Assembly (NCBI GenBank): GCA_022072085.1
Contig: JAJVII010000047.1
Location: 1-64,000 of the forward strand
Direction: 5' to 3'
DNA length: 64,000 nt
Origin: Phycisphaerae bacterium
Lineage (GTDB): Bacteria; Planctomycetota; Phycisphaerae; JAJVII01
Made by a program: the position numbers and the translations under genes. Below the pieces are notes generated by a model, which had not been told where the DNA came from, searched no databases, and saw only the letters and a list, made by a program, of their open reading frames with translations. The number at the start of each line of letters is the position of its first letter. Position 1 is the first letter of the stretch. Of the stretch, positions 1-64,000 are shown piece by piece.

Positions 1-19
1 TTCTGCCGTAGACTGACTC

Positions 20-373
20 ATGGTGGCGTACTCCTCTGCCCGCGTGGGCGGTTTGGTGGTTATCTGCAAGACAACCAGAGTACGCCGCCTTTTCATTCCC
101 TCATCAACAACTTTCGGTTATACCTCCTTCCTGCTGGGCGTGTGGGTATTGCTCGCTCTCTGCCGGCCGCTTAGATGTCCTTGCTGCCACCGAATCAACC
201 TCTTCCGCCGCCGCAAGACGGGACAGCCTCGTTTACACAAAGATGCCGAAGGATTGCTGCTCTATCGCGAGCGAGACTGCCTTTGCAGTCGCTGTGGGCG
301 ACCCTACGTCGTCATTTGGCATGATTTCGACGGAATATCGTCCCGGCCAAGGGAACCCGATCCTCCGCGATAA
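20..373 (+). CDS. Hypothetical small membrane protein with Cys-rich C-terminal half
   Basis: A 117-residue frame with one hydrophobic stretch at about residues 35-49, followed by a basic segment and two cysteine clusters (C53, C55, C56 and C87, C89, C92). This could form a zinc ribbon on the cytoplasmic side of a single membrane anchor. I do not recognise a family. It lies in a decayed accessory stretch next to an integrase remnant, and no convincing ribosome binding site precedes the ATG. It may be a chance frame. Confidence 0.3.
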   Translation: MVAYSSARVGGLVVICKTTRVRRLFIPSSTTFGYTSFLLGVWVLLALCRPLRCPCCHRINLFRRRKTGQPRLHKDAEGLLLYRERDCLCSRCGRPYVVIWHDFDGISSRPREPDPPR

Positions 374-448
374 GACCGACGTTCATTGCCCCGCCGCGAA
401 AAGTTCTAACCGTGTCCAGCTTTCCCGACTTAATGTAGGTTACGCTGA

Positions 449-523
449 CTTCGTATGTTACGAAGACCCGCCAAAGGCGGCCAGCGGTCGTAACCCGAGG
501 CAAAGCGCGAGTACAGTACTCGC
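449..523. promoter_or_regulatory. Two perfect short dyads upstream of the integrase remnant
   Basis: CTTCGTA-TGT-TACGAAG lies at 449-465 and GCGAGTAC-A-GTACTCGC at 507-523. The second is 21 bases before the integrase start codon. Short inverted repeats around a small spacer are typical of tyrosine-recombinase arm or core sites and of operators. Which of these applies here cannot be told from sequence alone. Confidence 0.4.
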
Positions 524-544
524 CAAGCTCAGGGAGACGCCGCT

Positions 545-854
545 ATGACCACCGCCGCCCGTTCCAAATTCGTCCCGAAACTGCGACTGCACAAGGCGTC
601 CGGCCAGGGTCTTGTCGTCCTCAACGGCCAGACGATCTACCTCGGCAAATACGGTGAACCACAAACCGAGGAACGCTACCACCAGAAGCTTGCCGAATGG
701 CTGGCCGCCGGGCGACAGCTTCCCGTCTCGCCTAGGCAGTTGACCGTCAAGGAACTGCTCCAACGCTTCCTGAAACACGCACAGAGCTACTGCCGACCGC
801 ACCGCCAGGGCGACCGATGAGACGGCCAAGAACACCAAGAAGATCGTTCAGTGA
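545..854 (+). pseudogene. Truncated, frameshifted tyrosine site-specific integrase (N-terminal remnant)
   Basis: The first ~85 residues (LRLHKASGQGLVVLNGQ, then YLGKYGEP and AEWLAAGR) match the N-terminal end of planctomycete phage-type integrases, including the start of the SAM-like DNA-binding domain (VKELLQRFLKHAQSY). The frame is lost near 780-812. The expected continuation TDETAKNTKKIVQ is in the +1 frame from 813 and stops at 852-854. The whole catalytic domain (R-H-R-Y) is missing, since such proteins are usually near 400 residues. This is a dead remnant of an integrated element. A GGGAG ribosome binding site precedes the ATG. Confidence 0.7.
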
Positions 855-890
855 ATGGACGATGAGGACACGTTTGACTGATGCTGTGAT

Positions 891-1220
891 TCAGAACCCG
901 AACCGACATGACATGAGTGTCAGGATGAACCACCCGAGCCCCAGCAATCCGAATCCCAGAGCGGCCGCACTGGTGGATCTGTGCCGCAAGCCAATGCCGA
1001 TCAGGAGACAGCAGAATGCAAGGACCGTCAGCGAGATTGGCCACATGCTGGCAGCAATCAGCGCAGGCATCGGGAATGTCCGGCCGAAGACTTCCGTTAG
1101 GCCGTCTCTTCCGTGCCAGAGCAGTGAAAGGATGAAGCTCGCTCCGACGAAAGCGGCCACCATGAGAAGGCCCGCAACGACGGGGCTGCTAATCGCTCTT
1201 TCGGTTGGATTCGCGGTCAT
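891..1220 (-). CDS. Hypothetical three-helix membrane protein
   Basis: A 109-residue frame with three hydrophobic segments, at about residues 11-30, 50-75 and 86-105, and short polar connections. It has no recognisable family and no obvious partner. It sits between an integrase remnant and a PEP-CTERM remnant, so it may be accessory DNA. The hydrophobic periodicity makes it better than a random frame, but the evidence is composition only. Confidence 0.4.
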   Translation of the reverse strand: MTANPTERAISSPVVAGLLMVAAFVGASFILSLLWHGRDGLTEVFGRTFPMPALIAASMWPISLTVLAFCCLLIGIGLRHRSTSAAALGFGLLGLGWFILTLMSCRFGF

Positions 1221-1367
1221 GGCTCTTCGGCATAGCAGTCAATAGGTAACAGGGCCATCCCATGCCGATCACAGTTGGGGAAAAGCCTGACAGCGACCAG
1301 CTTACCACCGGCGACAACGCCGGGCTAGAGTTGACCTACATCATCCGCGGCATGGCCAGCACGTGGG

Positions 1368-1763
1368 ATGCGTCGGCTCACCCTCTCGCGGGTCGACGGC
1401 ACCGTGTTCGACATCACGGCGTTCACCTTCAAACTGCTGGCGAACACGGGCGGCGCCGGGGCCAGCCTGGAAATCATGCCACTTGTGGGCGGCGAAGACG
1501 CGTTCAGCGACCCGCTCTATTTCGACGCGACCGGCTACTACGGCAGCACCTTCTCATACAACACGTCGCCGAACTACCTGGGCAGCACGGCGCTGCTGAC
1601 GGGCTACGACACCTACAAGATCAGCCTCTATGTCGACTTCGCATTCACGAGCCTCACGCTCGAAGGAGCGCCCGTTCCGACGCCGGAGCCATCGAGCCTT
1701 GGCCTGCTGGGCTTGGTCGGCGGGGGCCTCATTGCCCGCAGGATCGCCCGTCGCCCGAATTGA
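1368..1763 (+). pseudogene. PEP-CTERM sorting-domain protein, N-terminal part missing
   Basis: The C-terminus carries a PEP-CTERM signal: PTPEPSS, then a short hydrophobic helix (LGLLGLVGGGLI) and a basic tail (ARRIARRPN). The preceding ~100 residues look like the beta-rich body of such exported proteins (TLSRVDGTVFDITAFTF). There is no signal peptide. The first Met falls inside what should be the mature domain, and upstream frames give no in-phase export signal. I read it as a 5'-truncated gene. Intact members would be exported, anchored and cleaved by an exosortase, which is not in this window. Confidence 0.55.
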
Positions 1764-2150
1764 CCACGATGTTCACGGCAAGAGTTTGCCCGCCTGGGCA
1801 CGACGTCCGGCTGCTGCCGGAAGGTCAAGCTTCGCTCGCCTGCTGGCGATCCGACGGGGGCGCAGCAACACGCCCCTCCGTATATAGGGTCGCGGCCGGG
1901 GGAAAATGGGACTTACGAAAGCCGCGTAAACCGGGCCGATTCCGGCCGACGGCCCATCCGCCGGCCCGGCCGGCGGTTGGCCCGGGGAAAAATTCTCGGA
2001 ATTTCGGGCGGATTTTCGCAGGCGTCTTCAGGCGGCTCCCTCGGCAGATACAGGCCAACGCAGGCTAATGCAGAGCGACGCGTCGCGAGTCGGCTGGTGA
2101 TGCCGGGTCGGGAGGCGGGTAAGATCGGGCCTGAACTTCGAGACCGCCAC
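1764..2150. other. Gene-free stretch with a GC-rich palindrome
   Basis: No supported gene. It contains a perfect 19-base GC-rich dyad at 1958-1976 (nine base pairs around one C) and an isolated TATATA at 1881. No T-tract follows the dyad, so it is not a convincing terminator. Confidence 0.4.
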
Positions 2151-3029
2151 ATGGCAATCGATCGGCGACATCCCGTTCGGCCGTTCCAGCCGAGGCTCAT
2201 CCGCGAGTTCCTGGGCGGGCGGCGGTGTGTGAAGGCGACGCGGCTGCGCGGCGGGCGGAGCAACAGCAATTATCGCGTCGCCCTCGACGACGGGACGTCG
2301 TGCGTAGTTCGGCTCTTCAGCCGACCCGACGGGGCCGAACGCGAGGCGGCCGTCCGGCGGCTGGCGGCGAAGGTCGTCCCCGTGCCGCAGGAACTGGCCC
2401 GCGGAACCGACTGGGCGGTCTTCGAGTTCGCGCCCGGGCGTCCGCTGGCGGATTGCCCCGGCTGCACGGCGGCGGCGGCCAAGGCGCTCGCTTGGATCGC
2501 CTCCGTGCGGCTGCCGCGCGCCGGTTGGATCGGCGCGGACGGGGCGATACGGCCGTTCGACTTCGGCGGCGGGCGGAGTTTCGAGGCGTCCATGTTCGCT
2601 CGGCGGGCCGTGCGGGCGCTGCTCGGCCGGGAAACGATTCGCACGCTGCGGGCGATCCTGTCGGCCGAGGCGGAGCAGGCCGAGGGACGCGATGACTTCG
2701 GCGTTCGCCTCGTGCACGGCGACTTCAACCCGACAAACATCCTGGTCCATCGTGGGGCGGTCAGCGCGGTGCTCGATTGGGAATTCAGCCACGCAGGCTC
2801 TCCGTGGATGGACATCGGGAATCTGCTGCGGCACACGCCGGCGAAGCATCGCGGCCTGATCGCGCGGGGCCTGCGAGCGGGCGGGATCGACCTGCCGGCG
2901 GACTGGATACGGCGGGCCGAGTTGGCCGACCTCGGGGCGCACCTGGAGTTCCTGGAGTCGGCGCGCTCGAATGCTTTCAAAGGCCGTTGCGTGCGATGGA
3001 TCAAGGCGTTGGCTGCGCGATACGGGTGA
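2151..3029 (+). CDS. Aminoglycoside phosphotransferase (APH)/choline-kinase-fold small-molecule kinase
   Basis: A 292-residue protein with an APH-family kinase core: a nucleotide-binding N-lobe (SNSNYRVALDDG), the catalytic loop H189-G-D191 with N196 (HGDFNPTNILV), and the metal-binding D209 in LDWEFS. The family transfers phosphate from ATP to small hydroxylated substrates. The substrate here is unknown, and antibiotic resistance should not be assumed because most environmental members have other roles. The start at 2151 fits the usual family length, but no clear ribosome binding site supports it, and an in-frame ATG at 2100 is possible. It is followed by the carA promoter within 21 bases. 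Confidence 0.8.
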   Translation: MAIDRRHPVRPFQPRLIREFLGGRRCVKATRLRGGRSNSNYRVALDDGTSCVVRLFSRPDGAEREAAVRRLAAKVVPVPQELARGTDWAVFEFAPGRPLADCPGCTAAAAKALAWIASVRLPRAGWIGADGAIRPFDFGGGRSFEASMFARRAVRALLGRETIRTLRAILSAEAEQAEGRDDFGVRLVHGDFNPTNILVHRGAVSAVLDWEFSHAGSPWMDIGNLLRHTPAKHRGLIARGLRAGGIDLPADWIRRAELADLGAHLEFLESARSNAFKGRCVRWIKALAARYG

Positions 3030-3049
3030 CAAGGCGGCGCGTCGCGTGG

Positions 3050-3078
3050 TTGAAAAGGTGGGGAGCCGCCGGTATGAT
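3050..3078 (+). promoter_or_regulatory. Sigma-70-type promoter for carA
   Basis: TTGAAA at 3050-3055, 17-base spacer, TATGAT at 3073-3078. The predicted start near 3085 leaves a leader of about 237 bases before the carA ATG, all of it filled with strong hairpins. Confidence 0.65.
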
Positions 3079-3127
3079 GCCCGAACTTTGGGTTGCGCCG
3101 GCACGGCGAGATGGGCGCATGAAAAGA

Positions 3128-3301
3128 GGATCCGAGCTCGCCGTAACTCGGACCCTCAAGCCAGGCTGTCCGCTCCATCGGAGCGGAGACCCACAGCCTT
3201 ACTGAAACTATCGGCCGATTCGTCGGGATAGTTGAATTCCGTGAACGGGAAAATCGGCTGCCGCATCGTCACGCCCTCGGCAACGTGACGCGCGGCGGCA
3301 G
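3128..3301 (+). ncRNA. Structured 5' leader of carA (candidate cis-regulatory RNA)
   Basis: Four consecutive hairpins can be drawn. H1: TCCGAG 3131-3136 with CTCGGA 3147-3152. H2: AGGCTGT 3163-3169 plus CCGCTCC 3170-3176, pairing with GGAGCGG 3180-3186 and ACAGCCT 3193-3199. H3: AACTATC 3206-3212 and CCGA 3215-3218, closed by a UUCG tetraloop, pairing with TCGG 3223-3226 and GATAGTT 3227-3233. H4: CTGCCGC 3258-3264 and CGTCACG 3267-3273, pairing with CGTGACG 3284-3290 and GCGGCAG 3295-3301. H4 ends 20 bases before the start codon, so it could gate translation. There is no U-tract. I do not recognise a known riboswitch. Confidence 0.5.
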
Positions 3302-3321
3302 ACAGCGGATTATCGGACGCC

Positions 3322-4500
<1,179 letters not shown>

Positions 4501-4531
4501 ACCCGTCCCCGCCTGACAACGAGGGCTTACG

Positions 4532-5587
4532 ATGGAACCTGTTCGCCTGGGCGTGATCGGCTGCGGCGTCATCGGAAAGAAGCACATGGACTCCGCGGCC
4601 GGCGCCGATCACATCGATCTGGTCGCGGCGGCGGACCTGGTCGAGGCCAATCGCGTCGAGGCGGCAGAGAAGTTCAGGCCGCGGCGGGTCTATGCGTCGG
4701 CTGAGGAGTTGCTGGCCGACGGCGAGGTCGAGGCCGTCGTGCTCGCCCTGCCGACGATGGTGCGGACGAAGCTGGCCCTGGCGGCGCTTTCCAAGGGCAA
4801 ACACGTCCTGCTGGAAAAGCCGGCGGCCATGAACGCGGCCGACCTGCGGCGGATCATGGCGGCGCGGGGCAAGCTGACCGTCGGCTGCTGCTCGAGCCGC
4901 CCGCAGTTCAAGGCCCACGTGCCGATAGTGAAGGAACTCATCGCGTCGGGCCGCCTGGGGCAGATTCGCGAGCTGCACGTCCGCTGCCTGGGCGGATGCG
5001 GGGCCAAGCCGGCCAAGCCCGGCCCGGCCTGGCGGCTGCGGCGCGACCTCAACGGAGGCGGCATCCTGGTCAACTGGGGCTGCTACGACCTGGACTACCT
5101 GATGGGCCTGACGGGATGGACGCTGCGGCCGCGCGTGGTGCTGGCTCAGGCGTGGGCGGCGCCTCCGGCATTCGCGCGTCACATTGACCCGACCTCGGAC
5201 GCCGAGACGCACTTCACCGCGCTGGTGCGGTGCGAGGGCGGCGAGGCCATCTCCATCGAACGCGGGGAGTTCACCGCGACGGGCAAGCAGAACGGCTGGC
5301 AAATCGTCGGCGACGCCGGGTCGCTCGACCTGACGATGGTCAGCGACGATCCCATCCGCATCACCCACTATGCCGCCGACGCGGAGAAGGGCGCGACCGA
5401 GCGGGTGATCTATGACGCCACGGAGGGCTGGGGCGAGATGCACGCGGGCCCGGTGCGCGACTTTGCCGCGGCCATCCGCCAAGGCCGCGAGCCGCTGACT
5501 GGCCTGGAGCGGTCGCTGACGCTTCAGCGACTCACTGACGCGATCTACGAATCGGCCCGCAGCGGGTCGGCGGTGACGATCGGCTGA
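4532..5587 (+). CDS. Gfo/Idh/MocA family NAD(P)-dependent oxidoreductase
   Basis: A 351-residue protein with an N-terminal Rossmann fold (GVIGCGVIGKKHM) and the family motif around LLEKPAAMNAADL, where the EKP lysine contributes to catalysis. The C-terminal alpha/beta dimerisation domain follows (GGGILVNWGCYDLDYLMG). Members oxidise or reduce hydroxyl groups on sugars, inositols and similar compounds. The substrate cannot be deduced. It starts 32 bases after carA with a GAGGG ribosome binding site and may be co-transcribed. A second, divergent member lies at 8207-9262. Confidence 0.88.
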   Translation: MEPVRLGVIGCGVIGKKHMDSAAGADHIDLVAAADLVEANRVEAAEKFRPRRVYASAEELLADGEVEAVVLALPTMVRTKLALAALSKGKHVLLEKPAAMNAADLRRIMAARGKLTVGCCSSRPQFKAHVPIVKELIASGRLGQIRELHVRCLGGCGAKPAKPGPAWRLRRDLNGGGILVNWGCYDLDYLMGLTGWTLRPRVVLAQAWAAPPAFARHIDPTSDAETHFTALVRCEGGEAISIERGEFTATGKQNGWQIVGDAGSLDLTMVSDDPIRITHYAADAEKGATERVIYDATEGWGEMHAGPVRDFAAAIRQGREPLTGLERSLTLQRLTDAIYESARSGSAVTIG

Positions 5588-5600
5588 GGGGAGGAACCGC

Positions 5601-5637
5601 CCAGACGCCAGGGGGAAGACGCCAGGGACGCCAGGCG
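5601..5637. repeat. Short degenerate repeat array (CCAGACG/CCAGGGACG units)
   Basis: Four imperfect units beginning CCAG are spaced 7, 14 and 9 bases apart in the gap between convergent genes. It resembles the heptameric arrays found elsewhere in the window, with less regular phasing. Confidence 0.4.
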
Positions 5638-5709
5638 GAAGTGAGAATCGGCGGGGAGGGAAGTCGTCGCGCTGACGCTCGCTTGGAGCCGCCCGCCTGT
5701 CGGCGGGGT

Positions 5710-6261
5710 TCACTTCAATTGATGTTCGAGCTGCTTGAGGAATCCGGCCATCACCGGGAGCGGAAGCTTGGCGATGCGCGGCTCGGGGACCGGGTCGGCG
5801 GTGAGCAGGGCGATGGCCTGCATGGCGGCCGGGCGGTCGGCCTTGAGCTGGCCCGCGACGGCGTTGGCCTGTTCGAGGTTGCCCTTGGCCATGTGGACGA
5901 GGTAGGCGATCAGCAATTCTCGGGGCGGGGCGGGCTTGGCGCCGCCGGGCGAAGCGGCTGGCAGGGCAACGCCGCCCTCGCCGTGTGGGTCGTCCACGAG
6001 CGAGGGGTCGGCCTCGTCCGCGGGCTGGCTGCCGGCCTGGGCGAGGAACAGGTCGTGCTCGGCGGCCAGGTCGCGGGCGACCTTGTCGGCGAGCTTCTTC
6101 TCCTCCTTCTCGTCCAGCGGGGCGAGGTCGAGTTCGTCAGCATCGGGCGCCGGGACATAGACATGCTGCTTGCAGGAAGGGCAGCGTCCCTTCTTGCCGC
6201 CGGCCGCGTCGGGGGCGGATATCTTCGCGCCGCAGTGCTCGCAATGGAACTGGATGGGCAT
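5710..6261 (-). CDS. Zinc-ribbon protein of unknown function
   Basis: A 183-residue protein starting with a rubredoxin-like zinc ribbon, C7-x2-C10 and C27-x2-C30 (FHCEHCGAKI, then GRCPSCK). An acidic linker and a C-terminal alpha-helical segment follow (residues ~112-183). Planctomycete genomes carry many such ribbon-plus-helical proteins of unknown role, and nothing here points to catalysis. The start at 6261 gives the ribbon at the N-terminus and is preceded by AGGAGGG. It lies 14 bases after yjbQ, so the two are probably one transcript. Confidence 0.75.
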   Translation of the reverse strand: MPIQFHCEHCGAKISAPDAAGGKKGRCPSCKQHVYVPAPDADELDLAPLDEKEEKKLADKVARDLAAEHDLFLAQAGSQPADEADPSLVDDPHGEGGVALPAASPGGAKPAPPRELLIAYLVHMAKGNLEQANAVAGQLKADRPAAMQAIALLTADPVPEPRIAKLPLPVMAGFLKQLEHQLK

Positions 6262-6275
6262 GCCTGCCGTCCCTC

Positions 6276-6698
6276 CTATTCGCCGATGACTTTGACCAGC
6301 ACGCGCTTGGTCCGGCGGCCGTCGAACTCGCCGTAGAATATCTGCTCCCACGGGCCGAAGTCGAGCCGGCCCTCCGTGACCGCGACAACGACTTCGCGGC
6401 CCATGATCTGCCGCTTGTGGTGGGCGTCGCCGTTGTCCTCGCCGGTGCGGTTGTGCTGGTATCGCTGCGGCGACGGGTCGTAAGGTGCAAGGGTTTCCAG
6501 CCATTTCTTGTAGTCGGCATGCAAGCCCGGCTCGTCGTCGTTGATGAACACGCTGGCGGTGATGTGCATCGCGTTGACCAGCGTCAGGCCCTCCTTGACG
6601 CTGCTGGCCTTGACGACGCGCTCGACGTCGGGCGTAATGTTCACGAAATCCATGCGGGCGGGGACGTTGAACGTCAGGTATTCGGTATGCGATTTCAT
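6276..6698 (-). CDS. yjbQ: YjbQ family protein (UPF0047, secondary thiamine-phosphate synthase-like)
   Basis: A 140-residue single-domain protein with the family pattern: N-terminal [14 protein letters not shown], then [20 protein letters not shown], the histidine-rich [12 protein letters not shown], and the C-terminal [13 protein letters not shown]. The E. coli homologue has a weak thiamine-phosphate synthase activity, but the physiological role is unsettled. A GAGGG ribosome binding site lies seven bases before the ATG. It is upstream of the zinc-ribbon gene. Confidence 0.88.
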
Positions 6699-6757
6699 GC
6701 GCGGTCCCTCGCGGGTGCGGCCCGATCACCCGATGGTAACGCGCCGCGGAGGGCGGT

Positions 6758-8176
6758 TCAACCGTGCTGCTTGCGTTTGCCGCGGGCCTTGGCGCGGCGG
6801 CGGCGGGAGAGCTTGGGCAGGTCGGCGGCGCTCTCGCCGCTGCGGGCTCGGAAGAGCAGCCGCATCGGCACCTCGGGGAAGGGCAGCGATTCGCGGAAGC
6901 GGTTGAGCAGGTATTTCTCGAAGGCCGGCGTGACCCGGCGCGGGTCGTTCATGAACGACACGATCGTGGGCGGGCGGACCGCGACCTGCGTGGCGTAGTA
7001 GATGCGGGCCTGGCCGCCCTTGCTCATCCCCACGCCGGGCCCCTGGGCCCCGCTGATCTGCTCGATTACGGCGTTGAGCTGCCCGGTGCCGACGCGCGTG
7101 CAGGCCTGGCGGAACAGCGACGACGCGAGGTCGAGGACCGACTGCACGTTGCGGCTCTCGCTCGCGGTGGTCAGCGCGACCGGGGCGTATTCCAGCCCGG
7201 GCAGCACCTCGGTGAGGTAGTCGGCGTAGTCGCCGCTGTCGGCGCGGTCCTTGACCAGGTCGTACTTGTTGATGACCAGGATGACCGGCTTGAACTGTTC
7301 GGTGATGTACTGCCCCAGCCGCTTGTCCACGCCGCTGACGGGCACGGTCGCGTCCATCATGAACAGGACCACGTCGGCGCGGCGGATCGACCGCTGGGCG
7401 CGGTGCAGGCTGTAGAAGTCCACGTCGGCCTTGACGCTGCCGCGGCGGCGGACGCCCGCGGTGTCGATGGCCAGGAAGCTGTGGCCGTCGCGGACGAAGC
7501 GGACGTCCACGGCGTCCCGCGTCGTGCCGGCGACCTCCGAGACGATGACCCGCGGGCCGCCGGCGATGGCGTTGATGAAGGTGCTCTTGCCCGCGTTGCG
7601 CTTGCCGACCAGGGCGATCTTCATCTCCGGCTCGGCGGCATCAGCGGCGGACTCCTCCTCCTGCCCCAGCCCCTGTTCGGCCAGGTGCGCGGCGATGCGG
7701 TCCATCAGTTCCGCGATCCCGCGTCCGTGCTGGGCTGAAACCTGGAAGGGCGTCCCGAAGCCCAGGCGGAAGAAATCGGCGGCCAGGTTGTCCTGGGCCG
7801 GGGCGTCGATCTTGTTGACCAGCAGCCAGGCGGGCGTTGCGCCGTGGCGGTTGCGCAGCAGCTCGGCGACCCGCTCGTCCAGCGCCACCATTCCGTCGCG
7901 AGCGTCCACCACGAACAGCACCAGAGCTGCCGACTCGATTGCGTAGGCGATCTGGGCCTCGACCTGTTCGGTGAGGTTGTCGCTGTCCTCGATGCCGTAG
8001 CCGCCGGTGTCCACCAGCTCGAAGTAGCGGTCGCGGTGGTGACAGATGGTGCTGACGCGGTCGCGCGTGATCCCCGGCGTGGGGTCCACGATGCTGATCA
8101 TCCGCCCGGCGATGCGGTTCAGCAGCGAGCTCTTGCCCACGTTCGGACGGCCGACGATGGCGACGACTGGCAGCAT
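6758..8176 (-). CDS. der: Ribosome-assembly GTPase Der (EngA)
   Basis: A 472-residue protein with the diagnostic two tandem GTPase domains: GRPNVGKSS (G1) and DTGG (G3) in the first, then GKRNAGKST (G1), DTAG (G3) and NKYD (G4) in the second. A KH-like C-terminal domain and a basic tail (LSRRRRAKARGKRKQ) follow. Der is needed for maturation of the 50S subunit. The region directly upstream of the ATG is a heptamer repeat (8181-8206) in place of a Shine-Dalgarno sequence. The upstream oxidoreductase gene ends 30 bases away. Confidence 0.97.
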   Translation of the reverse strand: MLPVVAIVGRPNVGKSSLLNRIAGRMISIVDPTPGITRDRVSTICHHRDRYFELVDTGGYGIEDSDNLTEQVEAQIAYAIESAALVLFVVDARDGMVALDERVAELLRNRHGATPAWLLVNKIDAPAQDNLAADFFRLGFGTPFQVSAQHGRGIAELMDRIAAHLAEQGLGQEEESAADAAEPEMKIALVGKRNAGKSTFINAIAGGPRVIVSEVAGTTRDAVDVRFVRDGHSFLAIDTAGVRRRGSVKADVDFYSLHRAQRSIRRADVVLFMMDATVPVSGVDKRLGQYITEQFKPVILVINKYDLVKDRADSGDYADYLTEVLPGLEYAPVALTTASESRNVQSVLDLASSLFRQACTRVGTGQLNAVIEQISGAQGPGVGMSKGGQARIYYATQVAVRPPTIVSFMNDPRRVTPAFEKYLLNRFRESLPFPEVPMRLLFRARSGESAADLPKLSRRRRAKARGKRKQHG

Positions 8177-8180
8177 GGGG

Positions 8181-8206
8181 GTCCGTGGTTAGTGGCTAGT
8201 GGTTCG
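8181..8206. repeat. Heptameric repeat array between oxidoreductase stop and der start
   Basis: Degenerate tandem heptamers of consensus GTGGCTA on the plus strand. In the direction of transcription they read TAGCCAC toward the der start codon. The array fills the whole gap between the two genes. Confidence 0.65.
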
Positions 8207-9262
8207 TCATAGGGGCAACTCGACGCGGCGGCCCGATCGCGACGACTCGTAGATTGCCAGGATGATCTCGACGGCCTTGCGGGCCTCGGGGCCGCTGACG
8301 GCGGGCGGGCGGCCGGCGTGGATCGCCTCCATGGCCGAGGCGAAGCAAGCGGTGTGGCCCGCATGGCTGATGGCCGCCGGGTCCGACGAGCCGCCGCTGG
8401 TGGCCTCCTTGGCATACCGGGCGCGGACTTCGGCATCGCCGGTGGCCTCGTCGGCGAACTGCCAGGTCGTGATGGTGTCCTCGACGCAGAAGACCGACCC
8501 GCGGTCGCCGGAGACTTCCAGACGGCGGGCAGTCCCGGGATACATGGACGTCGCGCCCTGGATCAGGCCGAGGCATCCGTTGGCGAATTCGACCACGGCG
8601 CCGGCGGTGTCCTCGACTTCGATGTGCGGATGAGCCAGCGTGGCCACGCGGCCGCTCACCGCGACGACCGGGCTGCCTACGATCCATTGCAGGGCGTCGA
8701 TCGCGTGGATCGACTGGTTCATCAGCGCCCCGCCGCCGTCCATCCGCCAGGTGCCTTTCCAGCCGCCCTTGGCGTAATACGCGTCGGTCCGCCACCACGG
8801 GCAGTAGGCCGATGCGAAGGTCAGGCGGCCGAACCGCCCGGCGGCGACCGCGGCCTTAACCAGCAGGTTGACCGGGCTGAAACGGGCCTGGAAGATGCCG
8901 GCCAGCACGGTGCCGGCCTTCTGGTGCGCGGCGATCATGCGGTCGATGCGCTCCAGCGTGATCTCCATCGGCTTCTCGCAGACGACGTGCTTGCCCGCGG
9001 CGGCCGCTGCCAGCACCGGCTCCATGTGCGCGCCGGACGGCGTGCCGACGGTGATAACGTCGACCTCGGGGTCGGCTATGAGGGCATCCACGTCGGTGAA
9101 GCCCCGGCAACCGTGCTTGGCTGCGAAGGCGCCAACGCGATCGGCCACCACGTCGGCCGCCGCGACCAGCCGGGCGCTGGGCAAGTCCGCGATCGCCCTG
9201 GCATGGAACTCGCCGATCATCCCCACGCCGATGATGCCGAAACCGCAGGTCTTCTCTGCCAT
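8207..9262 (-). CDS. Gfo/Idh/MocA family NAD(P)-dependent oxidoreductase
   Basis: A 351-residue protein with a Rossmann N-terminus (GIIGVGMIGEFHARAI), VVCEKPMEITLERIDRMI around the catalytic EKP motif, and the C-terminal domain with GGGALMNQSIHAIDALQW. That last segment resembles sugar or inositol dehydrogenase-like relatives, but the substrate is unknown. It is upstream of der and downstream of a run of small genes and tyrS on the same strand. No good ribosome binding site precedes the ATG; the upstream bases are a short direct repeat of GTGAACGG. Confidence 0.88.
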   Translation of the reverse strand: MAEKTCGFGIIGVGMIGEFHARAIADLPSARLVAAADVVADRVGAFAAKHGCRGFTDVDALIADPEVDVITVGTPSGAHMEPVLAAAAAGKHVVCEKPMEITLERIDRMIAAHQKAGTVLAGIFQARFSPVNLLVKAAVAAGRFGRLTFASAYCPWWRTDAYYAKGGWKGTWRMDGGGALMNQSIHAIDALQWIVGSPVVAVSGRVATLAHPHIEVEDTAGAVVEFANGCLGLIQGATSMYPGTARRLEVSGDRGSVFCVEDTITTWQFADEATGDAEVRARYAKEATSGGSSDPAAISHAGHTACFASAMEAIHAGRPPAVSGPEARKAVEIILAIYESSRSGRRVELPL

Positions 9263-9274
9263 CCGTTCACCCGT

Positions 9275-9457
9275 TCACTTCTTCAAACGCAGCCATCGAC
9301 TGCGGAAGGCGTCGCGCAGCCGCTCGTCGAACGCCAACGGCGGCGCCGCTCCCATGTCGGCCTGGCGGAGGTCCCGCTCCCTCACGCTAGGCCGGCGGCT
9401 GATGCGCGACGACAGGTTGAGCACCTGTGCCAGGATGCGCTGATGGAAACGCGTCAT
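9275..9457 (-). CDS. Small hypothetical protein, translationally coupled
   Basis: A 60-residue basic protein of no known family. Its ATG overlaps the stop codon of the preceding gene (ATGA at 9454-9457), and it ends 12 bases before the oxidoreductase start. That arrangement is the main support for it being real. It may act with, or simply extend the operon of, the 207-residue gene upstream. Confidence 0.42.
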   Translation of the reverse strand: MTRFHQRILAQVLNLSSRISRRPSVRERDLRQADMGAAPPLAFDERLRDAFRSRWLRLKK

Positions 9458-10077
9458 GCGAACTTCCGCTGAATCGGCTCGCCGACGGACGCCTGCACCT
9501 GCTCCCAGGTCCGGGCCCGGCGGTCAGCCGCGGCAGCGAAGCCCTGCGAGTCGGTCACGCGGGCCGCCTCGTTGAACTCTGCGACGATGCCCGTCCCGGC
9601 CACCACGTTGATCCCGCCGTGGTAGGCGTGATCGAGCAGGTATCGCGACATCGCGTGATCGCACTCGGCCGGGTAGATCAGGCCGACCTGCCAGGGGGCT
9701 CGCCAGCCGTTGCAGCAGCCCAGCGCGATGCGGCAGCGGGCCGGCGGCGGATCCTTGCTCAGCAGGCTGCGCAGTTCCTCGAAGTCGCTGCGGGCAGGAG
9801 ATTCGCTTTCGCGGCCGAAGAACATGCCGGCCTCCAGGGCCAGCCGCGACGCGGGCACGCCGGCCAACTCGATTCGGCCGTCGGGGCGCGCGTCGTGGAT
9901 GCGGTAGACCTTCAGCCGGTCCCGCCACGCCTCCTGCTCGACGAACATCGCGACCTCATCGGCGGTGTAGCCGACGCCCACGCCGGCGTCGCGGAAGTCC
10001 ACGACAAACAGGTCAACGTATCGCTGCGGGTCGCTCAGCGGCGGCAGCTTGAGTTTCGGTTGCTTCTTCCCGGCCAT
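9454..10077 (-). CDS. Hypothetical protein, 207 residues
   Basis: I do not recognise a family. The protein is soluble with no signal peptide. It has a basic N-terminus (MAGKKQPKLKLPPL), a mixed alpha/beta body, and a Cys pair within IALGCCNGWRAPWQVG. It starts three bases after the tyrS stop with GAGG six bases before its ATG, so it is probably co-transcribed with tyrS. The ATGA overlap to the next small gene suggests a conserved mini-operon. No catalytic function can be assigned. Confidence 0.68.
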   Translation of the reverse strand: MAGKKQPKLKLPPLSDPQRYVDLFVVDFRDAGVGVGYTADEVAMFVEQEAWRDRLKVYRIHDARPDGRIELAGVPASRLALEAGMFFGRESESPARSDFEELRSLLSKDPPPARCRIALGCCNGWRAPWQVGLIYPAECDHAMSRYLLDHAYHGGINVVAGTGIVAEFNEAARVTDSQGFAAAADRRARTWEQVQASVGEPIQRKFA

Positions 10078-10080
10078 CGT

Positions 10081-11274
10081 CTACCTCACCTTCAGCCTGG
10101 CGAATCGCCGCTTGCCCACGCGGAGCACGTCCCCCGTTTGAACCGCTGCCGGGGCGTGCGGGTCGTTCTGGCGGGCGTCGTTGATCGCGACGCCGCCCTG
10201 GCCGACCAGGCGGCGGGCCACGCTCTTGCTCTCGGCGAATCCGCACGCGACGATCAGGTCGGCGACGGTTGCGCCGGCGTCGACTTCGATCTCGGGCATG
10301 TCGGTCGGCTGCTGCTTCTGGACGAACATGCGGTCGAACTCGTCGCTGGCGGACTGTGCCGTCGCGGGGCCGTAGTATTGTCCGACGATGTCGCGGCCGA
10401 GCGCCGCCTTGGCCTGCCGCGGGTTGGCGAGCAGGCGGCGGATTTCCTCGGCGGGCCGGAGCGTCAACAGCGTGAAGTAGTTCTCCAGCAGCGAATCGGG
10501 GATGCTCATCACCTTGCCGAACATGTCGTTGGGCTGCGCCGTGATCGGGATGTCGTTGCCCAGGCTCTTGGACATCTTCTCCGTGCCGTCGGTGCCGACG
10601 AGGATGGGCATGACCATGACGATCTGTGGGAGTTGGCCGACCTCCTCCTGGAGCCGCCGCCCGACAAGGTTGTTGAAAGTCTGGTCGGTGCCGCCCAACT
10701 CGATGTCGCTGCGGATCTCCACCGAGTCCTGGCCCTGCATGAGCGGGTAGAGGAACTCGTGGACGCTGATCGGCTCGCCGGCCTTGTAGCGTTTGGCGAA
10801 GCTGTCGCGCTCCAGCATCTGGGCGACGGTCATGCGGGCGGTCAGGCGGATCACGTCGGCGAATGTCAGGCCCGCAAGCCATTCGCTGTTTCGGCGGATT
10901 TCAAGCCGCTCGGGCGATGTGTCGAGGATTCGGCCGGCCTGCTCGAAGTAGGTCGTCGCGTTTGCCTCGATGTCGGCTTCGCTGAGCATCGGGCGGGTCT
11001 TGTTCTTGCCGGTCGGATCGCCGATGCGGGCGGTGTAGTCGCCGACGATCATGACGGCCTTGTGGCCGAGATCCTGGAACTGGCGCAGCTTCCGCAGCAC
11101 GACCGAGTGGCCGAGGTGCAGGTGCGGGCTGGAGGGGTCCAGGCCGAGCTTGACGCGGAGCGGGCGGCCCTGTGCGGCGGCTTGGGCGAGTCGGGTGCGC
11201 AACTCGTCTGCGCTGTAGACGGCCTCGCAGCCGCGGGTCAGGATTTCGAGTTGTCGGTCGATCGATTCAGCCAC
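10081..11274 (-). CDS. tyrS: Tyrosyl-tRNA synthetase
   Basis: A 397-residue class I synthetase that charges tRNA-Tyr. The HIGH-type motif HLGH is at residues 53-56 and KMSKS at 233-237. The binding pocket includes MIVGDYTARIGDPTGK, and an S4 RNA-binding domain is at the C-terminus (VADLIVACGFAESKSVARRLVGQGGVAIND). This is the TyrRS subfamily with a compact C-terminus. The start is a GTG at 11274, preceded by GAGG seven bases away. A longer in-frame extension to 11379 lacks homology-like character. Confidence 0.96.
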   Translation of the reverse strand: MAESIDRQLEILTRGCEAVYSADELRTRLAQAAAQGRPLRVKLGLDPSSPHLHLGHSVVLRKLRQFQDLGHKAVMIVGDYTARIGDPTGKNKTRPMLSEADIEANATTYFEQAGRILDTSPERLEIRRNSEWLAGLTFADVIRLTARMTVAQMLERDSFAKRYKAGEPISVHEFLYPLMQGQDSVEIRSDIELGGTDQTFNNLVGRRLQEEVGQLPQIVMVMPILVGTDGTEKMSKSLGNDIPITAQPNDMFGKVMSIPDSLLENYFTLLTLRPAEEIRRLLANPRQAKAALGRDIVGQYYGPATAQSASDEFDRMFVQKQQPTDMPEIEVDAGATVADLIVACGFAESKSVARRLVGQGGVAINDARQNDPHAPAAVQTGDVLRVGKRRFARLKVR

Positions 11275-11339
11275 TCTGATACCTCGCCTCCTGTCGAACG
11301 CACCATTTTGCCATGTTCGGCCTGATCCTGCAACCGCAG

Positions 11340-11669
11340 TTACGAATCGGCAGGGCCGTCGCGCGTGTAGAGGAACCATCGCTGGCGACGGCTGCGCCTG
11401 CCCCGGCCCGGGGGGGCCTGACGGGTGAAGTATATCTCCCAGACAGCCCCGTCGGACATGCGAAGCTGATAATAGTGCCGCCGCAGGTAGAGTTCGCCGA
11501 CGCCGCCCTCACGCTGCGACTTCTTCCACGCCCGCATCACCTCGACGATGCGGTGCTCCTGCTCTCGCCAGCGAAAGCCCGACGGCAGGCCGGGCTCGCC
11601 GCGTGCCATGGCCGAGGCGTCGAACGTCCCGGGCAGGGCCTCGATCGGTTCGCTCACCAGATCGGCCAT
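11340..11669 (-). CDS. DUF6504-like small cytoplasmic protein
   Basis: A 109-residue protein with the pattern of small DUF6504-type proteins: PGTFDAS, then PSGFRWREQEHRIVEVMRAWKKS, YYQLRMSDGAVWEIYFTRQ, and an aromatic-basic tail (RRQRWFLYTRDG). The function is unknown, and such proteins are often located near repair or translation genes. GGAGG is four bases before the ATG. It lies 65 bases upstream of tyrS and 14 bases after the CPBP protease gene, probably in one transcript with that gene. Confidence 0.66.
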   Translation of the reverse strand: MADLVSEPIEALPGTFDASAMARGEPGLPSGFRWREQEHRIVEVMRAWKKSQREGGVGELYLRRHYYQLRMSDGAVWEIYFTRQAPPGRGRRSRRQRWFLYTRDGPADS

Positions 11670-11683
11670 CGAGCCTCCGTCGA

Positions 11684-12895
11684 TCAGTGGGAGAGCATGT
11701 AGATCGCCAGGTTGACCGCATTAAATGCGAAGTGGGCGGCGATGGGGGTCAGCAGCGAGCCGGTCTTCTCGTAGGCGTAGCCGAGCATCAGGGCCAGCAG
11801 GAAGATCGCCGGCATGCTCTCGGGCACCCCCATGTGAACCGACGCGAAGAGCAGGGCCGTGACGACGATGGCGGCGGCGCTACGTCGGGATCGCTGCCGC
11901 GGGGTCAAGGGACCGGCCTGTCCCCCCATCGTCGCCGGGTCGGGGGGGGCGTCCAGGTCCGCGGGGGGCTGCTCGCCCATCGCCCGGGCCCGGGCCACGG
12001 CGGCCTTGGCCTGAAGCTGTTTCAACTCCGGCGGGTAGAGCGAGAGCGCCATCGAGGGCCAGCCCTTGGGCGGCATCATCTGCGTGAAGAAGCGGACCAT
12101 GAAGCTCTGGAGGACGCCGCGGAAAAGCATCTCCTCGGCGATGGGTGCGGCGATGGCGGCCATTGCCAGGCCCAGCGTCATGAGCGCCGGGTGGGCCGGG
12201 GTCAGCGTCTGGAACAGCGGATGCTCCGGCGTCGACCAGCCCATGTGCTTGAAGAAGCGGTCGGTGGCCACGTTGGTGACCTGGATGATCGGCAGGATCA
12301 CTGCCAGGCAGACGATGCCGAACTGCATGTCGCGGCCGGCCGACTTCCATCGCAAGCCGAAGCCGCGCGTCCGGTCGGCGAACGCCGCTGAGGCCACCGC
12401 GACGATCAGCGGAAGGAGCATGAGGATGCCGGCCATGCGGCCGAGCATCGCCCACAGCAGGCTGGAAGCGCTGTCGTCCCGGATCAGGCCCAGCTTCATC
12501 AGGGCCATGATGACCACGTCTGGCAGGAGCAGGAAGACGAGCATGATGAACAGCACGGTGGGGAACTGGAGATAGTTCGGCCGAGCAGGGCTCTGGGCCA
12601 GATCGTCCAGGCCGCCACGACGCTGGATGCCCCACGAGGTCAGCAGCAGCACGCTGGCGATCAGCCAGGTGAACATGATCGGGTAGAGCGCCCGCTCGAT
12701 CGCGCCGGGCTGCCCGGCCGGGGGCCGGGCAGCGGAATTGGCGGGCTGCGTTGCGGCCGGCTGGGTGTCCGTTGGTGCCGAAGTCTGCGCGAAGAGAGGC
12801 GTGGCCGCCAGGACAAGAAGGCCGGACACGATGGCGACGGCCATCAGGCGGCCGACGGTACGGCAGGGCGGCGTGTTTTCGGGTGAGTCAGGCAT
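11684..12895 (-). CDS. CPBP-family intramembrane glutamic/metalloprotease
   Basis: A 403-residue membrane protein. An N-terminal signal-like helix (residues 11-35) and a Thr/Ala/Pro-rich linker precede seven or eight transmembrane helices. The Abi/CPBP core shows all three conserved motifs: EEMLFRG, the FASVH histidine and HFAFN. Relatives process CAAX-prenylated proteins or act in bacteriocin immunity and signalling. The substrate here is unknown. A TTGACT/TAGGCT promoter sits so close that transcription should begin at the ATG, i.e. the mRNA is probably leaderless. It is divergent from hemL. Confidence 0.87.
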   Translation of the reverse strand: MPDSPENTPPCRTVGRLMAVAIVSGLLVLAATPLFAQTSAPTDTQPAATQPANSAARPPAGQPGAIERALYPIMFTWLIASVLLLTSWGIQRRGGLDDLAQSPARPNYLQFPTVLFIMLVFLLLPDVVIMALMKLGLIRDDSASSLLWAMLGRMAGILMLLPLIVAVASAAFADRTRGFGLRWKSAGRDMQFGIVCLAVILPIIQVTNVATDRFFKHMGWSTPEHPLFQTLTPAHPALMTLGLAMAAIAAPIAEEMLFRGVLQSFMVRFFTQMMPPKGWPSMALSLYPPELKQLQAKAAVARARAMGEQPPADLDAPPDPATMGGQAGPLTPRQRSRRSAAAIVVTALLFASVHMGVPESMPAIFLLALMLGYAYEKTGSLLTPIAAHFAFNAVNLAIYMLSH

Positions 12896-12903
12896 AGGCC
12901 GCG

Positions 12904-12932
12904 AGCCTACACGCCCCCGTGAGGGAAGTCAA
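12904..12932 (-). promoter_or_regulatory. Promoter of the CPBP protease gene (leaderless configuration)
   Basis: TTGACT at 12927-12932, 17-base spacer, TAGGCT at 12904-12909 (minus strand). Only eight bases separate the -10 from the ATG, so transcription would start at or next to the initiation codon. Confidence 0.55.
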
Positions 12933-13020
12933 TTTGCGACGGGTTCGCGACTCCGGGCGCGGAGGGAGGACAGGGACGATCCAACGACGCCGGGGCCCTT
13001 CCATTTTCGCCGGTCGGGAG

Positions 13021-13026
13021 TATGAT
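13021..13026 (+). promoter_or_regulatory. -10 element of hemL (leaderless configuration)
   Basis: TATGAT lies eight bases before the hemL ATG. The matching -35 (CTTCCA at 17 bases) is weak. If used, the transcript begins at the start codon. A GGGAG at 13015-13019 is too far from the ATG to serve as a ribosome binding site. Confidence 0.4.
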
Positions 13027-13034
13027 TCTGCACT

Positions 13035-14348
13035 ATGAGCCAACCCCAATCGAAGCAGAAGACGGAACGGTCAGCCGCATTGTTCGAGCAGGCCCGGCGG
13101 GTCATCCCCGGCGGGGTCGATTCGCCGGTGCGGGCGTTCGGCGGCGTGGGCGGGACGCCGCGGTTCGTCGCCCGAGGGCAGGGGGCCTACCTCTTCGACG
13201 CCGACGGCAATCGCTACATCGACCACGTGAGCAGTTGGGGTCCGCTGATCCTCGGCCACGCCGATCCGCGCGTCGTCGAGGCGATCCGCGCCGCGGCCGC
13301 CAACGGTTCGAGCTTCGGTGCCCCGACTGAAATGGAGACGAAGCTGGCTGAGGCCGTCTGCGGCTTCTTCCCCTCGATCGAGAAGGTGCGGTTCGTCAGC
13401 AGCGGGACCGAGGCAACCATGTCGGCGCTGCGGCTGGCTCGGGCGGCGACGGGGCGCGACCTGGTCATCAAGGCCCGCGGCGGCTACCACGGCCACGTCG
13501 ATTCACTACTGGTGCAGGCCGGCAGCGGGGCGACGACGCTGGGCGTCCCCTCGACGCCGGGCGTGCCGGCGGCCGTTGCGGGCACGACAGTGCTGGTGAA
13601 CTACAACGACCTGCCGGGCGTCGAGGCCGTCCTCAAGGCCCACGCAGGCCAAGTTGCGGCCATCATCGTCGAGCCGGTCGCGGGCAACATGGGCGTCATC
13701 CTGCCGGCCAAGGGCTACCTGGCCGGTCTCCGCCGCCTGTGCGACACCCACGGAACGCTGCTGATCCTGGACGAGGTCATCACCGGCTTCCGCGTCGCGC
13801 TGGGCGGGGCCCAGGAACTCTACGGCGTGCGGGCCGACCTGACCTGCCTGGGCAAGATCATCGGCGGCGGCCTGCCGGTCGGGGCCTACGGCGGGCCGGC
13901 GAAACTCATGGATCAACTCGCCCCCGACGGGCCGGTCTACCAGGCCGGCACGCTCTCGGGCAATCCGTTGGCCATGGCGGCTGGGCTGGCGACGGTCAAC
14001 GCGCTCAAGGCCCCCGGCGTCTACCCGCGGCTGGAGATGCTGGGGCGTCGGCTGGGCGAGGGGCTGGTCGCGGCCGCGGCGGCGGCGGGCGTGCCCTTCA
14101 CGCTCAACCGCGTCGGCTCGATGATGACGGGCTTCTTCAACGCCAAGCCTGTAACCGATTATGCGACCGCGACGGCCGGCGATGCGAAGATGTACGCGCG
14201 CTACTTCCACGCGATGCTCGGCCGCGGCGTCTACCTGGCGCCCAGCGCCTACGAGGCGATGTTTGTCTGCACCGCCCACACCGATGCGGACATCGAGGCG
14301 ACGGTCTTCGCAGCGGGCGAGTCGATGAAGGACGCCGCCAAGGGGTGA
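13035..14348 (+). CDS. hemL: Glutamate-1-semialdehyde 2,1-aminomutase
   Basis: Converts glutamate-1-semialdehyde to 5-aminolevulinate in the C5 tetrapyrrole pathway. The 437 residues match family length. The PLP lysine is K274 in LTCLGKIIGGGLPVGAYGG, and GVDSPVRAFGGVGG near the N-terminus is diagnostic for HemL rather than other class III aminotransferases. It is divergent from the CPBP gene and convergent with tsaB, with a strong shared terminator between hemL and tsaB. hemA and the other heme genes are not in the window. Confidence 0.96.
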   Translation: MSQPQSKQKTERSAALFEQARRVIPGGVDSPVRAFGGVGGTPRFVARGQGAYLFDADGNRYIDHVSSWGPLILGHADPRVVEAIRAAAANGSSFGAPTEMETKLAEAVCGFFPSIEKVRFVSSGTEATMSALRLARAATGRDLVIKARGGYHGHVDSLLVQAGSGATTLGVPSTPGVPAAVAGTTVLVNYNDLPGVEAVLKAHAGQVAAIIVEPVAGNMGVILPAKGYLAGLRRLCDTHGTLLILDEVITGFRVALGGAQELYGVRADLTCLGKIIGGGLPVGAYGGPAKLMDQLAPDGPVYQAGTLSGNPLAMAAGLATVNALKAPGVYPRLEMLGRRLGEGLVAAAAAAGVPFTLNRVGSMMTGFFNAKPVTDYATATAGDAKMYARYFHAMLGRGVYLAPSAYEAMFVCTAHTDADIEATVFAAGESMKDAAKG

Positions 14349-14375
14349 GACGCGAGCCCCGAGGAGTGAAGATTC

Positions 14376-14405
14376 AACGCCCGGAGACGCTGTGCTCCGG
14401 GCGTT
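14376..14405. terminator. Bidirectional intrinsic terminator between hemL and tsaB
   Basis: An 11-bp perfect stem (AACGCCCGGAG with CTCCGGGCGTT) and an 8-base loop. The ends read TT then TCTCAT on the plus strand and TTGAATC on the minus strand, so it can serve both convergent genes. Confidence 0.7.
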
Positions 14406-14427
14406 CTCATCTGCATGGCAGGAGCAT

Positions 14428-15150
14428 CTACCCCTGCCGGCCGTGCCTGCGTTCCCAGACTTCTTCGGCTTCGGGCTTGCGGATGTAGACGGGGATGGCG
14501 TCCTGGGGGGCGGTGAACTCGCCCCGGCAGGCCATCGCCCAGCCGATGCGGCAGACCGACTCGGCCCGGGGCGGCCACAGGTCGCGCGGCAACTCGATCA
14601 CGTCCGGCCCGACGGTCAGCGCGTCGCGGTGGTAGTCGATGCCCTCGCCCAGCAGGTGCAGGGGACGCGGGGCGGCGGCGAGCATCTCGGCCGGCGTCCG
14701 CAAGGCCACCGGCAGCACCTCGGCCAGCGGCCGCCCCGGCGCGGGTCGGCTGAAGACGGCGGTGTAGATTTGTTCCCGCTTGGCGTCCAGCACGACGGCC
14801 AGGTGCGCCACGTCGGGCGGGGCGTTGGCAGCCAGCACATGGACCGTGGGCACGAGCACCAGCCGGCAGCCGACTGCCTTGGCCATGGTGCGTGCGAAGG
14901 TGATGCTGATCCGCAGCCCGGTAAAACTGCCCGGGCCGGCGGAGACGTAGATTTCGTCGATGTCGTCGCTGCGCCAGCCCAGCTCGGCCAGCGTCGCGTC
15001 CAGCGTGGGCAGCAGTTCGACGGCGTGGCGCCGCTGCTGGGTGAAGGCCCGGCTGGCGAGGATGCGGCCGCCCTGGCTGACGGCGATCGAGCCGAGACGG
15101 CTGGAGGTCTCGACGGCCACGGCGCGGGGGCGGTTGGTGTCGCTGGGCAT
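14428..15150 (-). CDS. tsaB: tRNA N6-adenosine threonylcarbamoyltransferase complex subunit TsaB
   Basis: TsaB scaffolds the TsaD-TsaE complex that makes t6A37 on ANN-decoding tRNAs. The 240 residues show the ASKHA-fold N-terminus (VAVETSSRLGSIAVSQGG), the helix with QQRRHAVELLPTLDATL, and the signature YVSAGPGSFTGLRISITFARTMA. The ATG at 15150 is preceded by AAAGG nine bases upstream; a TTG at 15171 would add seven residues. A strong promoter lies at 15182-15211. tsaD and tsaE are elsewhere. Confidence 0.92.
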   Translation of the reverse strand: MPSDTNRPRAVAVETSSRLGSIAVSQGGRILASRAFTQQRRHAVELLPTLDATLAELGWRSDDIDEIYVSAGPGSFTGLRISITFARTMAKAVGCRLVLVPTVHVLAANAPPDVAHLAVVLDAKREQIYTAVFSRPAPGRPLAEVLPVALRTPAEMLAAAPRPLHLLGEGIDYHRDALTVGPDVIELPRDLWPPRAESVCRIGWAMACRGEFTAPQDAIPVYIRKPEAEEVWERRHGRQG

Positions 15151-15181
15151 CGGCGGAGGCCTTTCGTCCAAAGCGGCTGGG

Positions 15182-15211
15182 ACTGTACGGTCAGGGCAGG
15201 CCGATTGTCAA
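15182..15211 (-). promoter_or_regulatory. Promoter of tsaB
   Basis: A consensus TTGACA at 15206-15211, 18-base spacer, TACAGT at 15182-15187 on the minus strand. The predicted start is near 15175, about 25 bases before the ATG. Confidence 0.65.
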
Positions 15212-15227
15212 GGTAAGCGGCGAAGGG

Positions 15228-15350
15228 GGACACAGATTGGACAGAGCGGATGGATTTCACGGGACCGAGGATTTTCCAACAGGCGTCTCGGCCAACTTCT
15301 CATCTCTCCGTGCAATCCGTCCGTTCCGTGAAATCCGTGTTCCGCATCCG
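15228..15350. repeat. Inverted-arm array of 9-base units (TCCGTGNNN type)
   Basis: The right arm at 15307-15342 is four tandem 9-mers beginning TCCGTG or TCCGTC. The left arm (15228-15277) carries the complementary units (GGATTTCACGG and relatives), so transcripts could fold into a long imperfect hairpin. It fills the intergenic space between divergent tsaB and the phosphoesterase gene, ending upstream of the latter's promoter. Related ATCCGTG-type repeats are common in planctomycete and other environmental genomes. Confidence 0.6.
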
Positions 15351-15378
15351 CCCGTCAGCCGAGTGCCTTGAAAAACGG

Positions 15379-15407
15379 TTGACACCCAATGCGGGCCTCT
15401 CTAGCAT
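15379..15407 (+). promoter_or_regulatory. Promoter of the metallophosphoesterase-yidC unit
   Basis: A perfect TTGACA at 15379-15384, 17-base spacer, TAGCAT at 15402-15407. The start near 15414 gives a 40-base leader. Confidence 0.72.
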
Positions 15408-15453
15408 AACTTTCCTGTCCGAAATGTCTGGGTCTGGCCTGCGGAAGTGAGCT

Positions 15454-16206
15454 ATGCTGGCGATCGTTTCAGACATCCACTCGAACCTCGAAGCGCTCCA
15501 GGCGGTGTTCGCCGATATCGACCGACGGGGCATCGAAAGGGTCATTTGCCTGGGCGACGTGGTGGGCTATGGCCCGGACCCGCTGGCCTGTCTGGACCTC
15601 GTGCGGCAGCGCTGCGCCGTGACTCTGTGCGGCAATCACGACCAGGCGGTGCTGCTGGAGCCGAACAATTTCAACCTCGGCGCCGAGCGAGCCAGTTACT
15701 GGACCCGCCAGTGCCTCGAAGACGAGCCGGACACGGCGCTGCGGAAAGCCCGGTGGGATTTCCTGGGCAATCTGCCGGTCAAGCACACCGAGGGCCGGAT
15801 GCTCTTCGTTCACGGCTCCCCGCGTCGCCCGGTGAACGAATACATCTTTCCCGACGACGTGTTCACGAATCCGACGAAGATGGCCCACATCTTCGAGCGG
15901 ATCGACGGGGTCTGTTTTGTCGGGCACACGCACGTGCCGGGCATCTACACGCCGGAGCCCGACTTCTACGAGCCTGAGGAGTTCAGCTTCAAGTCCGACC
16001 TGGGCGGGGGCGAGCGGCGGGTATTCAACGTGGGCAGCGTGGGCCAGCCTCGCGACCGCGACCCGCGGGCCTGCTACGTGGTGGCCGACGAGAACAGCAT
16101 CGAATTCGTGCGGGTCGAGTACGACTTGCAGACCACGTGCGAGAAGGTGAACAAGATCCCGGCGCTGGACAATTTCCTGGGGATCCGCCTGATCGACGGA
16201 CGATAG
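15454..16206 (+). CDS. Calcineurin-like metallophosphoesterase (YfcE/MJ0936-like)
   Basis: A 250-residue phosphoesterase with all metal-ligand blocks: SDIHSNLEAL, LGDVVGYGPDP, CGNHD, VHGSPRRPV and GHTHVPGIY. Near the C-terminus is NVGSVGQPRDRDPRACY, typical of the YfcE-like branch that hydrolyses phosphodiesters in vitro with no agreed substrate. It is transcribed from a strong promoter. yidC begins 66 bases later on the same strand, so the two may be co-transcribed. Confidence 0.88.
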   Translation: MLAIVSDIHSNLEALQAVFADIDRRGIERVICLGDVVGYGPDPLACLDLVRQRCAVTLCGNHDQAVLLEPNNFNLGAERASYWTRQCLEDEPDTALRKARWDFLGNLPVKHTEGRMLFVHGSPRRPVNEYIFPDDVFTNPTKMAHIFERIDGVCFVGHTHVPGIYTPEPDFYEPEEFSFKSDLGGGERRVFNVGSVGQPRDRDPRACYVVADENSIEFVRVEYDLQTTCEKVNKIPALDNFLGIRLIDGR

Positions 16207-16272
16207 ACCGCGGCACGGGCGGGGCGCCCGCCGACCGCCTCCGATTTCCCACAAGCTTGCAAGGCTGCTACC

Positions 16273-18270
16273 TTGAACAAGAAAGACTTCTGGATCGCAT
16301 TGCTGGCGGGTCTGGCCGCCATGGTCCTCTGGTGGCAGATCGCGCCGAGGTTCTTCCACACTCCGCCTCAGCAGCCGACCGAGCAGACGGCCCCGCCGGA
16401 CGCCGAGTCGCCGGCTACGACCACGCAGCCGGACGTCCCAATCACGCAGGCGAGCGGGGAGCATGCGCCGGTTACGACGACCCAGTCTCAGCCTGAGGTC
16501 TCCGCGGCTGCGGAACTCAAGGCGTTCAAGCCCGGCGACGCCCAGCTCAATCCGGACCTGACTCTCGGCAGCGTGGACCGTCCCGATGACCGCAAGGCGT
16601 CCTACTTCTGGATGTCGGCGACGATCGACCCAGCCGGCGCCTCCGTGGCCCGCGTCGAACTGACCGACCACTACCGCACCCCTGCGCGCAAGGAGCACTA
16701 CGCCGTGCTTGGGCCGGAGTTGGACGCCGGCCTGCCCGCCCATGCCTTGGCGACCGAGCAGGTCGTGATCGACGGGGTCAAGGTGTCGCTGAACGGCGAC
16801 GTCTGGGGCGTCGTCAGCCGATCAGCTGTCGCGGATGGCAAGGAGCAGAGCGTCACGCTGGCGACCGAGATCCGGAGCGAGGCGGCCCGGATCCTGCGCA
16901 TCGAGAAGACCTGGGCGCTGGCCAAGGACACGTTTGAACTCCAGATGCGCCTGACGCTCGTCAACGACGGCGGCAGGGAGCGGCAGGTTTCAGTTTCCAG
17001 CACCGGCCTGCCGACGCTGGAGCAGGAAGGCGAGCAGAGAGACGAGCGAATGGTCTTCTGGGGCGAACTGGCCAAGGATCATCAGACCGCCACGGTGAAG
17101 CCCAAGAGCCGCTCGGACGTGATCAAGGAGAGCGAGAAGGACCTCAAGCTCGGCGGGACGCACGACGAGACGGGCCTGGTCTGGGCGGCCAGCGCGAACC
17201 GATTCTTTGTCGCGGCGATTCGGCCGCTGGACCCGCGGCAGAGCCCTGCCGACCTGACGTTCTACGCCCGCCGCCTGGGCAGCGACGCCGCCAAGGACCG
17301 ATTTGAAATCTGCTTCACCAGCAGCGCGATGACGCTGGCTGCCGGCAAGAGCGAGACGCTGGCGTTCAGCAACTTCATCGGTCCAAAGGACCGGGACCTG
17401 TTCAGCACCGTGGACGCCTACAAAGCGATGAACTACTCGGAGCTGATCCAGTACGGCTCCTGCTGCTGCGCGGGCAACCTGCGCTGGCTGGTCAACGTGC
17501 TGCTCTGGCTGCTGGACGTCCTGTTCCTGGTGGTGCACAACTACGGCATCGCGATCATGATCCTGGTGGCGGTGGTCCGCATCCTGCTGCACCCGCTGAC
17601 CAAGAAGAGCCAGATCACCATGGCCCGCATGGCCAAGATGGGGCCCAAGCTCGAGGAGATCAAGAAGAAGTACACCGACAAGAGCGAACAGCAGAAGGCG
17701 ATGGCCGAGTTCTACCGGGAGCAGGGCTTCAACCCGGCGCTGGGCTGCCTGCCGATGCTGCTCCAGATGCCTATCTGGATTGCGCTGTGGGGCGGGCTCA
17801 ACTCGGCCATCGAACTGCGGCACGCGCCCTTCTTCGGCTGGATCAACGACCTGTCGGCGCCCGACGGTCTGTGGGCATGGACCACGCCCGACCGGGCGGC
17901 GCACATCCCGATGCTCGGTCCGGTCTATGCCCTGAACCTGCTGCCGATCCTGCTGATGATCGCAATGTTCTTCCAGCAGCTCCTGACGCCCAAGCCGACC
18001 ACCGGCCCGCAGGCCAAGAACCAGAAGTTCCTGATGTACTTCATGACGGTCTTCTTCGGGCTGATCTTTTACACCCTGCCCAGCGGCCTGACGCTCTACG
18101 TGATGGCCTCGACGGCCGTCGGCGTCGGCGAGCAATACGTCATCCGTAAGCACATTCGCGAGCAGGAAGAGGCCGAGGCCCGGGGCGAGGGGCCCGCCGG
18201 CCAACGCAGGGCCGCCGCCGAGAAGGCGAAGGCCTCCCGCCAGCCAATCCGCGACCGCCGCCGGCGATAG
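16273..18270 (+). CDS. yidC: Membrane protein insertase YidC
   Basis: A 665-residue insertase of the inner membrane. The N-terminal anchor (residues ~6-24) is followed by a Thr/Pro-rich periplasmic linker and the large periplasmic beta-sandwich domain characteristic of Gram-negative YidC. The conserved membrane core begins near residue 395 (NYGIAIMILVAVVRILLHPL) and includes the cytoplasmic coiled-coil loop KMGPKLEEIKKKYTDK and LPMLLQMPIWIALW. The C-terminus is basic. The start codon is a TTG, with AAGG nine bases upstream. It is not next to rpmH or rnpA. Confidence 0.95.
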   Translation: MNKKDFWIALLAGLAAMVLWWQIAPRFFHTPPQQPTEQTAPPDAESPATTTQPDVPITQASGEHAPVTTTQSQPEVSAAAELKAFKPGDAQLNPDLTLGSVDRPDDRKASYFWMSATIDPAGASVARVELTDHYRTPARKEHYAVLGPELDAGLPAHALATEQVVIDGVKVSLNGDVWGVVSRSAVADGKEQSVTLATEIRSEAARILRIEKTWALAKDTFELQMRLTLVNDGGRERQVSVSSTGLPTLEQEGEQRDERMVFWGELAKDHQTATVKPKSRSDVIKESEKDLKLGGTHDETGLVWAASANRFFVAAIRPLDPRQSPADLTFYARRLGSDAAKDRFEICFTSSAMTLAAGKSETLAFSNFIGPKDRDLFSTVDAYKAMNYSELIQYGSCCCAGNLRWLVNVLLWLLDVLFLVVHNYGIAIMILVAVVRILLHPLTKKSQITMARMAKMGPKLEEIKKKYTDKSEQQKAMAEFYREQGFNPALGCLPMLLQMPIWIALWGGLNSAIELRHAPFFGWINDLSAPDGLWAWTTPDRAAHIPMLGPVYALNLLPILLMIAMFFQQLLTPKPTTGPQAKNQKFLMYFMTVFFGLIFYTLPSGLTLYVMASTAVGVGEQYVIRKHIREQEEAEARGEGPAGQRRAAAEKAKASRQPIRDRRRR

Positions 18271-18294
18271 CGCCGGGCGGGGGCGTGAGGGGAA

Positions 18295-18381
18295 CGGAGG
18301 GAGAGGGATTCGAACCCCCGTGACGGTTTCCCGCCAAACGGTTTTCAAGACCGTCGCCTTCAGCCACTCGGCCATCCCTCC
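18295..18381 (-). tRNA. tRNA-Ser (anticodon UGA)
   Basis: An 87-nt cloverleaf on the minus strand with a 7-bp acceptor stem (GGAGGGA with TCCCTCC), the class II D-arm GCCGAGTGGCTGAAGGC, anticodon loop CTTGAAA, a long variable arm and GGTTCGAATCC in the T-arm. It has discriminator G and no encoded CCA. It decodes UCA and wobble codons. It lies 24 bases after yidC in the opposite orientation. Confidence 0.97.
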
Positions 18382-18733
18382 GGGGGCAACGCCCGCAATT
18401 CAGTTTGTCGGCTTGCTTCCCGGTGCGGACTCGCCGGGTGGCGGGATTGTAACCTGCCGGCCCCGGGATGGCCAGATCATCTGACCCGCGTTCTCCGGGA
18501 GCACGCCACCGAGGGGTTGGGAGGGCGGCGCCCAGGGCTGCGCCAGCCAAGATGAATGCGTCGGGGACAGGAGTTGTGAAGTCATTGCTGAATACGGCGG
18601 AAGAGGTCAAATATCGCAAGCTGTGTTATTATATTAAAAGCATGCGTCATAACGAGATAGGACCTATTCCGCGACATGGCTCCGAAGCGACGGATCCTGT
18701 AGGGGAATTCCTGACTTTTCGCGCGAAAATCGT
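18382..18733. other. Gene-free region with an AT-rich island
   Basis: No supported gene. Around 18621-18640 the base composition turns AT-rich. It contains a perfect TATAAT on the minus strand (18628-18633), which could belong to a promoter for tRNA-Ser, and an extended -10 (TGTTATTAT, 18624-18632) on the plus strand. No good -35 accompanies either. A short open frame here lacks coding character. Confidence 0.4.
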
Positions 18734-18769
18734 TTGACTTCGTCTAGATTTATGTAATCATAACATAGA

Positions 18770-18870
18770 GCCCAAGAGGGCGCAGAACCGACGATCCAAG
18801 GCCTGGTGTTCCCGCCTGACAGACGAGTGCCCCCCCTCACTCGTCTTCCGAAACACCAGGCTTTTTTCTT
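18770..18870 (+). ncRNA. Candidate orphan small RNA of about 100 nt
   Basis: An isolated transcription unit can be drawn between convergent neighbours. A candidate -35 TTGACT lies at 18734-18739 with an AT-rich -10 region at 18751-18766, and a strong two-part terminator hairpin at 18801-18870 comes roughly 100 bases further on. There is no reading frame in between. The body does not match the SRP, 6S, RNase P or tmRNA signatures I know. The -10 is poorly defined, so the exact 5' end is uncertain. Confidence 0.45.
18801..18870 (+). terminator. Bipartite intrinsic terminator
   Basis: The outer stem GCCTGGTGTT/AACACCAGGC (18801-18810 with 18852-18861) encloses an internal loop and a second perfect 9-bp stem AGACGAGTG/CACTCGTCT (18821-18829 with 18838-18846) with a C-rich 8-base loop. 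Six T residues follow directly, which fixes the plus-strand orientation. Confidence 0.8.
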
Positions 18871-18920
18871 GCGCCGGCGGCTTCCACGCCCAGCCCCGTC
18901 CGCCGCCAGCGCCGGGCCGC

Positions 18921-21506
18921 TTACTTGAGCTTGGCCGACACTTCGGCCGCGGTGGCGAACACCCGGGCCGTGTCCTCCTGCCAGTGGGCATAGTCCCTGG
19001 CGGCGGCGCGGTCATAGCCGTTGTTGATGCGGCAGATGTTGATGCGGTCGATCCAGAGCTGCCGGCAGCGGGCGGCCAGGTCGGCGCCCAGCTTGTCGGG
19101 GCGGTTGTCCACTGCGTCGGCGATCACGATCATCGCCTCGGCCTCCTGGAGGCCCTGGCAGAGCATCTCGAACCGCTGGGTGGTGATGGGCCCCTCGGGG
19201 GCGTGCCAGGCGAGTTTCATCACTGTCGGCCGACGCTGGGCGCAGCTCGACTGCGGCCAGCGGTTGTAGACGTCATCGTAACTTCGCTTGCTGGCGTCCG
19301 GGAAAGCCCAGAAGTCCAGGCCGATGCGTCCCACGCCGCGCTTGCCCTGGTAGAGCGCCCGCTCGGGAGTCAGGTGGAACCCCATCGGCGAGAGCGGGTC
19401 GAAGTCGCATCGGAAATAGGCGGCGGCGGGGCAGACGGCCTGGTCCCAGATCTTCTCGATCAGCTTGGCCGGGTCCTGGATCGTCATCCCGTAGCAGTGC
19501 TCGTGCAGCACGACGTTCGCACCGGTCCCGCTGCCCAGGCCGTAGGGCGCCTTGGCTCGGCTGGCGCTGTGGCAGCCTCGCATCCAGCCCATGTCCGGGG
19601 CGATCTCGGCGAACATCTTGAGCACCTCCGCCGGGGCGGTGCTGTCGCTGAGGATGCCGATGGACAGGGCCTTCTCCAGGCCCCGCTTCTTCAGCCGGGC
19701 CCGGGCTGCGGCGACAAAGTCGCTCCAGAACTTCTTGCTCTCGGCCGTCGCGAAGACGGGCACCTGCATGTGCGTCTTTTCGCCGGTCTTGGGGTCCAGC
19801 ACGGTGACCGTGTTGGGGTCGTCCACCTTTCGAGAGCTCCACCCGCCGGCGTGCCAGATCTGGAGCACGACGAAGGTCGGATCGCCGACCCACTTCTGGT
19901 AGAGGTCCATGTAGCGGTCGAAGACGGTGAAGTCGTAGTCCCATGTGCCGTCAGGCGTGCGAATCCAGTAGACCCAGCCGTCGTCGTTGCCGAACTGCGT
20001 GCGGTCGACCACCGGAATGTTGGCCAGGTCGTTGCCCACGCGGCCGAGCAGCCGCAGGCTCTGTTCGACCAGTTTCCAGTGCTCCTCGCTCCACATGGGG
20101 ACCTTGTAGGCCATCGACTCGGACGTGGGCGACACGTAGACCGTCATACCGGTGCGGAACTGTTGCGGATCGGGCAGGACGAAGTCGGCCACATTAAGTT
20201 CGACCGGCACGACGGTCGGCTGCGCCAAGCCCGTCGCGATAATCCGCAGTTCGCCCTTGTAGAGACCGGCTGCGGCGTCGCGCGGCACGTTTACGCGAAT
20301 CCAGACGGGCTGGACCGCGCCGCCGCCGCCCTTGTCCACCGGAACCTCTGCCGGCGCCTTGGCGGTCAGGCCGTCGTAGCAGTAATACCGTCTGCTGCTC
20401 TCGATCCGCGTGGCCCCGTCGGTGAGAAGGGCGTAACTGACATCGACGGCTGACGCGGGTATGACGCCGGCTGGGCCCTTGAGGTCAGTCACCGAGGCGA
20501 CCAGTCCGGCGATCGGGGCGTCGCTGCTGGCAGCCACGGCGGCGTTGAACGCGCCGTTGCGGGCGGCCTGGATTGTGATCGGGCGCAGCGCGTCGTTCGG
20601 ATCCCCGTAGTAGTCGGCCGAAAGGCGGTCGTGAATGTCGACGTTGCGGAGGAAGAAGCCCTTTGGCCGGGCGACGTTCGGCGTCACGCCGCCGCCGGCG
20701 ACCGCGAGCGTGACGTTTGAAAGCTGAACCGGCCACCAGCTCGAATGGATGTTCTGCTGGCTGAACCACTGGAGGGCGACGGGGTGATAGTCGCTGCGGT
20801 GGACGGCGACGGCCAGCACGTTGGCACCCTTGACCAACGCGTCGGTCGGCAGGCGGAATGCGGCCGACCGGTCATGCCGCGCGTCGCCGGTAAGCTTTCC
20901 GTCGGCGTGGGTGGCGAGCATCTTGCCGGCTGCATCAACCCAGGCGGCGTCAACGTAGGTCCGGGCGGGCGTAGCCGACGTGAGCGGCCCGTCGGGCATG
21001 TCCTTGCGGGCGACCTCCTTGCCGTTAAGGTAGACCACGACGCCGCCGCGATAGTCCAGGGAAAGATAGAGTCCCTTGGCCGCCGACGGGTCGGCCACCG
21101 CGAACGTCCCGCGCAGGGCGATCAGCCCGACCTGGTAGTAGCCGCCGGCGAAATAGGCCAGCGGGTTGCGAGGCCAGTCCACGTCGTTGAACTCCGGCTT
21201 GATCCAGCCGTCGGGCGGCGGGGCGATTTCGAGCTTCTCGATATCAGGACGGTTGGTGAACGGGACGTCATGCACGGGCAGCAGGCCGGGGGCCGAGGAG
21301 TCGGGCCGGACGGCCTTCATGGCCTCCAGCGGCACAATGGGCCGTCGCCAGGAAACCCGCCACCGCCAGTAGCTGTTGTTGTTCAGGACCGCGGCCGCGT
21401 CCTGGGGAACTGCCACGCCCTCGTCGGCGACGGCGGGTTGGGGCTGACCCGTCCAGACCGCGAGGAGCATCGTCATCGACAGGCAGACAACGGCGAAACT
21501 GCGCAT
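18921..21506 (-). CDS. Secreted glycoside-hydrolase-like protein (DUF4091/GH123-like)
   Basis: An 861-residue protein with a signal peptide (residues 1-27). A jelly-roll, galactose-binding-like domain lies around residues 85-240 (GLYLSLDYRGGVVVYLNGKEVAR, VLAVAVHRSDYHP). A beta-sandwich follows, then an alpha/beta barrel of DUF4091/GH123 character (residues ~440-780: DPTFVVLQIWHAGGW, SIGILSDSTAPAEVLKMF). GH123 enzymes are beta-N-acetylgalactosaminidases, but catalytic residues cannot be placed by eye, so the activity is provisional. AGGAG lies eight bases before the ATG. It follows the PL26-like gene by 52 bases on the same strand, consistent with one catabolic operon. Confidence 0.72.
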   Translation of the reverse strand: MRSFAVVCLSMTMLLAVWTGQPQPAVADEGVAVPQDAAAVLNNNSYWRWRVSWRRPIVPLEAMKAVRPDSSAPGLLPVHDVPFTNRPDIEKLEIAPPPDGWIKPEFNDVDWPRNPLAYFAGGYYQVGLIALRGTFAVADPSAAKGLYLSLDYRGGVVVYLNGKEVARKDMPDGPLTSATPARTYVDAAWVDAAGKMLATHADGKLTGDARHDRSAAFRLPTDALVKGANVLAVAVHRSDYHPVALQWFSQQNIHSSWWPVQLSNVTLAVAGGGVTPNVARPKGFFLRNVDIHDRLSADYYGDPNDALRPITIQAARNGAFNAAVAASSDAPIAGLVASVTDLKGPAGVIPASAVDVSYALLTDGATRIESSRRYYCYDGLTAKAPAEVPVDKGGGGAVQPVWIRVNVPRDAAAGLYKGELRIIATGLAQPTVVPVELNVADFVLPDPQQFRTGMTVYVSPTSESMAYKVPMWSEEHWKLVEQSLRLLGRVGNDLANIPVVDRTQFGNDDGWVYWIRTPDGTWDYDFTVFDRYMDLYQKWVGDPTFVVLQIWHAGGWSSRKVDDPNTVTVLDPKTGEKTHMQVPVFATAESKKFWSDFVAAARARLKKRGLEKALSIGILSDSTAPAEVLKMFAEIAPDMGWMRGCHSASRAKAPYGLGSGTGANVVLHEHCYGMTIQDPAKLIEKIWDQAVCPAAAYFRCDFDPLSPMGFHLTPERALYQGKRGVGRIGLDFWAFPDASKRSYDDVYNRWPQSSCAQRRPTVMKLAWHAPEGPITTQRFEMLCQGLQEAEAMIVIADAVDNRPDKLGADLAARCRQLWIDRINICRINNGYDRAAARDYAHWQEDTARVFATAAEVSAKLK

Positions 21507-21558
21507 AGAGCGTTCTCCTGCATTCGTGATTCATTCAGGTTGGTCGTTGGCTGGGCTC

Positions 21559-24051
21559 TCAGGAGCCCACCTTTACTTTCCGGGGCAGGTCCTTGGTGAG
21601 ATACCAGAATACGTATGGGGCGTTTCGGAGTTCGTTGCCGAAGCTCTGGCCCAGGCCCCAGTCGCGCTTGATGTCGCCGACTTTGCCGATGCGGTCGAAG
21701 GCCTTGGCTCCGTACTTCGCGTCGTCGGTCTGGGCGCCGATAAATGCGAACGCCTGAAGCGTGCTTTCGGCGTAGTCGCCCAGCGACAGGCAGTGGTCCA
21801 CCTGGAGCTTGAGGTGCTCCAGGCCGGCCGGGTCGCCGGTCTTCTCGACGTACTCGCGCATGCCCTCCATGCCGATGCCGCCTTGCCAGTGGCGGCCTTT
21901 GGCGATGCGCGCCCCCTTGTCCAGCTTGTCCATGTACCACTTCTCGAACCAGGTGAAGCGGTCGAGATACTTCTGCTCGCCCGTCGCCTGCCAGGCGTAG
22001 AGCAGGGCGAGCGGCCCATGCCCGAGGCTGCGGGGCTCGCCGAAGCCGATGGCCCCGTTGTTAGCCGGGTCCAGCGCGAACCGCGCCGACACCAGCCCCA
22101 CGTCCTTGGCCCGGCGGGCGCCAGTCAGGTAGAACCGCTCGAAGTGGGAGCCGTTCTTGTAGTGGTTGAACGTCGGGCTCTGGTAGATGCCCCCGTTCTG
22201 GCGGATGTGCATCGTGCCGTCGCAGTAGCGCGACGCCCCGACCATGTGGGCGTCCGGGCTCCAGCACATCATGTCCAGGTCGCCGATGTGCTGCTCGGCC
22301 TGCTCGGCCAGGTCGAAGTAGTCCGGGTCGCCCGTCCGCGCCCACTGGAGGAACAGGGCGTGCGGGTAGTCGTAGTAGCCGTTGTCCCAGGTGACGTTGT
22401 AGTCGTCCGGGTCGCCTCGCTGATCGCGGATGAAGTCGATCGTGTCGCCGAAGTTGAACATGCCGTAGCTGTCGTAGTCGCCCCACTCCAGGTCGCGGTG
22501 CTTGATGATCCGGCCCAGCGTCGTCCGCAGGTTCGTGTCGTAGGCGGCCACCTTGGCCCACGCGGCGTCATCGTAGAGTTCCCGCGTGCTGGAGGCCAGC
22601 CGACCGAACGCCTGCGTCTTCTCGCAATACCAGCTCGGCGGGGCCCATGCCCGCAGTGGCGACTGGAGGCCGGCTTGGGCCCCGGTCAGCCGGGCCAGGT
22701 CGCGCGGGCCGTGGAAGTCGAGCAGCACCTCGCTGGTCTTGCTCATGCCGGGATAGTAGTGGGCCCGAACGCTGTGCGGCCGCTCCAGCAGCGGCGGCTT
22801 GGAGGCCATGTTGGCCTGGAGCATGACGGTCAACGTTGTGCCGCCGACCTTGATCGCCCGGGGGTAGGTCTGCCAGAACCAGCGGATGCCGGCGGCGACG
22901 CCCTTCTGCCCGTCGCCCAGGTCCAGCCAGGTCGCGGTGAGGGCCTTGGCCTTCTCCTCCTTGCCGTGGACGACCAGTTCCTGCCGCTTGCGGAAGAACT
23001 CGCCGCGGTAGACGATCCGCTTGCTGTCCAGGCTCTGCACGCAGCAGTCAGCCAGGCCCGCCTGCCAATACTTCGTCACGGTCTGCTCGGGCTTCTCCCA
23101 GTCGTCGTTCCAGGCAGGGAACTCGTCGGCCTTGCTGTCAGGCCCCAGCGACTTGCCGTCGCCGACGCCGACGGCCCAGGTGGTCTTGCCCGCGTCGAGA
23201 TTCAGTGGAAGGACGAACCAGAAGCGGTCGAGCGGCACGCCCTCGGCGATCGACTTGCCCTGTTTGCACTCCAGGCTCCAGGCGATCCGCACTTGGCCGC
23301 TGCCGGCGAATGCGGTAATTCGGCAGACGAAGTCCAGCAGGTGGTTGCCGCCCTCCATCTCGTCGGTCGAGACGTTCTTGCCGGTCAGTTTGATGACCGC
23401 CCGGACCGGGCCGGACTCCTCCAACTCCATCGTCACGTCGGGGTCGGCCGCCGGGCTGAAGCTCTTGTATGCCGGCAGGCCGTTGCCGCCGTGGAACAGC
23501 CGGATGTCGGCTTTGCCCGGCGCCAGGATCTCCTGCGAGTAGTTGCCCGCACCGGCCGGGTCGATCCAGGCCCCGTCGATCAGGTTGAAGCCCTGCCGCT
23601 TCACGACGAATTTCAGGGCCCCGGTCGTGACGGTCGCGACGCCGTCGGCCATCGCCACCTGCACCGGCTGGGCCGGCGCGACGTTGCCGCCGCCGTCGGT
23701 CAGCCGGTAGACGGCCTTGTCGTTGGCCTTGACCGACGCGAGGAAGGAGACCAGAACCCACTTGGCCGAGGCCTTGGCGTTGTCGGCGCCGGGGTGAGCG
23801 TCGTACCACCGCGTCGCGACGTCGAACTGGGCAGGCACGGTCTTGCCGTCGGGGCCAATCAGCGTCAGTCGGCTGGTGTCCGCCATCAGGCCTTCTGGCA
23901 GGGGGACGCCGGAAACGACCGGTTCGTCGACTCGGTCGACGCCGGCCCGCTCGGTGAGGGTCAGGGGCACATCCAGGGCAGCCCGCGCCGGACCGGCCGA
24001 GAGGATCAGCAGAGCGACCAGGGCGACGGTGCATCGGCATGCGGTGCGCAT
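21559..24051 (-). CDS. Secreted RIFT-barrel protein, exo-rhamnogalacturonan-lyase-like (PL26/YetA-like)
   Basis: An 830-residue protein with a signal peptide (1-24). The N-terminal RIFT barrel follows the PcRGLX/YetA pattern: DVPLTLTERAGVDRVDEPVVSGVPLPEG, then DGKTVPAQFDVATRW. The body is an alpha/alpha-toroid (residues ~450-800: WDNGYYDYPHALFLQWARTGD, RHWQGGIGMEGMREY). The family includes exo-acting polysaccharide lyases, but many members are uncharacterised, so the substrate is not assigned. AGGAG lies five bases before the ATG. A 1030-residue paralogue lies at 28637-31729. It is the first gene of a probable two-gene operon with the GH123-like protein. Confidence 0.72.
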   Translation of the reverse strand: MRTACRCTVALVALLILSAGPARAALDVPLTLTERAGVDRVDEPVVSGVPLPEGLMADTSRLTLIGPDGKTVPAQFDVATRWYDAHPGADNAKASAKWVLVSFLASVKANDKAVYRLTDGGGNVAPAQPVQVAMADGVATVTTGALKFVVKRQGFNLIDGAWIDPAGAGNYSQEILAPGKADIRLFHGGNGLPAYKSFSPAADPDVTMELEESGPVRAVIKLTGKNVSTDEMEGGNHLLDFVCRITAFAGSGQVRIAWSLECKQGKSIAEGVPLDRFWFVLPLNLDAGKTTWAVGVGDGKSLGPDSKADEFPAWNDDWEKPEQTVTKYWQAGLADCCVQSLDSKRIVYRGEFFRKRQELVVHGKEEKAKALTATWLDLGDGQKGVAAGIRWFWQTYPRAIKVGGTTLTVMLQANMASKPPLLERPHSVRAHYYPGMSKTSEVLLDFHGPRDLARLTGAQAGLQSPLRAWAPPSWYCEKTQAFGRLASSTRELYDDAAWAKVAAYDTNLRTTLGRIIKHRDLEWGDYDSYGMFNFGDTIDFIRDQRGDPDDYNVTWDNGYYDYPHALFLQWARTGDPDYFDLAEQAEQHIGDLDMMCWSPDAHMVGASRYCDGTMHIRQNGGIYQSPTFNHYKNGSHFERFYLTGARRAKDVGLVSARFALDPANNGAIGFGEPRSLGHGPLALLYAWQATGEQKYLDRFTWFEKWYMDKLDKGARIAKGRHWQGGIGMEGMREYVEKTGDPAGLEHLKLQVDHCLSLGDYAESTLQAFAFIGAQTDDAKYGAKAFDRIGKVGDIKRDWGLGQSFGNELRNAPYVFWYLTKDLPRKVKVGS

Positions 24052-24105
24052 GGGGACTCCTTGAGTTCGTCAGTGTGTGTGTCGGCGATGGATTTGTACG
24101 GTGCG

Positions 24106-24192
24106 GAATGACATAGTCATTCAAACCAGCCGGGCCGAGGAGGTTGCGAAATAACCGTCGCGTCCAGTCGCGAATCGGGTTACTAGTGTAAC
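24106..24192. promoter_or_regulatory. Operator-like dyads in the divergent intergenic region
   Basis: GAATGAC-ATA-GTCATTC lies at 24106-24122 and GTTAC-TAGT-GTAAC at 24179-24192. They are between the divergently transcribed PL26-like operon and the transglutaminase gene, where a regulator serving both could bind. No adjacent regulator gene was found. Confidence 0.4.
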
Positions 24193-24257
24193 GTGCTTCC
24201 GGGCGGCGTTCCAGCGTGCGGGCCGCCGGCCGGAGCGATTTTGCGTGAGGCGAGAAC

Positions 24258-25862
24258 ATGCGAAAAGCGATCCTTGCAGTCCTGCTCCTGGCGGTCGGTT
24301 CGGCCATCGCCCGCGGTCAGAGCGTCCGCGGCGTCTGGGTCACCACCGACTGCTCGGCGGACACGTCGAGCACCAAGGCCATCGTGTCCGACTTGGCCAA
24401 ACCGGGCATGACCGACGAGCAGAAGGTTCTGGCCATCTTCAACTGGTACCGCCGCGTCGTCTACCCGCACAACTACCTGCTGGCCGATCGCCGCGACGTC
24501 CTGCGGCAGATCAACAGCTACGGCAATACGCTGTGCGGGTCGCACGCGGCCAACCTCGGCTGGCTGATGCGCGAGGCGGGCTTCAAGACACGCTGCACCT
24601 TCATTCGCGGCGGCGGGCACACGTTCATCGAGGTCTTCTACGACGGCGGCTGGCACGCGGTGGACCCCGAGACCGATTTCGCCGTCTGGAGCCGCGGCGA
24701 GAAGCCCCACCTGATCAGCATGGAGGAACTCAAGGCCGATTCGACGCTGCTGGACAACGCCGAGGCCGAAGGCCGGGCCCGGCCGTGGTTGTTCAAGGCC
24801 ATGAAGTTCCCCTGGGCGGTCCGAAAGACGATGGCTGACTATTGCGACAAGAACCATCTGGATAAGGCGGCGATGCAGTGGTCCAGCAGCGTGCTCAAGG
24901 GCGAGACGATCAAGGATTACTTCGTCGAGGGGGTCAAGACGCTGAAGTACAGCGAGGTGAACGCGACCTACGGCGGGGAAGTGAGCGACCCGGACCTGAT
25001 GAAGATCGAACTCCGGCCGAACGAGCGGCTGGTCCGACGCTGGAGCAACGAGGGGCAGGGGGCCTGGATCGGCGGGGCAGGCTTCGAGGGCTACCCGGCC
25101 ATGCTGCTCTACGGCGGCGGCGCCGACGAAAACGACGCGGAGGTCTTCCCGTACGTCGAGCCCTATCGGCAGGACAACTACGGCATGCCGGCCTTGCCGG
25201 TGGACCGCTGTTACCGCTACAGCGGCAACGGCCACCTGGTCTGGCAGCCGACGCTTCAGCAGCTCGCGGCGGCCGGCGGCGTGAAGCTCGACGGCGCCGT
25301 CATCGATCGCGACGGCGGGCCGATGCGGGCAGCCGATGCGTCCAAGCCGGGGACGGTCACCATCCCGTTCCGCTCGTCGTATGCCCTCATCGGTTGCCGC
25401 ATCAAGGCGACGTGGGCCGGCGGGCAGGCCGGGCGACTGGCGATCCTGGCCGGCAAGGAGGCCCGCGAGATCGCTCCGTCCACGCAGCCGGACGAGGGCG
25501 CAACGGAGTATTCCGTCGGCAAGGCCATCAACGGAAAGTACGCCTGGAAACTCCAGATCGAACTGCCCAGGGAGGGCGGCCTGAAGGCGATTGCCTTCGA
25601 CCACACCCTGGCCAACAACTGGCTGGCGCTGCCGTACCTCCAGCCGGGCGAAAGCACCGTCCGCGTGCGGCTGGACAACCCCGAAGTGCTCAAGCAGGTC
25701 GAGTTGTTCGTCAACTACCGCTGGGCCGACGGCGAGGGGTGGAAGGACGAGCACTCCGAGACGCGCGAGGTGACCGGATCGCCGTTCGAGTTCAAGCTGA
25801 ACGCAGTCGGGCCGAAGTACCCGCGGATGAAGGAACTGACCCTCAGTGTCCGCCCGCGATAG
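24258..25862 (+). CDS. Secreted transglutaminase-like (papain-fold) protein
   Basis: A 534-residue protein with a signal peptide (1-20). The transglutaminase-core triad is visible: C93 in NTLCGSHAANLG, H121 in GGGHTFIEV and D136 in WHAVDPETDF. The C-terminal half (from ~residue 340) looks beta-rich, possibly a carbohydrate-binding or structural module. Bacterial proteins of this class act as periplasmic proteases or isopeptidases. It is divergent from the PL26-like operon, and its last 20 bases overlap the convergent kinase gene. Confidence 0.78.
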   Translation: MRKAILAVLLLAVGSAIARGQSVRGVWVTTDCSADTSSTKAIVSDLAKPGMTDEQKVLAIFNWYRRVVYPHNYLLADRRDVLRQINSYGNTLCGSHAANLGWLMREAGFKTRCTFIRGGGHTFIEVFYDGGWHAVDPETDFAVWSRGEKPHLISMEELKADSTLLDNAEAEGRARPWLFKAMKFPWAVRKTMADYCDKNHLDKAAMQWSSSVLKGETIKDYFVEGVKTLKYSEVNATYGGEVSDPDLMKIELRPNERLVRRWSNEGQGAWIGGAGFEGYPAMLLYGGGADENDAEVFPYVEPYRQDNYGMPALPVDRCYRYSGNGHLVWQPTLQQLAAAGGVKLDGAVIDRDGGPMRAADASKPGTVTIPFRSSYALIGCRIKATWAGGQAGRLAILAGKEAREIAPSTQPDEGATEYSVGKAINGKYAWKLQIELPREGGLKAIAFDHTLANNWLALPYLQPGESTVRVRLDNPEVLKQVELFVNYRWADGEGWKDEHSETREVTGSPFEFKLNAVGPKYPRMKELTLSVRPR

Positions 25863-26856
25863 GACGATCGGCAAGGGCCAGCACCTCGTCGGGTGTGGCG
25901 GTACCGGTCTGGTTCAGCTTACGCACGGTGACCGCGGCGGCCAGGTTGGCCAACTCTGCCGCCTCGATCGGCGCGGCCCCTGCCGCCAGCGCCGCGACCA
26001 ATGCCGCCGCCGCCGTGTCGCCGGCGCCGACTGGGTCGATCGGCCCGTCCACCGGTACCCCCGGCGCCAGCGCTGCCCCGCAGGCGTCAGCCACCACGAT
26101 GCCGCGATCGCCGCAGGTGACGAACACCGGCTTGTCCGTCCGCTCGTGCAGTCGCCGGGCGGACGCCATGACCGCGTCGGTGTCCGAACCGTCGGCAGAC
26201 GCGTCGCCGAGCATCCGGGCGGCCTCGGCGGCGTTGAGCTTGAGCATCGCCGGCGGGAATCGGCCGGGCTGGTCGCGGCTGTCCACCAACAGCAGCGGCC
26301 CGCCTTGCTCGACCAGCCGGGCGAGCCCCGAGATCGTCCGCTCGATCCACATCGACCGCGGCAACTGCTGATTCACGATGACCGCGTCCAGTTGGCTCCA
26401 GGCGGCGCCAAGCTGCTCCAGCAGCCGGGCCGCCGACTGCTGGTGAAGGACGTTCTGGCCGCCGAAGTCGATCCGGTCGCCCTCGACGCCGCGGGTCAGC
26501 GGCTTGCAGTAGGTCGGCGTGTCCCATGCAGCCGATTGGGTCACGATGTCGTCGGGGCTCACGCCGATGCCCGCCAGCAGCCTTACCATCTGCCACCCGA
26601 AGGGGTCGTCGCCCAGGACACCAAACGCCCGCGGATGGGCGACGCCCAGGGCGGCCAGGTTGGCGGCCACGTTGCCGGCGCCGCCCAGGCCGTATCGCTG
26701 CGATGCGACGGCGTGGACCGGTCGGCCGGTCTCGATCGACACGCCGCCGGCGGCCACCTCCATGGTCCAGTAGGCGTCCAGGCAGAGATCGCCGACGACG
26801 GCGACGCGGACGCGGGCCAGGTCGGCCAACAGGCTGCGGATGCGTTTGGGGTTCAT
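25843..26856 (-). CDS. PfkB-family carbohydrate kinase (ribokinase-like)
   Basis: A 337-residue kinase. The N-terminal RVAVVGDLCLDAYW and GLGGAGNVAANLAALG, and the C-terminal signature DPVGAGDTAAAALVAAL with the catalytic Asp and anion hole, place it in the PfkB superfamily. It resembles heptose-7-phosphate kinase (RfaE1/HldE) in layout, but the N-terminus differs, so the sugar is unassigned. Start choice: GAGG lies six bases before the ATG at 26856, whereas the in-frame ATG at 26862 abuts the GAGG. It may phosphorylate a sugar released by the neighbouring hydrolases (inference). Confidence 0.85.
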   Translation of the reverse strand: MNPKRIRSLLADLARVRVAVVGDLCLDAYWTMEVAAGGVSIETGRPVHAVASQRYGLGGAGNVAANLAALGVAHPRAFGVLGDDPFGWQMVRLLAGIGVSPDDIVTQSAAWDTPTYCKPLTRGVEGDRIDFGGQNVLHQQSAARLLEQLGAAWSQLDAVIVNQQLPRSMWIERTISGLARLVEQGGPLLLVDSRDQPGRFPPAMLKLNAAEAARMLGDASADGSDTDAVMASARRLHERTDKPVFVTCGDRGIVVADACGAALAPGVPVDGPIDPVGAGDTAAAALVAALAAGAAPIEAAELANLAAAVTVRKLNQTGTATPDEVLALADRPIAGGH

Positions 26857-27026
26857 GTTCATCCTCGGGTTCGGCTGACGGGAGCATATCGGCGGCGGCT
26901 GCGACGTCAACCCCGCGCCGCCGGCGGCGGCTTTGCCCTTGCCGCAGGGTGAAAAACGGCTAATCTTCGGGTGCAACTCGATCAGGCTCGTCCGACCGGC
27001 CGTATCGCCAGTTCATGGAGGATTGA

Positions 27027-28556
27027 ATGGTCAGGCTGACTTCAGCATTCCCAGCGGTCTGGACGTGGGACCCGCGGATCATCATGCCGCACGTGAAGGA
27101 ACTGCTCAACTGGGTCGACGACATCGCCTGGGGCCCGGTGATGATCGTGCTGCTGGTGGGCACGGGGGTCTATCTGACGCTGCGGCTGGGCCTGCTGCAA
27201 CTCCGCGGCATGGGGCACAGCCTGGCCTGCATCAGCGGCAAGTATGACGACCCGAAGGAGAGCGGGGACATCACGCACTTCCAGGCCCTGGCGGCCGCCC
27301 TGTCGGCGACGATCGGCACGGGCAATATCGCTGGCGTCGCGACGGCCATCGCCTCCGGCGGGCCCGGGGCGGTCTTCTGGATGTGGGTGACGGCCCTGGT
27401 CGGCATGGCCACCAAGTTCACCTCCTGCTCGCTGGCGGTGCGGTTCCGCAAGATTCACGAGGACGGCTCGGCCAGCGGCGGGCCGATGTATTACCTCTCG
27501 ATGGCGTTCCCGATCAAGTCCGTCGGCAAGGCGCTCGCGTTCCTGTTCGCGATGTTCGCGCTGATCGCCAGCTTCGGCATCGGCAACATGACCCAGGCCA
27601 ACTCGGTGATGGACGGCCTGCGACTTGTCATCCAGGATCGCCTGCCGGCGTGGTGGATGCAGGAAGTGCCGCTGCTGGGCATGAAGGTTCACCTGTTCAA
27701 GTTCGTCTTCGGCGGGGTTCTGGCATTCATGGTGGGCATCGTCATCGTCGGCGGCATCCGCCGCATCGCCCGCGTCGCCAGTGCCGTGGTCCCGTTCATG
27801 TGCGTCGTCTACGTCGCCGGCTCGCTCTGCCTGCTCGTCCTACACTGGCGGGCGCTGCCGGGGGCCTTCGCGATGATCTTCCGCTATGCCTTCACGCCTT
27901 ACGCGGTTGGCGGCGGAATGCTGGGCTTCACCGTAATGCAGGCGATGCGTTACGGCGTGGCCCGCGGCGTGTTCAGCAACGAGTCGGGCCTGGGTTCGGC
28001 CCCGATGGCCCACGCCGCCGCCAAGACCCACGAGCCGGCCCGCGAGGGCTTCGTGGCCATGCTCGGCCCGTTCATCGACACCATCGTCATCTGCACCATG
28101 ACGGCGCTGGTCATCCTGGTCGGCCACGTCTTCGGGACCACCGATCCGACCAGCGGCAAGGCGTTCACCGGCGCCGCCCTGACCGCTGAGAGCTTCCGCG
28201 AGGGGCTCGGCACGCCGGGGCGATGGATCGTCAGCTTCGGCCTGGTCTTCTTCGCCTACTCGACGATGATCAGTTGGAGCTACTACGGCGACCGCTGCGC
28301 GGAATACCTCATGGGGCGGCGGGCGATCCTGCCCTATCGCATCATCTACACCGGCGTCATCCTGATCGGGGCGATCGGCGCCCTGGAGGTCATCTGGACG
28401 CTGGCCGACATCTTCAACGCCCTGATGGCCATCCCCAACCTGATCGGCCTGCTGGCGCTCTCCGGCGTCGCCGTCGGGTACACGCGCGACTACATCGCCC
28501 GGCTGTGGCTGGGCCAGCTGACTGTCCCGAAACGCGACTCCGACGCGGGGGTTTAA
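27027..28556 (+). CDS. Alanine/glycine:cation symporter (AGCS family)
   Basis: A 509-residue inner-membrane transporter with about eleven hydrophobic helices. The AGCS signature is clear (QALAAALSATIGTGNIAGVATAIASGG is split across helix 2; also FSNESGLGSAPMAHAAAKT). These carriers import alanine, glycine or related small amino acids with Na+ or H+. GGAGG lies five bases before the ATG. It precedes a secreted lyase-like gene on the same strand and may feed the aminotransferase and peptidase genes nearby. No regulator is adjacent. Confidence 0.93.
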   Translation: MVRLTSAFPAVWTWDPRIIMPHVKELLNWVDDIAWGPVMIVLLVGTGVYLTLRLGLLQLRGMGHSLACISGKYDDPKESGDITHFQALAAALSATIGTGNIAGVATAIASGGPGAVFWMWVTALVGMATKFTSCSLAVRFRKIHEDGSASGGPMYYLSMAFPIKSVGKALAFLFAMFALIASFGIGNMTQANSVMDGLRLVIQDRLPAWWMQEVPLLGMKVHLFKFVFGGVLAFMVGIVIVGGIRRIARVASAVVPFMCVVYVAGSLCLLVLHWRALPGAFAMIFRYAFTPYAVGGGMLGFTVMQAMRYGVARGVFSNESGLGSAPMAHAAAKTHEPAREGFVAMLGPFIDTIVICTMTALVILVGHVFGTTDPTSGKAFTGAALTAESFREGLGTPGRWIVSFGLVFFAYSTMISWSYYGDRCAEYLMGRRAILPYRIIYTGVILIGAIGALEVIWTLADIFNALMAIPNLIGLLALSGVAVGYTRDYIARLWLGQLTVPKRDSDAGV

Positions 28557-28636
28557 GCTGAACTGAGCGACGACCGGACCGGCCCGATCATATCCGCCTG
28601 GCCCCGGCGGGCCAGTGAGCCACACAGGAGATTCCC

Positions 28637-31600
28637 ATGAAACTCGCGTCCTGTTTCGCATTATCACTCTTGCTCTGCCTGACGCTCGCGGCGTCGGGTT
28701 TGGAGCTTCCTATCACCGTGACCGAACCGGCCGGCCTCGACCGGCAGGCTGAGCCGGTGACCGGGGGCATCCCGCTGCCGGCTGGGCAGTTCAAGCCCGG
28801 CGACGGGGCGACCTTCGGCCTGTTCGACGAGCAGGGCCAGCCGATCCCGCTCCAGGTCAGCGAGCACGTCATCGGCTCGCATGGGGATGTCAGTTGGATC
28901 CTGCTGGACTTCCAACTTGACCTCAAGGCCAACCAGACGCGGAAGCTGACCCTGCGCAGCGGCGTGAAGCCGGTGGCCCCGCCCAAGGCGCTGACCGTGC
29001 AGCGGGACGCCGAGGGCGTCAGCGTCGACACGGGGGCTGCGCAATTTGCCATTGCGGCCACGAAACCGTTCAGCCTGTTCGCGACGGCGTCGGCGGGGGG
29101 CAAGCCCGTGCTGGCCGGCGGCCAGATCAGCTACACCGACGCCTTCGACGGCAAGACCTACCTGGCCGGGACGCCCGAGAAGATCGAGGTGGAATACAGC
29201 GGTCCGATGCGGACGACGGTCCTGGCGCAGGGCCGCTTCGTCGGCGATGACGCGAACAAGTTCCAGTACATCGCCCGGGTGACGGCCTGGGCCGGTCACA
29301 GCGAAGTGTATGTGAAATACGCGCTGGCCAACAGCAACCCGGACCACTACTGCTATCGGTCTGTCAAAGAGTCGCGGGTCGAGTTGAAGCTGGTTGGCAC
29401 TGTGAGCGGCACGATCGTCGGCGCCGGCAAGCCGGTGGATGCAGTGGCTGAGGCCTGGATGAACCAGACGTCGCGGGCCGTGCGGCCGGTGACCGACAAC
29501 GAGGAGAGCGTGGGCACCGCCCGCTGGTTGCAGAACGCCCCCGGCGGCGGCGCCAAGGCGATGGCCGGCGACAAGGAACTGTGGTCCAGCAAGGGCAAGG
29601 GCGATGTGGCGGAGGGCTGGATCGTCGCCAAGACCGCGGCTGGCACGATCGCGGTTGACGACCTCTATTTCGTGGAGGATCCGCCGCGGCAGTTGGCGGT
29701 GGCCGGCGGCCGGCTCGTGCTGTCCGGCGTCGCCGATCCGCTGGAGGGCGCCCAGCGTCCCTTCTCCGACGGCAACCGATGGCTGTTCGACTGCTCGCAC
29801 CTCAGCTCGGAATACGTCATCGACCTGGCGGCCTCGACCGACGCCGCGGCGCTGAGTGCGGCTGCTCGGCGCCATCGGCGCACGCTGTTTGCGATGACCG
29901 AGCCGTCATGGTATTTCGACACGGCCCAGTTGCCCTGCGGCGAGTTCGGCACGCAGGCCGACGAGATCAAGTGCTACGGCGAGTGGGACTGGAAGTTCCA
30001 GCAGAAGGACATCCCGACGCGCCCGGGCGGCAAGCTCGGGTTGATTCCGCGCTGGGTGGCGGCCGACGACAACCATTACACCAGCGAGGAAGACGCGCTG
30101 GACGCGCTGCTGCTGATGTACCTGCGCACGGGTCAACGGAGTTTCCTGGACGGGGCCCAGGCGTGGGCAAACCACTTCATGGACCTTCAGACCTGGCGGA
30201 CCGACGGCTGGCGATATCGTGACGGCGGCGTCTGGTGGCTCAAGCAGGGCGGCAAGGGGCCGTTGGGCAATCACCCGCAGCGGCCCAAGGACCCGGTCAC
30301 CGGCCAGCGCGATAACCTCTACGGCGTGTGGAAGGGCGAGAAGCCGTTCGATGCTGCGTCCCGCGGCGACCTCTACATCCTGGCCAAGGCGAAGGCCTGC
30401 TACTGCCACAACTGGGGCGAAGGCCTGGTCGAGTGGTTCATGCTCACCGGCGACCGCGACGCCTACGACTCGGCCATCGACACCGTCGAGCAGAACTACG
30501 ACACGCAGGTCCGGGCTTTCGGCAAAGCGCCGGGCAAGCCGGCGGCGTTCAGCCGCGATTTCACGCGGTCATGCTACCTGACCGACGCGACCCGGCTGAT
30601 CGCCGCGAAGGACCCCTTTGTCGTCGAGGCCAGCGACTACCTGACCAACGTCTTCCTCCAGCGGCCGGACCGCGAGCCGCGGGGCCATCTCAACGGACCG
30701 TCCAAGGTCGACATGGCGACGATCAAGTCCATGACCGGTCCGGGCGGACTGGCTGAGATGCAACGGCTGGGCGTGACCGTGGACGAGAAGACCGGCGAAC
30801 TGATTGATCCCAAGAGCGGGGCCCGGTGGAAGCCGCTCGTCGCGCCGCACATCTGGATGTACCCGCCGTTGTCGCGTGCGATGGAGATCTACTTCCGCAT
30901 CACCGACAAGGAGGACGTCCGCGACTGGATGATAGCCTACGGCAACTTCGCCGGCCGCGTGCTCTATCAGCCCAAGCACGGCAACCTGGACTACGGCAGG
31001 ATGCTCGTCGACTTCCCGCTTAAGGGTATCGCCCAGGACTTCGCCAGTTGGAACCTGCCGGCCGGCACGACGAACGGCGAGGGGACCTACGTGAACGAAA
31101 CGGGCAAGACTGTCCCGATACTGATCAACGGCTACCTCGGGACGTTCTATCCCGACGTGGCGGCCCGGGGCTACTACTACAGCGGTGAGCCGCTGCTCAA
31201 GCAGCGGGCATACGACTTCTGGTTCGCCAGCAGCCATCGCGGCTACAACTCGCCCAAGCTGTCCAACGTCGGCGGTGTGGCCCGCTGGGTAAACCTCAAC
31301 AGCACGCACGACGAGACGGTCTGCTTCACGGGCAAGACCTTCTGGATTTGGGCCCACTCGCGCACAGACGCCCAGGCCCCGGCGGCCGTCACCAACCTGG
31401 CCGTCAGCGTCGGCGGCGGCAGGGCGACGGTGAGCTTCACCGCCCCGGCCGACGCGGGTGGCGGCAAGGTGGCCGAGTACCAGCTCAAGTGGTCCGACAA
31501 GCCCATCGTGGACTACGAGGCGTTCCTCAAGGACTGGGCCGCCAACACCGACGCGGACGTGACCAACTGGTTCCTCGCCCACAACGTCGCCGGCGAGCCG

Positions 31601-31729
31601 ACCCCGGCGGCTGGCGGGAAGGTCAGCTTCACCGTCGAAGTGCCGGCCGAGGCGAAGTATTTCGCGGTCCGCAGTTTCGACGACAGCAGCAACCGCAGCG
31701 CAATCAGCAACGTCGCGGAGGCGAAGTAG
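28637..31729 (+). CDS. Secreted RIFT-barrel lyase-like protein with C-terminal FN3-like domain
   Basis: A 1030-residue protein with a signal peptide (1-20). Its N-terminal RIFT barrel is clearly paralogous to the protein at 21559-24051: LPITVTEPAGLDRQAEPVTGG, then IPLQVSEHVIG. A long alpha/alpha-toroid follows. The last ~110 residues (from DAQAPAAVTNLAVSVGGGR) form an FN3-like module often found on extracellular carbohydrate enzymes. Activity and substrate are unassigned; a PL26-type exo-lyase is the best structural analogy. AGGAG lies six bases before the ATG. A terminator follows 40 bases after the stop. Confidence 0.72.
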   Translation: MKLASCFALSLLLCLTLAASGLELPITVTEPAGLDRQAEPVTGGIPLPAGQFKPGDGATFGLFDEQGQPIPLQVSEHVIGSHGDVSWILLDFQLDLKANQTRKLTLRSGVKPVAPPKALTVQRDAEGVSVDTGAAQFAIAATKPFSLFATASAGGKPVLAGGQISYTDAFDGKTYLAGTPEKIEVEYSGPMRTTVLAQGRFVGDDANKFQYIARVTAWAGHSEVYVKYALANSNPDHYCYRSVKESRVELKLVGTVSGTIVGAGKPVDAVAEAWMNQTSRAVRPVTDNEESVGTARWLQNAPGGGAKAMAGDKELWSSKGKGDVAEGWIVAKTAAGTIAVDDLYFVEDPPRQLAVAGGRLVLSGVADPLEGAQRPFSDGNRWLFDCSHLSSEYVIDLAASTDAAALSAAARRHRRTLFAMTEPSWYFDTAQLPCGEFGTQADEIKCYGEWDWKFQQKDIPTRPGGKLGLIPRWVAADDNHYTSEEDALDALLLMYLRTGQRSFLDGAQAWANHFMDLQTWRTDGWRYRDGGVWWLKQGGKGPLGNHPQRPKDPVTGQRDNLYGVWKGEKPFDAASRGDLYILAKAKACYCHNWGEGLVEWFMLTGDRDAYDSAIDTVEQNYDTQVRAFGKAPGKPAAFSRDFTRSCYLTDATRLIAAKDPFVVEASDYLTNVFLQRPDREPRGHLNGPSKVDMATIKSMTGPGGLAEMQRLGVTVDEKTGELIDPKSGARWKPLVAPHIWMYPPLSRAMEIYFRITDKEDVRDWMIAYGNFAGRVLYQPKHGNLDYGRMLVDFPLKGIAQDFASWNLPAGTTNGEGTYVNETGKTVPILINGYLGTFYPDVAARGYYYSGEPLLKQRAYDFWFASSHRGYNSPKLSNVGGVARWVNLNSTHDETVCFTGKTFWIWAHSRTDAQAPAAVTNLAVSVGGGRATVSFTAPADAGGGKVAEYQLKWSDKPIVDYEAFLKDWAANTDADVTNWFLAHNVAGEPTPAAGGKVSFTVEVPAEAKYFAVRSFDDSSNRSAISNVAEAK

Positions 31730-31768
31730 AAGCGGCGGCCGCACTCGCCCCGCATCGCGCAAGAAGAA

Positions 31769-31798
31769 CGCCCAGGGGGAATTCTCCCTGGGCGTTTG
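31769..31798 (+). terminator. Intrinsic terminator after the RIFT-barrel gene
   Basis: A perfect 9-bp stem CGCCCAGGG/CCCTGGGCG (31769-31777 with 31786-31794), an 8-base loop, then TTTGAG. Confidence 0.65.
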
Positions 31799-31850
31799 AG
31801 TTCCTGGGCCTCGGCTTCCTGGGGCCAGGGCAGGGCGGAGTCCTGCACGC

Positions 31851-33149
31851 CTATATCGACTTGGCGACTTCCGCGACGACCTTCTCCATCGCGGTGCAGA
31901 CGCGGTCGGCCTCGGCCTCGGTGAGGCAGAGCGGCGGCTGGAGACGGATGACGTTGTTCCACGATCCGCCGGCGCCGACCAGGACACTGTGCTTCTCGCG
32001 GAGGGCCTTGCGGACGGCAGCCGTCTGCTCGGCGGCCGGCGTCTTGGTCTTGGGGTCGGTCACCAGTTCGATGCCGATCATCAACCCCTTGCCGCGGACG
32101 TCGCCGACCAGCTTGCAGGAAGCGGCGAACTTCCTGAGGCGGCCCATGATCTGCTCGCCGCGCTTGGCCGAGTTCTCGACGAGCTTCTCGTCCTTGAGCA
32201 CCGCGATGTTGGCCATCGCGGCTGCGCAGCTCACCGGCGAACCGCCGAAGGTCGAGAGGTGGTCGCCGGGCTTGAAGGCCTCGCTGACCGGCTCGCGGGC
32301 GATGAACGCCGAGAGCGGGAACCCGTCGGCGATGCCCTTGGCCATCGTCATGATGTCCGGCTCAACGCCGAAGTGCTCGATCGCGAACAGCTTGCCGGTC
32401 CGCCCGAAGCCGCTCTGGACCTCGTCGCAGATGAACAGGATGCCCTGCTCGTCGAGGATCTGCTTGACGTACTTGAAGTAGTTGGCCGGCGGGACGAGGA
32501 TGCCGCCCTCGCCCTGGACCGGCTCGGCGATGAACGCGGCCACGTCGCCGTAGGTGTGATACTTGAGCGTGTAGCGCAGGTTCTCGGCATAGGCCTGGGC
32601 GCAGTCCTCGTCGTTGGTCGTGCCGAACTGGCAGCGGTAGGGGTCGGGCCCCATCGCGAAGCTGACGCCCGGCATGTACGGGCCGCCGCCCTTCTTGCGG
32701 GCCCAGTTGCCCGTGATCGACAGCGTCGCGTAGCTGCGGCCGTGGAAGCTGTGGGTGAGGGCGACGACCTCCTTGCGGCCGGTGTGCTGCTTGGCCAGCC
32801 GCAGGGCGCCTTCGATGGCCTCGGCGCCGCTGTTGGACAGGAAGCTCTTCTGGAGTCGGCCTGGCGTGATGTCGGCCAGCACCTTGCACAGTTCCGCCGC
32901 CCGCGGGTTGTAGTAAACGTAGGTGCAGCAGTGGACAAGCTTGTCGATCTGCTTCTTGGCCGCCTCGATGACCTTGGGATGGCCGTTGCCCGCGTTGGTC
33001 ACGGCGATGCCGCTGAAGCAGTCGAGGAACTCCTTGCCGTCGGCGGCGACGTAGGTGCAGCCGTGGGCCTCTTCGACGACGATCGGCACGAAGGCCGGCA
33101 CCATGGAGGTGATCATGTACTTTTCGTAGAGCTGTTTGGCGTCTGACAT
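31851..33149 (-). CDS. Class III aminotransferase (4-aminobutyrate/beta-alanine-type)
   Basis: A 432-residue PLP enzyme. The PLP lysine is K271 in MTMAKGIADGFPLSAF, the aspartate is in FICDEVQSGFGRTG, and GAEAIEGALRLAKQHTGR and HSFHGRSYATLS contact the phosphate and ring. The class uses omega-amino donors such as 4-aminobutyrate, beta-alanine or ornithine, or acts as alanine-glyoxylate aminotransferase 2; these cannot be separated by eye. The start at 33149 is set by GAGAGG seven bases upstream. It is divergent from the alpha-oxoamine-synthase-like gene, with a 16-bp palindrome between them. Confidence 0.9.
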   Translation of the reverse strand: MSDAKQLYEKYMITSMVPAFVPIVVEEAHGCTYVAADGKEFLDCFSGIAVTNAGNGHPKVIEAAKKQIDKLVHCCTYVYYNPRAAELCKVLADITPGRLQKSFLSNSGAEAIEGALRLAKQHTGRKEVVALTHSFHGRSYATLSITGNWARKKGGGPYMPGVSFAMGPDPYRCQFGTTNDEDCAQAYAENLRYTLKYHTYGDVAAFIAEPVQGEGGILVPPANYFKYVKQILDEQGILFICDEVQSGFGRTGKLFAIEHFGVEPDIMTMAKGIADGFPLSAFIAREPVSEAFKPGDHLSTFGGSPVSCAAAMANIAVLKDEKLVENSAKRGEQIMGRLRKFAASCKLVGDVRGKGLMIGIELVTDPKTKTPAAEQTAAVRKALREKHSVLVGAGGSWNNVIRLQPPLCLTEAEADRVCTAMEKVVAEVAKSI

Positions 33150-33195
33150 CTTCAAGCCTCTCGGTGAGAATCTCCGCAAGTCCGTGCGTGTGCGT

Positions 33196-33211
33196 TTCGA
33201 CTCGAGTCGAA
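33196..33211. promoter_or_regulatory. Perfect 16-bp palindrome, candidate shared operator
   Basis: TTCGACTCGAGTCGAA is perfectly self-complementary and sits between two divergently transcribed PLP-enzyme genes, 47 bases upstream of the class III aminotransferase ATG. It is a good candidate binding site for a dimeric repressor or activator, whose gene is not evident nearby. Confidence 0.5.
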
Positions 33212-33276
33212 GCCGTTACGTTATCCATCCCGGCCGCCGCGTGCAAGCCCCTCCCGCTGCGGGGCGACGGGGCCTC

Positions 33277-33304
33277 TTGCACAATCCGCGCGGGACTCTA
33301 GAGT
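33277..33304 (+). promoter_or_regulatory. Promoter of the alpha-oxoamine synthase-like gene
   Basis: TTGCAC at 33277-33282, 16-base spacer, TAGAGT at 33299-33304, with a start near 33311 and ATG at 33340. Confidence 0.5.
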
Positions 33305-33339
33305 ATTGGGGTTCATTTTCACCGGGAGAGGCAACCGCC

Positions 33340-34395
33340 ATGAGCAATCTGGTCAAGTTTGCGGGCAACGACTACCTCGGCCTGGCCGGGCATCCGGACG
33401 TCATCGCGGCGCTGGCCGACGGGGCCCGCCGATACGGCATCAGCGCCACCAGCTCCCGGATGGCCGTCGGCTGGACCGAGGCCCACGCGAATCTCGAAAC
33501 CCACCTGGCCGATTTCATGGGGACCGATGCGGCTCTCATCATTGGGGCGACCTACATCGCCGGGGCCGTCGTCTACGGCGTGCTGGCCGACATGCTCGGT
33601 CGGCCGGTCGTCTACCTCGACGAGACCGCCCACACGACGCACAAGCTGGGCACGCGGGCCTACGGGCTGGAGGTCCGCACGTTCCGCCACCTGGACCCCG
33701 ACGACCTGGCCCGCCAGCTGGAGCGGCACGAGGGGCCCCCGCCGATCATCGCCAGCGACGGTGTGTTCAGTATCAGCGGCGAGGTTGCCCCGCTCGACCG
33801 CCTGGGCGAACTGGCCCGCCGCTACGGCGCGACGCTGCTGGTCGACGAGGCCCACGGCGTTGGCACGCTAGGGGCGACCGGGCGCGGCGCGTGGGAGCTG
33901 ATGGGCCTGGACCCCGCCGGCGTGATCGTGATCGCCAGCATGAGCAAGGCCTTCGGCTGCGGGGGCGGGTTCATCGCCGGCCCGCGCGAGGTCATCGACC
34001 GCTGCCGGCGCAGCCCCGACGCAAACGCCAGTTCGCTGCCGCCGCCGCCGATCTGCGCCGCTGCCGACAAGGCCCTGGAGATGATCCGCACTCAGCCGCA
34101 GCACCGCCGCCGGATGGAGGCCAACGCCCGCGTGATGCGCGACGTGCTGGCCGAGAACGGCGTGGGCGTCGTCGACGACCGGCATCCCATCGTTGCGATG
34201 CTCTTCGCCGACGAGTCCGAGGCGGCGGCGATGGCCAACCGCTTCCGTGAGTTCGGCCTGTGGCTGCCCTATTTCAAGTATCCCTCCGAGCCGCGGCACA
34301 ACATGCTCCGCGGGGCCGCCCGGGCCGTCTACACGCCCGAGGACCTGGAGAAGTTTGCACAGGCCGTCCGCACGCGGCCGGCGGGAAGGAAGTAG
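33340..34395 (+). CDS. Alpha-oxoamine synthase-like PLP enzyme (KBL/BioF family)
   Basis: A 351-residue fold type I enzyme. The N-terminus begins directly at the family motif NDYLGLAGHPDVI. S-x-M-SK203-AFGCGGGF holds the PLP lysine, and LLVDEAHGVGTLGATGRG is the classic BioF/KBL block. Relatives condense an acyl-CoA with glycine, alanine or serine (8-amino-7-oxononanoate synthase, 2-amino-3-oxobutyrate CoA ligase). It is about 35-45 residues shorter than usual at the N-terminus. GGGAGAGG nine bases before the ATG supports this start. No biotin genes are adjacent. The next gene starts four bases after its stop. Confidence 0.85.
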   Translation: MSNLVKFAGNDYLGLAGHPDVIAALADGARRYGISATSSRMAVGWTEAHANLETHLADFMGTDAALIIGATYIAGAVVYGVLADMLGRPVVYLDETAHTTHKLGTRAYGLEVRTFRHLDPDDLARQLERHEGPPPIIASDGVFSISGEVAPLDRLGELARRYGATLLVDEAHGVGTLGATGRGAWELMGLDPAGVIVIASMSKAFGCGGGFIAGPREVIDRCRRSPDANASSLPPPPICAAADKALEMIRTQPQHRRRMEANARVMRDVLAENGVGVVDDRHPIVAMLFADESEAAAMANRFREFGLWLPYFKYPSEPRHNMLRGAARAVYTPEDLEKFAQAVRTRPAGRK

Positions 34396-34399
34396 CGGG

Positions 34400-35584
34400 A
34401 TGAATCAGTCCATCAGCGATTTGCTCGACCTGTTGAATGTGCCCGGCGTCTCGACCGAAGAGAACCGGGTGGCCGACCACCTCAAGGCGTTCCTCAAGGC
34501 CCGCGGCGTCCCGGCCGGCGCCATCCGCGAGGACCGCGCGTTCGAGCAGAGCGAATACGGCGGGACGCAGGGGAACATCCTCGTCCGCCTGCCCGCTCGC
34601 GGCGGGCACAAGGGGGCGGCCCGTTTTCTCTGCGCCCACATCGACACGGTCGCGCTCTGCCGTCAGTCTCGGCCGCGCTTCGTGCCCGACCCGGCCGGCG
34701 GCGTGGGGGGCATCGTCAACGACAACCCCGAGGCCGCACTGGGCGCTGACAACCGCTCCGGCGTCGCGGTGTTGCTGCACGTGCTTCGGGCGCTAACCGG
34801 TGACGACAGGCCGCACCCGCCGATCTGGATCGGCTTCCTGGTCCAGGAGGAACTGGGCCTGATCGGGGCCCGCGGGCTGGACCTGGACGCGATGCAGCCG
34901 GATCGCCCGGTGATGGGGTTCAACTTCGACGGCGGCCGCCCGCATCGCGTGGTGACGGCCGTCATCGGCACGTCGCGCGTGCTGATGGAACTGCACGGCA
35001 AGGCGGCCCACGCGGGCGTCTCGCCGCAGAAGGGCGTCTCCTGCGCCGTCGCGATGGCCAAGGCCCTGGCCGACCTGGCCCGCGGCGGCTGGCACGGGCT
35101 GATCGAAAAGCCCGAGGGCAAGGGGACCGCCAACATCGGCATCCTGCGCGGCGGCGAAATGACCAACACCGTCATGGATCGGTTGATTGTCCACGGCGAC
35201 GTGCGGAGCCACGACACGGCCTTCCGCAACCGGCTGGTCGACCTCTACGTCAGCACGTTCGAGAAGGCGGCCGCCGACACCCGCAACGCCGCCGGCGAAG
35301 CGGCCCGGCTGACCTGGAAGCTCGGGCCCTGCTACGACTCGTTCGCACTGGATGCGGGCGAGCCGGTCGTGCGGACGGCCATGGCGGCGGTCCGGTCGGC
35401 GGGCCTGGACCCGGAAATCGAGATCAACGACGGCGGCATGGACGCGAACCACCTGAACGCCAAGGGCCTGCCGACCGTGACACTGGGCACCGGCCAATCC
35501 GGCGCTCACACCGTCGAGGAGCGGATCGACCTGGAGTTGTTCCTCCAGGGCTGCCGCATCGCCGAGACCGTTGCTACGCTCTGA
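34400..35584 (+). CDS. M20-family metallopeptidase (PepT/ArgE-like)
   Basis: A 394-residue zinc peptidase. Metal ligands are visible in CAHIDTVA, GADNRSGVAVLL, FLVQEELGLIGARG (catalytic Glu pair), GFNFDGGRP and the C-terminal GQSGAHTVEERI. The central lid domain includes LHGKAAHAGVSPQKGVS. Family members cleave small peptides or N-acyl amino acids in the cytoplasm. It begins four bases after the preceding stop and is followed 29 bases later by the GH20 gene, so these four genes (33340-38150) look like one operon. Confidence 0.9.
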   Translation: MNQSISDLLDLLNVPGVSTEENRVADHLKAFLKARGVPAGAIREDRAFEQSEYGGTQGNILVRLPARGGHKGAARFLCAHIDTVALCRQSRPRFVPDPAGGVGGIVNDNPEAALGADNRSGVAVLLHVLRALTGDDRPHPPIWIGFLVQEELGLIGARGLDLDAMQPDRPVMGFNFDGGRPHRVVTAVIGTSRVLMELHGKAAHAGVSPQKGVSCAVAMAKALADLARGGWHGLIEKPEGKGTANIGILRGGEMTNTVMDRLIVHGDVRSHDTAFRNRLVDLYVSTFEKAAADTRNAAGEAARLTWKLGPCYDSFALDAGEPVVRTAMAAVRSAGLDPEIEINDGGMDANHLNAKGLPTVTLGTGQSGAHTVEERIDLELFLQGCRIAETVATL

Positions 35585-35613
35585 CAACCCCAGTCTCCGG
35601 AGGACGCACCGGC

Positions 35614-37137
35614 ATGGCTGAATCGTCTCTCTGCCCCACGCCGCAGAAGGTGGATCTGGCCGATCAACAGATCGCCCGGCCGAGACATCTCCGACTAGAC
35701 ATCCAGGCGCGAAGCGACGCGGCCACGCGAGATGCGGCCAGACTGGCCGAGGACCTGCTGGACATCGCCGGCGTCGAAGCGGGGCCGGGCGTCGCCGGCC
35801 CGCCCCTGACGTTGCGAATCGACGCCGCGGGCCTGCGGCCGCAGGGCTATCGGCTGGTTGTGGCGGCTGACGGCATCGAGTTGGTCGGCGCCGACGAGCC
35901 TGGGCTGTTCTACGGTGGCCAGACGCTGCTCCAGCATCTGGCGGCCGCCGACGCCCACGGCCGCGTCGCCGCCTGCCGTATCGAGGACTGGCCGCACTAT
36001 CGCGTCCGCGAGCTGATGCTCGACCTCGGCCGGGCGCCGCACGCGATGCGGTTGCTCAAGCGAGCAGTCCGCATCATGGCTCGGCTGAAGTTGAACAGCC
36101 TGCATCTGCACCTCAACGACGACCAGCTCAACGGGCTGCGCTACGACCGGCTGCCGATCGGCAGCGAGAACCGCTGGGCCATCGGCATCGACGATCTGCG
36201 GCAACTCGTCGCCTACGCCCGCCGCTGGCACGTGCAGGTCGTGCCGGAGATCGAGGCGTGGGGCCACGCCGGGTCGGTCTGCTATCACTACCCCCACCTG
36301 GTCGGCGGGCCGGGGATGTGGGGCGGCTTCTCGTTCGCCATCGGCGAGGAACTCTACGACGTGATGGAGCAGATGCTGGACGAGGTGATGCCCGTCCTGG
36401 AGCCCGACTGCTTTATCCACTGGGGGCTGGACGAGGCGATCTGGGCGCTGAGCAAGAGCGTGCCGGCTGCCCGCAGGGGAGAATACACGCCGCAGACGCA
36501 CGTCGGGCGGCTGCACGAGATTATGCGGCGGGTGGCGGAGCGGCATGGGCGACGGGCGCAGATGCGCATCTGGGCCGACCACGGCGGGAGGCCGATCCCG
36601 CCGGGCATCGCCGACGAGGTCATTGTCGAGCCGTGGATGTATCACGAGTGTCGGAGCGAGCGAATCCTGGAGAAGGTGGCCCAGTACGGCGGGGCTGGCA
36701 AGCAGGCGGTGATGCTGGGCGCGGGCATAAGCAGCCAGCACTTTCACGGCACGTTCGGGGCGACGCGGACCTGGTGCCGGGCGGCGATGGAGTGCCCCAA
36801 CGTCGAGGGCGTGGACATCTGCCTATGGGAGAGCAACGACCTGGCCGGTCGGCTGATGGGCGTCTTCGGCGGCGCCGAATACGCATGGACGCCGCAGTCG
36901 CCGGAACTGGCGGAGAAGGACAACGACTTCCGCGAGCGCGACCAGGGCGAGATGATGCTCAGGATGCAGGCGTGGCAGCAGCGGTTCCCCGACGCCGCCG
37001 ACGCCGCCATCCGCGCGGACATGGGGTTCGACGTCTACCGGGGCGTCTACATGGGCGGTCCGCTGGCCGGCCGGGCCGTGGCGCCGACCGTTGAGATGCA
37101 GACGCCTCCGCGACCGGAGGAAGGATACGGCGAATGA
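35614..37137 (+). CDS. GH20-family beta-N-acetylhexosaminidase-like protein
   Basis: A 507-residue protein. The N-terminal alpha/beta domain (residues 1-130, GYRLVVAADGIELVGADEPGLFYGGQTLLQHL) is followed by a TIM barrel with RELMLDLGRAPH, LNSLHLHLNDDQ and the catalytic Asp-Glu pair D273-E274 in HWGLDEAIW. GH20 enzymes remove terminal beta-GlcNAc or beta-GalNAc using the substrate N-acetyl group. There is no signal peptide, so it would act in the cytoplasm on imported oligosaccharides. GGAGG lies upstream of the ATG. Its stop overlaps the start of the SGNH gene (ATGA). Confidence 0.85.
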   Translation: MAESSLCPTPQKVDLADQQIARPRHLRLDIQARSDAATRDAARLAEDLLDIAGVEAGPGVAGPPLTLRIDAAGLRPQGYRLVVAADGIELVGADEPGLFYGGQTLLQHLAAADAHGRVAACRIEDWPHYRVRELMLDLGRAPHAMRLLKRAVRIMARLKLNSLHLHLNDDQLNGLRYDRLPIGSENRWAIGIDDLRQLVAYARRWHVQVVPEIEAWGHAGSVCYHYPHLVGGPGMWGGFSFAIGEELYDVMEQMLDEVMPVLEPDCFIHWGLDEAIWALSKSVPAARRGEYTPQTHVGRLHEIMRRVAERHGRRAQMRIWADHGGRPIPPGIADEVIVEPWMYHECRSERILEKVAQYGGAGKQAVMLGAGISSQHFHGTFGATRTWCRAAMECPNVEGVDICLWESNDLAGRLMGVFGGAEYAWTPQSPELAEKDNDFRERDQGEMMLRMQAWQQRFPDAADAAIRADMGFDVYRGVYMGGPLAGRAVAPTVEMQTPPRPEEGYGE

Positions 37138-38150
37138 GCAAGCCGAAGATGCAATGGACGCGATTCCCCGCCGACTGGATGAAGGTCGAGGGGCTGGCGT
37201 GGTGGAACGAAACCAAGCCGGCACTGATCCGCCTGCCGCGGCGGATGAAGGCCAAGGTCCGGCCGGAGGTGTGGAACCTGGCCCGGCAGCCGGCGGGGGC
37301 CCGAATCCGCTTCGCGACCGACGCGACGCACATCGGCATCCGTGCCAAGAGTCCTGACAACACGGTGATGGATCACATCACGCGGTTCGGGCAGATGGGT
37401 TACGACCTTTATGTGGATGGGCAGTACCACAGCAGTTGCGGGCCCGACGGGACCGGCCGAACGCAGGCGGTGTTCGAGGTCGTGGGGCCCCGCCGCATGC
37501 GACAGGCAACGATCTACCTGCCGCTCTACAAAGAGGCCCGCGTCGTGAGCATCGGGCTGAGTGCGGGCGCAAAGGTCGGCCGGCCGCGGGCCTATCGTCG
37601 CCGGCGTCCGATCGTCATCTACGGCACGTCGATCACCCAGGGCGGATGCGCGAGCAACACCGGCATGGCCTACCCGTCGATCGTCGGGCGGATGCTCGGG
37701 GTGGACACGATCAACCTGGGCTTCTCGGGCAACGGCCGAAGCGAGCCGGAGGTGGCGGAGGCCCTGGCCGAGATCGACGCAGAGTGCTACGTGCTGGACC
37801 AGTGGGCCAACACGCCCGACGGCAACAGCGTAATGGAGCGGTATCCGCGGTTCCTCGAAATCCTGCGGGCGGCCAGGCCGGCGACGCCGATCCTCGTGAC
37901 CGGCCCGTTCGCGTTCAACCCCGAAGCGTGGCGGGCAGCCGTCAAGGCGACGCTGCTGCCGGCGACGCAGCGGATCGTCCGTGCCTGTCGCCGCGCCGGC
38001 GACGGGAATATCCACTGGTTCGACAGCCGCTGCCAGATCGCCGACGGCGAGTACTTCGCGACCGTGGACGGGATTCACTGCAACTCGCTGGGCTTCTACA
38101 AGCAGGCGGCGGCGCTGGCGCCTGTGCTGCGGCGGCTGCTGAAACTGTAG
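37134..38150 (+). CDS. SGNH/GDSL-family hydrolase
   Basis: A 338-residue protein with an N-terminal beta-rich domain (residues ~1-150) of the kind found in two-domain carbohydrate esterases. The SGNH hydrolase domain has S166 in YGTSITQGG, the block II Gly in NLGFSGNG, and D312-x2-H315 in VDGIHCNSLGF. Such enzymes remove acetyl groups from sugars or act as lipases; deacetylation of a glycan fits the neighbouring GH20, but this is inference. No signal peptide. It is coupled by a 4-base ATGA overlap to the GH20 gene. Confidence 0.85.
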   Translation: MSKPKMQWTRFPADWMKVEGLAWWNETKPALIRLPRRMKAKVRPEVWNLARQPAGARIRFATDATHIGIRAKSPDNTVMDHITRFGQMGYDLYVDGQYHSSCGPDGTGRTQAVFEVVGPRRMRQATIYLPLYKEARVVSIGLSAGAKVGRPRAYRRRRPIVIYGTSITQGGCASNTGMAYPSIVGRMLGVDTINLGFSGNGRSEPEVAEALAEIDAECYVLDQWANTPDGNSVMERYPRFLEILRAARPATPILVTGPFAFNPEAWRAAVKATLLPATQRIVRACRRAGDGNIHWFDSRCQIADGEYFATVDGIHCNSLGFYKQAAALAPVLRRLLKL

Positions 38151-38154
38151 CGGT

Positions 38155-39054
38155 TCACTTCTTCAACCCATCGGTATCGATGACCAGCGGGAATAGCCGT
38201 CCGCGGATGGGCTGGCCCCGCGGGATCGGGTCGAAGTTCGGCATGATAACGCCGTCCGGGGCGTCGCTGACGACGCCGTCGGCAAAGTAGTTGAGGATGA
38301 TCGCCCGCCGGGGCCGCTCGCTGCTGTTGGGGTAGGAGCCATGGACCGTGTGGTCGTGGTGGAATGAGCAGGTCGTCACCGGCTGTTCGACGGGAACGGG
38401 GTTGAAGGCCTTGCGCTGCTGGGGCGAGATCATCTGGAGCAGGGCATCCATGTCGCCGGTGAGCCGGGGCATCTGGAGCAGTCCCCATCGCTGGCTGCCG
38501 GGGACGACGTGCAGGCAGCCGTTCTCCAGGGTGGAATCGTCCAGGCCGATCCAGCAGGTGATGTGCCGGGCCGGCCGCGTCCGCTGCCAGTAGCTGTAGT
38601 CCTGGTGCCAGGCGACGTTGCCGCCGGAGCGCGGCGGCTTGTAGAACACCTGGTCGTGGAAGAAGCGGACCCGCGGGCTGTCCAGAAGTTGGGCGAGCTT
38701 GACGGTGATGGCCGGGTGGAACACGAGATCGTGGATGGCTTCGTCTATCATCCACGCACCCTGCATGTAGGTCAACTTACGCCCGCCGGGGGAGTCGACG
38801 TCGTTGGCCCCGATCAGTTCGTCCTCGCGGCCGTTGCGGTGGTGGACGATGGCCTCCAGGCCGTCGCGCAGGCGGGCCACATGGTCAGGCGTCAGGATCG
38901 TCACGCGGGGCAGGTAGCCGTGCTGCCGGTAGTGGGCGAGCTGTTCGTCGGTCAGCCGCCACGGAGCGAGGTCCGAGGCGTCGGCCAGCCGCGGGAAGGT
39001 GCGGCCGTGCGGGCCTTCGACGGCGAGGTAGTCTGTCCGCTGCATCTGGGTCAT
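38155..39054 (-). CDS. Phytanoyl-CoA dioxygenase (PhyH) family protein
   Basis: A 299-residue Fe(II)/2-oxoglutarate-dependent dioxygenase. The metal triad is H150-x-D152 in AWHQDYSYW and H238 in DHTVHGSYPN. GCLHVVPGSQRWG and an arginine in PRRAIILNYF (2-oxoglutarate contact) fit the family. Substrates across the family range from fatty acyl-CoAs to amino acids and phosphonates, so none is assigned. The start at 39054 is set by GGAG six bases upstream. Its stop is four bases from that of the convergent SGNH gene, with no terminator between. Confidence 0.85.
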   Translation of the reverse strand: MTQMQRTDYLAVEGPHGRTFPRLADASDLAPWRLTDEQLAHYRQHGYLPRVTILTPDHVARLRDGLEAIVHHRNGREDELIGANDVDSPGGRKLTYMQGAWMIDEAIHDLVFHPAITVKLAQLLDSPRVRFFHDQVFYKPPRSGGNVAWHQDYSYWQRTRPARHITCWIGLDDSTLENGCLHVVPGSQRWGLLQMPRLTGDMDALLQMISPQQRKAFNPVPVEQPVTTCSFHHDHTVHGSYPNSSERPRRAIILNYFADGVVSDAPDGVIMPNFDPIPRGQPIRGRLFPLVIDTDGLKK

Positions 39055-39121
39055 GGGGCGCTCCGGTATCGGGTCAGGGACGGGAGCCGCGCGATCGCGC
39101 CTCCTCACAGGCCGACCCGGA

Positions 39122-39149
39122 ATCCTAAGCAGCGAATGTGGAAGGTCAA
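39122..39149 (-). promoter_or_regulatory. Promoter of the PhyH-family gene
   Basis: TTGACC at 39144-39149, 16-base spacer, TAGGAT at 39122-39127 on the minus strand, with a start near 39115. Confidence 0.5.
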
Positions 39150-39150
39150 G

Positions 39151-39546
39151 TCAGGCCGATACGTCGCGGAGCACGGCCTCTTCGACGAACAGGGGGACCT
39201 CGGTGCCGGCCGACAGGGCAATGGCGTCGCTGGGGCGGCTGTCGACTTCGATCAGCTCGCCGTTGCGGCGGAAGATGAGCCTGGCGTAGAAGGTGTGGTC
39301 ACGCAGATCGTGAATGACGACCTTGTCGAGCTGGGCGCCCAACTGGTCGACTATGGTGGCGCAGAGGTCGTGCGTGAGCGGGCGGGGCGTGGGAATGCCC
39401 TTGAGCCGGCGGTCGATGGCGAAGGCCTCGCTGATGCCGATGACGATGGGGAAGCTCCGCTCGCCGAACTTCTCCTTGAGCACGATGATCTGCTGGTCGC
39501 TGGTCTCGGTGATGATGATCCGCGACAGCTCCACCTGGACTTCCAT
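39151..39546 (-). CDS. Bifunctional nuclease family protein (DUF151)
   Basis: A 131-residue DUF151 protein. The pattern MEVQVELSRIIITET, ERSFPIVIGISEAFAI, RPLTHDLCATIVDQLGAQLDKVVIHDL, FYARLIF and SRPSDAIALSAGTEVPLFV is diagnostic. A plant member has RNase and DNase activity; bacterial roles are unclear. The start at 39546 gives the standard family N-terminus. It follows valS on the same strand with a 93-base gap that contains a consensus TTGACA (39617-39622), a possible internal promoter without a good -10. Confidence 0.9.
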   Translation of the reverse strand: MEVQVELSRIIITETSDQQIIVLKEKFGERSFPIVIGISEAFAIDRRLKGIPTPRPLTHDLCATIVDQLGAQLDKVVIHDLRDHTFYARLIFRRNGELIEVDSRPSDAIALSAGTEVPLFVEEAVLRDVSA

Positions 39547-39639
39547 GCTCTGCCTTTCGCCTTGAGTGGCCGCAGCGAGCCCCCACATCCCTATCTTCCA
39601 CCCGCCGGGCGAGAATTGTCAAGCCGCGCCGGCCGCGAT

Positions 39640-42564
39640 TCACAGCCGCGCCAACTGCTCCGCGACGGCCGCGAGCTCCGATTCGATCTGGGCCAGGCGG
39701 TCGCGCTCCCGCTGGACCGCCTCCGGCTTGGCCCGGCTGACGAAGCCCTCGTTGGCCAGCTTGCCGCGGGACTGCTGGGCCCGCTGGGTCAACTCGGCCT
39801 GCTGCTTGAGCAGCCGCTGACGCTCGGCATCGGGGTCGATGACGTCCAACAGGTAGATGCGGACGCCGGCGACGACGGCCGACGCCGCGTTGGGCGGCGC
39901 CGCCGGCTCGTCGGGCAGGACGCGAAGATCCGCGATGTTGGCCAGTTCGCGGATGACGTCGCTGCTGCCTTGCAGCAGCGCGGCCGCGTCGGCTGAGACC
40001 AGCAGGGCGTCCAGGGCCTTGCGCGGCGGGACATTGTATTGGCTGCGAAGGTCGCGCAGGGCGCGGATGACGGCCTGGAGCCGGTCGAAGCCGGCTTCGA
40101 GCTTTGCGTCGCGGTCGGCGGTCTCGGCGGTCGGCCAGGCGGCCTTGATGAGTCGCCCGGTGACAGGCTGGCCGTCACGGCCTCGGACAGGCGTCTGCTG
40201 ATTCAGTCGGGTCCAGATGGCCTCGGTGATGAACGGGATGATGGGGTGCAGCAGCCGCAGCGTCTGGTCCAGGACGTGGGCGAGGACGGCCTTGGGCGCC
40301 GCCTGCCCGTCGCGGATGCGGAACTTGGCAATCTCCAGATACCAGTCGCACAGATCATTCCAGAAGAAGCGGTAGAGCGAGGCGGCGGCGTCGTGAAACG
40401 CGAACAACTCCAGCGCCGCGGTAACGGCATCGACGCAGCCGGCCAGCCGCGAGAGGATCCAGCGGTCGGCCGAGTGCGCCAGGTCGGCGGCAGCCGGCAG
40501 CGGCGGGACATCGACGAGATTCATCATCGCGAATCGGCTGGCATTCCAGAGCTTGTTGCAGAAGTTTCGGCCGTACTCGAACTTCTCGCTGGTCAGCCGG
40601 GCCAGGGCCGTCTGCTCTTGCCGGGCCTCAGAGGCGAACCGCGTGGCCATCTCCTTGCCGCAGGAGGGGCAGGGCAGGACGACCTGCCGCATGTTCTCCG
40701 CGGTCTGGGGGAATTCGTGGCTGCAATGGGGGCAGCGGAACTTGACCGGCATCCGCATGTCCTGCGTCTCGGTGGTCATCTCGGCCAGCGTCATGCGCAG
40801 GGCGTCGGCGCCGAACAGCTCGATGATGTCCAGCGGGTCCACGCCGTTGCCCTTGCTCTTGCTCATCGTCTGGCCCTGACCGTCCAATATCTTTGCGTGG
40901 ATGTAGACCTTGTGGAACGGTATCTGGCCGAGGTTGTACTGCGCGGTCATGACCATCCGCGCGACCCACAGCGTGATGATATCGCGGCTGGTGACCAGGA
41001 CCGACGTCGGGAACCAGTAGCGCAGCGCCGGGGGATCGTCGGGCCAGCCCAGTGTGCTGAACGGCCACAGCGCGGAGCTGAACCAGGTGTCCAGCACGTC
41101 GGGATCCTGCCGCAGGCGGTGGCCGGTGACGATGTCGTCGGGCAGATCGCCCTCCTGGGCGCAGATCAGCCAGTGCTTGTGCTCCTGGTCCCATCGCCAC
41201 GCGACGGTGTCGTCCTCCTCGAAGGTCCGCTCCAGGTCCTCCAGCTTGCAGGTGTCGCAGTACCAGATCGGAATGCGGTGACCCCACCAGAGCTGTCGGC
41301 TGATCGGCCAGTCGCGCTTCTCGCTCAGCCAGTCCAGGTAGGTCTTGGCGTAGCGCGGCGGGTGGATGCGGATCTCTTCCCTGCGGACGGTTTCCATGGC
41401 CCGCTCGGCCAGGTCGCCCATGCGGACGTACCACTGCTCGCTCAGCCACGGCTCGATCGGCGTGTTGGAGCGATCGGAATGGCCGATCTCGACCTGCCGC
41501 TGCTCGATCCGCTCGATCAGGTCGGCTGACTGGAGGTCCTTGACGACCCGCCGCCGCGCCTCGTAGCGGTCCAGCCCCTCGTACGGGCCGCCGTTGGCGT
41601 TCACCGTTCCGTCGGCGTTGAGGATGTTGATCATCGGGAGGTTCTGCCGTTTGCCGACCTCGTAGTCGTTGGGATCGTGCGCGGGGGTGATCTTGACGCA
41701 CCCCGAGCCCAGCTTGGGATCGGCCCACTCGTCGGCGACGATCGGGATCGGCCGATTCAGCAGCGGCAGGATGACCTTCCGCCCGACCAGTTGCTTGTAT
41801 CGCTCGTCAGCCGGGTTGACCGCGACGGCCGTGTCACCCAGCATCGTCTCCGGTCGAGTCGTCGCGACGATCAGCCACTTCGGATCGCCCGGGCCGGGGT
41901 CGGCCAGCGGATACCGCAGGTGCCAGAAGTGCCCGTTGACCGTCTCGTGGTAGACCTCGTCGTCTGCGACGGCGGTCTGGAGGTGCGTGTCCCAGTTGAC
42001 CAGCCGCAGGCCGCGGTAGATCAGGTCGTCCTGGAACATGCTGAAGAAGGTGTGCCGGACGGCGCGGGCGCAGACCTCGTCCAGGGTGAACCGCGTCCGC
42101 TGCCAGTCGCAGGAGGCCCCGAGCATCTTGAGCTGGCTGATGATGCGGGAGTTGTATTGCTCCTTCCACGCCCAGATGCGATCGACCAGCCCCTCGCGGC
42201 CAAGGTCATGGCGGTCCTTGCCTTCTTCTTCCTTCAGCCGCCGCTCGACGACCGACTGCGTTGCGATGCCCGCGTGGTCGGTGCCCGGCAACCACATTGC
42301 GTCCATGCCCTGCATCCGACGCCAGCGGATCAGCGTGTCCTGGAGCGTGTTGTTCAGCGCGTGGCCGAGGTGCAGCGCCCCGGTGACGTTGGGCGGCGGG
42401 ATGACGATGCAATAGGGCTGCCGCTGGCTGTCGGGCTCGGCGTGGAAGTGGCCCTCGCTCTCCCACAGGCGATAGACCTCCTGCTCAACCTGGTGAGGGT
42501 CGTAAACGGGGGGCAGGGCGTCCGGGGCCTGGGCGTCGGGCGTATGGTCGTTCTCGTTGCTCAT
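39640..42564 (-). CDS. valS: Valyl-tRNA synthetase with a zinc-ribbon insertion
   Basis: A 974-residue class I synthetase charging tRNA-Val. HLGH is in PPPNVTGALHLGHALNNTL, the editing domain includes ATTRPETMLGDTAVAVNP, and TMSKSKGN is the KMSKS loop. The C-terminal anticodon domain is followed by a coiled-coil arm (residues ~910-974). Between the catalytic core and the anticodon domain is an insert with C611-x2-C614 and C632-x2-C635 (CPHC, CPSC), apparently a zinc ribbon. The start at 42564 is the first Met before the conserved core. It lies 56 bases after cimA in the same direction. Confidence 0.96.
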   Translation of the reverse strand: MSNENDHTPDAQAPDALPPVYDPHQVEQEVYRLWESEGHFHAEPDSQRQPYCIVIPPPNVTGALHLGHALNNTLQDTLIRWRRMQGMDAMWLPGTDHAGIATQSVVERRLKEEEGKDRHDLGREGLVDRIWAWKEQYNSRIISQLKMLGASCDWQRTRFTLDEVCARAVRHTFFSMFQDDLIYRGLRLVNWDTHLQTAVADDEVYHETVNGHFWHLRYPLADPGPGDPKWLIVATTRPETMLGDTAVAVNPADERYKQLVGRKVILPLLNRPIPIVADEWADPKLGSGCVKITPAHDPNDYEVGKRQNLPMINILNADGTVNANGGPYEGLDRYEARRRVVKDLQSADLIERIEQRQVEIGHSDRSNTPIEPWLSEQWYVRMGDLAERAMETVRREEIRIHPPRYAKTYLDWLSEKRDWPISRQLWWGHRIPIWYCDTCKLEDLERTFEEDDTVAWRWDQEHKHWLICAQEGDLPDDIVTGHRLRQDPDVLDTWFSSALWPFSTLGWPDDPPALRYWFPTSVLVTSRDIITLWVARMVMTAQYNLGQIPFHKVYIHAKILDGQGQTMSKSKGNGVDPLDIIELFGADALRMTLAEMTTETQDMRMPVKFRCPHCSHEFPQTAENMRQVVLPCPSCGKEMATRFASEARQEQTALARLTSEKFEYGRNFCNKLWNASRFAMMNLVDVPPLPAAADLAHSADRWILSRLAGCVDAVTAALELFAFHDAAASLYRFFWNDLCDWYLEIAKFRIRDGQAAPKAVLAHVLDQTLRLLHPIIPFITEAIWTRLNQQTPVRGRDGQPVTGRLIKAAWPTAETADRDAKLEAGFDRLQAVIRALRDLRSQYNVPPRKALDALLVSADAAALLQGSSDVIRELANIADLRVLPDEPAAPPNAASAVVAGVRIYLLDVIDPDAERQRLLKQQAELTQRAQQSRGKLANEGFVSRAKPEAVQRERDRLAQIESELAAVAEQLARL

Positions 42565-42620
42565 GGGTGTTCCATCTGGAAAATCGGGCTCAGTCGTTCG
42601 CGAGGCCTTCGCACGCGCGG

Positions 42621-44261
42621 CTAGCGGGGCCGGTTTACGAACAGGGCGTCCTGCTCGGCCTGTCGGCGGTCCTCGTCCCGCAGCAGCATGTACTCGATCG
42701 AGTCGACCAGGGCTGACCAGCTTGCGTCGATGATGTTCTCGCTGACGCCGATCGTGCCCCAGTGGCCGTGATGGTCGGACGACTCGATCATAACCCGCAC
42801 CTTGGCCGCGGTGGCCTCGGTCGGGTTGATGACGCGGACCTTGTAGTCCACCAGGTGCATCTCGTCCAGCGCCGGGTAGTGTTGCAGCAGGCTCTTGCGC
42901 AGCGCCTGGTCCAGCGCGTTGACCGGGCCGTCTCCCTCGGCCACGGTGTGCTCCCAGCGCCCGCCGCCCACGCGAAGCTTGACGGTCGCCTCGGTCACCG
43001 GCGGCTGGCCGTCCTCCTTGAGCACGATCGCGCGGTAGTGGTTCAGCTCGAAGAACGGGTGATATCGGCCGATTGCCTTGCGGACGATCAGGTCGAAGCT
43101 CGCCTCGGCCGCCTCGTAGAAGAAGCCCTGGTTCTCGCGGTTCTGTATCTCCTCCAGGATCGACCGCAGGACCGCGCGGTCCTCGATCTTGTAGCCGCCG
43201 ACTTTGTCGCTGACCGTGCTCACGCCGCTCAGCTCGCTGATGAGCACGCGGCGCTTGTTGCCGACCGTCGCGGGGTCCACGTGCTCGTAGCTGCGGGATA
43301 GTCGCTGCACGCCGTGGACGTGCATCCCCCCCTTGTGGGCGAAGGCCGACTGGCCCACGAACGGCTGGTTGTCCGGCGGGATCATGTTGGCCACCTCGTA
43401 GACGAACGTGCTCAGTTCGGTGAGGCGGCGCAGATGCCCCTCGGGCAGGCAGCGGTACCCCTTCTTCAATTCCAGCACGGGGATGACGGTGGTCAAGTCC
43501 ATGTTGCCGCAGCGTTCGCCGATGCCGTTGATCGTGCCCTGGACCTGCACAGCGCCGGCCTCGATGGCCGCCAGGGCGTTGGCGACGGCCATGGAACTGT
43601 CGTTGTGCGTGTGGATGCCCAGCGGCGTCCGCGTGGCGGCCGCGACGCGGGCGGTGGCCCGGGCGACGGCAGCCGGCAGCGAGCCGCCGTTGGTGTCGCA
43701 CAGGACCAGGACGTCGGCGCCCGCCTCGACGGCGGCGGCGAGGGTCTTGAGCGCGTATTCCTCGTTGGCTCTATAACCGTCGAAGAAGTGCTCGGCGTCG
43801 TAGATGACCTCGCGGCCCCTGCTCTTGAGGTAGCGCACGGAGTCGGCGATCATCGCCAGGTTCTCATCAAGGCTGACGCGCAGGACTTCGGTCGCGTGCA
43901 GGTCCCACGTCTTGCCGACGACGGTGACCGTCGGCGTGTTCGAGTCGGCCAGGGCGTTCATGCCGACGTCGTCAGCCGCCCGGACGCCCTTCCGCCGGGT
44001 CATGCCGAACGCGGCCACCTTGGCGTGGCGGAAACGCATCCTGGCCGTCTCCGCGAAGAAGGCGACGTCCTTGGGATTGCTCAGCGGGTAGCCGCCCTCG
44101 ATGTAGTCGATGCCGATCTCGTCCAGGCGGCGGGCGATCATCAGCTTGTCTTCCAGCGACAGGCTGACGCCCGATCCCTGCGTGCCGTCGCGGAGCGTGG
44201 TGTCGTAGGTGGCGATGCGACGCCCGGCGTCCGGCGAATGAGAATCGCTCTGCTGGCTCAT
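42621..44261 (-). CDS. cimA: Citramalate synthase
   Basis: Condenses pyruvate with acetyl-CoA to (R)-citramalate, the first step of the threonine-independent route to 2-oxobutyrate and isoleucine. The 546 residues show the DRE-TIM barrel (ATYDTTLRDGTQGSGVSLS, GIHTHNDSSMAVANAL, GTINGIGERCGN) and a C-terminal LeuA-type allosteric domain (residues ~410-520). The TTLRDGTQ motif and length fit the CimA type that resembles 2-isopropylmalate synthase, rather than homocitrate synthase. It is preceded by an attenuator with a leader peptide rich in Leu, Ile and Val. valS is downstream. Confidence 0.94.
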   Translation of the reverse strand: MSQQSDSHSPDAGRRIATYDTTLRDGTQGSGVSLSLEDKLMIARRLDEIGIDYIEGGYPLSNPKDVAFFAETARMRFRHAKVAAFGMTRRKGVRAADDVGMNALADSNTPTVTVVGKTWDLHATEVLRVSLDENLAMIADSVRYLKSRGREVIYDAEHFFDGYRANEEYALKTLAAAVEAGADVLVLCDTNGGSLPAAVARATARVAAATRTPLGIHTHNDSSMAVANALAAIEAGAVQVQGTINGIGERCGNMDLTTVIPVLELKKGYRCLPEGHLRRLTELSTFVYEVANMIPPDNQPFVGQSAFAHKGGMHVHGVQRLSRSYEHVDPATVGNKRRVLISELSGVSTVSDKVGGYKIEDRAVLRSILEEIQNRENQGFFYEAAEASFDLIVRKAIGRYHPFFELNHYRAIVLKEDGQPPVTEATVKLRVGGGRWEHTVAEGDGPVNALDQALRKSLLQHYPALDEMHLVDYKVRVINPTEATAAKVRVMIESSDHHGHWGTIGVSENIIDASWSALVDSIEYMLLRDEDRRQAEQDALFVNRPR

Positions 44262-44299
44262 GGTCGATCTTCCGGTTTCGTTGGTCTGGCCAGGACGTG

Positions 44300-44342
44300 A
44301 TAAACACAACGCCCTGAAGCGGTCTGTAAAACCCTCAGGGCG
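44300..44342 (-). terminator. Attenuator terminator upstream of cimA
   Basis: On the minus strand a perfect 8-bp stem CGCCCTGA/TCAGGGCG (44335-44342 with 44310-44317) has a 17-base loop and is followed by a U-rich TTGTGTTT. It lies between the leader peptide stop (44382) and the cimA ATG (44261), exactly where a transcription attenuator should be. Confidence 0.75.
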
Positions 44343-44381
44343 AGTGGCGTCTGCTGCGCTGTTTCGGCCCGGGGGCTGGAC

Positions 44382-44483
44382 TTAATCGCCGACTACCGCT
44401 ACCGCGATGCCGGCGCGAACGATCAGACCCCGTACCGCCCGGCCCGTCGAGCGGGCTTCGCAGTCGTGTCCTTTCGTTCGCAC
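44382..44483 (-). CDS. Branched-chain amino acid leader peptide of the cimA attenuator
   Basis: A 33-codon frame starting with GTG at 44483, preceded by GGGAGG at a six-base spacing, and ending in TAA. The second half is RGLIVRAGIAVAVVGD: from residue 20 it contains one Leu, two Ile and four Val codons in 12 positions, the pattern of ilv/leu leader peptides. Ribosome stalling at these codons when charged tRNA-Leu, -Ile or -Val is scarce would change the folding of the downstream RNA. The final codons contain GGCGA, which can pair with TCGCC at the 5' arm of the terminator, a plausible antiterminator. A promoter 37 bases upstream completes the unit. Confidence 0.78.
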   Translation of the reverse strand: MRTKGHDCEARSTGRAVRGLIVRAGIAVAVVGD

Positions 44484-44519
44484 GTCCAACCTCCCGGCTA
44501 TCGGCCGAATGAACTCTCT

Positions 44520-44548
44520 ACGATAAGCGTTCTATCGGTCCCCGTCAA
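44520..44548 (-). promoter_or_regulatory. Promoter of the cimA leader-cimA transcript
   Basis: TTGACG at 44543-44548, 17-base spacer, TATCGT at 44520-44525 on the minus strand. The start near 44512 puts the leader peptide GTG about 30 bases into the RNA. Confidence 0.68.
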
Positions 44549-44578
44549 GGCGGGCTGTAGCGAAATTGCGCCGCGGGG

Positions 44579-45223
44579 TCACCCGTCCGGCCGGCTGGCG
44601 GCCTTGTCACGCAGCATCCGCTGTCGCCACGCAGGCCACTGGTCAGGTTGGACCTCGGCCCACAGGCCGGCCCGGGACCGGCGGGCCCGGGCCTCGATCC
44701 CCTTGAACCGCACGAACCGCGGGTGATCGAACCGCAGGTCGGCGTAGGCGCAGCCCTCCTCCAGCAGACGCTCGTTGAGCATCGTCCCGTCGGGCAGCCA
44801 GACGTACGCCAGCAGCCGGTGCTGGCTGGTGCGGTCCCGCGTGTGCCCGGGAATCAACTCGATGCGGACCTGCTGGCCGTCGGCGATGGCCTTGGCGAAA
44901 GCCGACGCCTCGGGGCCGTAGTAGTCCGGGTCGGCCGAGCGGTCGTCCTTGTAGACCTCGGGCGTGTCGACGCCCCACAGACGGACGCGGGTGTGCTCGT
45001 GGCGGCCGTCGGGGATGTCCAGGTCCAACGTGTCGCCGTCGACCACGCGGGCGACGCGGAAGGTGCGGTTGTTGTATTGCTCCAGGTCGTCGCCGGGCCG
45101 CCCGAACGCGCCCAGCCGATCAAGCAGCACGGCCAGCCCGGCCAGGAAAATCAGGGCGGCCAGGCTCGCACGGCGGCGGCTCAGGCGGAATCGCGGCAGA
45201 CTGGAGACGATGCGGCGGCGCAT
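44579..45223 (-). CDS. Membrane-anchored thermonuclease-family (SNase-like) protein
   Basis: A 214-residue protein. The N-terminal transmembrane anchor is at about residues 18-36. The staphylococcal-nuclease OB-fold follows: RVARVVDGDTLDLDI, VRLWGVDTPE (catalytic Arg and Asp), HRLLAYVWLPDG and ARRSRAGLWAE. The fold cleaves DNA and RNA with Ca2+; here it is anchored on the outer face of the membrane and may work in nutrient scavenging or competence. The start at 45223 is favoured because a promoter lies six bases upstream (leaderless); an ATG at 45259 would add twelve residues but overlaps that promoter. Confidence 0.86.
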   Translation of the reverse strand: MRRRIVSSLPRFRLSRRRASLAALIFLAGLAVLLDRLGAFGRPGDDLEQYNNRTFRVARVVDGDTLDLDIPDGRHEHTRVRLWGVDTPEVYKDDRSADPDYYGPEASAFAKAIADGQQVRIELIPGHTRDRTSQHRLLAYVWLPDGTMLNERLLEEGCAYADLRFDHPRFVRFKGIEARARRSRAGLWAEVQPDQWPAWRQRMLRDKAASRPDG

Positions 45224-45229
45224 GGCCCG

Positions 45230-45258
45230 AGTGTAGCGGTTGCCCAGCGGCCGGTCCA
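45230..45258 (-). promoter_or_regulatory. Promoter of the nuclease gene (leaderless configuration)
   Basis: TGGACC at 45253-45258, 17-base spacer, TACACT at 45230-45235 on the minus strand, six bases before the ATG at 45223. Confidence 0.45.
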
Positions 45259-45330
45259 TTGCGCGTTGCAGTCAGGCGGTGGGCTCGATGGTTTGGCGCG
45301 GCGCATGCCGCCTGTCGGCCTACGGTCGCG

Positions 45331-46605
45331 TCACTTGCCCTTGCGTGTCTTGCGGGTGCTCTTGCGTGCCTTGCTCGTCTTGGTTGCCCCGGCCTTGTGC
45401 AGTCCGAAGGCAGCGTGGACGGCGCGCAGGGCCCGGTCGGCTTCGCCCTGGGGGATCAGCGTGGAGATTTTGATATCGCTGGTGGTGATCATCTCGATGT
45501 TAATGTTCTCGCTGGCCAGCGTGGCGAACATCTTGTCCGCGACGCCGCTGTGGCTGCGCATGCCGACGCCGACGACCGAAACCTTGGCGATGGTCGGGTC
45601 GACGACGATCTCGCCCAGGCCGATTTTCTTCCTGAGTTCCTCCAGCACCAGTTGGCAGGTGTCGAGGTCCTCGTTGGAGACGGTGAAGGTCATGTTGGCC
45701 GACCCAGCCGCGAACGCCGACTGGACGATATCGTCGACGACGACGTTGCGGGCAGCCAGAGCGCCGAAGATGCGGGCGGCCATCCCGGGTTTGTGCGGAA
45801 CGTCCAGGAGGATCAGCCGGGCCAGGTTCTTGGCTACGGATGCGCCGGTGACGACAATGTCTTCCATCATGGGATTTTCCTTCGTAATCAGCGTGCCGGT
45901 GGTGTCGGTGAAGCTGCTCCGCACGTGCACGGGCACGCGGTATTTCATCGCCAGCATGATCGAGCGGTTGTGCATGACGCCCGCACCCAGGCTGGCCAGT
46001 TCGAGCATCTCTTCGTAGCTGATCTGCTCGATCTTCCGCGCGTCGGGAACCAGCCGCGGATCCGCGGTGTAGACGCCGTCCACGTCGGTGTAGATTTCGC
46101 AGACCTTGGCGCCCAGCACGGCCGCCAGCGCGACGGCCGTCGTGTCCGAGGCCCCGCGGCCGAGCGTGGTGATCTCGCCGCTCTCGGTCACGCCCTGGAA
46201 ACCGGCGACGATGACGATGCGGCCGTTGTTCAGCTCCCGGGTGATTCGCGAGGCATCGATGCTCTTGATGCGGGCCTTGGTGTAGACTGCTTCGCTGAGC
46301 AGTCCGATCTGCCCGCCGGTCTGACTGATCGCCTCGTGGCCGAGCTTGTGGATCGCCATCGCCATCAGGGCGATGGACTCCTGCTCGCCGGTGGCCAGCA
46401 GGACCGCCAGCTCGCGGGTCGGCGGCTTGGGCGAAATCTCCTGGGCCAGGGCGATGAGTTCGTCGGTGCGATGCCCGCGGGCCGACACGACGACAACCAC
46501 CTGCTGGCCGGACTCCTTGGCCTTGACGACCCGCCTGGCCGCCCGGGCAATCCGCTCGGCGTCGGCGACGCTCGTGCCGCCGAACTTCATGACGATGGTG
46601 GACAT
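45331..46605 (-). CDS. lysC: Aspartate kinase
   Basis: Phosphorylates aspartate, committing it to lysine, threonine and methionine synthesis. The 424 residues show KFGGTSVADAERI, TTLGRGASDTTAVALAAVLGA and CEIYTDVDGVYTADPR in the kinase domain. Two C-terminal ACT domains follow (LARLILLDVPHKPGMAARIFGAL and IAKVSVVGVGMRSHSGVADKMF), which usually confer lysine or threonine feedback. An unusual Lys/Arg/Thr-rich tail ends the protein. The start at 46605 lies just after the promoter at 46641-46668. hom and the PGM-like gene are upstream on the same strand. Confidence 0.95.
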   Translation of the reverse strand: MSTIVMKFGGTSVADAERIARAARRVVKAKESGQQVVVVVSARGHRTDELIALAQEISPKPPTRELAVLLATGEQESIALMAMAIHKLGHEAISQTGGQIGLLSEAVYTKARIKSIDASRITRELNNGRIVIVAGFQGVTESGEITTLGRGASDTTAVALAAVLGAKVCEIYTDVDGVYTADPRLVPDARKIEQISYEEMLELASLGAGVMHNRSIMLAMKYRVPVHVRSSFTDTTGTLITKENPMMEDIVVTGASVAKNLARLILLDVPHKPGMAARIFGALAARNVVVDDIVQSAFAAGSANMTFTVSNEDLDTCQLVLEELRKKIGLGEIVVDPTIAKVSVVGVGMRSHSGVADKMFATLASENINIEMITTSDIKISTLIPQGEADRALRAVHAAFGLHKAGATKTSKARKSTRKTRKGK

Positions 46606-46640
46606 GGTCCGATCCTCACTCGTGGTGTTCAAAGGCGGAA

Positions 46641-46668
46641 ATTATACCCTGTCCCCGGCGGTTGTGAA
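46641..46668 (-). promoter_or_regulatory. Promoter of lysC
   Basis: TTCACA at 46663-46668, 16-base spacer, a perfect TATAAT at 46641-46646 on the minus strand. The start near 46633 gives a 28-base leader, so lysC can be transcribed apart from hom. Confidence 0.7.
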
Positions 46669-46695
46669 GTGGGTCGGTTGCGGGCGCCCCGCGGG

Positions 46696-47892
46696 TCATG
46701 GCTTGAGGAAGTATTCCATCAGCTCGTGGCCGTTGGCGACGTGCAGGTCGGCGCGGGCGGCCGCCTCCTCGGTGAAGGGGAGGTCCAGCACGCTGACCAC
46801 GCGGGCGCCGGCGATGGCCCAGGGGACCGGCTCGCGGGTGTGCGAGCGAACGCGGACCGGCGTGGGGTGGTCGGGCATGATGAGGAACCGCCAGCCGTCA
46901 GCCCCGAAGGTCGCCAGTTTCTCGGCCACCGGCCCGACGATGTGCTTGTCGATCGCCTCCAGCGCGGCAACCTTGGCACGGGCGTTGCCCTCGTGGCCGG
47001 CCTCGTCGGGGGCCTCGACGTGCACACAGACGATGTCGTAATCGTCCAACGCTTCGACGGCGGCCTGGCCCTTGCCGGCGTAGTTCGTGTCGAGGTAGCC
47101 GGTCGCGCCGTCGACCTCGATTGTCGGCCAGCCGATCAGCCGGGCGATGCCGCGCACGAGGTCCACGGCCGTGATGGCCGCCCCGCGCAGGCCAAACCGC
47201 TCCTGGAAACTGGGCAGCCTCGGCTGCTGTCCCTGGCCCCAGAGCCAGATCGCGGTGGCCGGGTTCTCGCCCAGGTCGGCGCGGACGCGGTTGATCTCGT
47301 GGTGGCTCAGGATGTCGGCTGCCCGCTGGGTCAGCGTGCGGATGACGTCGCTGCCGGGGCCGCGCGGGCCGTACTCGGCAACAGGCTGGTCGAGGATGTC
47401 GTGCGGCGGCGTGGTCTGGGCGGTCATCTCGTCGCGGACGTTTCGGAAGACGACCAGGTGGCGGTAGCTGACCCCGGCGATGAACTGCACGTGCGAGCCG
47501 CCGAGCTGGCGGTTGAGTTCCTCCAGCAGGGCAGCCGCCTCGCCGCTGGGGATGTGCCCCGCGGCGTAGTCCTCCATCCGTCCGTCGATGATCGTGACGA
47601 GGTTGCAGCGGAAGACCCAGTCGTTGGGCCCCAGCTCGATGCCGCGGGCGGCCGCCTCCAGCGGCGCCCGGCCGGGGTAGGCCTTGGTCGGGTCGTAGCC
47701 GAGCAGGCTGAGCGTGGCCACGTCCGAGCCGGGCGTCATGCTGGCCGGCACGTTGCAGCTTGTGCCGACGCGGCCGCTGGCGGCCAGCCGCGTGGTGTTC
47801 GGCATGTGCGCCGCCGCCAGGGGCGTACGCCCGTCGAGAATCTCCAGCGGCTCGTCAGCCGCCCCGTCGGGAATGATGATGGCGTATTTCAT
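46696..47892 (-). CDS. Cofactor-independent phosphoglycerate-mutase-like protein, proposed homoserine kinase
   Basis: A 398-residue alkaline-phosphatase-superfamily protein. IIPDGAADEPLEILDGRTPL holds the metal-binding Asp, MTPGSDVATLSLLGYDP the catalytic Ser, and VHVEAPDEAGHEGNA, IMPDHPTPV and the C-terminal histidines complete the two-metal site. Archaeal-type PGM (ApgM) looks like this. A subfamily found in hom-lysC-thrC clusters is annotated as a proposed homoserine kinase, and its position between hom and lysC here favours that role. thrB is not present nearby. The bases upstream of the ATG are a heptamer array rather than a Shine-Dalgarno sequence. Confidence 0.85.
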   Translation of the reverse strand: MKYAIIIPDGAADEPLEILDGRTPLAAAHMPNTTRLAASGRVGTSCNVPASMTPGSDVATLSLLGYDPTKAYPGRAPLEAAARGIELGPNDWVFRCNLVTIIDGRMEDYAAGHIPSGEAAALLEELNRQLGGSHVQFIAGVSYRHLVVFRNVRDEMTAQTTPPHDILDQPVAEYGPRGPGSDVIRTLTQRAADILSHHEINRVRADLGENPATAIWLWGQGQQPRLPSFQERFGLRGAAITAVDLVRGIARLIGWPTIEVDGATGYLDTNYAGKGQAAVEALDDYDIVCVHVEAPDEAGHEGNARAKVAALEAIDKHIVGPVAEKLATFGADGWRFLIMPDHPTPVRVRSHTREPVPWAIAGARVVSVLDLPFTEEAAARADLHVANGHELMEYFLKP

Positions 47893-47927
47893 GTCAGGGG
47901 CCAGGGGTCAGGGGCTAGAGGCTAGTT
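47893..47927. repeat. Heptameric repeat array directly upstream of the PGM-like gene
   Basis: Five back-to-back heptamers (units such as GTCAGGG, GCCAGGG and GCTAGAG) begin at the base next to the ATG. The block around 47911-47930 is nearly identical to 51540-51559 beside ilvH. Confidence 0.75.
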
Positions 47928-47950
47928 TCAGATGCCCGATTCAAAGCGAT

Positions 47951-49291
47951 TCAATCCTTCCTGTGCCATGTGTCGGACGTGTCCAGGGCCTCGTCGGGCA
48001 TCTCCAGAACGCGGAACCAAACCGGCGGAGCCTTCACTACGTTCAGCCGGGCGATTTGCTCGATGGCCTGCCGCAGGTCGCCTTCGCGGGCCAGGTGCGT
48101 CGTGATGACGATCGGTACCGTGCCGCCGGCTGCGACCTCCTTCTGGAGCAGGCCCGACAGGCTGATCCCGCAGTCGCCGAAGATCTTCGTCACCTGGGCC
48201 ATCACGCCCGGGCGGTCCACGACGGTCAGACGCACGTAACATCGGCTGAAGAGCTGGTCAGTGTCCACGATTTGGGCGGCCTGCGTCTTCCCTGGCCAGA
48301 TGCGCAGCGTCTGGAACCGCCGATGGGCGTGGCCCAGCGCGATGTCCACGATGTCGCTGACGACGGCCGACGCGGTCGGACTCTGGCCGGCGCCTCGGCC
48401 GAGCAGCAGGACGTGTCCTGTCGCGTGGCCGAAGATGGAAATCGCGTTGAACGGGCCCTTTACGTGGGCGAGTTGGTTGCTGCGCGGCACCAGAGCCGGG
48501 TGGACGCGGAGCATGATGCCCTCGCCGACACGCTGGGCGGCGGCGATGAGCTTGATCGTATAACCCAACTCGCGGGCGTAAAGGATGTCGTCCAGGGCCA
48601 GCCCGGCAATGCCCTCAATGGGCACCGAGTCCAAGTCGATGTCGGCGCCGAAGGCGATGGCGGCGATGATCGCGATCTTGTGGCCGGCGTCGATGCCCTG
48701 CACGTCGAAGGAGGGGTCGGCCTCGGCGTAGCCGGCGGCCTGGGCCTCAGCCAACGCCTGGGCGTACGGCTTGTCCTGGTCGCTCATCTCCGTGAGGATG
48801 TAGTTGGCGGTCCCGTTGAGAATGCCATAGATCGCGTTGATGCGGTTGGCCACCAGCCCATCGCGCAGGCTGACGAACAGGGGGACGCCGCCGGCGCAGC
48901 TGGCCTCGAAGCCGATGCACCCGCCGGCCTGGTGGGCAAGCGTGAAGAGTTCCTTGCCGTGCTTGGCCAGCATGGCCTTGTTCGCGGTGACCAGCGATCG
49001 GCCGCTCTTGAGTATCTCGCGGGCGCAGGTCAGGGCGAACCCGTCGCCGCCGATCAATTCGCAGACGATCTGAACGTCCGGATCGGCCAGGATCGGGGCG
49101 AGCGAATCGACCCACTTGGCCGACGCCAGGGCCTCGCGGGCCCGCGGGTTGGCCTGCTTGGCCAGCACGTAGCGGACCTTGACGTTCAGGCCCGTGCGCT
49201 GAGCGATATAGTCCGCGTCCTCGGTGAGCAGCCGGGCCACCCCGCTACCGACGGTTCCGCAACCCAAAAGTGCAATTGGCACGTTCTGCAT
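47951..49291 (-). CDS. hom: Homoserine dehydrogenase
   Basis: Reduces aspartate semialdehyde to homoserine with NAD(P)H. The 446 residues comprise an N-terminal Rossmann domain (ALLGCGTVGSGVARLL), the catalytic domain with GVPLFVSLRDGLVANRINAIYGILNG-type sequence and the signature GIDAGHKIAIIAAIAFG, and a C-terminal ACT domain (LTVVDRPGVMAQVTKIFGD) that usually binds threonine. The start at 49291 gives the Rossmann glycine loop at the proper distance. An array of heptamers replaces the ribosome binding site. Confidence 0.95.
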   Translation of the reverse strand: MQNVPIALLGCGTVGSGVARLLTEDADYIAQRTGLNVKVRYVLAKQANPRAREALASAKWVDSLAPILADPDVQIVCELIGGDGFALTCAREILKSGRSLVTANKAMLAKHGKELFTLAHQAGGCIGFEASCAGGVPLFVSLRDGLVANRINAIYGILNGTANYILTEMSDQDKPYAQALAEAQAAGYAEADPSFDVQGIDAGHKIAIIAAIAFGADIDLDSVPIEGIAGLALDDILYARELGYTIKLIAAAQRVGEGIMLRVHPALVPRSNQLAHVKGPFNAISIFGHATGHVLLLGRGAGQSPTASAVVSDIVDIALGHAHRRFQTLRIWPGKTQAAQIVDTDQLFSRCYVRLTVVDRPGVMAQVTKIFGDCGISLSGLLQKEVAAGGTVPIVITTHLAREGDLRQAIEQIARLNVVKAPPVWFRVLEMPDEALDTSDTWHRKD

Positions 49292-49292
49292 G

Positions 49293-49341
49293 GTGATCAG
49301 TGGCTCGTGGCTAGTGGTCAGTGGCTCGTGAAGCGTGGTCA
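49293..49341. repeat. Heptameric array, left arm of the inverted pair around the four-helix-bundle gene
   Basis: Seven consecutive heptamers (consensus GTGGCTC/GTGGTCA, plus strand) run without a break from the hom start to the stop codon of the four-helix-bundle gene, and the last unit contains that stop codon. The first 25 bases match the inverted right arm (49745-49772 and the bases next to it) with three mismatches. Confidence 0.8.
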
Positions 49342-49725
49342 TGAACTCCGCTGCGGCGATCGAGAGCGAAGGGCCCGCATCAGGCCGTTCACCAGCATGG
49401 CTATATCCCGCAGGACCGAAAGGGCCGCAGCCGACTGCTCCTTCGTTACGAAGTTCAGACGTTCCGCAATCATTAACTGCGTTTCAACTTCGGCCAACGA
49501 CGCCCGGGCGATTGACAAATGTCGCAGAAAATCCGGAGTCGATGTCCGGCTCTGTCCTTCCGCAATGTTCGACGGGACAGACACCGCCGCCCGTCGCACC
49601 TGGCTGGTGAGCCCGAACTGCTCAGCACGCGGGAATCGCTCGCTCAGGCGGTAGACCTCTTCGACCAGGTCCATGGCCTTCTGCCAGGCTATCAGATCCT
49701 GAAACCGTTTGACCGCTGCGCCCAT
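49339..49725 (-). CDS. Four-helix-bundle protein (23S rRNA intervening-sequence protein family)
   Basis: A 128-residue member of the IVP/S23 family (TIGR02436): FQDLIAWQKAMDLVEEVYRL, FPRAEQFGLTSQVRRAAVSV, PSNIAEGQSR and LSIARASLAEVETQLMIAERL. The family was first seen inside 23S rRNA intervening sequences. It forms pentameric or similar helical bundles and is related to the Avd accessory protein of diversity-generating retroelements. The cellular role is unknown. Here it interrupts an otherwise purely biosynthetic operon between ilvC and hom, and is flanked by inverted arms of heptamer repeats, like a small inserted unit. No reverse transcriptase or rRNA is near. Confidence 0.9.
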   Translation of the reverse strand: MGAAVKRFQDLIAWQKAMDLVEEVYRLSERFPRAEQFGLTSQVRRAAVSVPSNIAEGQSRTSTPDFLRHLSIARASLAEVETQLMIAERLNFVTKEQSAAALSVLRDIAMLVNGLMRALRSRSPQRSS

Positions 49726-49744
49726 TGCCCGTCCCCGCCGTTAA

Positions 49745-49772
49745 CGAGCCACTAGCCACAAGCCACAGGTCA
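49745..49772. repeat. Heptameric array, right arm of the inverted pair
   Basis: Four consecutive heptamers (CGAGCCA, CTAGCCA and variants on the plus strand). The last contains the ilvC stop codon (49770-49772). It is the inverted counterpart of 49293-49341. Confidence 0.8.
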
Positions 49773-50801
49773 CTTCTTCCGAATCACTTTCGCCTTGATC
49801 CAGGGCATCATGGCACGCAGCTTCTGGCCGACGGCCTCGATGGGGTGATCGGCCTGGTCGGCCAGCATGCGGCGGTAGTTCTTCATACCGCCTTCGTACT
49901 CGGCCCGCCACTGCCTGGCGAACTGGGCGGACTGGACCTCCTTGAGGATCTTCTTCAGCTCAGCCCGCACGTGGGCGTCCACGACCCGCGGCCCGCGGGT
50001 CAGGTCGCCGTAGGTGGCCGTGTTGCTCACGCTGTAGCGCATGTAGTTGATGCCGCCCTGGTAGATCAGGTCGACGATCAGCTTGAGCTCGTGGCAGCAC
50101 TCGTAGTAGGCCAACTCCGGCGGATAGCCCGCGTCGGTCAGCGTCTCGAAGGTCGCGTGGATCAGCGCCGCGACGCCGCCGCAGAGGATCGACTGTTCGC
50201 CGAACAGGTCGGTTTCGGTCTCGTCTTTGAAAGTCGTCTGCAAGGCCCCGGCCTTCGTCCCGCCGATGCCTCGGGCCCACGCCAGCGCCAGCGGCAGGGC
50301 CTTGCCGGAAGCGTCCTGCTCGACGGCCACCAGCACGGGCACGCCGTTGCCGCTCTCGAACTCGCGGCGGACCAGATGGCCCGGGCCCTTGGGCGCGACC
50401 ATGATCACGTCCACATCCTTGGGCGGGTCGATCGTGCGGAAGTGGATGTTGAACCCGTGCGTGAAGCCCAGCGCCTGCCCCGGGCGCAAGTGCGGGGCGA
50501 CCTTGGCGGCGTAGAGTCCGGGGGCGACCTCGTCGGGCACGCACATGAGGATCAGGTCGGCTTTGCGGACGACGTCCTCGACCTTCATGGGCGTGAAGCC
50601 GTGCTTCTTGGCCAGTCGGCCGTTGTCGGAGTTGGCGCGGTTGGCAACGATGACCTTCACGCCGCTGTCGCGGAGGTTGAGGGCGTGGGCGTGGCCCTGG
50701 CTGCCGTAGCCGATCACGCCGACGGTGCGGCGCTTCAGGGCGGCCATCTTCGCGTCCTTGTTGTACCAGATCTTCACGGCGGCGGACTTCTTCTTGGCCA
50801 T
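49770..50801 (-). CDS. ilvC: Ketol-acid reductoisomerase, class I
   Basis: Isomerises and reduces acetolactate and acetohydroxybutyrate in valine, leucine and isoleucine synthesis. The 343 residues match the short class I type. VGVIGYGSQGHAHALNLRDSG is the NAD(P)H site (its loop RANSDNGRLAKK decides cofactor choice), and metal ligands lie in DLFGEQSILCGGV and YYECCHELKLIVDLIYQGG. The ATG at 50801 has AGGAG seven bases upstream; a GTG immediately before is possible. It follows ilvH after a 195-base gap that is largely repeat DNA. Confidence 0.97.
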   Translation of the reverse strand: MAKKKSAAVKIWYNKDAKMAALKRRTVGVIGYGSQGHAHALNLRDSGVKVIVANRANSDNGRLAKKHGFTPMKVEDVVRKADLILMCVPDEVAPGLYAAKVAPHLRPGQALGFTHGFNIHFRTIDPPKDVDVIMVAPKGPGHLVRREFESGNGVPVLVAVEQDASGKALPLALAWARGIGGTKAGALQTTFKDETETDLFGEQSILCGGVAALIHATFETLTDAGYPPELAYYECCHELKLIVDLIYQGGINYMRYSVSNTATYGDLTRGPRVVDAHVRAELKKILKEVQSAQFARQWRAEYEGGMKNYRRMLADQADHPIEAVGQKLRAMMPWIKAKVIRKK

Positions 50802-50883
50802 CACGGGGCTCCTGATTTCAGACCTTATGTGTCAAAGCGACCATTTTATAGCGAACGGGGCAGTTGTCCACAGGCGGCGGGGC

Positions 50884-51010
50884 AATGTCGAATGTCGAAT
50901 TCCGAATGTCGAATGACTGACGAATCGCGAATCCCGAATGACGAAGGGGCGCGTGCCGCGTGTTCCATTCGCCATTGGGCATTCGAAATTGGCTCGTCAG
51001 TCGGAATTCG
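50884..51010. repeat. Heptameric AATGTCG-type array with inverted arms between ilvH and ilvC
   Basis: The left arm (50884-50943) is eight or nine heptamers of consensus AATGTCG/AATCCCG, with one four-base phase slip at 50919. The right arm (50967-51010) holds ATTCGCC/ATTGGGC-type units in the opposite sense. The right arm runs through the ilvH stop codon into its last four codons, so the C-terminus of IlvH is partly encoded by repeat sequence. Confidence 0.75.
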
Positions 51011-51521
51011 TCGTCCCTGATTTCTCCTCGGTCGGCCCGTCCGGCTGAGGGGTCCGGGGCATTGCGATCACGCCGGTGCGGGCCAGCGACGAGATGCCGT
51101 AGGGGCGGCAGAGATTGATGAACGCCTCGATCTTCTTCTCCGGGCCGGTCAGCTCGATCATCATGTGCCGGGCGCCGATGTCGACCACCTTGCCGCGGAA
51201 CAGCTCGACGAGGTCCACGATCTCGGCCCGTCGGCCGGGCGGGGTCTGCACCGAGATCAGCATCAGGTCGCGCTCGACGATGTCCTCGTCGGCGTGGTCG
51301 CGGACCTTGAGGACGTGAACCAGCTTGTCGAGCTGCTTGCGGATCTGCTGGATGATTGCGTCCTCGCCTTTGGCGACCAGGGTCAGCCGCGAGACGGCCG
51401 GGTCCTCGGTCCGCCCGACGACCAGCGAATCGATGTTGTAGCCGCGGGCCGCGAACATGCCGGCCACGTGGGCCAGCACGCCGGGCTCGTTCTCCACCAG
51501 TGCGCTGATGAGGTGTTTCAT
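50997..51521 (-). CDS. ilvH: Acetolactate synthase small (regulatory) subunit
   Basis: Regulatory partner of IlvB that confers valine feedback. The 174 residues show an N-terminal ACT domain (HLISALVENEPGVLAHVAGMFAARGYNIDSL) and the C-terminal ALS_ss domain (RDLMLISVQTPPGRRAEIVDLVELFRGKVVDI). The last residues, after the domain, are low-complexity and coincide with a repeat arm. The bases before the ATG are CT-rich heptamers with no Shine-Dalgarno motif. It lies 89 bases downstream of ilvB. Confidence 0.95.
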   Translation of the reverse strand: MKHLISALVENEPGVLAHVAGMFAARGYNIDSLVVGRTEDPAVSRLTLVAKGEDAIIQQIRKQLDKLVHVLKVRDHADEDIVERDLMLISVQTPPGRRAEIVDLVELFRGKVVDIGARHMMIELTGPEKKIEAFINLCRPYGISSLARTGVIAMPRTPQPDGPTEEKSGTTNSD

Positions 51522-51611
51522 GGCAGGGACCAGAGGCTAGGGGCTAGAGGCCAGTTTCAAGAGGGGCGTCGGGAAGCTAGCCTCTAGCCTCTAGTCCCTG
51601 GCCCCTGGGGT
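51522..51611. repeat. Heptameric CTAGCCT-type array forming a hairpin between ilvB and ilvH
   Basis: The left arm (51522-51563) has units GGCAGGG, GCTAGGG, GCTAGAG and so on. The right arm (51577-51611) has CTAGCCT, CTAGTCC, CTGGCCC in the opposite sense. The two arms are complementary over about 35 bases and would form a long hairpin in the ilvBH mRNA. The array spans the whole gap from the ilvH ATG to the ilvB stop. Confidence 0.8.
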
Positions 51612-53326
51612 CATGCCAGCGATCCGAGGTCCATCTCGTCCAGGCCGTGGCCGGACGGGACCATCGGGTACACGTTCTCCTCCGCGTCGACCAGCACTTC
51701 CAGGACGGCCGGGCCCTCGGTCGTCAGCAGTTCGTTCAGGCCGTCGCCGACCTGATCGGGCCGGTCGATCCGCAGGCCGGTCGCGCCGAAGGCGTCGGCC
51801 AGCGCGGCGAAATTCGGATTGACCATTCGGCTGGCCGAGTAGCGGCGGTCGTAGAAGAGCTGCTGCCACTGGCGGACCATGCCCTGGAAGTTGTTGTTCA
51901 GCAGCACGACCTTCACCGGCAGATCGCACGCGACGGCGGTGGCCAGCTCGGACATCGTCATCTGGAACGACGAGTCGCCGTCGATGTCCACGACCAGTCG
52001 GCCGGGGCAGGCAAACTGGGCGCCGATGGCAGCGGGCAGGCCGAAGCCCATCGTTCCCAGCCCGCCGCTGGTGATCATCTGCCGCGGCCGCCGCCAGCCG
52101 TAGAACTGCGCCGCCCACATCTGATGCTGGCCGACGCCGGTGGTGATCAGGGCGTCGTGGTCGGTGAGTCGGCCGAGCTGCTCGATGACGGCCTGCGGCT
52201 TGATGGCCTCGCCGTGGCCGTACTTCAGCGGGTGCTGCCGCTTCCACTGCTCGATGCGGGCGAACCAGGCCTGGCGCGGGCGGCGTTCAATCAGCGGCAG
52301 CATGTGCTCGAGGGCGTCGCGGGCGTCGCCGACGACGGGCAGGTCGACGTTGACGCTCTTGCTGATGCTGGCCGGGTCGATGTCGATGTGGATGATGGCG
52401 GCCTTTGGGGCGAACTTGGTGACGTCGCCGGTGACGCGGTCGTCGAAGCGGGCCCCGATGGCCACCAGGCAGTCGCTCTCCTGAACCGCGTAGTTGGCGT
52501 AGGCCGTGCCGTGCATGCCGAGCATGCGCAGCGCCAGCGGCGAGGTCTCATCGACCGCCCCCAGCCCCAGCAGCGTGGTGGTGACGGGGATGTTGCCGCG
52601 TTCGGCCAACTGGCGGACGAGTTCGGACGCGCCGCTGATGATGACGCCCCCGCCGACATAGAGGACCGGGCGTTCGGCGGCATTGATCGCGGCGGCCGCC
52701 TTGGCGATCTGGCCCTGGTGGGCGTGGCGGCGGGGCTTGTAGCCGCGCAGGCGAGGCCGCTCGTGGCCGGGCCCGGGCGTCACCGGCTGGTTCATCAGGT
52801 CCACAGGCAGATCGACCAGCACCGGGCCCGGTCGGCCGGTGGTGGCGACGAAAAACGCCTCGTTGACCATGCGGGCGACGGCCGACGCGTCGCGGCAGAG
52901 GGCGTTGTGCTTGGTGACCGGACGGGTGATGCCGGTGACGTCGGCTTCCTGGAAGGCGTCGTTGCCGATGAGGTGGCTCTTGACCTGGCCGGTGAAGGCG
53001 ACGACGGGCACGCTGTCGAAGTGCGCCGTCGCCAGGCCGGTGACCAGGTTGGTTGCGCCGGGCCCGCTGGTGACCAGCACCACGCCCGGCCTCCCGGACG
53101 CGCGGGCGTAGCCGTCGGCCATGTGGGCGGCGCCCTGCTCGTGACGCACCAGCACAAAGCGGATGGGCGAATCGTGCAGCACGTCGAACAGGGGCAGGGC
53201 GGCCCCGCCGGGGTAACCGAACATCACCTCGACGCCCTGGTTGAGCAGCGCCCGGTGGAAGAGCTGAGCCCCGGTCAGCGTCGCGGAAGAAGACGATTCG
53301 ATGCTTGCAGTCGGGTCTGGGTTCAT
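51611..53326 (-). CDS. ilvB: Acetolactate synthase large (catalytic) subunit
   Basis: A ThDP enzyme making acetolactate or acetohydroxybutyrate, the first common branched-chain step. The 571 residues show GYPGGAALPLFDVL, VRHEQGAAHMADGYARASG (catalytic Glu), the FAD-type central domain, and the ThDP-Mg motif beginning at GDSSFQM and ending at LLNNNFQGM. The start at 53326 is set by GAGG five bases upstream; the upstream ATG at 53341 is inside the leader. It is transcribed from a promoter about 230 bases upstream through a structured leader. Confidence 0.96.
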   Translation of the reverse strand: MNPDPTASIESSSSATLTGAQLFHRALLNQGVEVMFGYPGGAALPLFDVLHDSPIRFVLVRHEQGAAHMADGYARASGRPGVVLVTSGPGATNLVTGLATAHFDSVPVVAFTGQVKSHLIGNDAFQEADVTGITRPVTKHNALCRDASAVARMVNEAFFVATTGRPGPVLVDLPVDLMNQPVTPGPGHERPRLRGYKPRRHAHQGQIAKAAAAINAAERPVLYVGGGVIISGASELVRQLAERGNIPVTTTLLGLGAVDETSPLALRMLGMHGTAYANYAVQESDCLVAIGARFDDRVTGDVTKFAPKAAIIHIDIDPASISKSVNVDLPVVGDARDALEHMLPLIERRPRQAWFARIEQWKRQHPLKYGHGEAIKPQAVIEQLGRLTDHDALITTGVGQHQMWAAQFYGWRRPRQMITSGGLGTMGFGLPAAIGAQFACPGRLVVDIDGDSSFQMTMSELATAVACDLPVKVVLLNNNFQGMVRQWQQLFYDRRYSASRMVNPNFAALADAFGATGLRIDRPDQVGDGLNELLTTEGPAVLEVLVDAEENVYPMVPSGHGLDEMDLGSLA

Positions 53327-53409
53327 GGCAGCCTCATACATCGGCCAGGCAGCCCGGCGGCCCCGAGGATTTCGGCCCGGGGACGGCGCCGCGGCATGGC
53401 GCAGAGTGC

Positions 53410-53540
53410 CCCGCCGCTGGGCGAAGGGCCCGTCGGCGGGTGTGAATGAGCTGCGGAACGGACTCCCGACACAAGGGGCAGGGTTGCTGCCGGCGGGTTG
53501 TGCCCAGAGACGCCGGTCCGCCCGATGTGGCAGGCGGACC
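53410..53540 (-). ncRNA. Structured 5' leader of ilvBH (candidate cis-regulatory RNA)
   Basis: Strong hairpins on the minus-strand transcript. GGTCCGCC/GGCGGACC (53533-53540 with 53515-53522) has a 10-base loop. A two-part stem CCCGCC then GGGC pairs with GCCC then GGCGGG across a symmetrical 3x3 internal loop (53410-53440). A smaller GGCAG/CTGCC hairpin lies between. No Leu/Ile/Val-rich reading frame and no U-tract were found, so this differs from the cimA attenuator. I do not recognise the fold. Confidence 0.42.
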
Positions 53541-53565
53541 GTTCTCGGCGTTCTCGCGTCCGAAA

Positions 53566-53594
53566 ATGCTACCGCGGACGACGGCCGCGGTCAA
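53566..53594 (-). promoter_or_regulatory. Promoter of ilvBH
   Basis: TTGACC at 53589-53594, 17-base spacer, TAGCAT at 53566-53571 on the minus strand. The start near 53558 yields a leader of about 230 bases. Confidence 0.65.
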
Positions 53595-53612
53595 CTCCGC
53601 TCACATGTCCGC

Positions 53613-54128
53613 TCACATGATGCCCTGGCCGAAACTGGGCGTGTCGCCCGGCTTGGGCGAGGCCGCCTGCCCGGGCCGGTTCAGCGAGCGCACCAGGTCG
53701 TCGAAGTCCGTGTCGTCGTCGTAGTCCATGCTGCGGGGCTTGTAGCCGGGCAGCTTGGAGTCGGCCAGTTCCTTCTCGTAGGCGGCGACAACGGCGTCCT
53801 GTACCTTCTGGCGGCAGCGGGCGTTGATCGGGTGGGCCACGTCGGCGTGCAGTTTGGCTCGGCCCTTGTCGTCGGTCGCGTTGCGCTCGAGGCTCAGCTT
53901 GGCGCCGCACTCGTTGCAGAACGACGCCCGCAGGTGGTTCTTCGCCCCGCACTTGGGGCAGTGGTCGGTCAGTTTGCGCGACGGCATGGCCACGAAGTAG
54001 CCGTCCGGGCCGGCAATGACCTTCAGGTCGCGCACGACGAACTCGTTATCGAACGTCACCGTGCAAAAAGCCTTGAGCCGATCGCTCGGGCGATCAACCA
54101 GTTTCACTCGAACCTCGGTGATATCCAT
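53613..54128 (-). CDS. spoVG: SpoVG-family protein with an inserted zinc ribbon
   Basis: The SpoVG core is present in two parts: [40 protein letters not shown] with PSRK, and [26 protein letters not shown]. SpoVG is a small site-specific DNA/RNA-binding regulator. Between the two parts is an insert with C57-x2-C60 and C71-x2-C74 (CPKCG, CNECG), which looks like a zinc ribbon, and there is an acidic C-terminal extension (residues ~130-171). Ordinary SpoVG has about 85-100 residues without either. ispE directly upstream is the same neighbour as in Firmicutes. The start at 54128 gives the canonical N-terminus. Confidence 0.88.
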
Positions 54129-54174
54129 CGCAGTACTCCCACAGTTTGCGCTACTCACCCCGGGCCTGCTCGCT

Positions 54175-55098
54175 TCAGCCGCACCAGACGGCTGTCGTCA
54201 TCGCGGAGCATTTCAGCCTGGCCCCTATCCGACGCTCCCACTCGGTTGCATGGTCCTTCTTATCGAACAGTGCAAAAAGGGTCGCCCCGCTCCCGGCCAC
54301 CAGCACCGTCGGGTCGCCCGACGCTTGACCGACCTGCTCGCAGACCCTCGCCAGCGACGGCTCAACCGCCAGCGCCGCTTTGTGCAGATCGTTAAACAAC
54401 TCCAGTCCGCCGACGCGCGTCCGCGGACCATCGACCGGCTCACCGGCGGCCCGCAGCGCGTCCAGCTTCGCGTAGACCGCCGCGGTGCTCACGCTCACCG
54501 GCGGGAAGATCAGCACCGCCCACAGTTCGGGCAGGCGGCCGTCGAACGGAGCGATCAGCTCGCCGCGTCCCTCCACCCAGGCGGGCCGCCCGTACAGGCA
54601 GAACGGCACGTCGCTGCCCAGCTCCGCCGCGACAGCCGACAGTTCGTCCAGTGGCAGGCCCAGTTCGAACGCCGCGTTGAGGCCCAGCAGCGTCGCCGCC
54701 GCGTCGGCGCTTCCGCCGGCCAGCCCGCCGCCGACCGGGATCCGCTTGGTCAGCCGGACGCGGACGCCGATCGCCCGACCCGTCCGCCGGGCCAGCGCCT
54801 CGCCCGCACGCACGACAAGGTTCTCCGGGCCCGCCGGCGTCTGGCCGGCTCGCGGGCCCTGGACGCTCAACTCGACCCCGCGTCCGCCGGGCGATATCTC
54901 CAGTTCGTCGGCCAGCGACAGCGGAACCATCAGGCTGCGGAGGGAGTGATAGCCGTCCGGGCGGCGCAGGCCCACGGAGAGCGAAATGTTCAGCTTGGCC
55001 GGGGCACGCACGGCGACGCACACACCCGGTTCGCCGGGCGTCGTCCTGACGGCGATGCGCGTATCCCCACTGCAAGGTGACATGACGGCGTCGGCCAA
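54175..55098 (-). CDS. ispE: 4-diphosphocytidyl-2-C-methyl-D-erythritol kinase
   Basis: A GHMP kinase of the MEP isoprenoid pathway. The 307 residues show [20 protein letters not shown] (substrate and ATP contacts), the GHMP glycine loop [30 protein letters not shown] and the C-terminal [14 protein letters not shown]. The start is probably TTG at 55098, with GGAG eight bases upstream; the next ATG is at 55083. The promoter at 55161-55190 drives it, with spoVG 46 bases downstream. Confidence 0.93.
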
Positions 55099-55160
55099 CT
55101 CGGATGCTCCTCAGTGCTGTGTTAGTCACGCGGCCGTGAGGCCCATAGGTGCAACAGAAC

Positions 55161-55190
55161 ATGCTAGGCACAGGGCAAGCAATGAGTCAA
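55161..55190 (-). promoter_or_regulatory. Promoter of ispE-spoVG
   Basis: TTGACT at 55185-55190, 18-base spacer, TAGCAT at 55161-55166 on the minus strand. Confidence 0.6.
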
Positions 55191-55229
55191 GACGGGAACC
55201 GTATTAACTTGGTCGGATCAGTAGGGGAT

Positions 55230-55258
55230 TTCACAGGCCGCCTGCGGGCCGATATAAT
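55230..55258 (+). promoter_or_regulatory. Promoter of the radical SAM gene (leaderless configuration)
   Basis: TTCACA at 55230-55235, 17-base spacer, a perfect TATAAT at 55253-55258. Seven bases separate the -10 from the ATG at 55266, so the predicted +1 is the A of the start codon. Confidence 0.68.
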
Positions 55259-55265
55259 CAAATAG

Positions 55266-56189
55266 ATGCCACCTGCCGATCCGACGCCGGCCGACGCTCT
55301 CCGCGAGGCGATCACGCACCACCCGCGCCTCTGGCGGGAAAACCGCTTCGTCTATCCGGTCTGCTCACGCCGCAGCGGCGGCATCAGCATCGGGGTGAAC
55401 CTCAACCCCGACAAGGCCTGCAATTTCGATTGCATCTACTGCCAGGTGGACCGGTCTGCCAAGGGCGGCCCGCGCGACGTGGACCTCGACGCGCTGCGGG
55501 CCGAACTGGACGGCATGCTGGCGATGGTCCGCGACGGGTCGCTGTTCGAGCAGGGGGAGTTCCGAGATCTGCCCGAGGCCCTCAAGCACGTCAGCGACGT
55601 GGCCTTCTCCGGCGACGGCGAGCCGGCCATCTGCCCGCAATTCGTCGGCGCCATATCGCTGGCCGACGAACTGGTCACCCGCCACGTCCGTCTGCTGGAG
55701 CAGGGCGGGCCGGCCGCCGATCGGCCGGCGTTGGTGCTCATTACCAACGCGACGGTGTTCGAGCGGCCGGCCGTCCGCGAGGGGCTGGAGATCCTGCACC
55801 GCAACCGCGGCGAGATCTGGGGCAAGCTGGACGCGGGCACCGACGACTACTATCGGCTGGTCGAGCGGACGGGCGTGCCGCTGGCCCGCGTGCTGGAGAA
55901 CCTGACGTGGGCCGCCCGGCGCTGGCCGATCACGATCCAGTCGCTGTTCATGCGAATCCATGGCCACAGGCCCGACTTGGCCGAGATCGAGGCCTTCTGC
56001 GATCGGCTGGGTGAGATGCAGGCGGCCGGCGGCAGGATCGGCCGCGTCCAGGTTTACACGCTCGCCCGCAGGCCGGCGGAGGGTTATGTTCGGCCGCTGA
56101 GCAACGAGTCGGTCGATGCGATCGTCGCCCGCATCCGGCAACGCTTCGCCGGCCTGGATGTCCGGGCGTATTACGGATTACAGACGTAA
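55266..56189 (+). CDS. Radical SAM protein
   Basis: A 307-residue radical S-adenosylmethionine enzyme. The [4Fe-4S] motif is C52-x3-C56-x2-C59 in CNFDCIYCQVD, with the SAM glycine motif at FSGDGEPAICPQF. The N-terminal CSRRSGGISIGVNLNPDKACN resembles the YloN/MoaA-like group of uncharacterised radical SAM proteins (COG0731-type). The reaction is unknown. There is no Shine-Dalgarno sequence; the promoter places transcription start at the ATG. Confidence 0.87.
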   Translation: MPPADPTPADALREAITHHPRLWRENRFVYPVCSRRSGGISIGVNLNPDKACNFDCIYCQVDRSAKGGPRDVDLDALRAELDGMLAMVRDGSLFEQGEFRDLPEALKHVSDVAFSGDGEPAICPQFVGAISLADELVTRHVRLLEQGGPAADRPALVLITNATVFERPAVREGLEILHRNRGEIWGKLDAGTDDYYRLVERTGVPLARVLENLTWAARRWPITIQSLFMRIHGHRPDLAEIEAFCDRLGEMQAAGGRIGRVQVYTLARRPAEGYVRPLSNESVDAIVARIRQRFAGLDVRAYYGLQT

Positions 56190-56686
56190 CATCTTGTTGG
56201 ACAACTGATTGCAATTCTGTTATAGATTCTTGTTGCCAACGGTATCCGCGTGCCTAGGGTATTCCGGTGGGACTTATTGGATCGAGCCAGTGCAGCCTGA
56301 AATCACCTCTGGGTTGAAATCGAAAGCACCAGGTTGTTCGGCGGGCGAGAGAGTATCTTTCGACCAACGGCGGTGTGGGGGCCGGCTGTTCGTGACGCCA
56401 GGTGAGTTGTTATCGGCAGCCGGCCTGCGTTGAGTCGCTTTGGGAAACACGGATTTGCCTTCTGCCGAATTGGGTGTAGTCTTTCTGGACCAGGGAGAGA
56501 AGTCTGCCAGCGTCAGTGACTCACGTCATGGCCTGTGAGCGCTTCTTCTAGTTCGAGCAGGAGGCATGGGAACCGCGGCCGCGGTGGCTGCGGGCCTCGG
56601 TGGCGAGGCGTTTTCATTTGGAGAGAATCAGTACTGATTTGGGGCGATTAGAGCCCTGAAGACCACACCTACCTGGAGGGGTAGCC
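56190..56686. other. Gene-free region before the PEP-CTERM genes
   Basis: No supported gene. A possible plus-strand terminator lies at 56594-56620 (GCCTCG-GTGG-CGAGGC followed by GTTTTCATTT). GGAGGGG at 56673-56679 is the ribosome binding site for the next gene. No clear promoter was found. Confidence 0.4.
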
Positions 56687-57427
56687 ATGACCAGCGAGAG
56701 AAGCCGTTCGTCCGTACGTTTCGTTGGAGTCCTGGGAGCCCTGCTGCTTTCGGCCGCTCCGGCCGGGGCGGACGTGATCGTCACCACGCCGTCGGGCGCG
56801 ACGGTCGCGGACGGCCCGGTGAACGCCCGGGTCACCTTCACGTTCACGACCGACCACGTTACGGTCTTCCTGGAGAACCTCCAGGCCGACCCCACGAGCG
56901 TCGGCCAGAACCTCAGCAGCCTGCTGTTCACGATTGACTCGGGCCAGACCAGCGGCACGCTGGTCAGCGGGAACGGCGTAGCTCGCAGCGTGGCCAGCAA
57001 CAAGACCTACTCCGACGGCGGGACCGTCGCTGCCGGCTGGGTGTTCAGCACGCCGGGCGGCGCGTTCTTCCTGAACGTACTGGAGGGCCCCGGCCATGCC
57101 GGGCCGGCGCACTTGATCATCGGCGCCCCCGCGGGCGACGACAAATACGACAGCGCCAACGGGTCCATCAAGGGTAACGGCCCTCACAATCCGTTCCTGG
57201 CGCTCAACGCCACCTTCGAGTTCGATGTGCCGGGCGTGACCGCGGAGTCGGGGATCTCCGGCCTGACGTTTGGCTTCGGCACTACGCCCGGCGCGAACAC
57301 CATCACTCCGCCGCCCAACGTTGGCACGTTTGTGCCCGAGCCGGCGACGCTGGCGATGCTGGCCCTGGGTTCGACGGCGCTGGCTGCGGGGCGTCTGCGG
57401 AGGGGCCGCGTAAGCCGGGCGGCCTGA
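56687..57427 (+). CDS. PEP-CTERM sorting-domain exported protein
   Basis: A 246-residue exported protein. The signal peptide (residues 1-28) ends at AAPAGADV. A beta-rich body of unknown function follows. The C-terminal sorting signal is VPEPATLAMLALGSTALAAG plus a basic tail (RLRRGRVSRAA). PEP-CTERM proteins cross the inner membrane and are processed by exosortase, usually ending up with extracellular polysaccharide. GGAGGGG precedes the ATG. A second PEP-CTERM gene follows after a terminator. Confidence 0.87.
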   Translation: MTSERSRSSVRFVGVLGALLLSAAPAGADVIVTTPSGATVADGPVNARVTFTFTTDHVTVFLENLQADPTSVGQNLSSLLFTIDSGQTSGTLVSGNGVARSVASNKTYSDGGTVAAGWVFSTPGGAFFLNVLEGPGHAGPAHLIIGAPAGDDKYDSANGSIKGNGPHNPFLALNATFEFDVPGVTAESGISGLTFGFGTTPGANTITPPPNVGTFVPEPATLAMLALGSTALAAGRLRRGRVSRAA

Positions 57428-57726
57428 CGGCTGAGTGAACCCGGCTGTCCGATAAGCGGGGGCCAGTGAGGAGAGAGCCCGGCGCGGCCGATAAGATCGG
57501 CTGACGTCGGGCTCTTTGCCTGCGCGGCAGAGGGGCGGCGCGTTTCCCTTCCATGTCATTTGCCCGGTCCGGGCGCGAATTCGAGACTTCTCCTGACAGG
57601 GTCGTGAGGGCGGCAACGGGAGCCGACGTGGCTTCCGCCCGATCACGGTAATCCGCAGGAATTCCGCACCGGCCTGAGTGGCGGAAGGGTCCGCGTGGAG
57701 GCCCTGGCAAGTGGGAGGGTAGGGAC
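57428..57726 (+). terminator. Terminator (57474-57517) in the gap between the PEP-CTERM genes
   Basis: AGAGCCCG/CGGGCTCT (57474-57481 with 57508-57515) with an inner GGCCGAT/ATCGGCT stem, followed by TTTGCC. The rest of the gap has no gene. A GAGGG motif at 57715-57719 precedes the next ATG. Confidence 0.6.
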
Positions 57727-58482
57727 ATGATGATGCGACGACTCTTGGCCATTCTGGCCGCGGGCGGTGCTCTGCTTGCTGCTTCCGGTTCGGCTCTGGG
57801 CGACGTGCTCTGGGTCTGGGACGACGGGAGCGGCTTCTCTGCGCAGGCGACGTTCACGCAGACCGGCGCCCGCGAGATGCAGTTGACGCTGATGAACACG
57901 TCAACGGCCTGGCCTGTGACCGTGCCGATCGACGCGTCCAACCAGATCCTGACCAGCGTCTCCTTCGACATGGGCAACTGGGCGAAGATCACTGGCGGCA
58001 CAGCCGTCCTGGGCGACGGGGCCCATACCGTCAACTTCGACAACGTGTCGTCGCAACTGGGCGAAGGCGGCGACGTCAGCAGCGAGTGGGGCTATACCAA
58101 CGGTGTTTATGCCCCGCTCAGCTACAACGTTGTCACCGCCATGCGGTCGCACTCGACGCCGTTCGCCAGCGGCAATCTGGACGGGCCGGACAACCTGGAC
58201 GGGCCGCAGGGCGGCCTGGTGGCTGATCCCCTGCGGGCCAGCCTGGGCGGCCTGGGCGGAATCCAGGGGCCGCTGGTCTTCACACTATACTTCGACCGCG
58301 ACATCAGCATGGAGAACATGCACGTCGGCAAGGTCGAGTTCGGATCGGACGCGCACTTCATCGGCAATGCGACGCCGCATACGAACGAGGTCCCCGAGCC
58401 CGCAACGCTGGCGCTGCTGGGCATCGGCGGGCTGGCCTTCGGGATGGCGGCGGACCGTCGCCGCCGACGGGCGGCACACTGA
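57727..58482 (+). CDS. PEP-CTERM sorting-domain exported protein
   Basis: A 251-residue exported protein. The signal peptide (1-25) ends near GSALGDV. A beta-sandwich-like body follows (residues 26-215), then the sorting signal VPEPATLALLGIGGLAFGMA with the basic tail DRRRRRAAH. It is not closely similar in sequence to the neighbouring PEP-CTERM protein outside the tail. The function is unknown; export to the cell surface or matrix is expected. A strong hairpin follows the gene at 58540-58574. Confidence 0.87.
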   Translation: MMMRRLLAILAAGGALLAASGSALGDVLWVWDDGSGFSAQATFTQTGAREMQLTLMNTSTAWPVTVPIDASNQILTSVSFDMGNWAKITGGTAVLGDGAHTVNFDNVSSQLGEGGDVSSEWGYTNGVYAPLSYNVVTAMRSHSTPFASGNLDGPDNLDGPQGGLVADPLRASLGGLGGIQGPLVFTLYFDRDISMENMHVGKVEFGSDAHFIGNATPHTNEVPEPATLALLGIGGLAFGMAADRRRRRAAH

Positions 58483-58539
58483 GAGAGAGAAGCGGAGGGT
58501 CGCAGGGCAGCAACTGCGTCGTCGAGCATCTTCCGCACC

Positions 58540-58574
58540 GGGCCCGCGCGGCGCACCCCCCGTCGCGCGGGCCC
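58540..58574 (+). terminator. Strong hairpin after the second PEP-CTERM gene
   Basis: A perfect 11-bp stem GGGCCCGCGCG/CGCGCGGGCCC with a 13-base loop, followed by TCTCCGTTCC. The U-tract is weak, but the stem is very stable. Confidence 0.55.
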
Positions 58575-58674
58575 TCTCCGTTCCGACAGAGTCGCCGCGG
58601 ATGGCAGAACCGCTGATCCGCGTGCATCTGTGGCTCAGCCCACCGAAGCCGGCTACTGAATCCTGTAGAAGCAA

Positions 58675-58791
58675 TCTTCACCACAGAGAGCACAGAGTCG
58701 GGAGTATCAAGAAATTCTTGATTTCAGGCATTTCTTGACGCTTCTGACCTCCTCTGTGATCTCGGTGTCCTCTGTGGTGAATGAAGATTCC
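58675..58791. repeat. Inverted-arm CACAGAG-type array of 9-base units
   Basis: The left arm (58675-58704) is CACCACAGAG-type sequence. The right arm (58749-58790) is its complement in 9-base units such as TCTGTGATC and TCTGTGGTG. Between them is the near-palindrome TCAAGAAATTCTTGA. It sits between a PEP-CTERM gene and the 3' end of apt. CACAGAGG-type intergenic repeats recur in planctomycetes, Verrucomicrobia and Acidobacteria. Confidence 0.65.
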
Positions 58792-58802
58792 TTTTGCAGG
58801 AG

Positions 58803-59324
58803 TCAATAGCTGACCACGATCACCGAGTGAACGTCGTGGTTGGCCAGCTTCTTTCGGCCATCCAGGAACGCCAGCTCGATGAGGAACGAGACGCCGACTA
58901 TGCGGCCGCCGAGCTTCTCCACCAGCCCGCAGGCCGCCTGCATCGTCCCGCCGGTCGCCAGCAGGTCGTCGAGCATCAGCACGCGCTGGCCCTTGCGGAC
59001 GGCGTCGGCGTGGATCTCGATCGAGTCGCTGCCGTATTCCAGGTCGTAGCTGGCCGACGCGGTCGCAGCCGGCAGCTTGCCCGGCTTGCGGATCGGCACG
59101 AAGCCGGCCCCCAGGGCCATCGCGACCGTCGTGCCGAAGATGAACCCGCGGCTCTCGATGCCCACCACCAGGTCGATCTGGCGGTCGAGGAACGGGGCGG
59201 CCATGGCCTCGGTCGCTCCGGCCAACCCCTGCGGCGTCGCGAGCAGGGGGGTGATGTCCTTGAAGATGATCCCCTTCTTGGGGAAGTCCGGCACGTCGCG
59301 GATCATGGATTCCAGTTCGCTCAT
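58803..59324 (-). CDS. apt: Adenine phosphoribosyltransferase
   Basis: Salvages adenine to AMP using PRPP. The 173 residues show RDVPDFPKKGIIFKDITPLL near the N-terminus, VVGIESRGFIFG, and the PRPP-binding loop VLMLDDLLATGGTMQAA. The start at 59324 is preceded by GGAG six bases away; a TTG at 59336 is an alternative. It is flanked on both sides by repeat arrays. Confidence 0.95.
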   Translation of the reverse strand: MSELESMIRDVPDFPKKGIIFKDITPLLATPQGLAGATEAMAAPFLDRQIDLVVGIESRGFIFGTTVAMALGAGFVPIRKPGKLPAATASASYDLEYGSDSIEIHADAVRKGQRVLMLDDLLATGGTMQAACGLVEKLGGRIVGVSFLIELAFLDGRKKLANHDVHSVIVVSY

Positions 59325-59341
59325 GCGCGGCTCCAAAAGAA

Positions 59342-59462
59342 AAGTTCGAAGTTCGAGGTGCGAGGTTCAAAGCCGGATTATAAACCCGAACCTCGAACCA
59401 CGCACGCCGAACTTCGAACCGGTGTCTCCGCCCTCAGACTTCGAACCTCGAACGTCGAACCT
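59342..59462. repeat. Heptameric CGAACCT/AGGTTCG-type array with inverted arms
   Basis: The left arm 59342-59369 is four exact heptamers (AAGTTCG twice, AGGTGCG, AGGTTCA). The middle block 59387-59421 is five heptamers beginning CGAAC or CGCAC. The right block 59442-59462 is three heptamers (CGAACCT, CGAACGT). It fills nearly the whole gap between apt and the sigma factor gene. Confidence 0.8.
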
Positions 59463-59464
59463 TC

Positions 59465-60340
59465 CTACTCTTCTTCGCCGTCGCCGGCGGCCCGCTCCAT
59501 CTGGTCGTGCAGCATCCGCAGCGTGTCGCGCTCGAGCTGCCGCACGCGCTCGCGGGTCAGGCCGATCTTCTCGCCGATCTCCTTGAGCGTCAGCGGATCG
59601 GCCCCGTCCAGCCCGAACCGCAGCCGCAGGATCGTCGCACTTCGCTGGTCGATGCGTTCCAGCAGCCCCTTGACGGCCTTCAGCTCGTCGCCGGTCAGCA
59701 CCTCGTCGCCGGGGTCGGTGGCGTTCTCGTCCTCCAGCGACTCGCTCAGGTTGACGCCCTCGGGATCGATGCCCGTCTGGCTGCGCGAGCTGTAGGCCTT
59801 CACCGCCTTGCGGACGATGCGCACCTTCTTGGCGGGCAGTTCCAGCGCCGTCGCCAACTCGTCCACGCTCGGCGATCGCCCCAGCTTGTCCTCCAGGGCC
59901 GCCACCGCGTGGCGATACTTGCTGATGAGGTCCACCATGTAGGCCGGGATATGGATCGGCTGGGCCGCGTTGATCAGCGCCCGTTTGATCGACTGCTTGA
60001 TCCACCAGCTCGCATAGGTGCTGAACCGGTTGCCGAAGCTGGGGTCGAAGTTCTCCACCGCCTTGATCAGCCCGATGTTGCCTTCCTCGATCAGGTCGAT
60101 CAGCGGCAGCCCCCGCCGCGTGTAGTTCTTGGCGATGTTGACGACCAGCCGCAGATTTGCCCGCACCATGCGATCGCGCGCCGCCCCGTCGCCGGCCGCG
60201 ATCTGCCGCGCAAGATCCTTCTCCTCCTGCTCGGTGAGCAGGGCGGTCTCGTTGATCTCGCGCAGATAGCTTTGCAGGCCGGTTTCCACGTCCCTGCTCT
60301 CCCGCGCTCTGGGCTGGTGTGTGGCGGCTCCCGTTCCCAT
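59465..60340 (-). CDS. RpoD-family RNA polymerase sigma factor
   Basis: A 291-residue sigma-70 factor without region 1.1. Region 1.2 is [23 protein letters not shown]. Regions 2.1-2.4 include [26 protein letters not shown] and [19 protein letters not shown]. Region 3 is [15 protein letters not shown], and region 4.2 is [21 protein letters not shown]. It could be the principal or a group 2 sigma factor; the DNA-contacting residues are close to the consensus type, in line with the TTGACA/TAnnnT promoters in this window. An acidic tail ends the protein. Confidence 0.93.
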
Positions 60341-60546
60341 TCCATCCTACCTTACTATAGGCATCCGCTCAATCTATCGGCTGACCGGGCAGGGCGGTTA
60401 ACATCCCTCTGCCGCCGCGTTACCGGACCTGGCACAGCAGTCTACGCCCCGGCCTCCCGCCTGACGCGTGGCTTTCGGGTTAGGTGTTCGTGGGACGCCC
60501 GCGGCGGCCGGCCGGGCCGGGGACTGGCCCGCCTTCCAGGGAATCG

Positions 60547-61209
60547 CTACGTCTCATCCTCGTCCAGATCGGCCAGCAGGGCCTCGGCCTCTTCGTCCGT
60601 GGGGATGGGCACTTCGGGCAGAACCTCCCACTTGGGCTTTGCTGCCCGCCGCTCGGTGTCCGCCTCCAGCACCTCGGCCCCGCCGCCAGCCGCCGCCACG
60701 CGGTCGCCGCCCGGGCCGTCCCGGCCGGGGAACCCCACGCTCTCGCTCCAGGGCCAACGCCGGTCCGGGTCCTGCCGCTCGACCATCTCCACCGCGAGCA
60801 GCCGGTCGGCCGCCGTCAGCAACCGGTCGCACGCGTCGAGGAACCGCCCTTGCAGCCGGGGCGGCGCCGAGGCCATCAGGACGCGGGCCTCGCGGGCCGC
60901 CTGGTAGGCCGCCTGCCGCGTGGACTCGCGTTCGCGGAGCGACCAGAACCGCCGCAGGTCCTGCCAGTAGCCCTGGAACTCGGGATCGACCATCCACTTG
61001 CGGAGGTAGGTCACAGAAATCTTGCAGGCGTCCGCCGCCTCCATGAGCCCGGCCCCCGGGTTGGCCGCGAAGTAGCGAGCCACGTCCCGCTGCTGCTTGG
61101 TCAGCCGATTCTTCTCCCGATGGGCCGCCAGTTGCGGGAAGCGGTGATTGTCGTCCGGGTTAGGGCTCGCGTTCGCGTTCCGCCGGTCGGGCTGGTTGAA
61201 ACTGTTCAT
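60547..61209 (-). CDS. Terminase-small-subunit-like/HTH hypothetical protein
   Basis: A 220-residue protein. Residues ~35-75 (LTKQQRDVARYFAANPGAGLMEAADACKISVTYLRKWM) look like the helix-turn-helix of phage terminase small subunits (TerS-like). A helical middle part and an acidic C-terminus follow (IPTDEEAEALLADLDEDE). No other phage gene is nearby, so it may be a domesticated or stand-alone DNA-binding protein. GGGAG lies five bases before the ATG. Confidence 0.55.
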   Translation of the reverse strand: MNSFNQPDRRNANASPNPDDNHRFPQLAAHREKNRLTKQQRDVARYFAANPGAGLMEAADACKISVTYLRKWMVDPEFQGYWQDLRRFWSLRERESTRQAAYQAAREARVLMASAPPRLQGRFLDACDRLLTAADRLLAVEMVERQDPDRRWPWSESVGFPGRDGPGGDRVAAAGGGAEVLEADTERRAAKPKWEVLPEVPIPTDEEAEALLADLDEDET

Positions 61210-61235
61210 GGCGGCTCCCTGGGGGAAAGTGGATC

Positions 61236-61277
61236 GTGATCCGTGGCTAGAGGTCTGTGGCCAGTGGTCAGTTGGTA
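61236..61277. repeat. Heptameric GTGGCTA-type array upstream of the TerS-like gene
   Basis: Six consecutive heptamers (units GTGATCC, GTGGCTA, GTGGCCA, GTGGTCA and variants), the same family and orientation as 49293-49341. In the direction of transcription they read TAGCCAC toward the start codon. Confidence 0.75.
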
Positions 61278-61550
61278 GTGGGCCGTGTCGCCGATCTCGG
61301 GCGGCAGTCCGGGCTCGGGGAGGGGGCGGGTCCTAAGAGAGGGGGACAGGTCCCCTTTTCGCGAAGACGCGAAAAGCAGACCAGTCCCCGGGCCCGCCCC
61401 TTTCCCGAGCCCTCACCCCCCCTCCCACGCGAGGAGGTCTTTCCGGCGTGATCGGGACCTGAGGCGGCAGAGAGCCATCGAGTGCCTATCCATAAGGCGT
61501 TGTTTGTCACTGTGTTGCAGTTTAATTGCCCCATCCGCCCCACCTCCCAT
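61278..61550. other. Gene-free segment with a compound hairpin
   Basis: No supported gene. GGGGAC-AG-GTCCCC (61342-61355) is followed directly by TTTTCGCG-AAGA-CGCGAAAA (61356-61375). GGGGACAGG..TTTTCGCG sequences recur between genes in planctomycete genomes. Confidence 0.45.
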
Positions 61551-61585
61551 CTGGCCGCTGACCTCTAGCTTCTAGCTCCTAGTCT
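61551..61585. repeat. Heptameric CTAGCTT-type array
   Basis: Five consecutive heptamers beginning CTGGCCG, CTGACCT, CTAGCTT and so on, opposite in sense to 61236-61277. AT-rich DNA with repeated ATTATAT follows to about 61645, and no gene is visible up to 61825. Confidence 0.75.
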
Positions 61586-61825
61586 TCCATGTATTATATA
61601 TCCGATTTTGGAGCACGCAAGAAAATGTATTGTATTATATAGACAATCAGCGTAATGCAATCCAACCCCCAGCCGTCAAATTCGGGACCCGCCATCCCAG
61701 CCAAGGCCGACGTATTGTGGGTGTAGCTGCACGTCGTTGACATGAACCATTCAGTATTGCGTGTAAGGCAAGATACATGGACGGTGTCCCACTGACAGTT
61801 GAAGGTGGCGGCTCCGAGGCTCTGG

Positions 61826-61858
61826 CAAGCCACTGACCGCGAGCCACTGATCCCCTCA
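61826..61858. repeat. Heptameric CGAGCCA-type array at the end of the SpoIIAA-like gene
   Basis: At least four heptamers (CAAGCCA, CTGACCG, CGAGCCA, CTGATCC), ending at the stop codon of the SpoIIAA-like gene at 61856. It is close in sequence to 49745-49772. Confidence 0.72.
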
Positions 61859-62248
61859 GTCCTCCTCCACCGCCATGCCCAGCCAGGCCAGGGCGGCGTC
61901 CATGTCGCGGAAGACCGACACTTCCTCCGGCGTCGCGCCGTCCGACAGCAACTCATACATTCGGCCGAGCGCGAACGTCGGGTCCGACGGGGCGACGATG
62001 GCGGTGCGGAACGGCGTCGGCGGGCCCTCGCGGTTGGCTGACAGGTCGGCCAGGCTCCGCAGGCCAGCCCGAGTGAGATCGAGGCGGCTGACGTCCCGCT
62101 GATCGACCAGTTCGCTGAAGCCGGGGGAGTAGTCGGGGTCGGCCCGCATGCGGCGGTAGAGGGCGAGCACCTGCTGGTCGTCCACGTCGCCGGTGCAGAT
62201 GACCCGCACCAGACGGGCGGATTTGTCGATCTGGTAAGTGACGGGCAT
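61856..62248 (-). CDS. SpoIIAA/STAS-like protein
   Basis: A 130-residue single-domain protein: MPVTYQIDKSARLVRVICTGDVDDQQVLALYRRM, then FSELVDQRDVSRLDLTRAGLRSL, FRTAIVAPSDPTFALGRMYE and VFRDMDAALAWLG. This is the SpoIIAA-like pattern found across environmental bacteria, distantly STAS-like, with no partner kinase or sigma factor adjacent. The function is unknown. The start at 62248 gives the family N-terminus. A promoter is visible at 62326-62354. Confidence 0.72.
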   Translation of the reverse strand: MPVTYQIDKSARLVRVICTGDVDDQQVLALYRRMRADPDYSPGFSELVDQRDVSRLDLTRAGLRSLADLSANREGPPTPFRTAIVAPSDPTFALGRMYELLSDGATPEEVSVFRDMDAALAWLGMAVEED

Positions 62249-62325
62249 GGCAGCCACCGTCGGGCCGCGCCCCGGCAGCCAGCGGCGGCCGCAAGATGTC
62301 TCGCCGCCTGATCCCCTGTACTTCA

Positions 62326-62354
62326 ATTGTTGCACACGGGCGTGGCAAAGTCAA
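62326..62354 (-). promoter_or_regulatory. Promoter of the SpoIIAA-like gene
   Basis: TTGACT at 62349-62354, 17-base spacer, AACAAT at 62326-62331 on the minus strand. Confidence 0.4.
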
Positions 62355-62387
62355 AGGACGGGCGGGGGGGCGGGAAGGGATGTACAG

Positions 62388-62417
62388 GCAAACGCCCCGG
62401 GCGCGGGGCCCGAGGCG
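62388..62417 (-). terminator. Intrinsic terminator of rpsA
   Basis: On the minus strand, a 10-bp stem CGCCTCGGGC/GCCCGGGGCG (one G-U pair; 62408-62417 with 62393-62402) and a 5-base loop, followed by TTTGCC. It lies 40 bases after the rpsA stop. Confidence 0.65.
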
Positions 62418-62457
62418 TGTGGGGGTGGCATGAATGTGGCTGCCGGTCGGTCCGGGG

Positions 62458-64000
62458 CTACTCCTGCTTGGGCTCGTCCTCGGCAGAGGCAGGCTGGTCG
62501 GCCTTGGGGGCGTCGGACTTGGCCGGCTTCTGGAAGAGGACCTGGTCGATGATGTCCGAGGCGATGCCCGTCTCGGCGCCGTGGAGCCCGCCGCGGCGGC
62601 GGACCGGCTGGGCGGCCTGGCCGCCTTCGCCGGAGTCGCTCTCGGCGGCCCACTGGGCCCGCTTGAGCGAGAGACCGATCTTGCGCTCCTCGGTGTCCAC
62701 GCGGAGAATCTTGACCTGGACCTTGTCGCCGACCTTGACGACCTCAGAGGGATCCTCGACCTTGTGGTCGGCCAACTCGGAAATGTGGAGCAGGCCTTCG
62801 AGGTCCTCTTCGAGCTCGACGAAGACGCCGAAGTTGGTGATCTTGGTGACCGTGCCCTCGACGATCTGGCCGGGCAGGTAGTGGTCGGGAACGGCGCGGA
62901 GCCAGGGGTCTTCGGTGAGCTGCTTGTAGCCGAGGGCGATGCGCTGCTTCTCCTCGTCGACCGAGAGGACGACGCAGCGAATCTGCTGGCCCTTGGTGAG
63001 CATCTCGTTGGGGTGGCCGATCTTCTTGGTCCACGAGAGGTCGGAGACGTGCAGCAGGCCGTCGATGCCTTCCTCGATCTCGACGAAGGCGCCGTAGTTG
63101 GTAAGGTTGCGGACGGTGCCCTCGACGACGGTGTTGGGCGGATACTTCTCCGCGACCAGCGTCCAGGGGTTGACCTCCGTCTGCTTCATGCCCAGTGAAA
63201 TTTCCTGCTTGGACTGATCTATGTCGAGAACTACGACATCGATCACATCCCCCACGCTCAGAATCTCGCTGGGGTGGTTGATGCGGCGGGTCCAGCTCAT
63301 CTCGCTGATGTGCACGAGACCCTCGACGCCCTCCTCGAGCTTGACGAAGGCGCCGTAGCTCATGATGTTGACAACCTCGCCCTTTACGCGGCTGGCGACA
63401 GGGTAGCGATCGCCGATCGATTCCCACGGGCTCGGCTGCTTCTGCTTGAGGCCCAGGGCGATCTTCTCTTTCTCGCGATCGATGTTGAGTACCTTGACTT
63501 CCAGCTCCTGGTCGATGCGCACGACCTCGCTGGGGTGGCTGACGCGGCCCCAACTCATGTCGGTGATGTGAAGCAGGCCGTCGATGCCGCCGAGGTCCAC
63601 GAACGCGCCGAAATCGGCGATGTTCTTGACCACGCCCTTGACGATCTGGCCCTCCTCGAGGGTCTTGAGAAGTTCCTCTTTCGCCTTCGCCCGGCGCTCC
63701 TCGATGAGCCGCCGCCGCGAAATCACGATATTGCGGCGGTCTTCATCTATCTTCAAGATGACGGCCTCGATGCGCTGGCCAATATACGTCGCGATGTCGG
63801 CCGGTCGGCGGATGTCCACCTGCGACGCCGGCAGGAACACCGGCACGCCGATATCCACGAGCAGGCCGCCCTTGATCTTCCGCATCACCGTCCCCCCGAC
63901 CGGGTCGCCCTCGCTCTTGTTTTCCAGGATGTTCTGCCACGCCCGGATGCGGTCGGCCTTGCGCTTGGAGAGCTGAATCTGGCCGCCTTCGCTCTCGACG
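62458..64000 (-). CDS. rpsA: 30S ribosomal protein S1 (5' end beyond the window)
   Basis: The frame stays open to the window edge, so the N-terminus is missing; about 514 residues are visible. Successive S1 (OB-fold) domains are clear: [76 protein letters not shown] and [19 protein letters not shown], so five are at least partly seen. A low-complexity acidic/Ala-rich tail ends the protein. S1 unwinds and delivers mRNA to the 30S subunit, which matters for the many genes here without a Shine-Dalgarno sequence. Confidence 0.96.

Follow-up and report, generated by a model that had tools for sequence, protein, structure and literature searches.

A predicted leader-peptide attenuator upstream of the citramalate synthase gene cimA in Planctomycetota

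How a planctomycete adjusts the transcription of cimA, the gene for citramalate synthase, is the question raised by a locus in the 64,000-nucleotide stretch of Phycisphaerae DNA analysed here (the window), for which a first-pass annotation had proposed a complete transcription attenuator. Judged by the named relatives of this cimA, the genome belongs to Planctomycetota and probably to the class Phycisphaerae. Judging from sequence and folding models, we predict that the leader of this cimA gene is a ribosome-mediated transcription attenuator (probability roughly 0.85), and computational support for such control of cimA is good across the phylum. CimA is securely identified by TIGR00977, with 693 bits where the cut-off is 450; the gene follows the leader and the terminator and is itself followed by valS on the same strand, both in keeping with the annotation (Table 1). 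The genes around cimA form a branched-chain and aspartate-family cluster, grouped on the minus strand between 39640 and 53341 in the order ilvB (assigned by TIGR00118), ilvN and ilvC (both named from their own sequences), homoserine dehydrogenase, a proposed, apgM-like homoserine kinase, aspartate kinase, a thermonuclease, cimA and valS. The thermonuclease gene lies upstream of the cimA leader and ends with its stop codon at 44579.

All parts of the predicted attenuator could be read directly in the sequence. The claimed TTGACG-N17-TATCGT promoter is present and represents one of two sigma-70-like sites in 8 kb, where shuffles give 0.5. Downstream of it, GGGAGG and a GTG-started leader of 33 codons are found at the places described, and the C-terminal part of the peptide reads RGLIVRAGIAVAVVGD. 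The peptide contains two Ile, one Leu and five internal Val residues; three of the five internal Val codons are GTA, which accounts for 1.6% of the Val codons of the neighbouring genes. Between the leader ORF and cimA lies the expected intrinsic terminator, formed by a CGCCCTGA/TCAGGGCG stem with the U-rich, interrupted tail TTGTGTTTA. One hairpin scan missed this terminator because its 17-nt loop exceeds the limit of 8 set in that scan. A second copy of the leader was not found in the source genome.

Table 1 Features of the cimA leader region and downstream genes in the window.
Feature	Position	Strand	Basis and remarks
-35 hexamer TTGACG	44543..44548	-	read in sequence; identical in sibling L004
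-10 hexamer TATCGT, 17-nt spacer	44520..44525	-	hexamer and spacing identical in sibling L004
Stem P1, 5' strand CCGGGAGGTTGGAC	44484..44497	-	fold; covers Shine-Dalgarno sequence, pairs with 44369-44381; comparable stem in sibling
Shine-Dalgarno GGGAGG of leader ORF	44490..44495	-	sequence; kept in sibling
Leader ORF, GTG 44483 to TAA 44382, 33 aa, MRTKGHDCEARSTGRAVRGLIVRAGIAVAVVGD	44382..44483	-	sequence and leaders of relatives
Stem P2, 5' strand TGCGAACG, leader start region	44475..44482	-	fold; covariation in 10 loci
Stem P2, 3' strand CGTTCGCG, Val-Arg-Ala codons	44414..44421	-	fold; covariation in 10 loci
Conserved RAGI codons CGC GCC GGC ATC	44406..44417	-	VRAGI-type leaders, 15 loci
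Hairpin P4, CGCCGGC...GTCGGCG, at leader ORF end	44387..44415	-	fold; C:G changed to U:A in sibling
Candidate stall codons GTA GCG GTA GTC	44391..44402	-	codon usage
Stem P1, 3' strand GTCCAGCCCCCGG, just past leader stop	44369..44381	-	folds of window and sibling
Best candidate antiterminator GCCCCCGGGC, beside stop codon	44367..44376	-	predicted to pair with terminator 5' arm, -15.5 kcal/mol
Intrinsic terminator hairpin CGCCCTGA...TCAGGGCG	44310..44342	-	sequence; stem kept in sibling
U-rich tail TTGTGTTTA after terminator hairpin	44301..44309	-	sequence
cimA, citramalate synthase, regulated gene	42621..44261	-	TIGR00977; start ATG 44261
valS, valyl-tRNA synthetase, downstream of cimA	39640..42552	-	5' end approximate

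Conservation at close range was examined in one sibling genome (G001, locus L004), which shares both family and order with the source genome. Its cimA is 75% identical to that of the window, and the gene upstream of it is unrelated to the window's, encoding a membrane protein (type inferred from sequence). The sibling carries TTGACG-N17-TATCGT, followed by GGGAGG-N-TGGAC-GTG-CG, a leader of 34 codons (MRTIRHQTGNRRRADSLPCGRIVRAGIVASAASV) that reads IVRAGI in the corresponding frame, and the CGCCCTGA/TCAGGGCG stem, again followed by a U-rich tail. As the two leaders differ by one codon, the frame has been kept despite indels. Thus, promoter, start, Shine-Dalgarno sequence, frame, IVRAGI and terminator are all retained in this relative, and the outcome named in the annotation as a refutation, a lack of leader-frame and terminator conservation among relatives, did not occur. 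When the DNA upstream of the window's cimA was searched against 61 relatives, no match appeared outside the source genome.

For a wider view, cimA upstream regions were gathered from relatives, from a draw across the phylum and from named genomes, with the upstream boundaries of cimA set by computation. A strong U-tailed hairpin precedes cimA in 95 of 170 planctomycete loci (among them two records titled just 'bacterium') versus 3 of 36 loci from other phyla (a cimA-like gene on a viral contig included); the same scan found no terminator at the other 75 of the 170 planctomycete genes. Of 180 further long ORFs taken from these planctomycete loci, 14 had a hairpin, none of them with an Ile-rich leader. 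These counts bear on the idea that the hairpin of the window merely ends transcripts of the thermonuclease gene, the leader ORF being a product of chance. Although the hairpin does lie between two same-strand genes, we regard this as highly improbable: the promoter and leader are situated between the nuclease stop and the hairpin, the sibling has kept all leader parts behind a different upstream gene, and cimA is preceded by a terminator much more often than other genes are.

For the leader peptides themselves we took, in each of the 92 loci with a usable terminator, the best ORF whose end lies 10-110 nt ahead of that terminator. At least four Ile within eight residues occurred in 47.8% of these cimA leaders against 0.54% in dinucleotide shuffles. 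By the same criterion Val reached 7.6% against 0.4%, and most other residues stayed near shuffle level, with a modest excess of Ala, Pro and Ser. Examples of Ile-rich leaders are MNIQNIIISIIINIGGD (L030), MNSRIASIIIISNHTKR (L013) and MSHSSIIAEIIMIPSHGR (L011), and loci of Gimesia, Gemmata and Rubripirellula are among those surveyed. Codon choice is likewise skewed: in GC-rich loci the leaders use ATT 87 times and ATC 63 times, versus 125 and 758 times in cimA, an 8-fold preference for ATT over the cimA coding regions. Ile-rich leaders and terminators hence precede cimA across the phylum. Of the Leu/Ile/Val leader proposed at first, the branched-chain character stands, but the residue predicted to be sensed phylum-wide is isoleucine, and the window copy, in which end-product codons are more weakly enriched than at the level of the phylum, is an atypical, divergent Ile/Val subtype.

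The paralogous leuA was analysed with the same kind of pipeline at a slightly lower hairpin cut-off. Leu-rich leaders were found in 75% of 32 loci against 7.3% in shuffles, and these 32 loci showed no Ile excess (0%). The leuA locus of the source genome (L002; G000:C3:64048-65610) and 31 further leuA loci were noted for Leu-rich leaders and terminators, as a predicted parallel attenuator. L002 resembles the cimA leaders in layout, and its leader stop codon likewise falls within the stretch complementary to the terminator arm; it differs in its Leu instead of Ile codons. Upstream of trpE and ilvB, hairpins were detected in 3 of 30 and 7 of 29 loci, in neither case with matching leaders, and by inspection no leader was evident before the window's ilvB or before hisG. 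A general attenuation of amino-acid genes was therefore rejected.

Complementarity to the terminator points to where the switch is located. Over 73 loci, pairing with the terminator 5' arm is strongest at the leader stop codon, where the mean duplex energy is -10.3 kcal/mol, versus about -3.3 kcal/mol some 25 nt upstream, and in many Phycisphaerales-type loci the UAG stop lies inside GGUAGGGC, the complement of the terminator's GCCCUGCC. When folding was computed with the ribosome masked, the mean antiterminator probability was 0.77 with the ribosome at the Ile codons and 0.22 at the stop; 40 of 43 loci gave a higher value for the stall than for the stop position, with a Wilcoxon p of 2e-8 that overstates independence given the shared ancestry of the loci.

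For the window, the annotation had named a GGCGA:TCGCC pairing as the antiterminator. This 5-bp pair exists, but GCCCCCGGGC pairs more strongly, and the short pair is absent from the sibling, where the equivalent of GCCCCCGGGC reaches -19.4 kcal/mol with the terminator arm. GGCGA:TCGCC was thus rejected, and from these models a segment located at the leader stop or directly behind it fits better as the antiterminator. For the window segment centred on the stop codon, complementarity to the terminator arm is unremarkable (z of 0.1); the strongest complement is found about 10 nt beyond it. In a downstream-only kinetic model, a ribosome at the Ile/Val codons leaves the terminator arm held with 0.79 in the window and 0.84 in the sibling; at the stop these values are about 0.4-0.8 and 0.1-0.3, respectively, a partial drop in the window and a clear one in the sibling. 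With the upstream RNA left free to pair, the result varies with the assumed footprint. At equilibrium the terminator of the window wins for every ribosome position (0.94-0.97), and therefore switching would have to be kinetic. Because the modelled switch of the window is partial, footprint-dependent and dominated by the terminator at equilibrium, the attenuation mechanism is firmer for the planctomycete cimA family than for the window's own copy.

The leader RNA of the window is far more stable than dinucleotide shuffles (z = -5.6), and that of the sibling also folds better than its shuffles (z -3.7). Among the predicted stems (Table 1), P4 was considered as common to all RAGI leaders and dismissed, as its support was confined to window and sibling. 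VRAGI-type leaders occur in several families of the class, and in 15 loci the RAGI codons read CGC GCN GGY ATY, with the exception of one RARM. Stem P2 was aligned in ten VRAGI loci, where the leader begins with MR (at codon level, seven of the ten have MRT or a near match) and this start pairs with the codons for Val, Arg and Ala. In this alignment 86% of cells are paired and three pairs are changed on both sides, a level of covariation matched by 2 of 500 shuffles, with the ten starts hand-picked with pairing in view, which favours the helix. Strong structure (P1, P2 and P4) and covariation of this kind would be expected if a ligand-binding riboswitch or another structured RNA controlled the terminator and the leader ORF were incidental to conserved stems. 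We consider this unlikely, since Ile codons in cimA leaders and Leu codons in leuA leaders are enriched in the frame that ends at the antiterminator, the third positions of the RAGI codons vary, Rfam covariance models including T-box gave no relevant match for the leader RNA, and no common fold was seen across Ile-rich leaders.

Within the class, a group of loci (L117, L017, L022, L023 and L029) has leaders in which ARAGI or VRAGI leads into Val-rich stretches and GGPR; a GTA codon is conserved among them, and they contain more Val than Ile. Arg-Ala-Gly is also common to SecM-type arrest peptides, whose RAG/P arrest needs Pro after RAG and whose RAGA variant does not stall (PMC10951299, PMC12992588); the cimA motif lacks this Pro or a RAPP-like core, so RAGI is unlikely to act as a SecM-like arrest motif. 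We tentatively suggest, as a doubtful extension, that in the VRAGI subtype P1 over the Shine-Dalgarno sequence and the covarying P2 might couple leader initiation to the stall site, such that the RNA would report ribosome loading as well as Ile/Val supply with very few regulatory codons. Three class relatives (L005, L020 and L027) have VRAGI or VRAAI leaders before cimA and no detected terminator, and possibly use another mode of control. They lend some weight to a leader that acts mainly via translational coupling or stalling on cimA translation rather than on termination. For the window such a mode is very unlikely, as both window and sibling possess terminators, and in neither is the ribosome site of cimA evidently sequestered.

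We thus return to ribosome-mediated attenuation, and infer from the arrangement described how termination, stalling and induction would proceed. RNA polymerase would start at TTGACG/TATCGT, and a ribosome would begin the leader peptide. With charged Ile (or Val) tRNA plentiful, the ribosome would reach the stop codon and cover the complement of the terminator 5' arm; the terminator would then form and cimA would not be transcribed. A ribosome stalled at Ile/Val codons before the stop would leave this segment free to pair with the terminator arm, so that the terminator would fail and cimA would be transcribed, probably together with valS. In the window copy, the Ile codons and the rare Val (GTA) codons of RAGIAVAVV are probably the ones sensed.

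Leader-peptide attenuators of the proteobacterial ilvGMEDA, ilvB and leu operons combine an end-product-rich leader and rare codons with mutually exclusive antiterminator and terminator structures. The planctomycete cimA leaders are alike in these respects and in the biosynthetic gene downstream, but differ in the gene (cimA, on the threonine-independent Ile route), in the phylum and in the strong enrichment of Ile alone in most leaders. Leader ORFs with branched-chain codons, placed ahead of a terminator and a biosynthetic gene, are likewise known from actinobacterial ilvB (PMC1262725) and, as a uORF, from corynebacterial ilvB (PMC10272879), again with another gene and phylum, whereas planctomycete ilvB itself showed no such leader in the 29 loci surveyed. 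The leucine-rich attenuator of branched-chain synthesis genes in the Firmicute Staphylococcus aureus (PMC5794164) similarly shows a branched-chain residue being sensed by a leader peptide outside Proteobacteria, although the residue there is leucine. A 2010 survey (PMC2965389) gave leader-peptide attenuation as known from Proteobacteria and Actinobacteria only and added some Firmicutes; a 2016 leader-gene survey (PMC4833913) covers Planctomycetes, and its passages available to us do not name cimA or leuA. Our search of open-licence papers found no description of leader peptides in connection with cimA, citramalate synthase or Planctomycetes, in agreement with the annotation's statement that no cimA case was known from planctomycete-like genomes; an earlier report elsewhere is possible.

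Our analysis extends predicted leader-peptide attenuation to a large part of the Planctomycetota and links it with the two paralogous enzymes at the entry to isoleucine and leucine synthesis, with matching codon specificity. The leader codons can thereby serve to distinguish citramalate synthase from isopropylmalate synthase, and with the Gimesia, Gemmata and Rubripirellula loci the prediction is available for culturable planctomycetes. The data suggest that many planctomycetes induce isoleucine synthesis once a shortage of isoleucine makes ribosomes stall.
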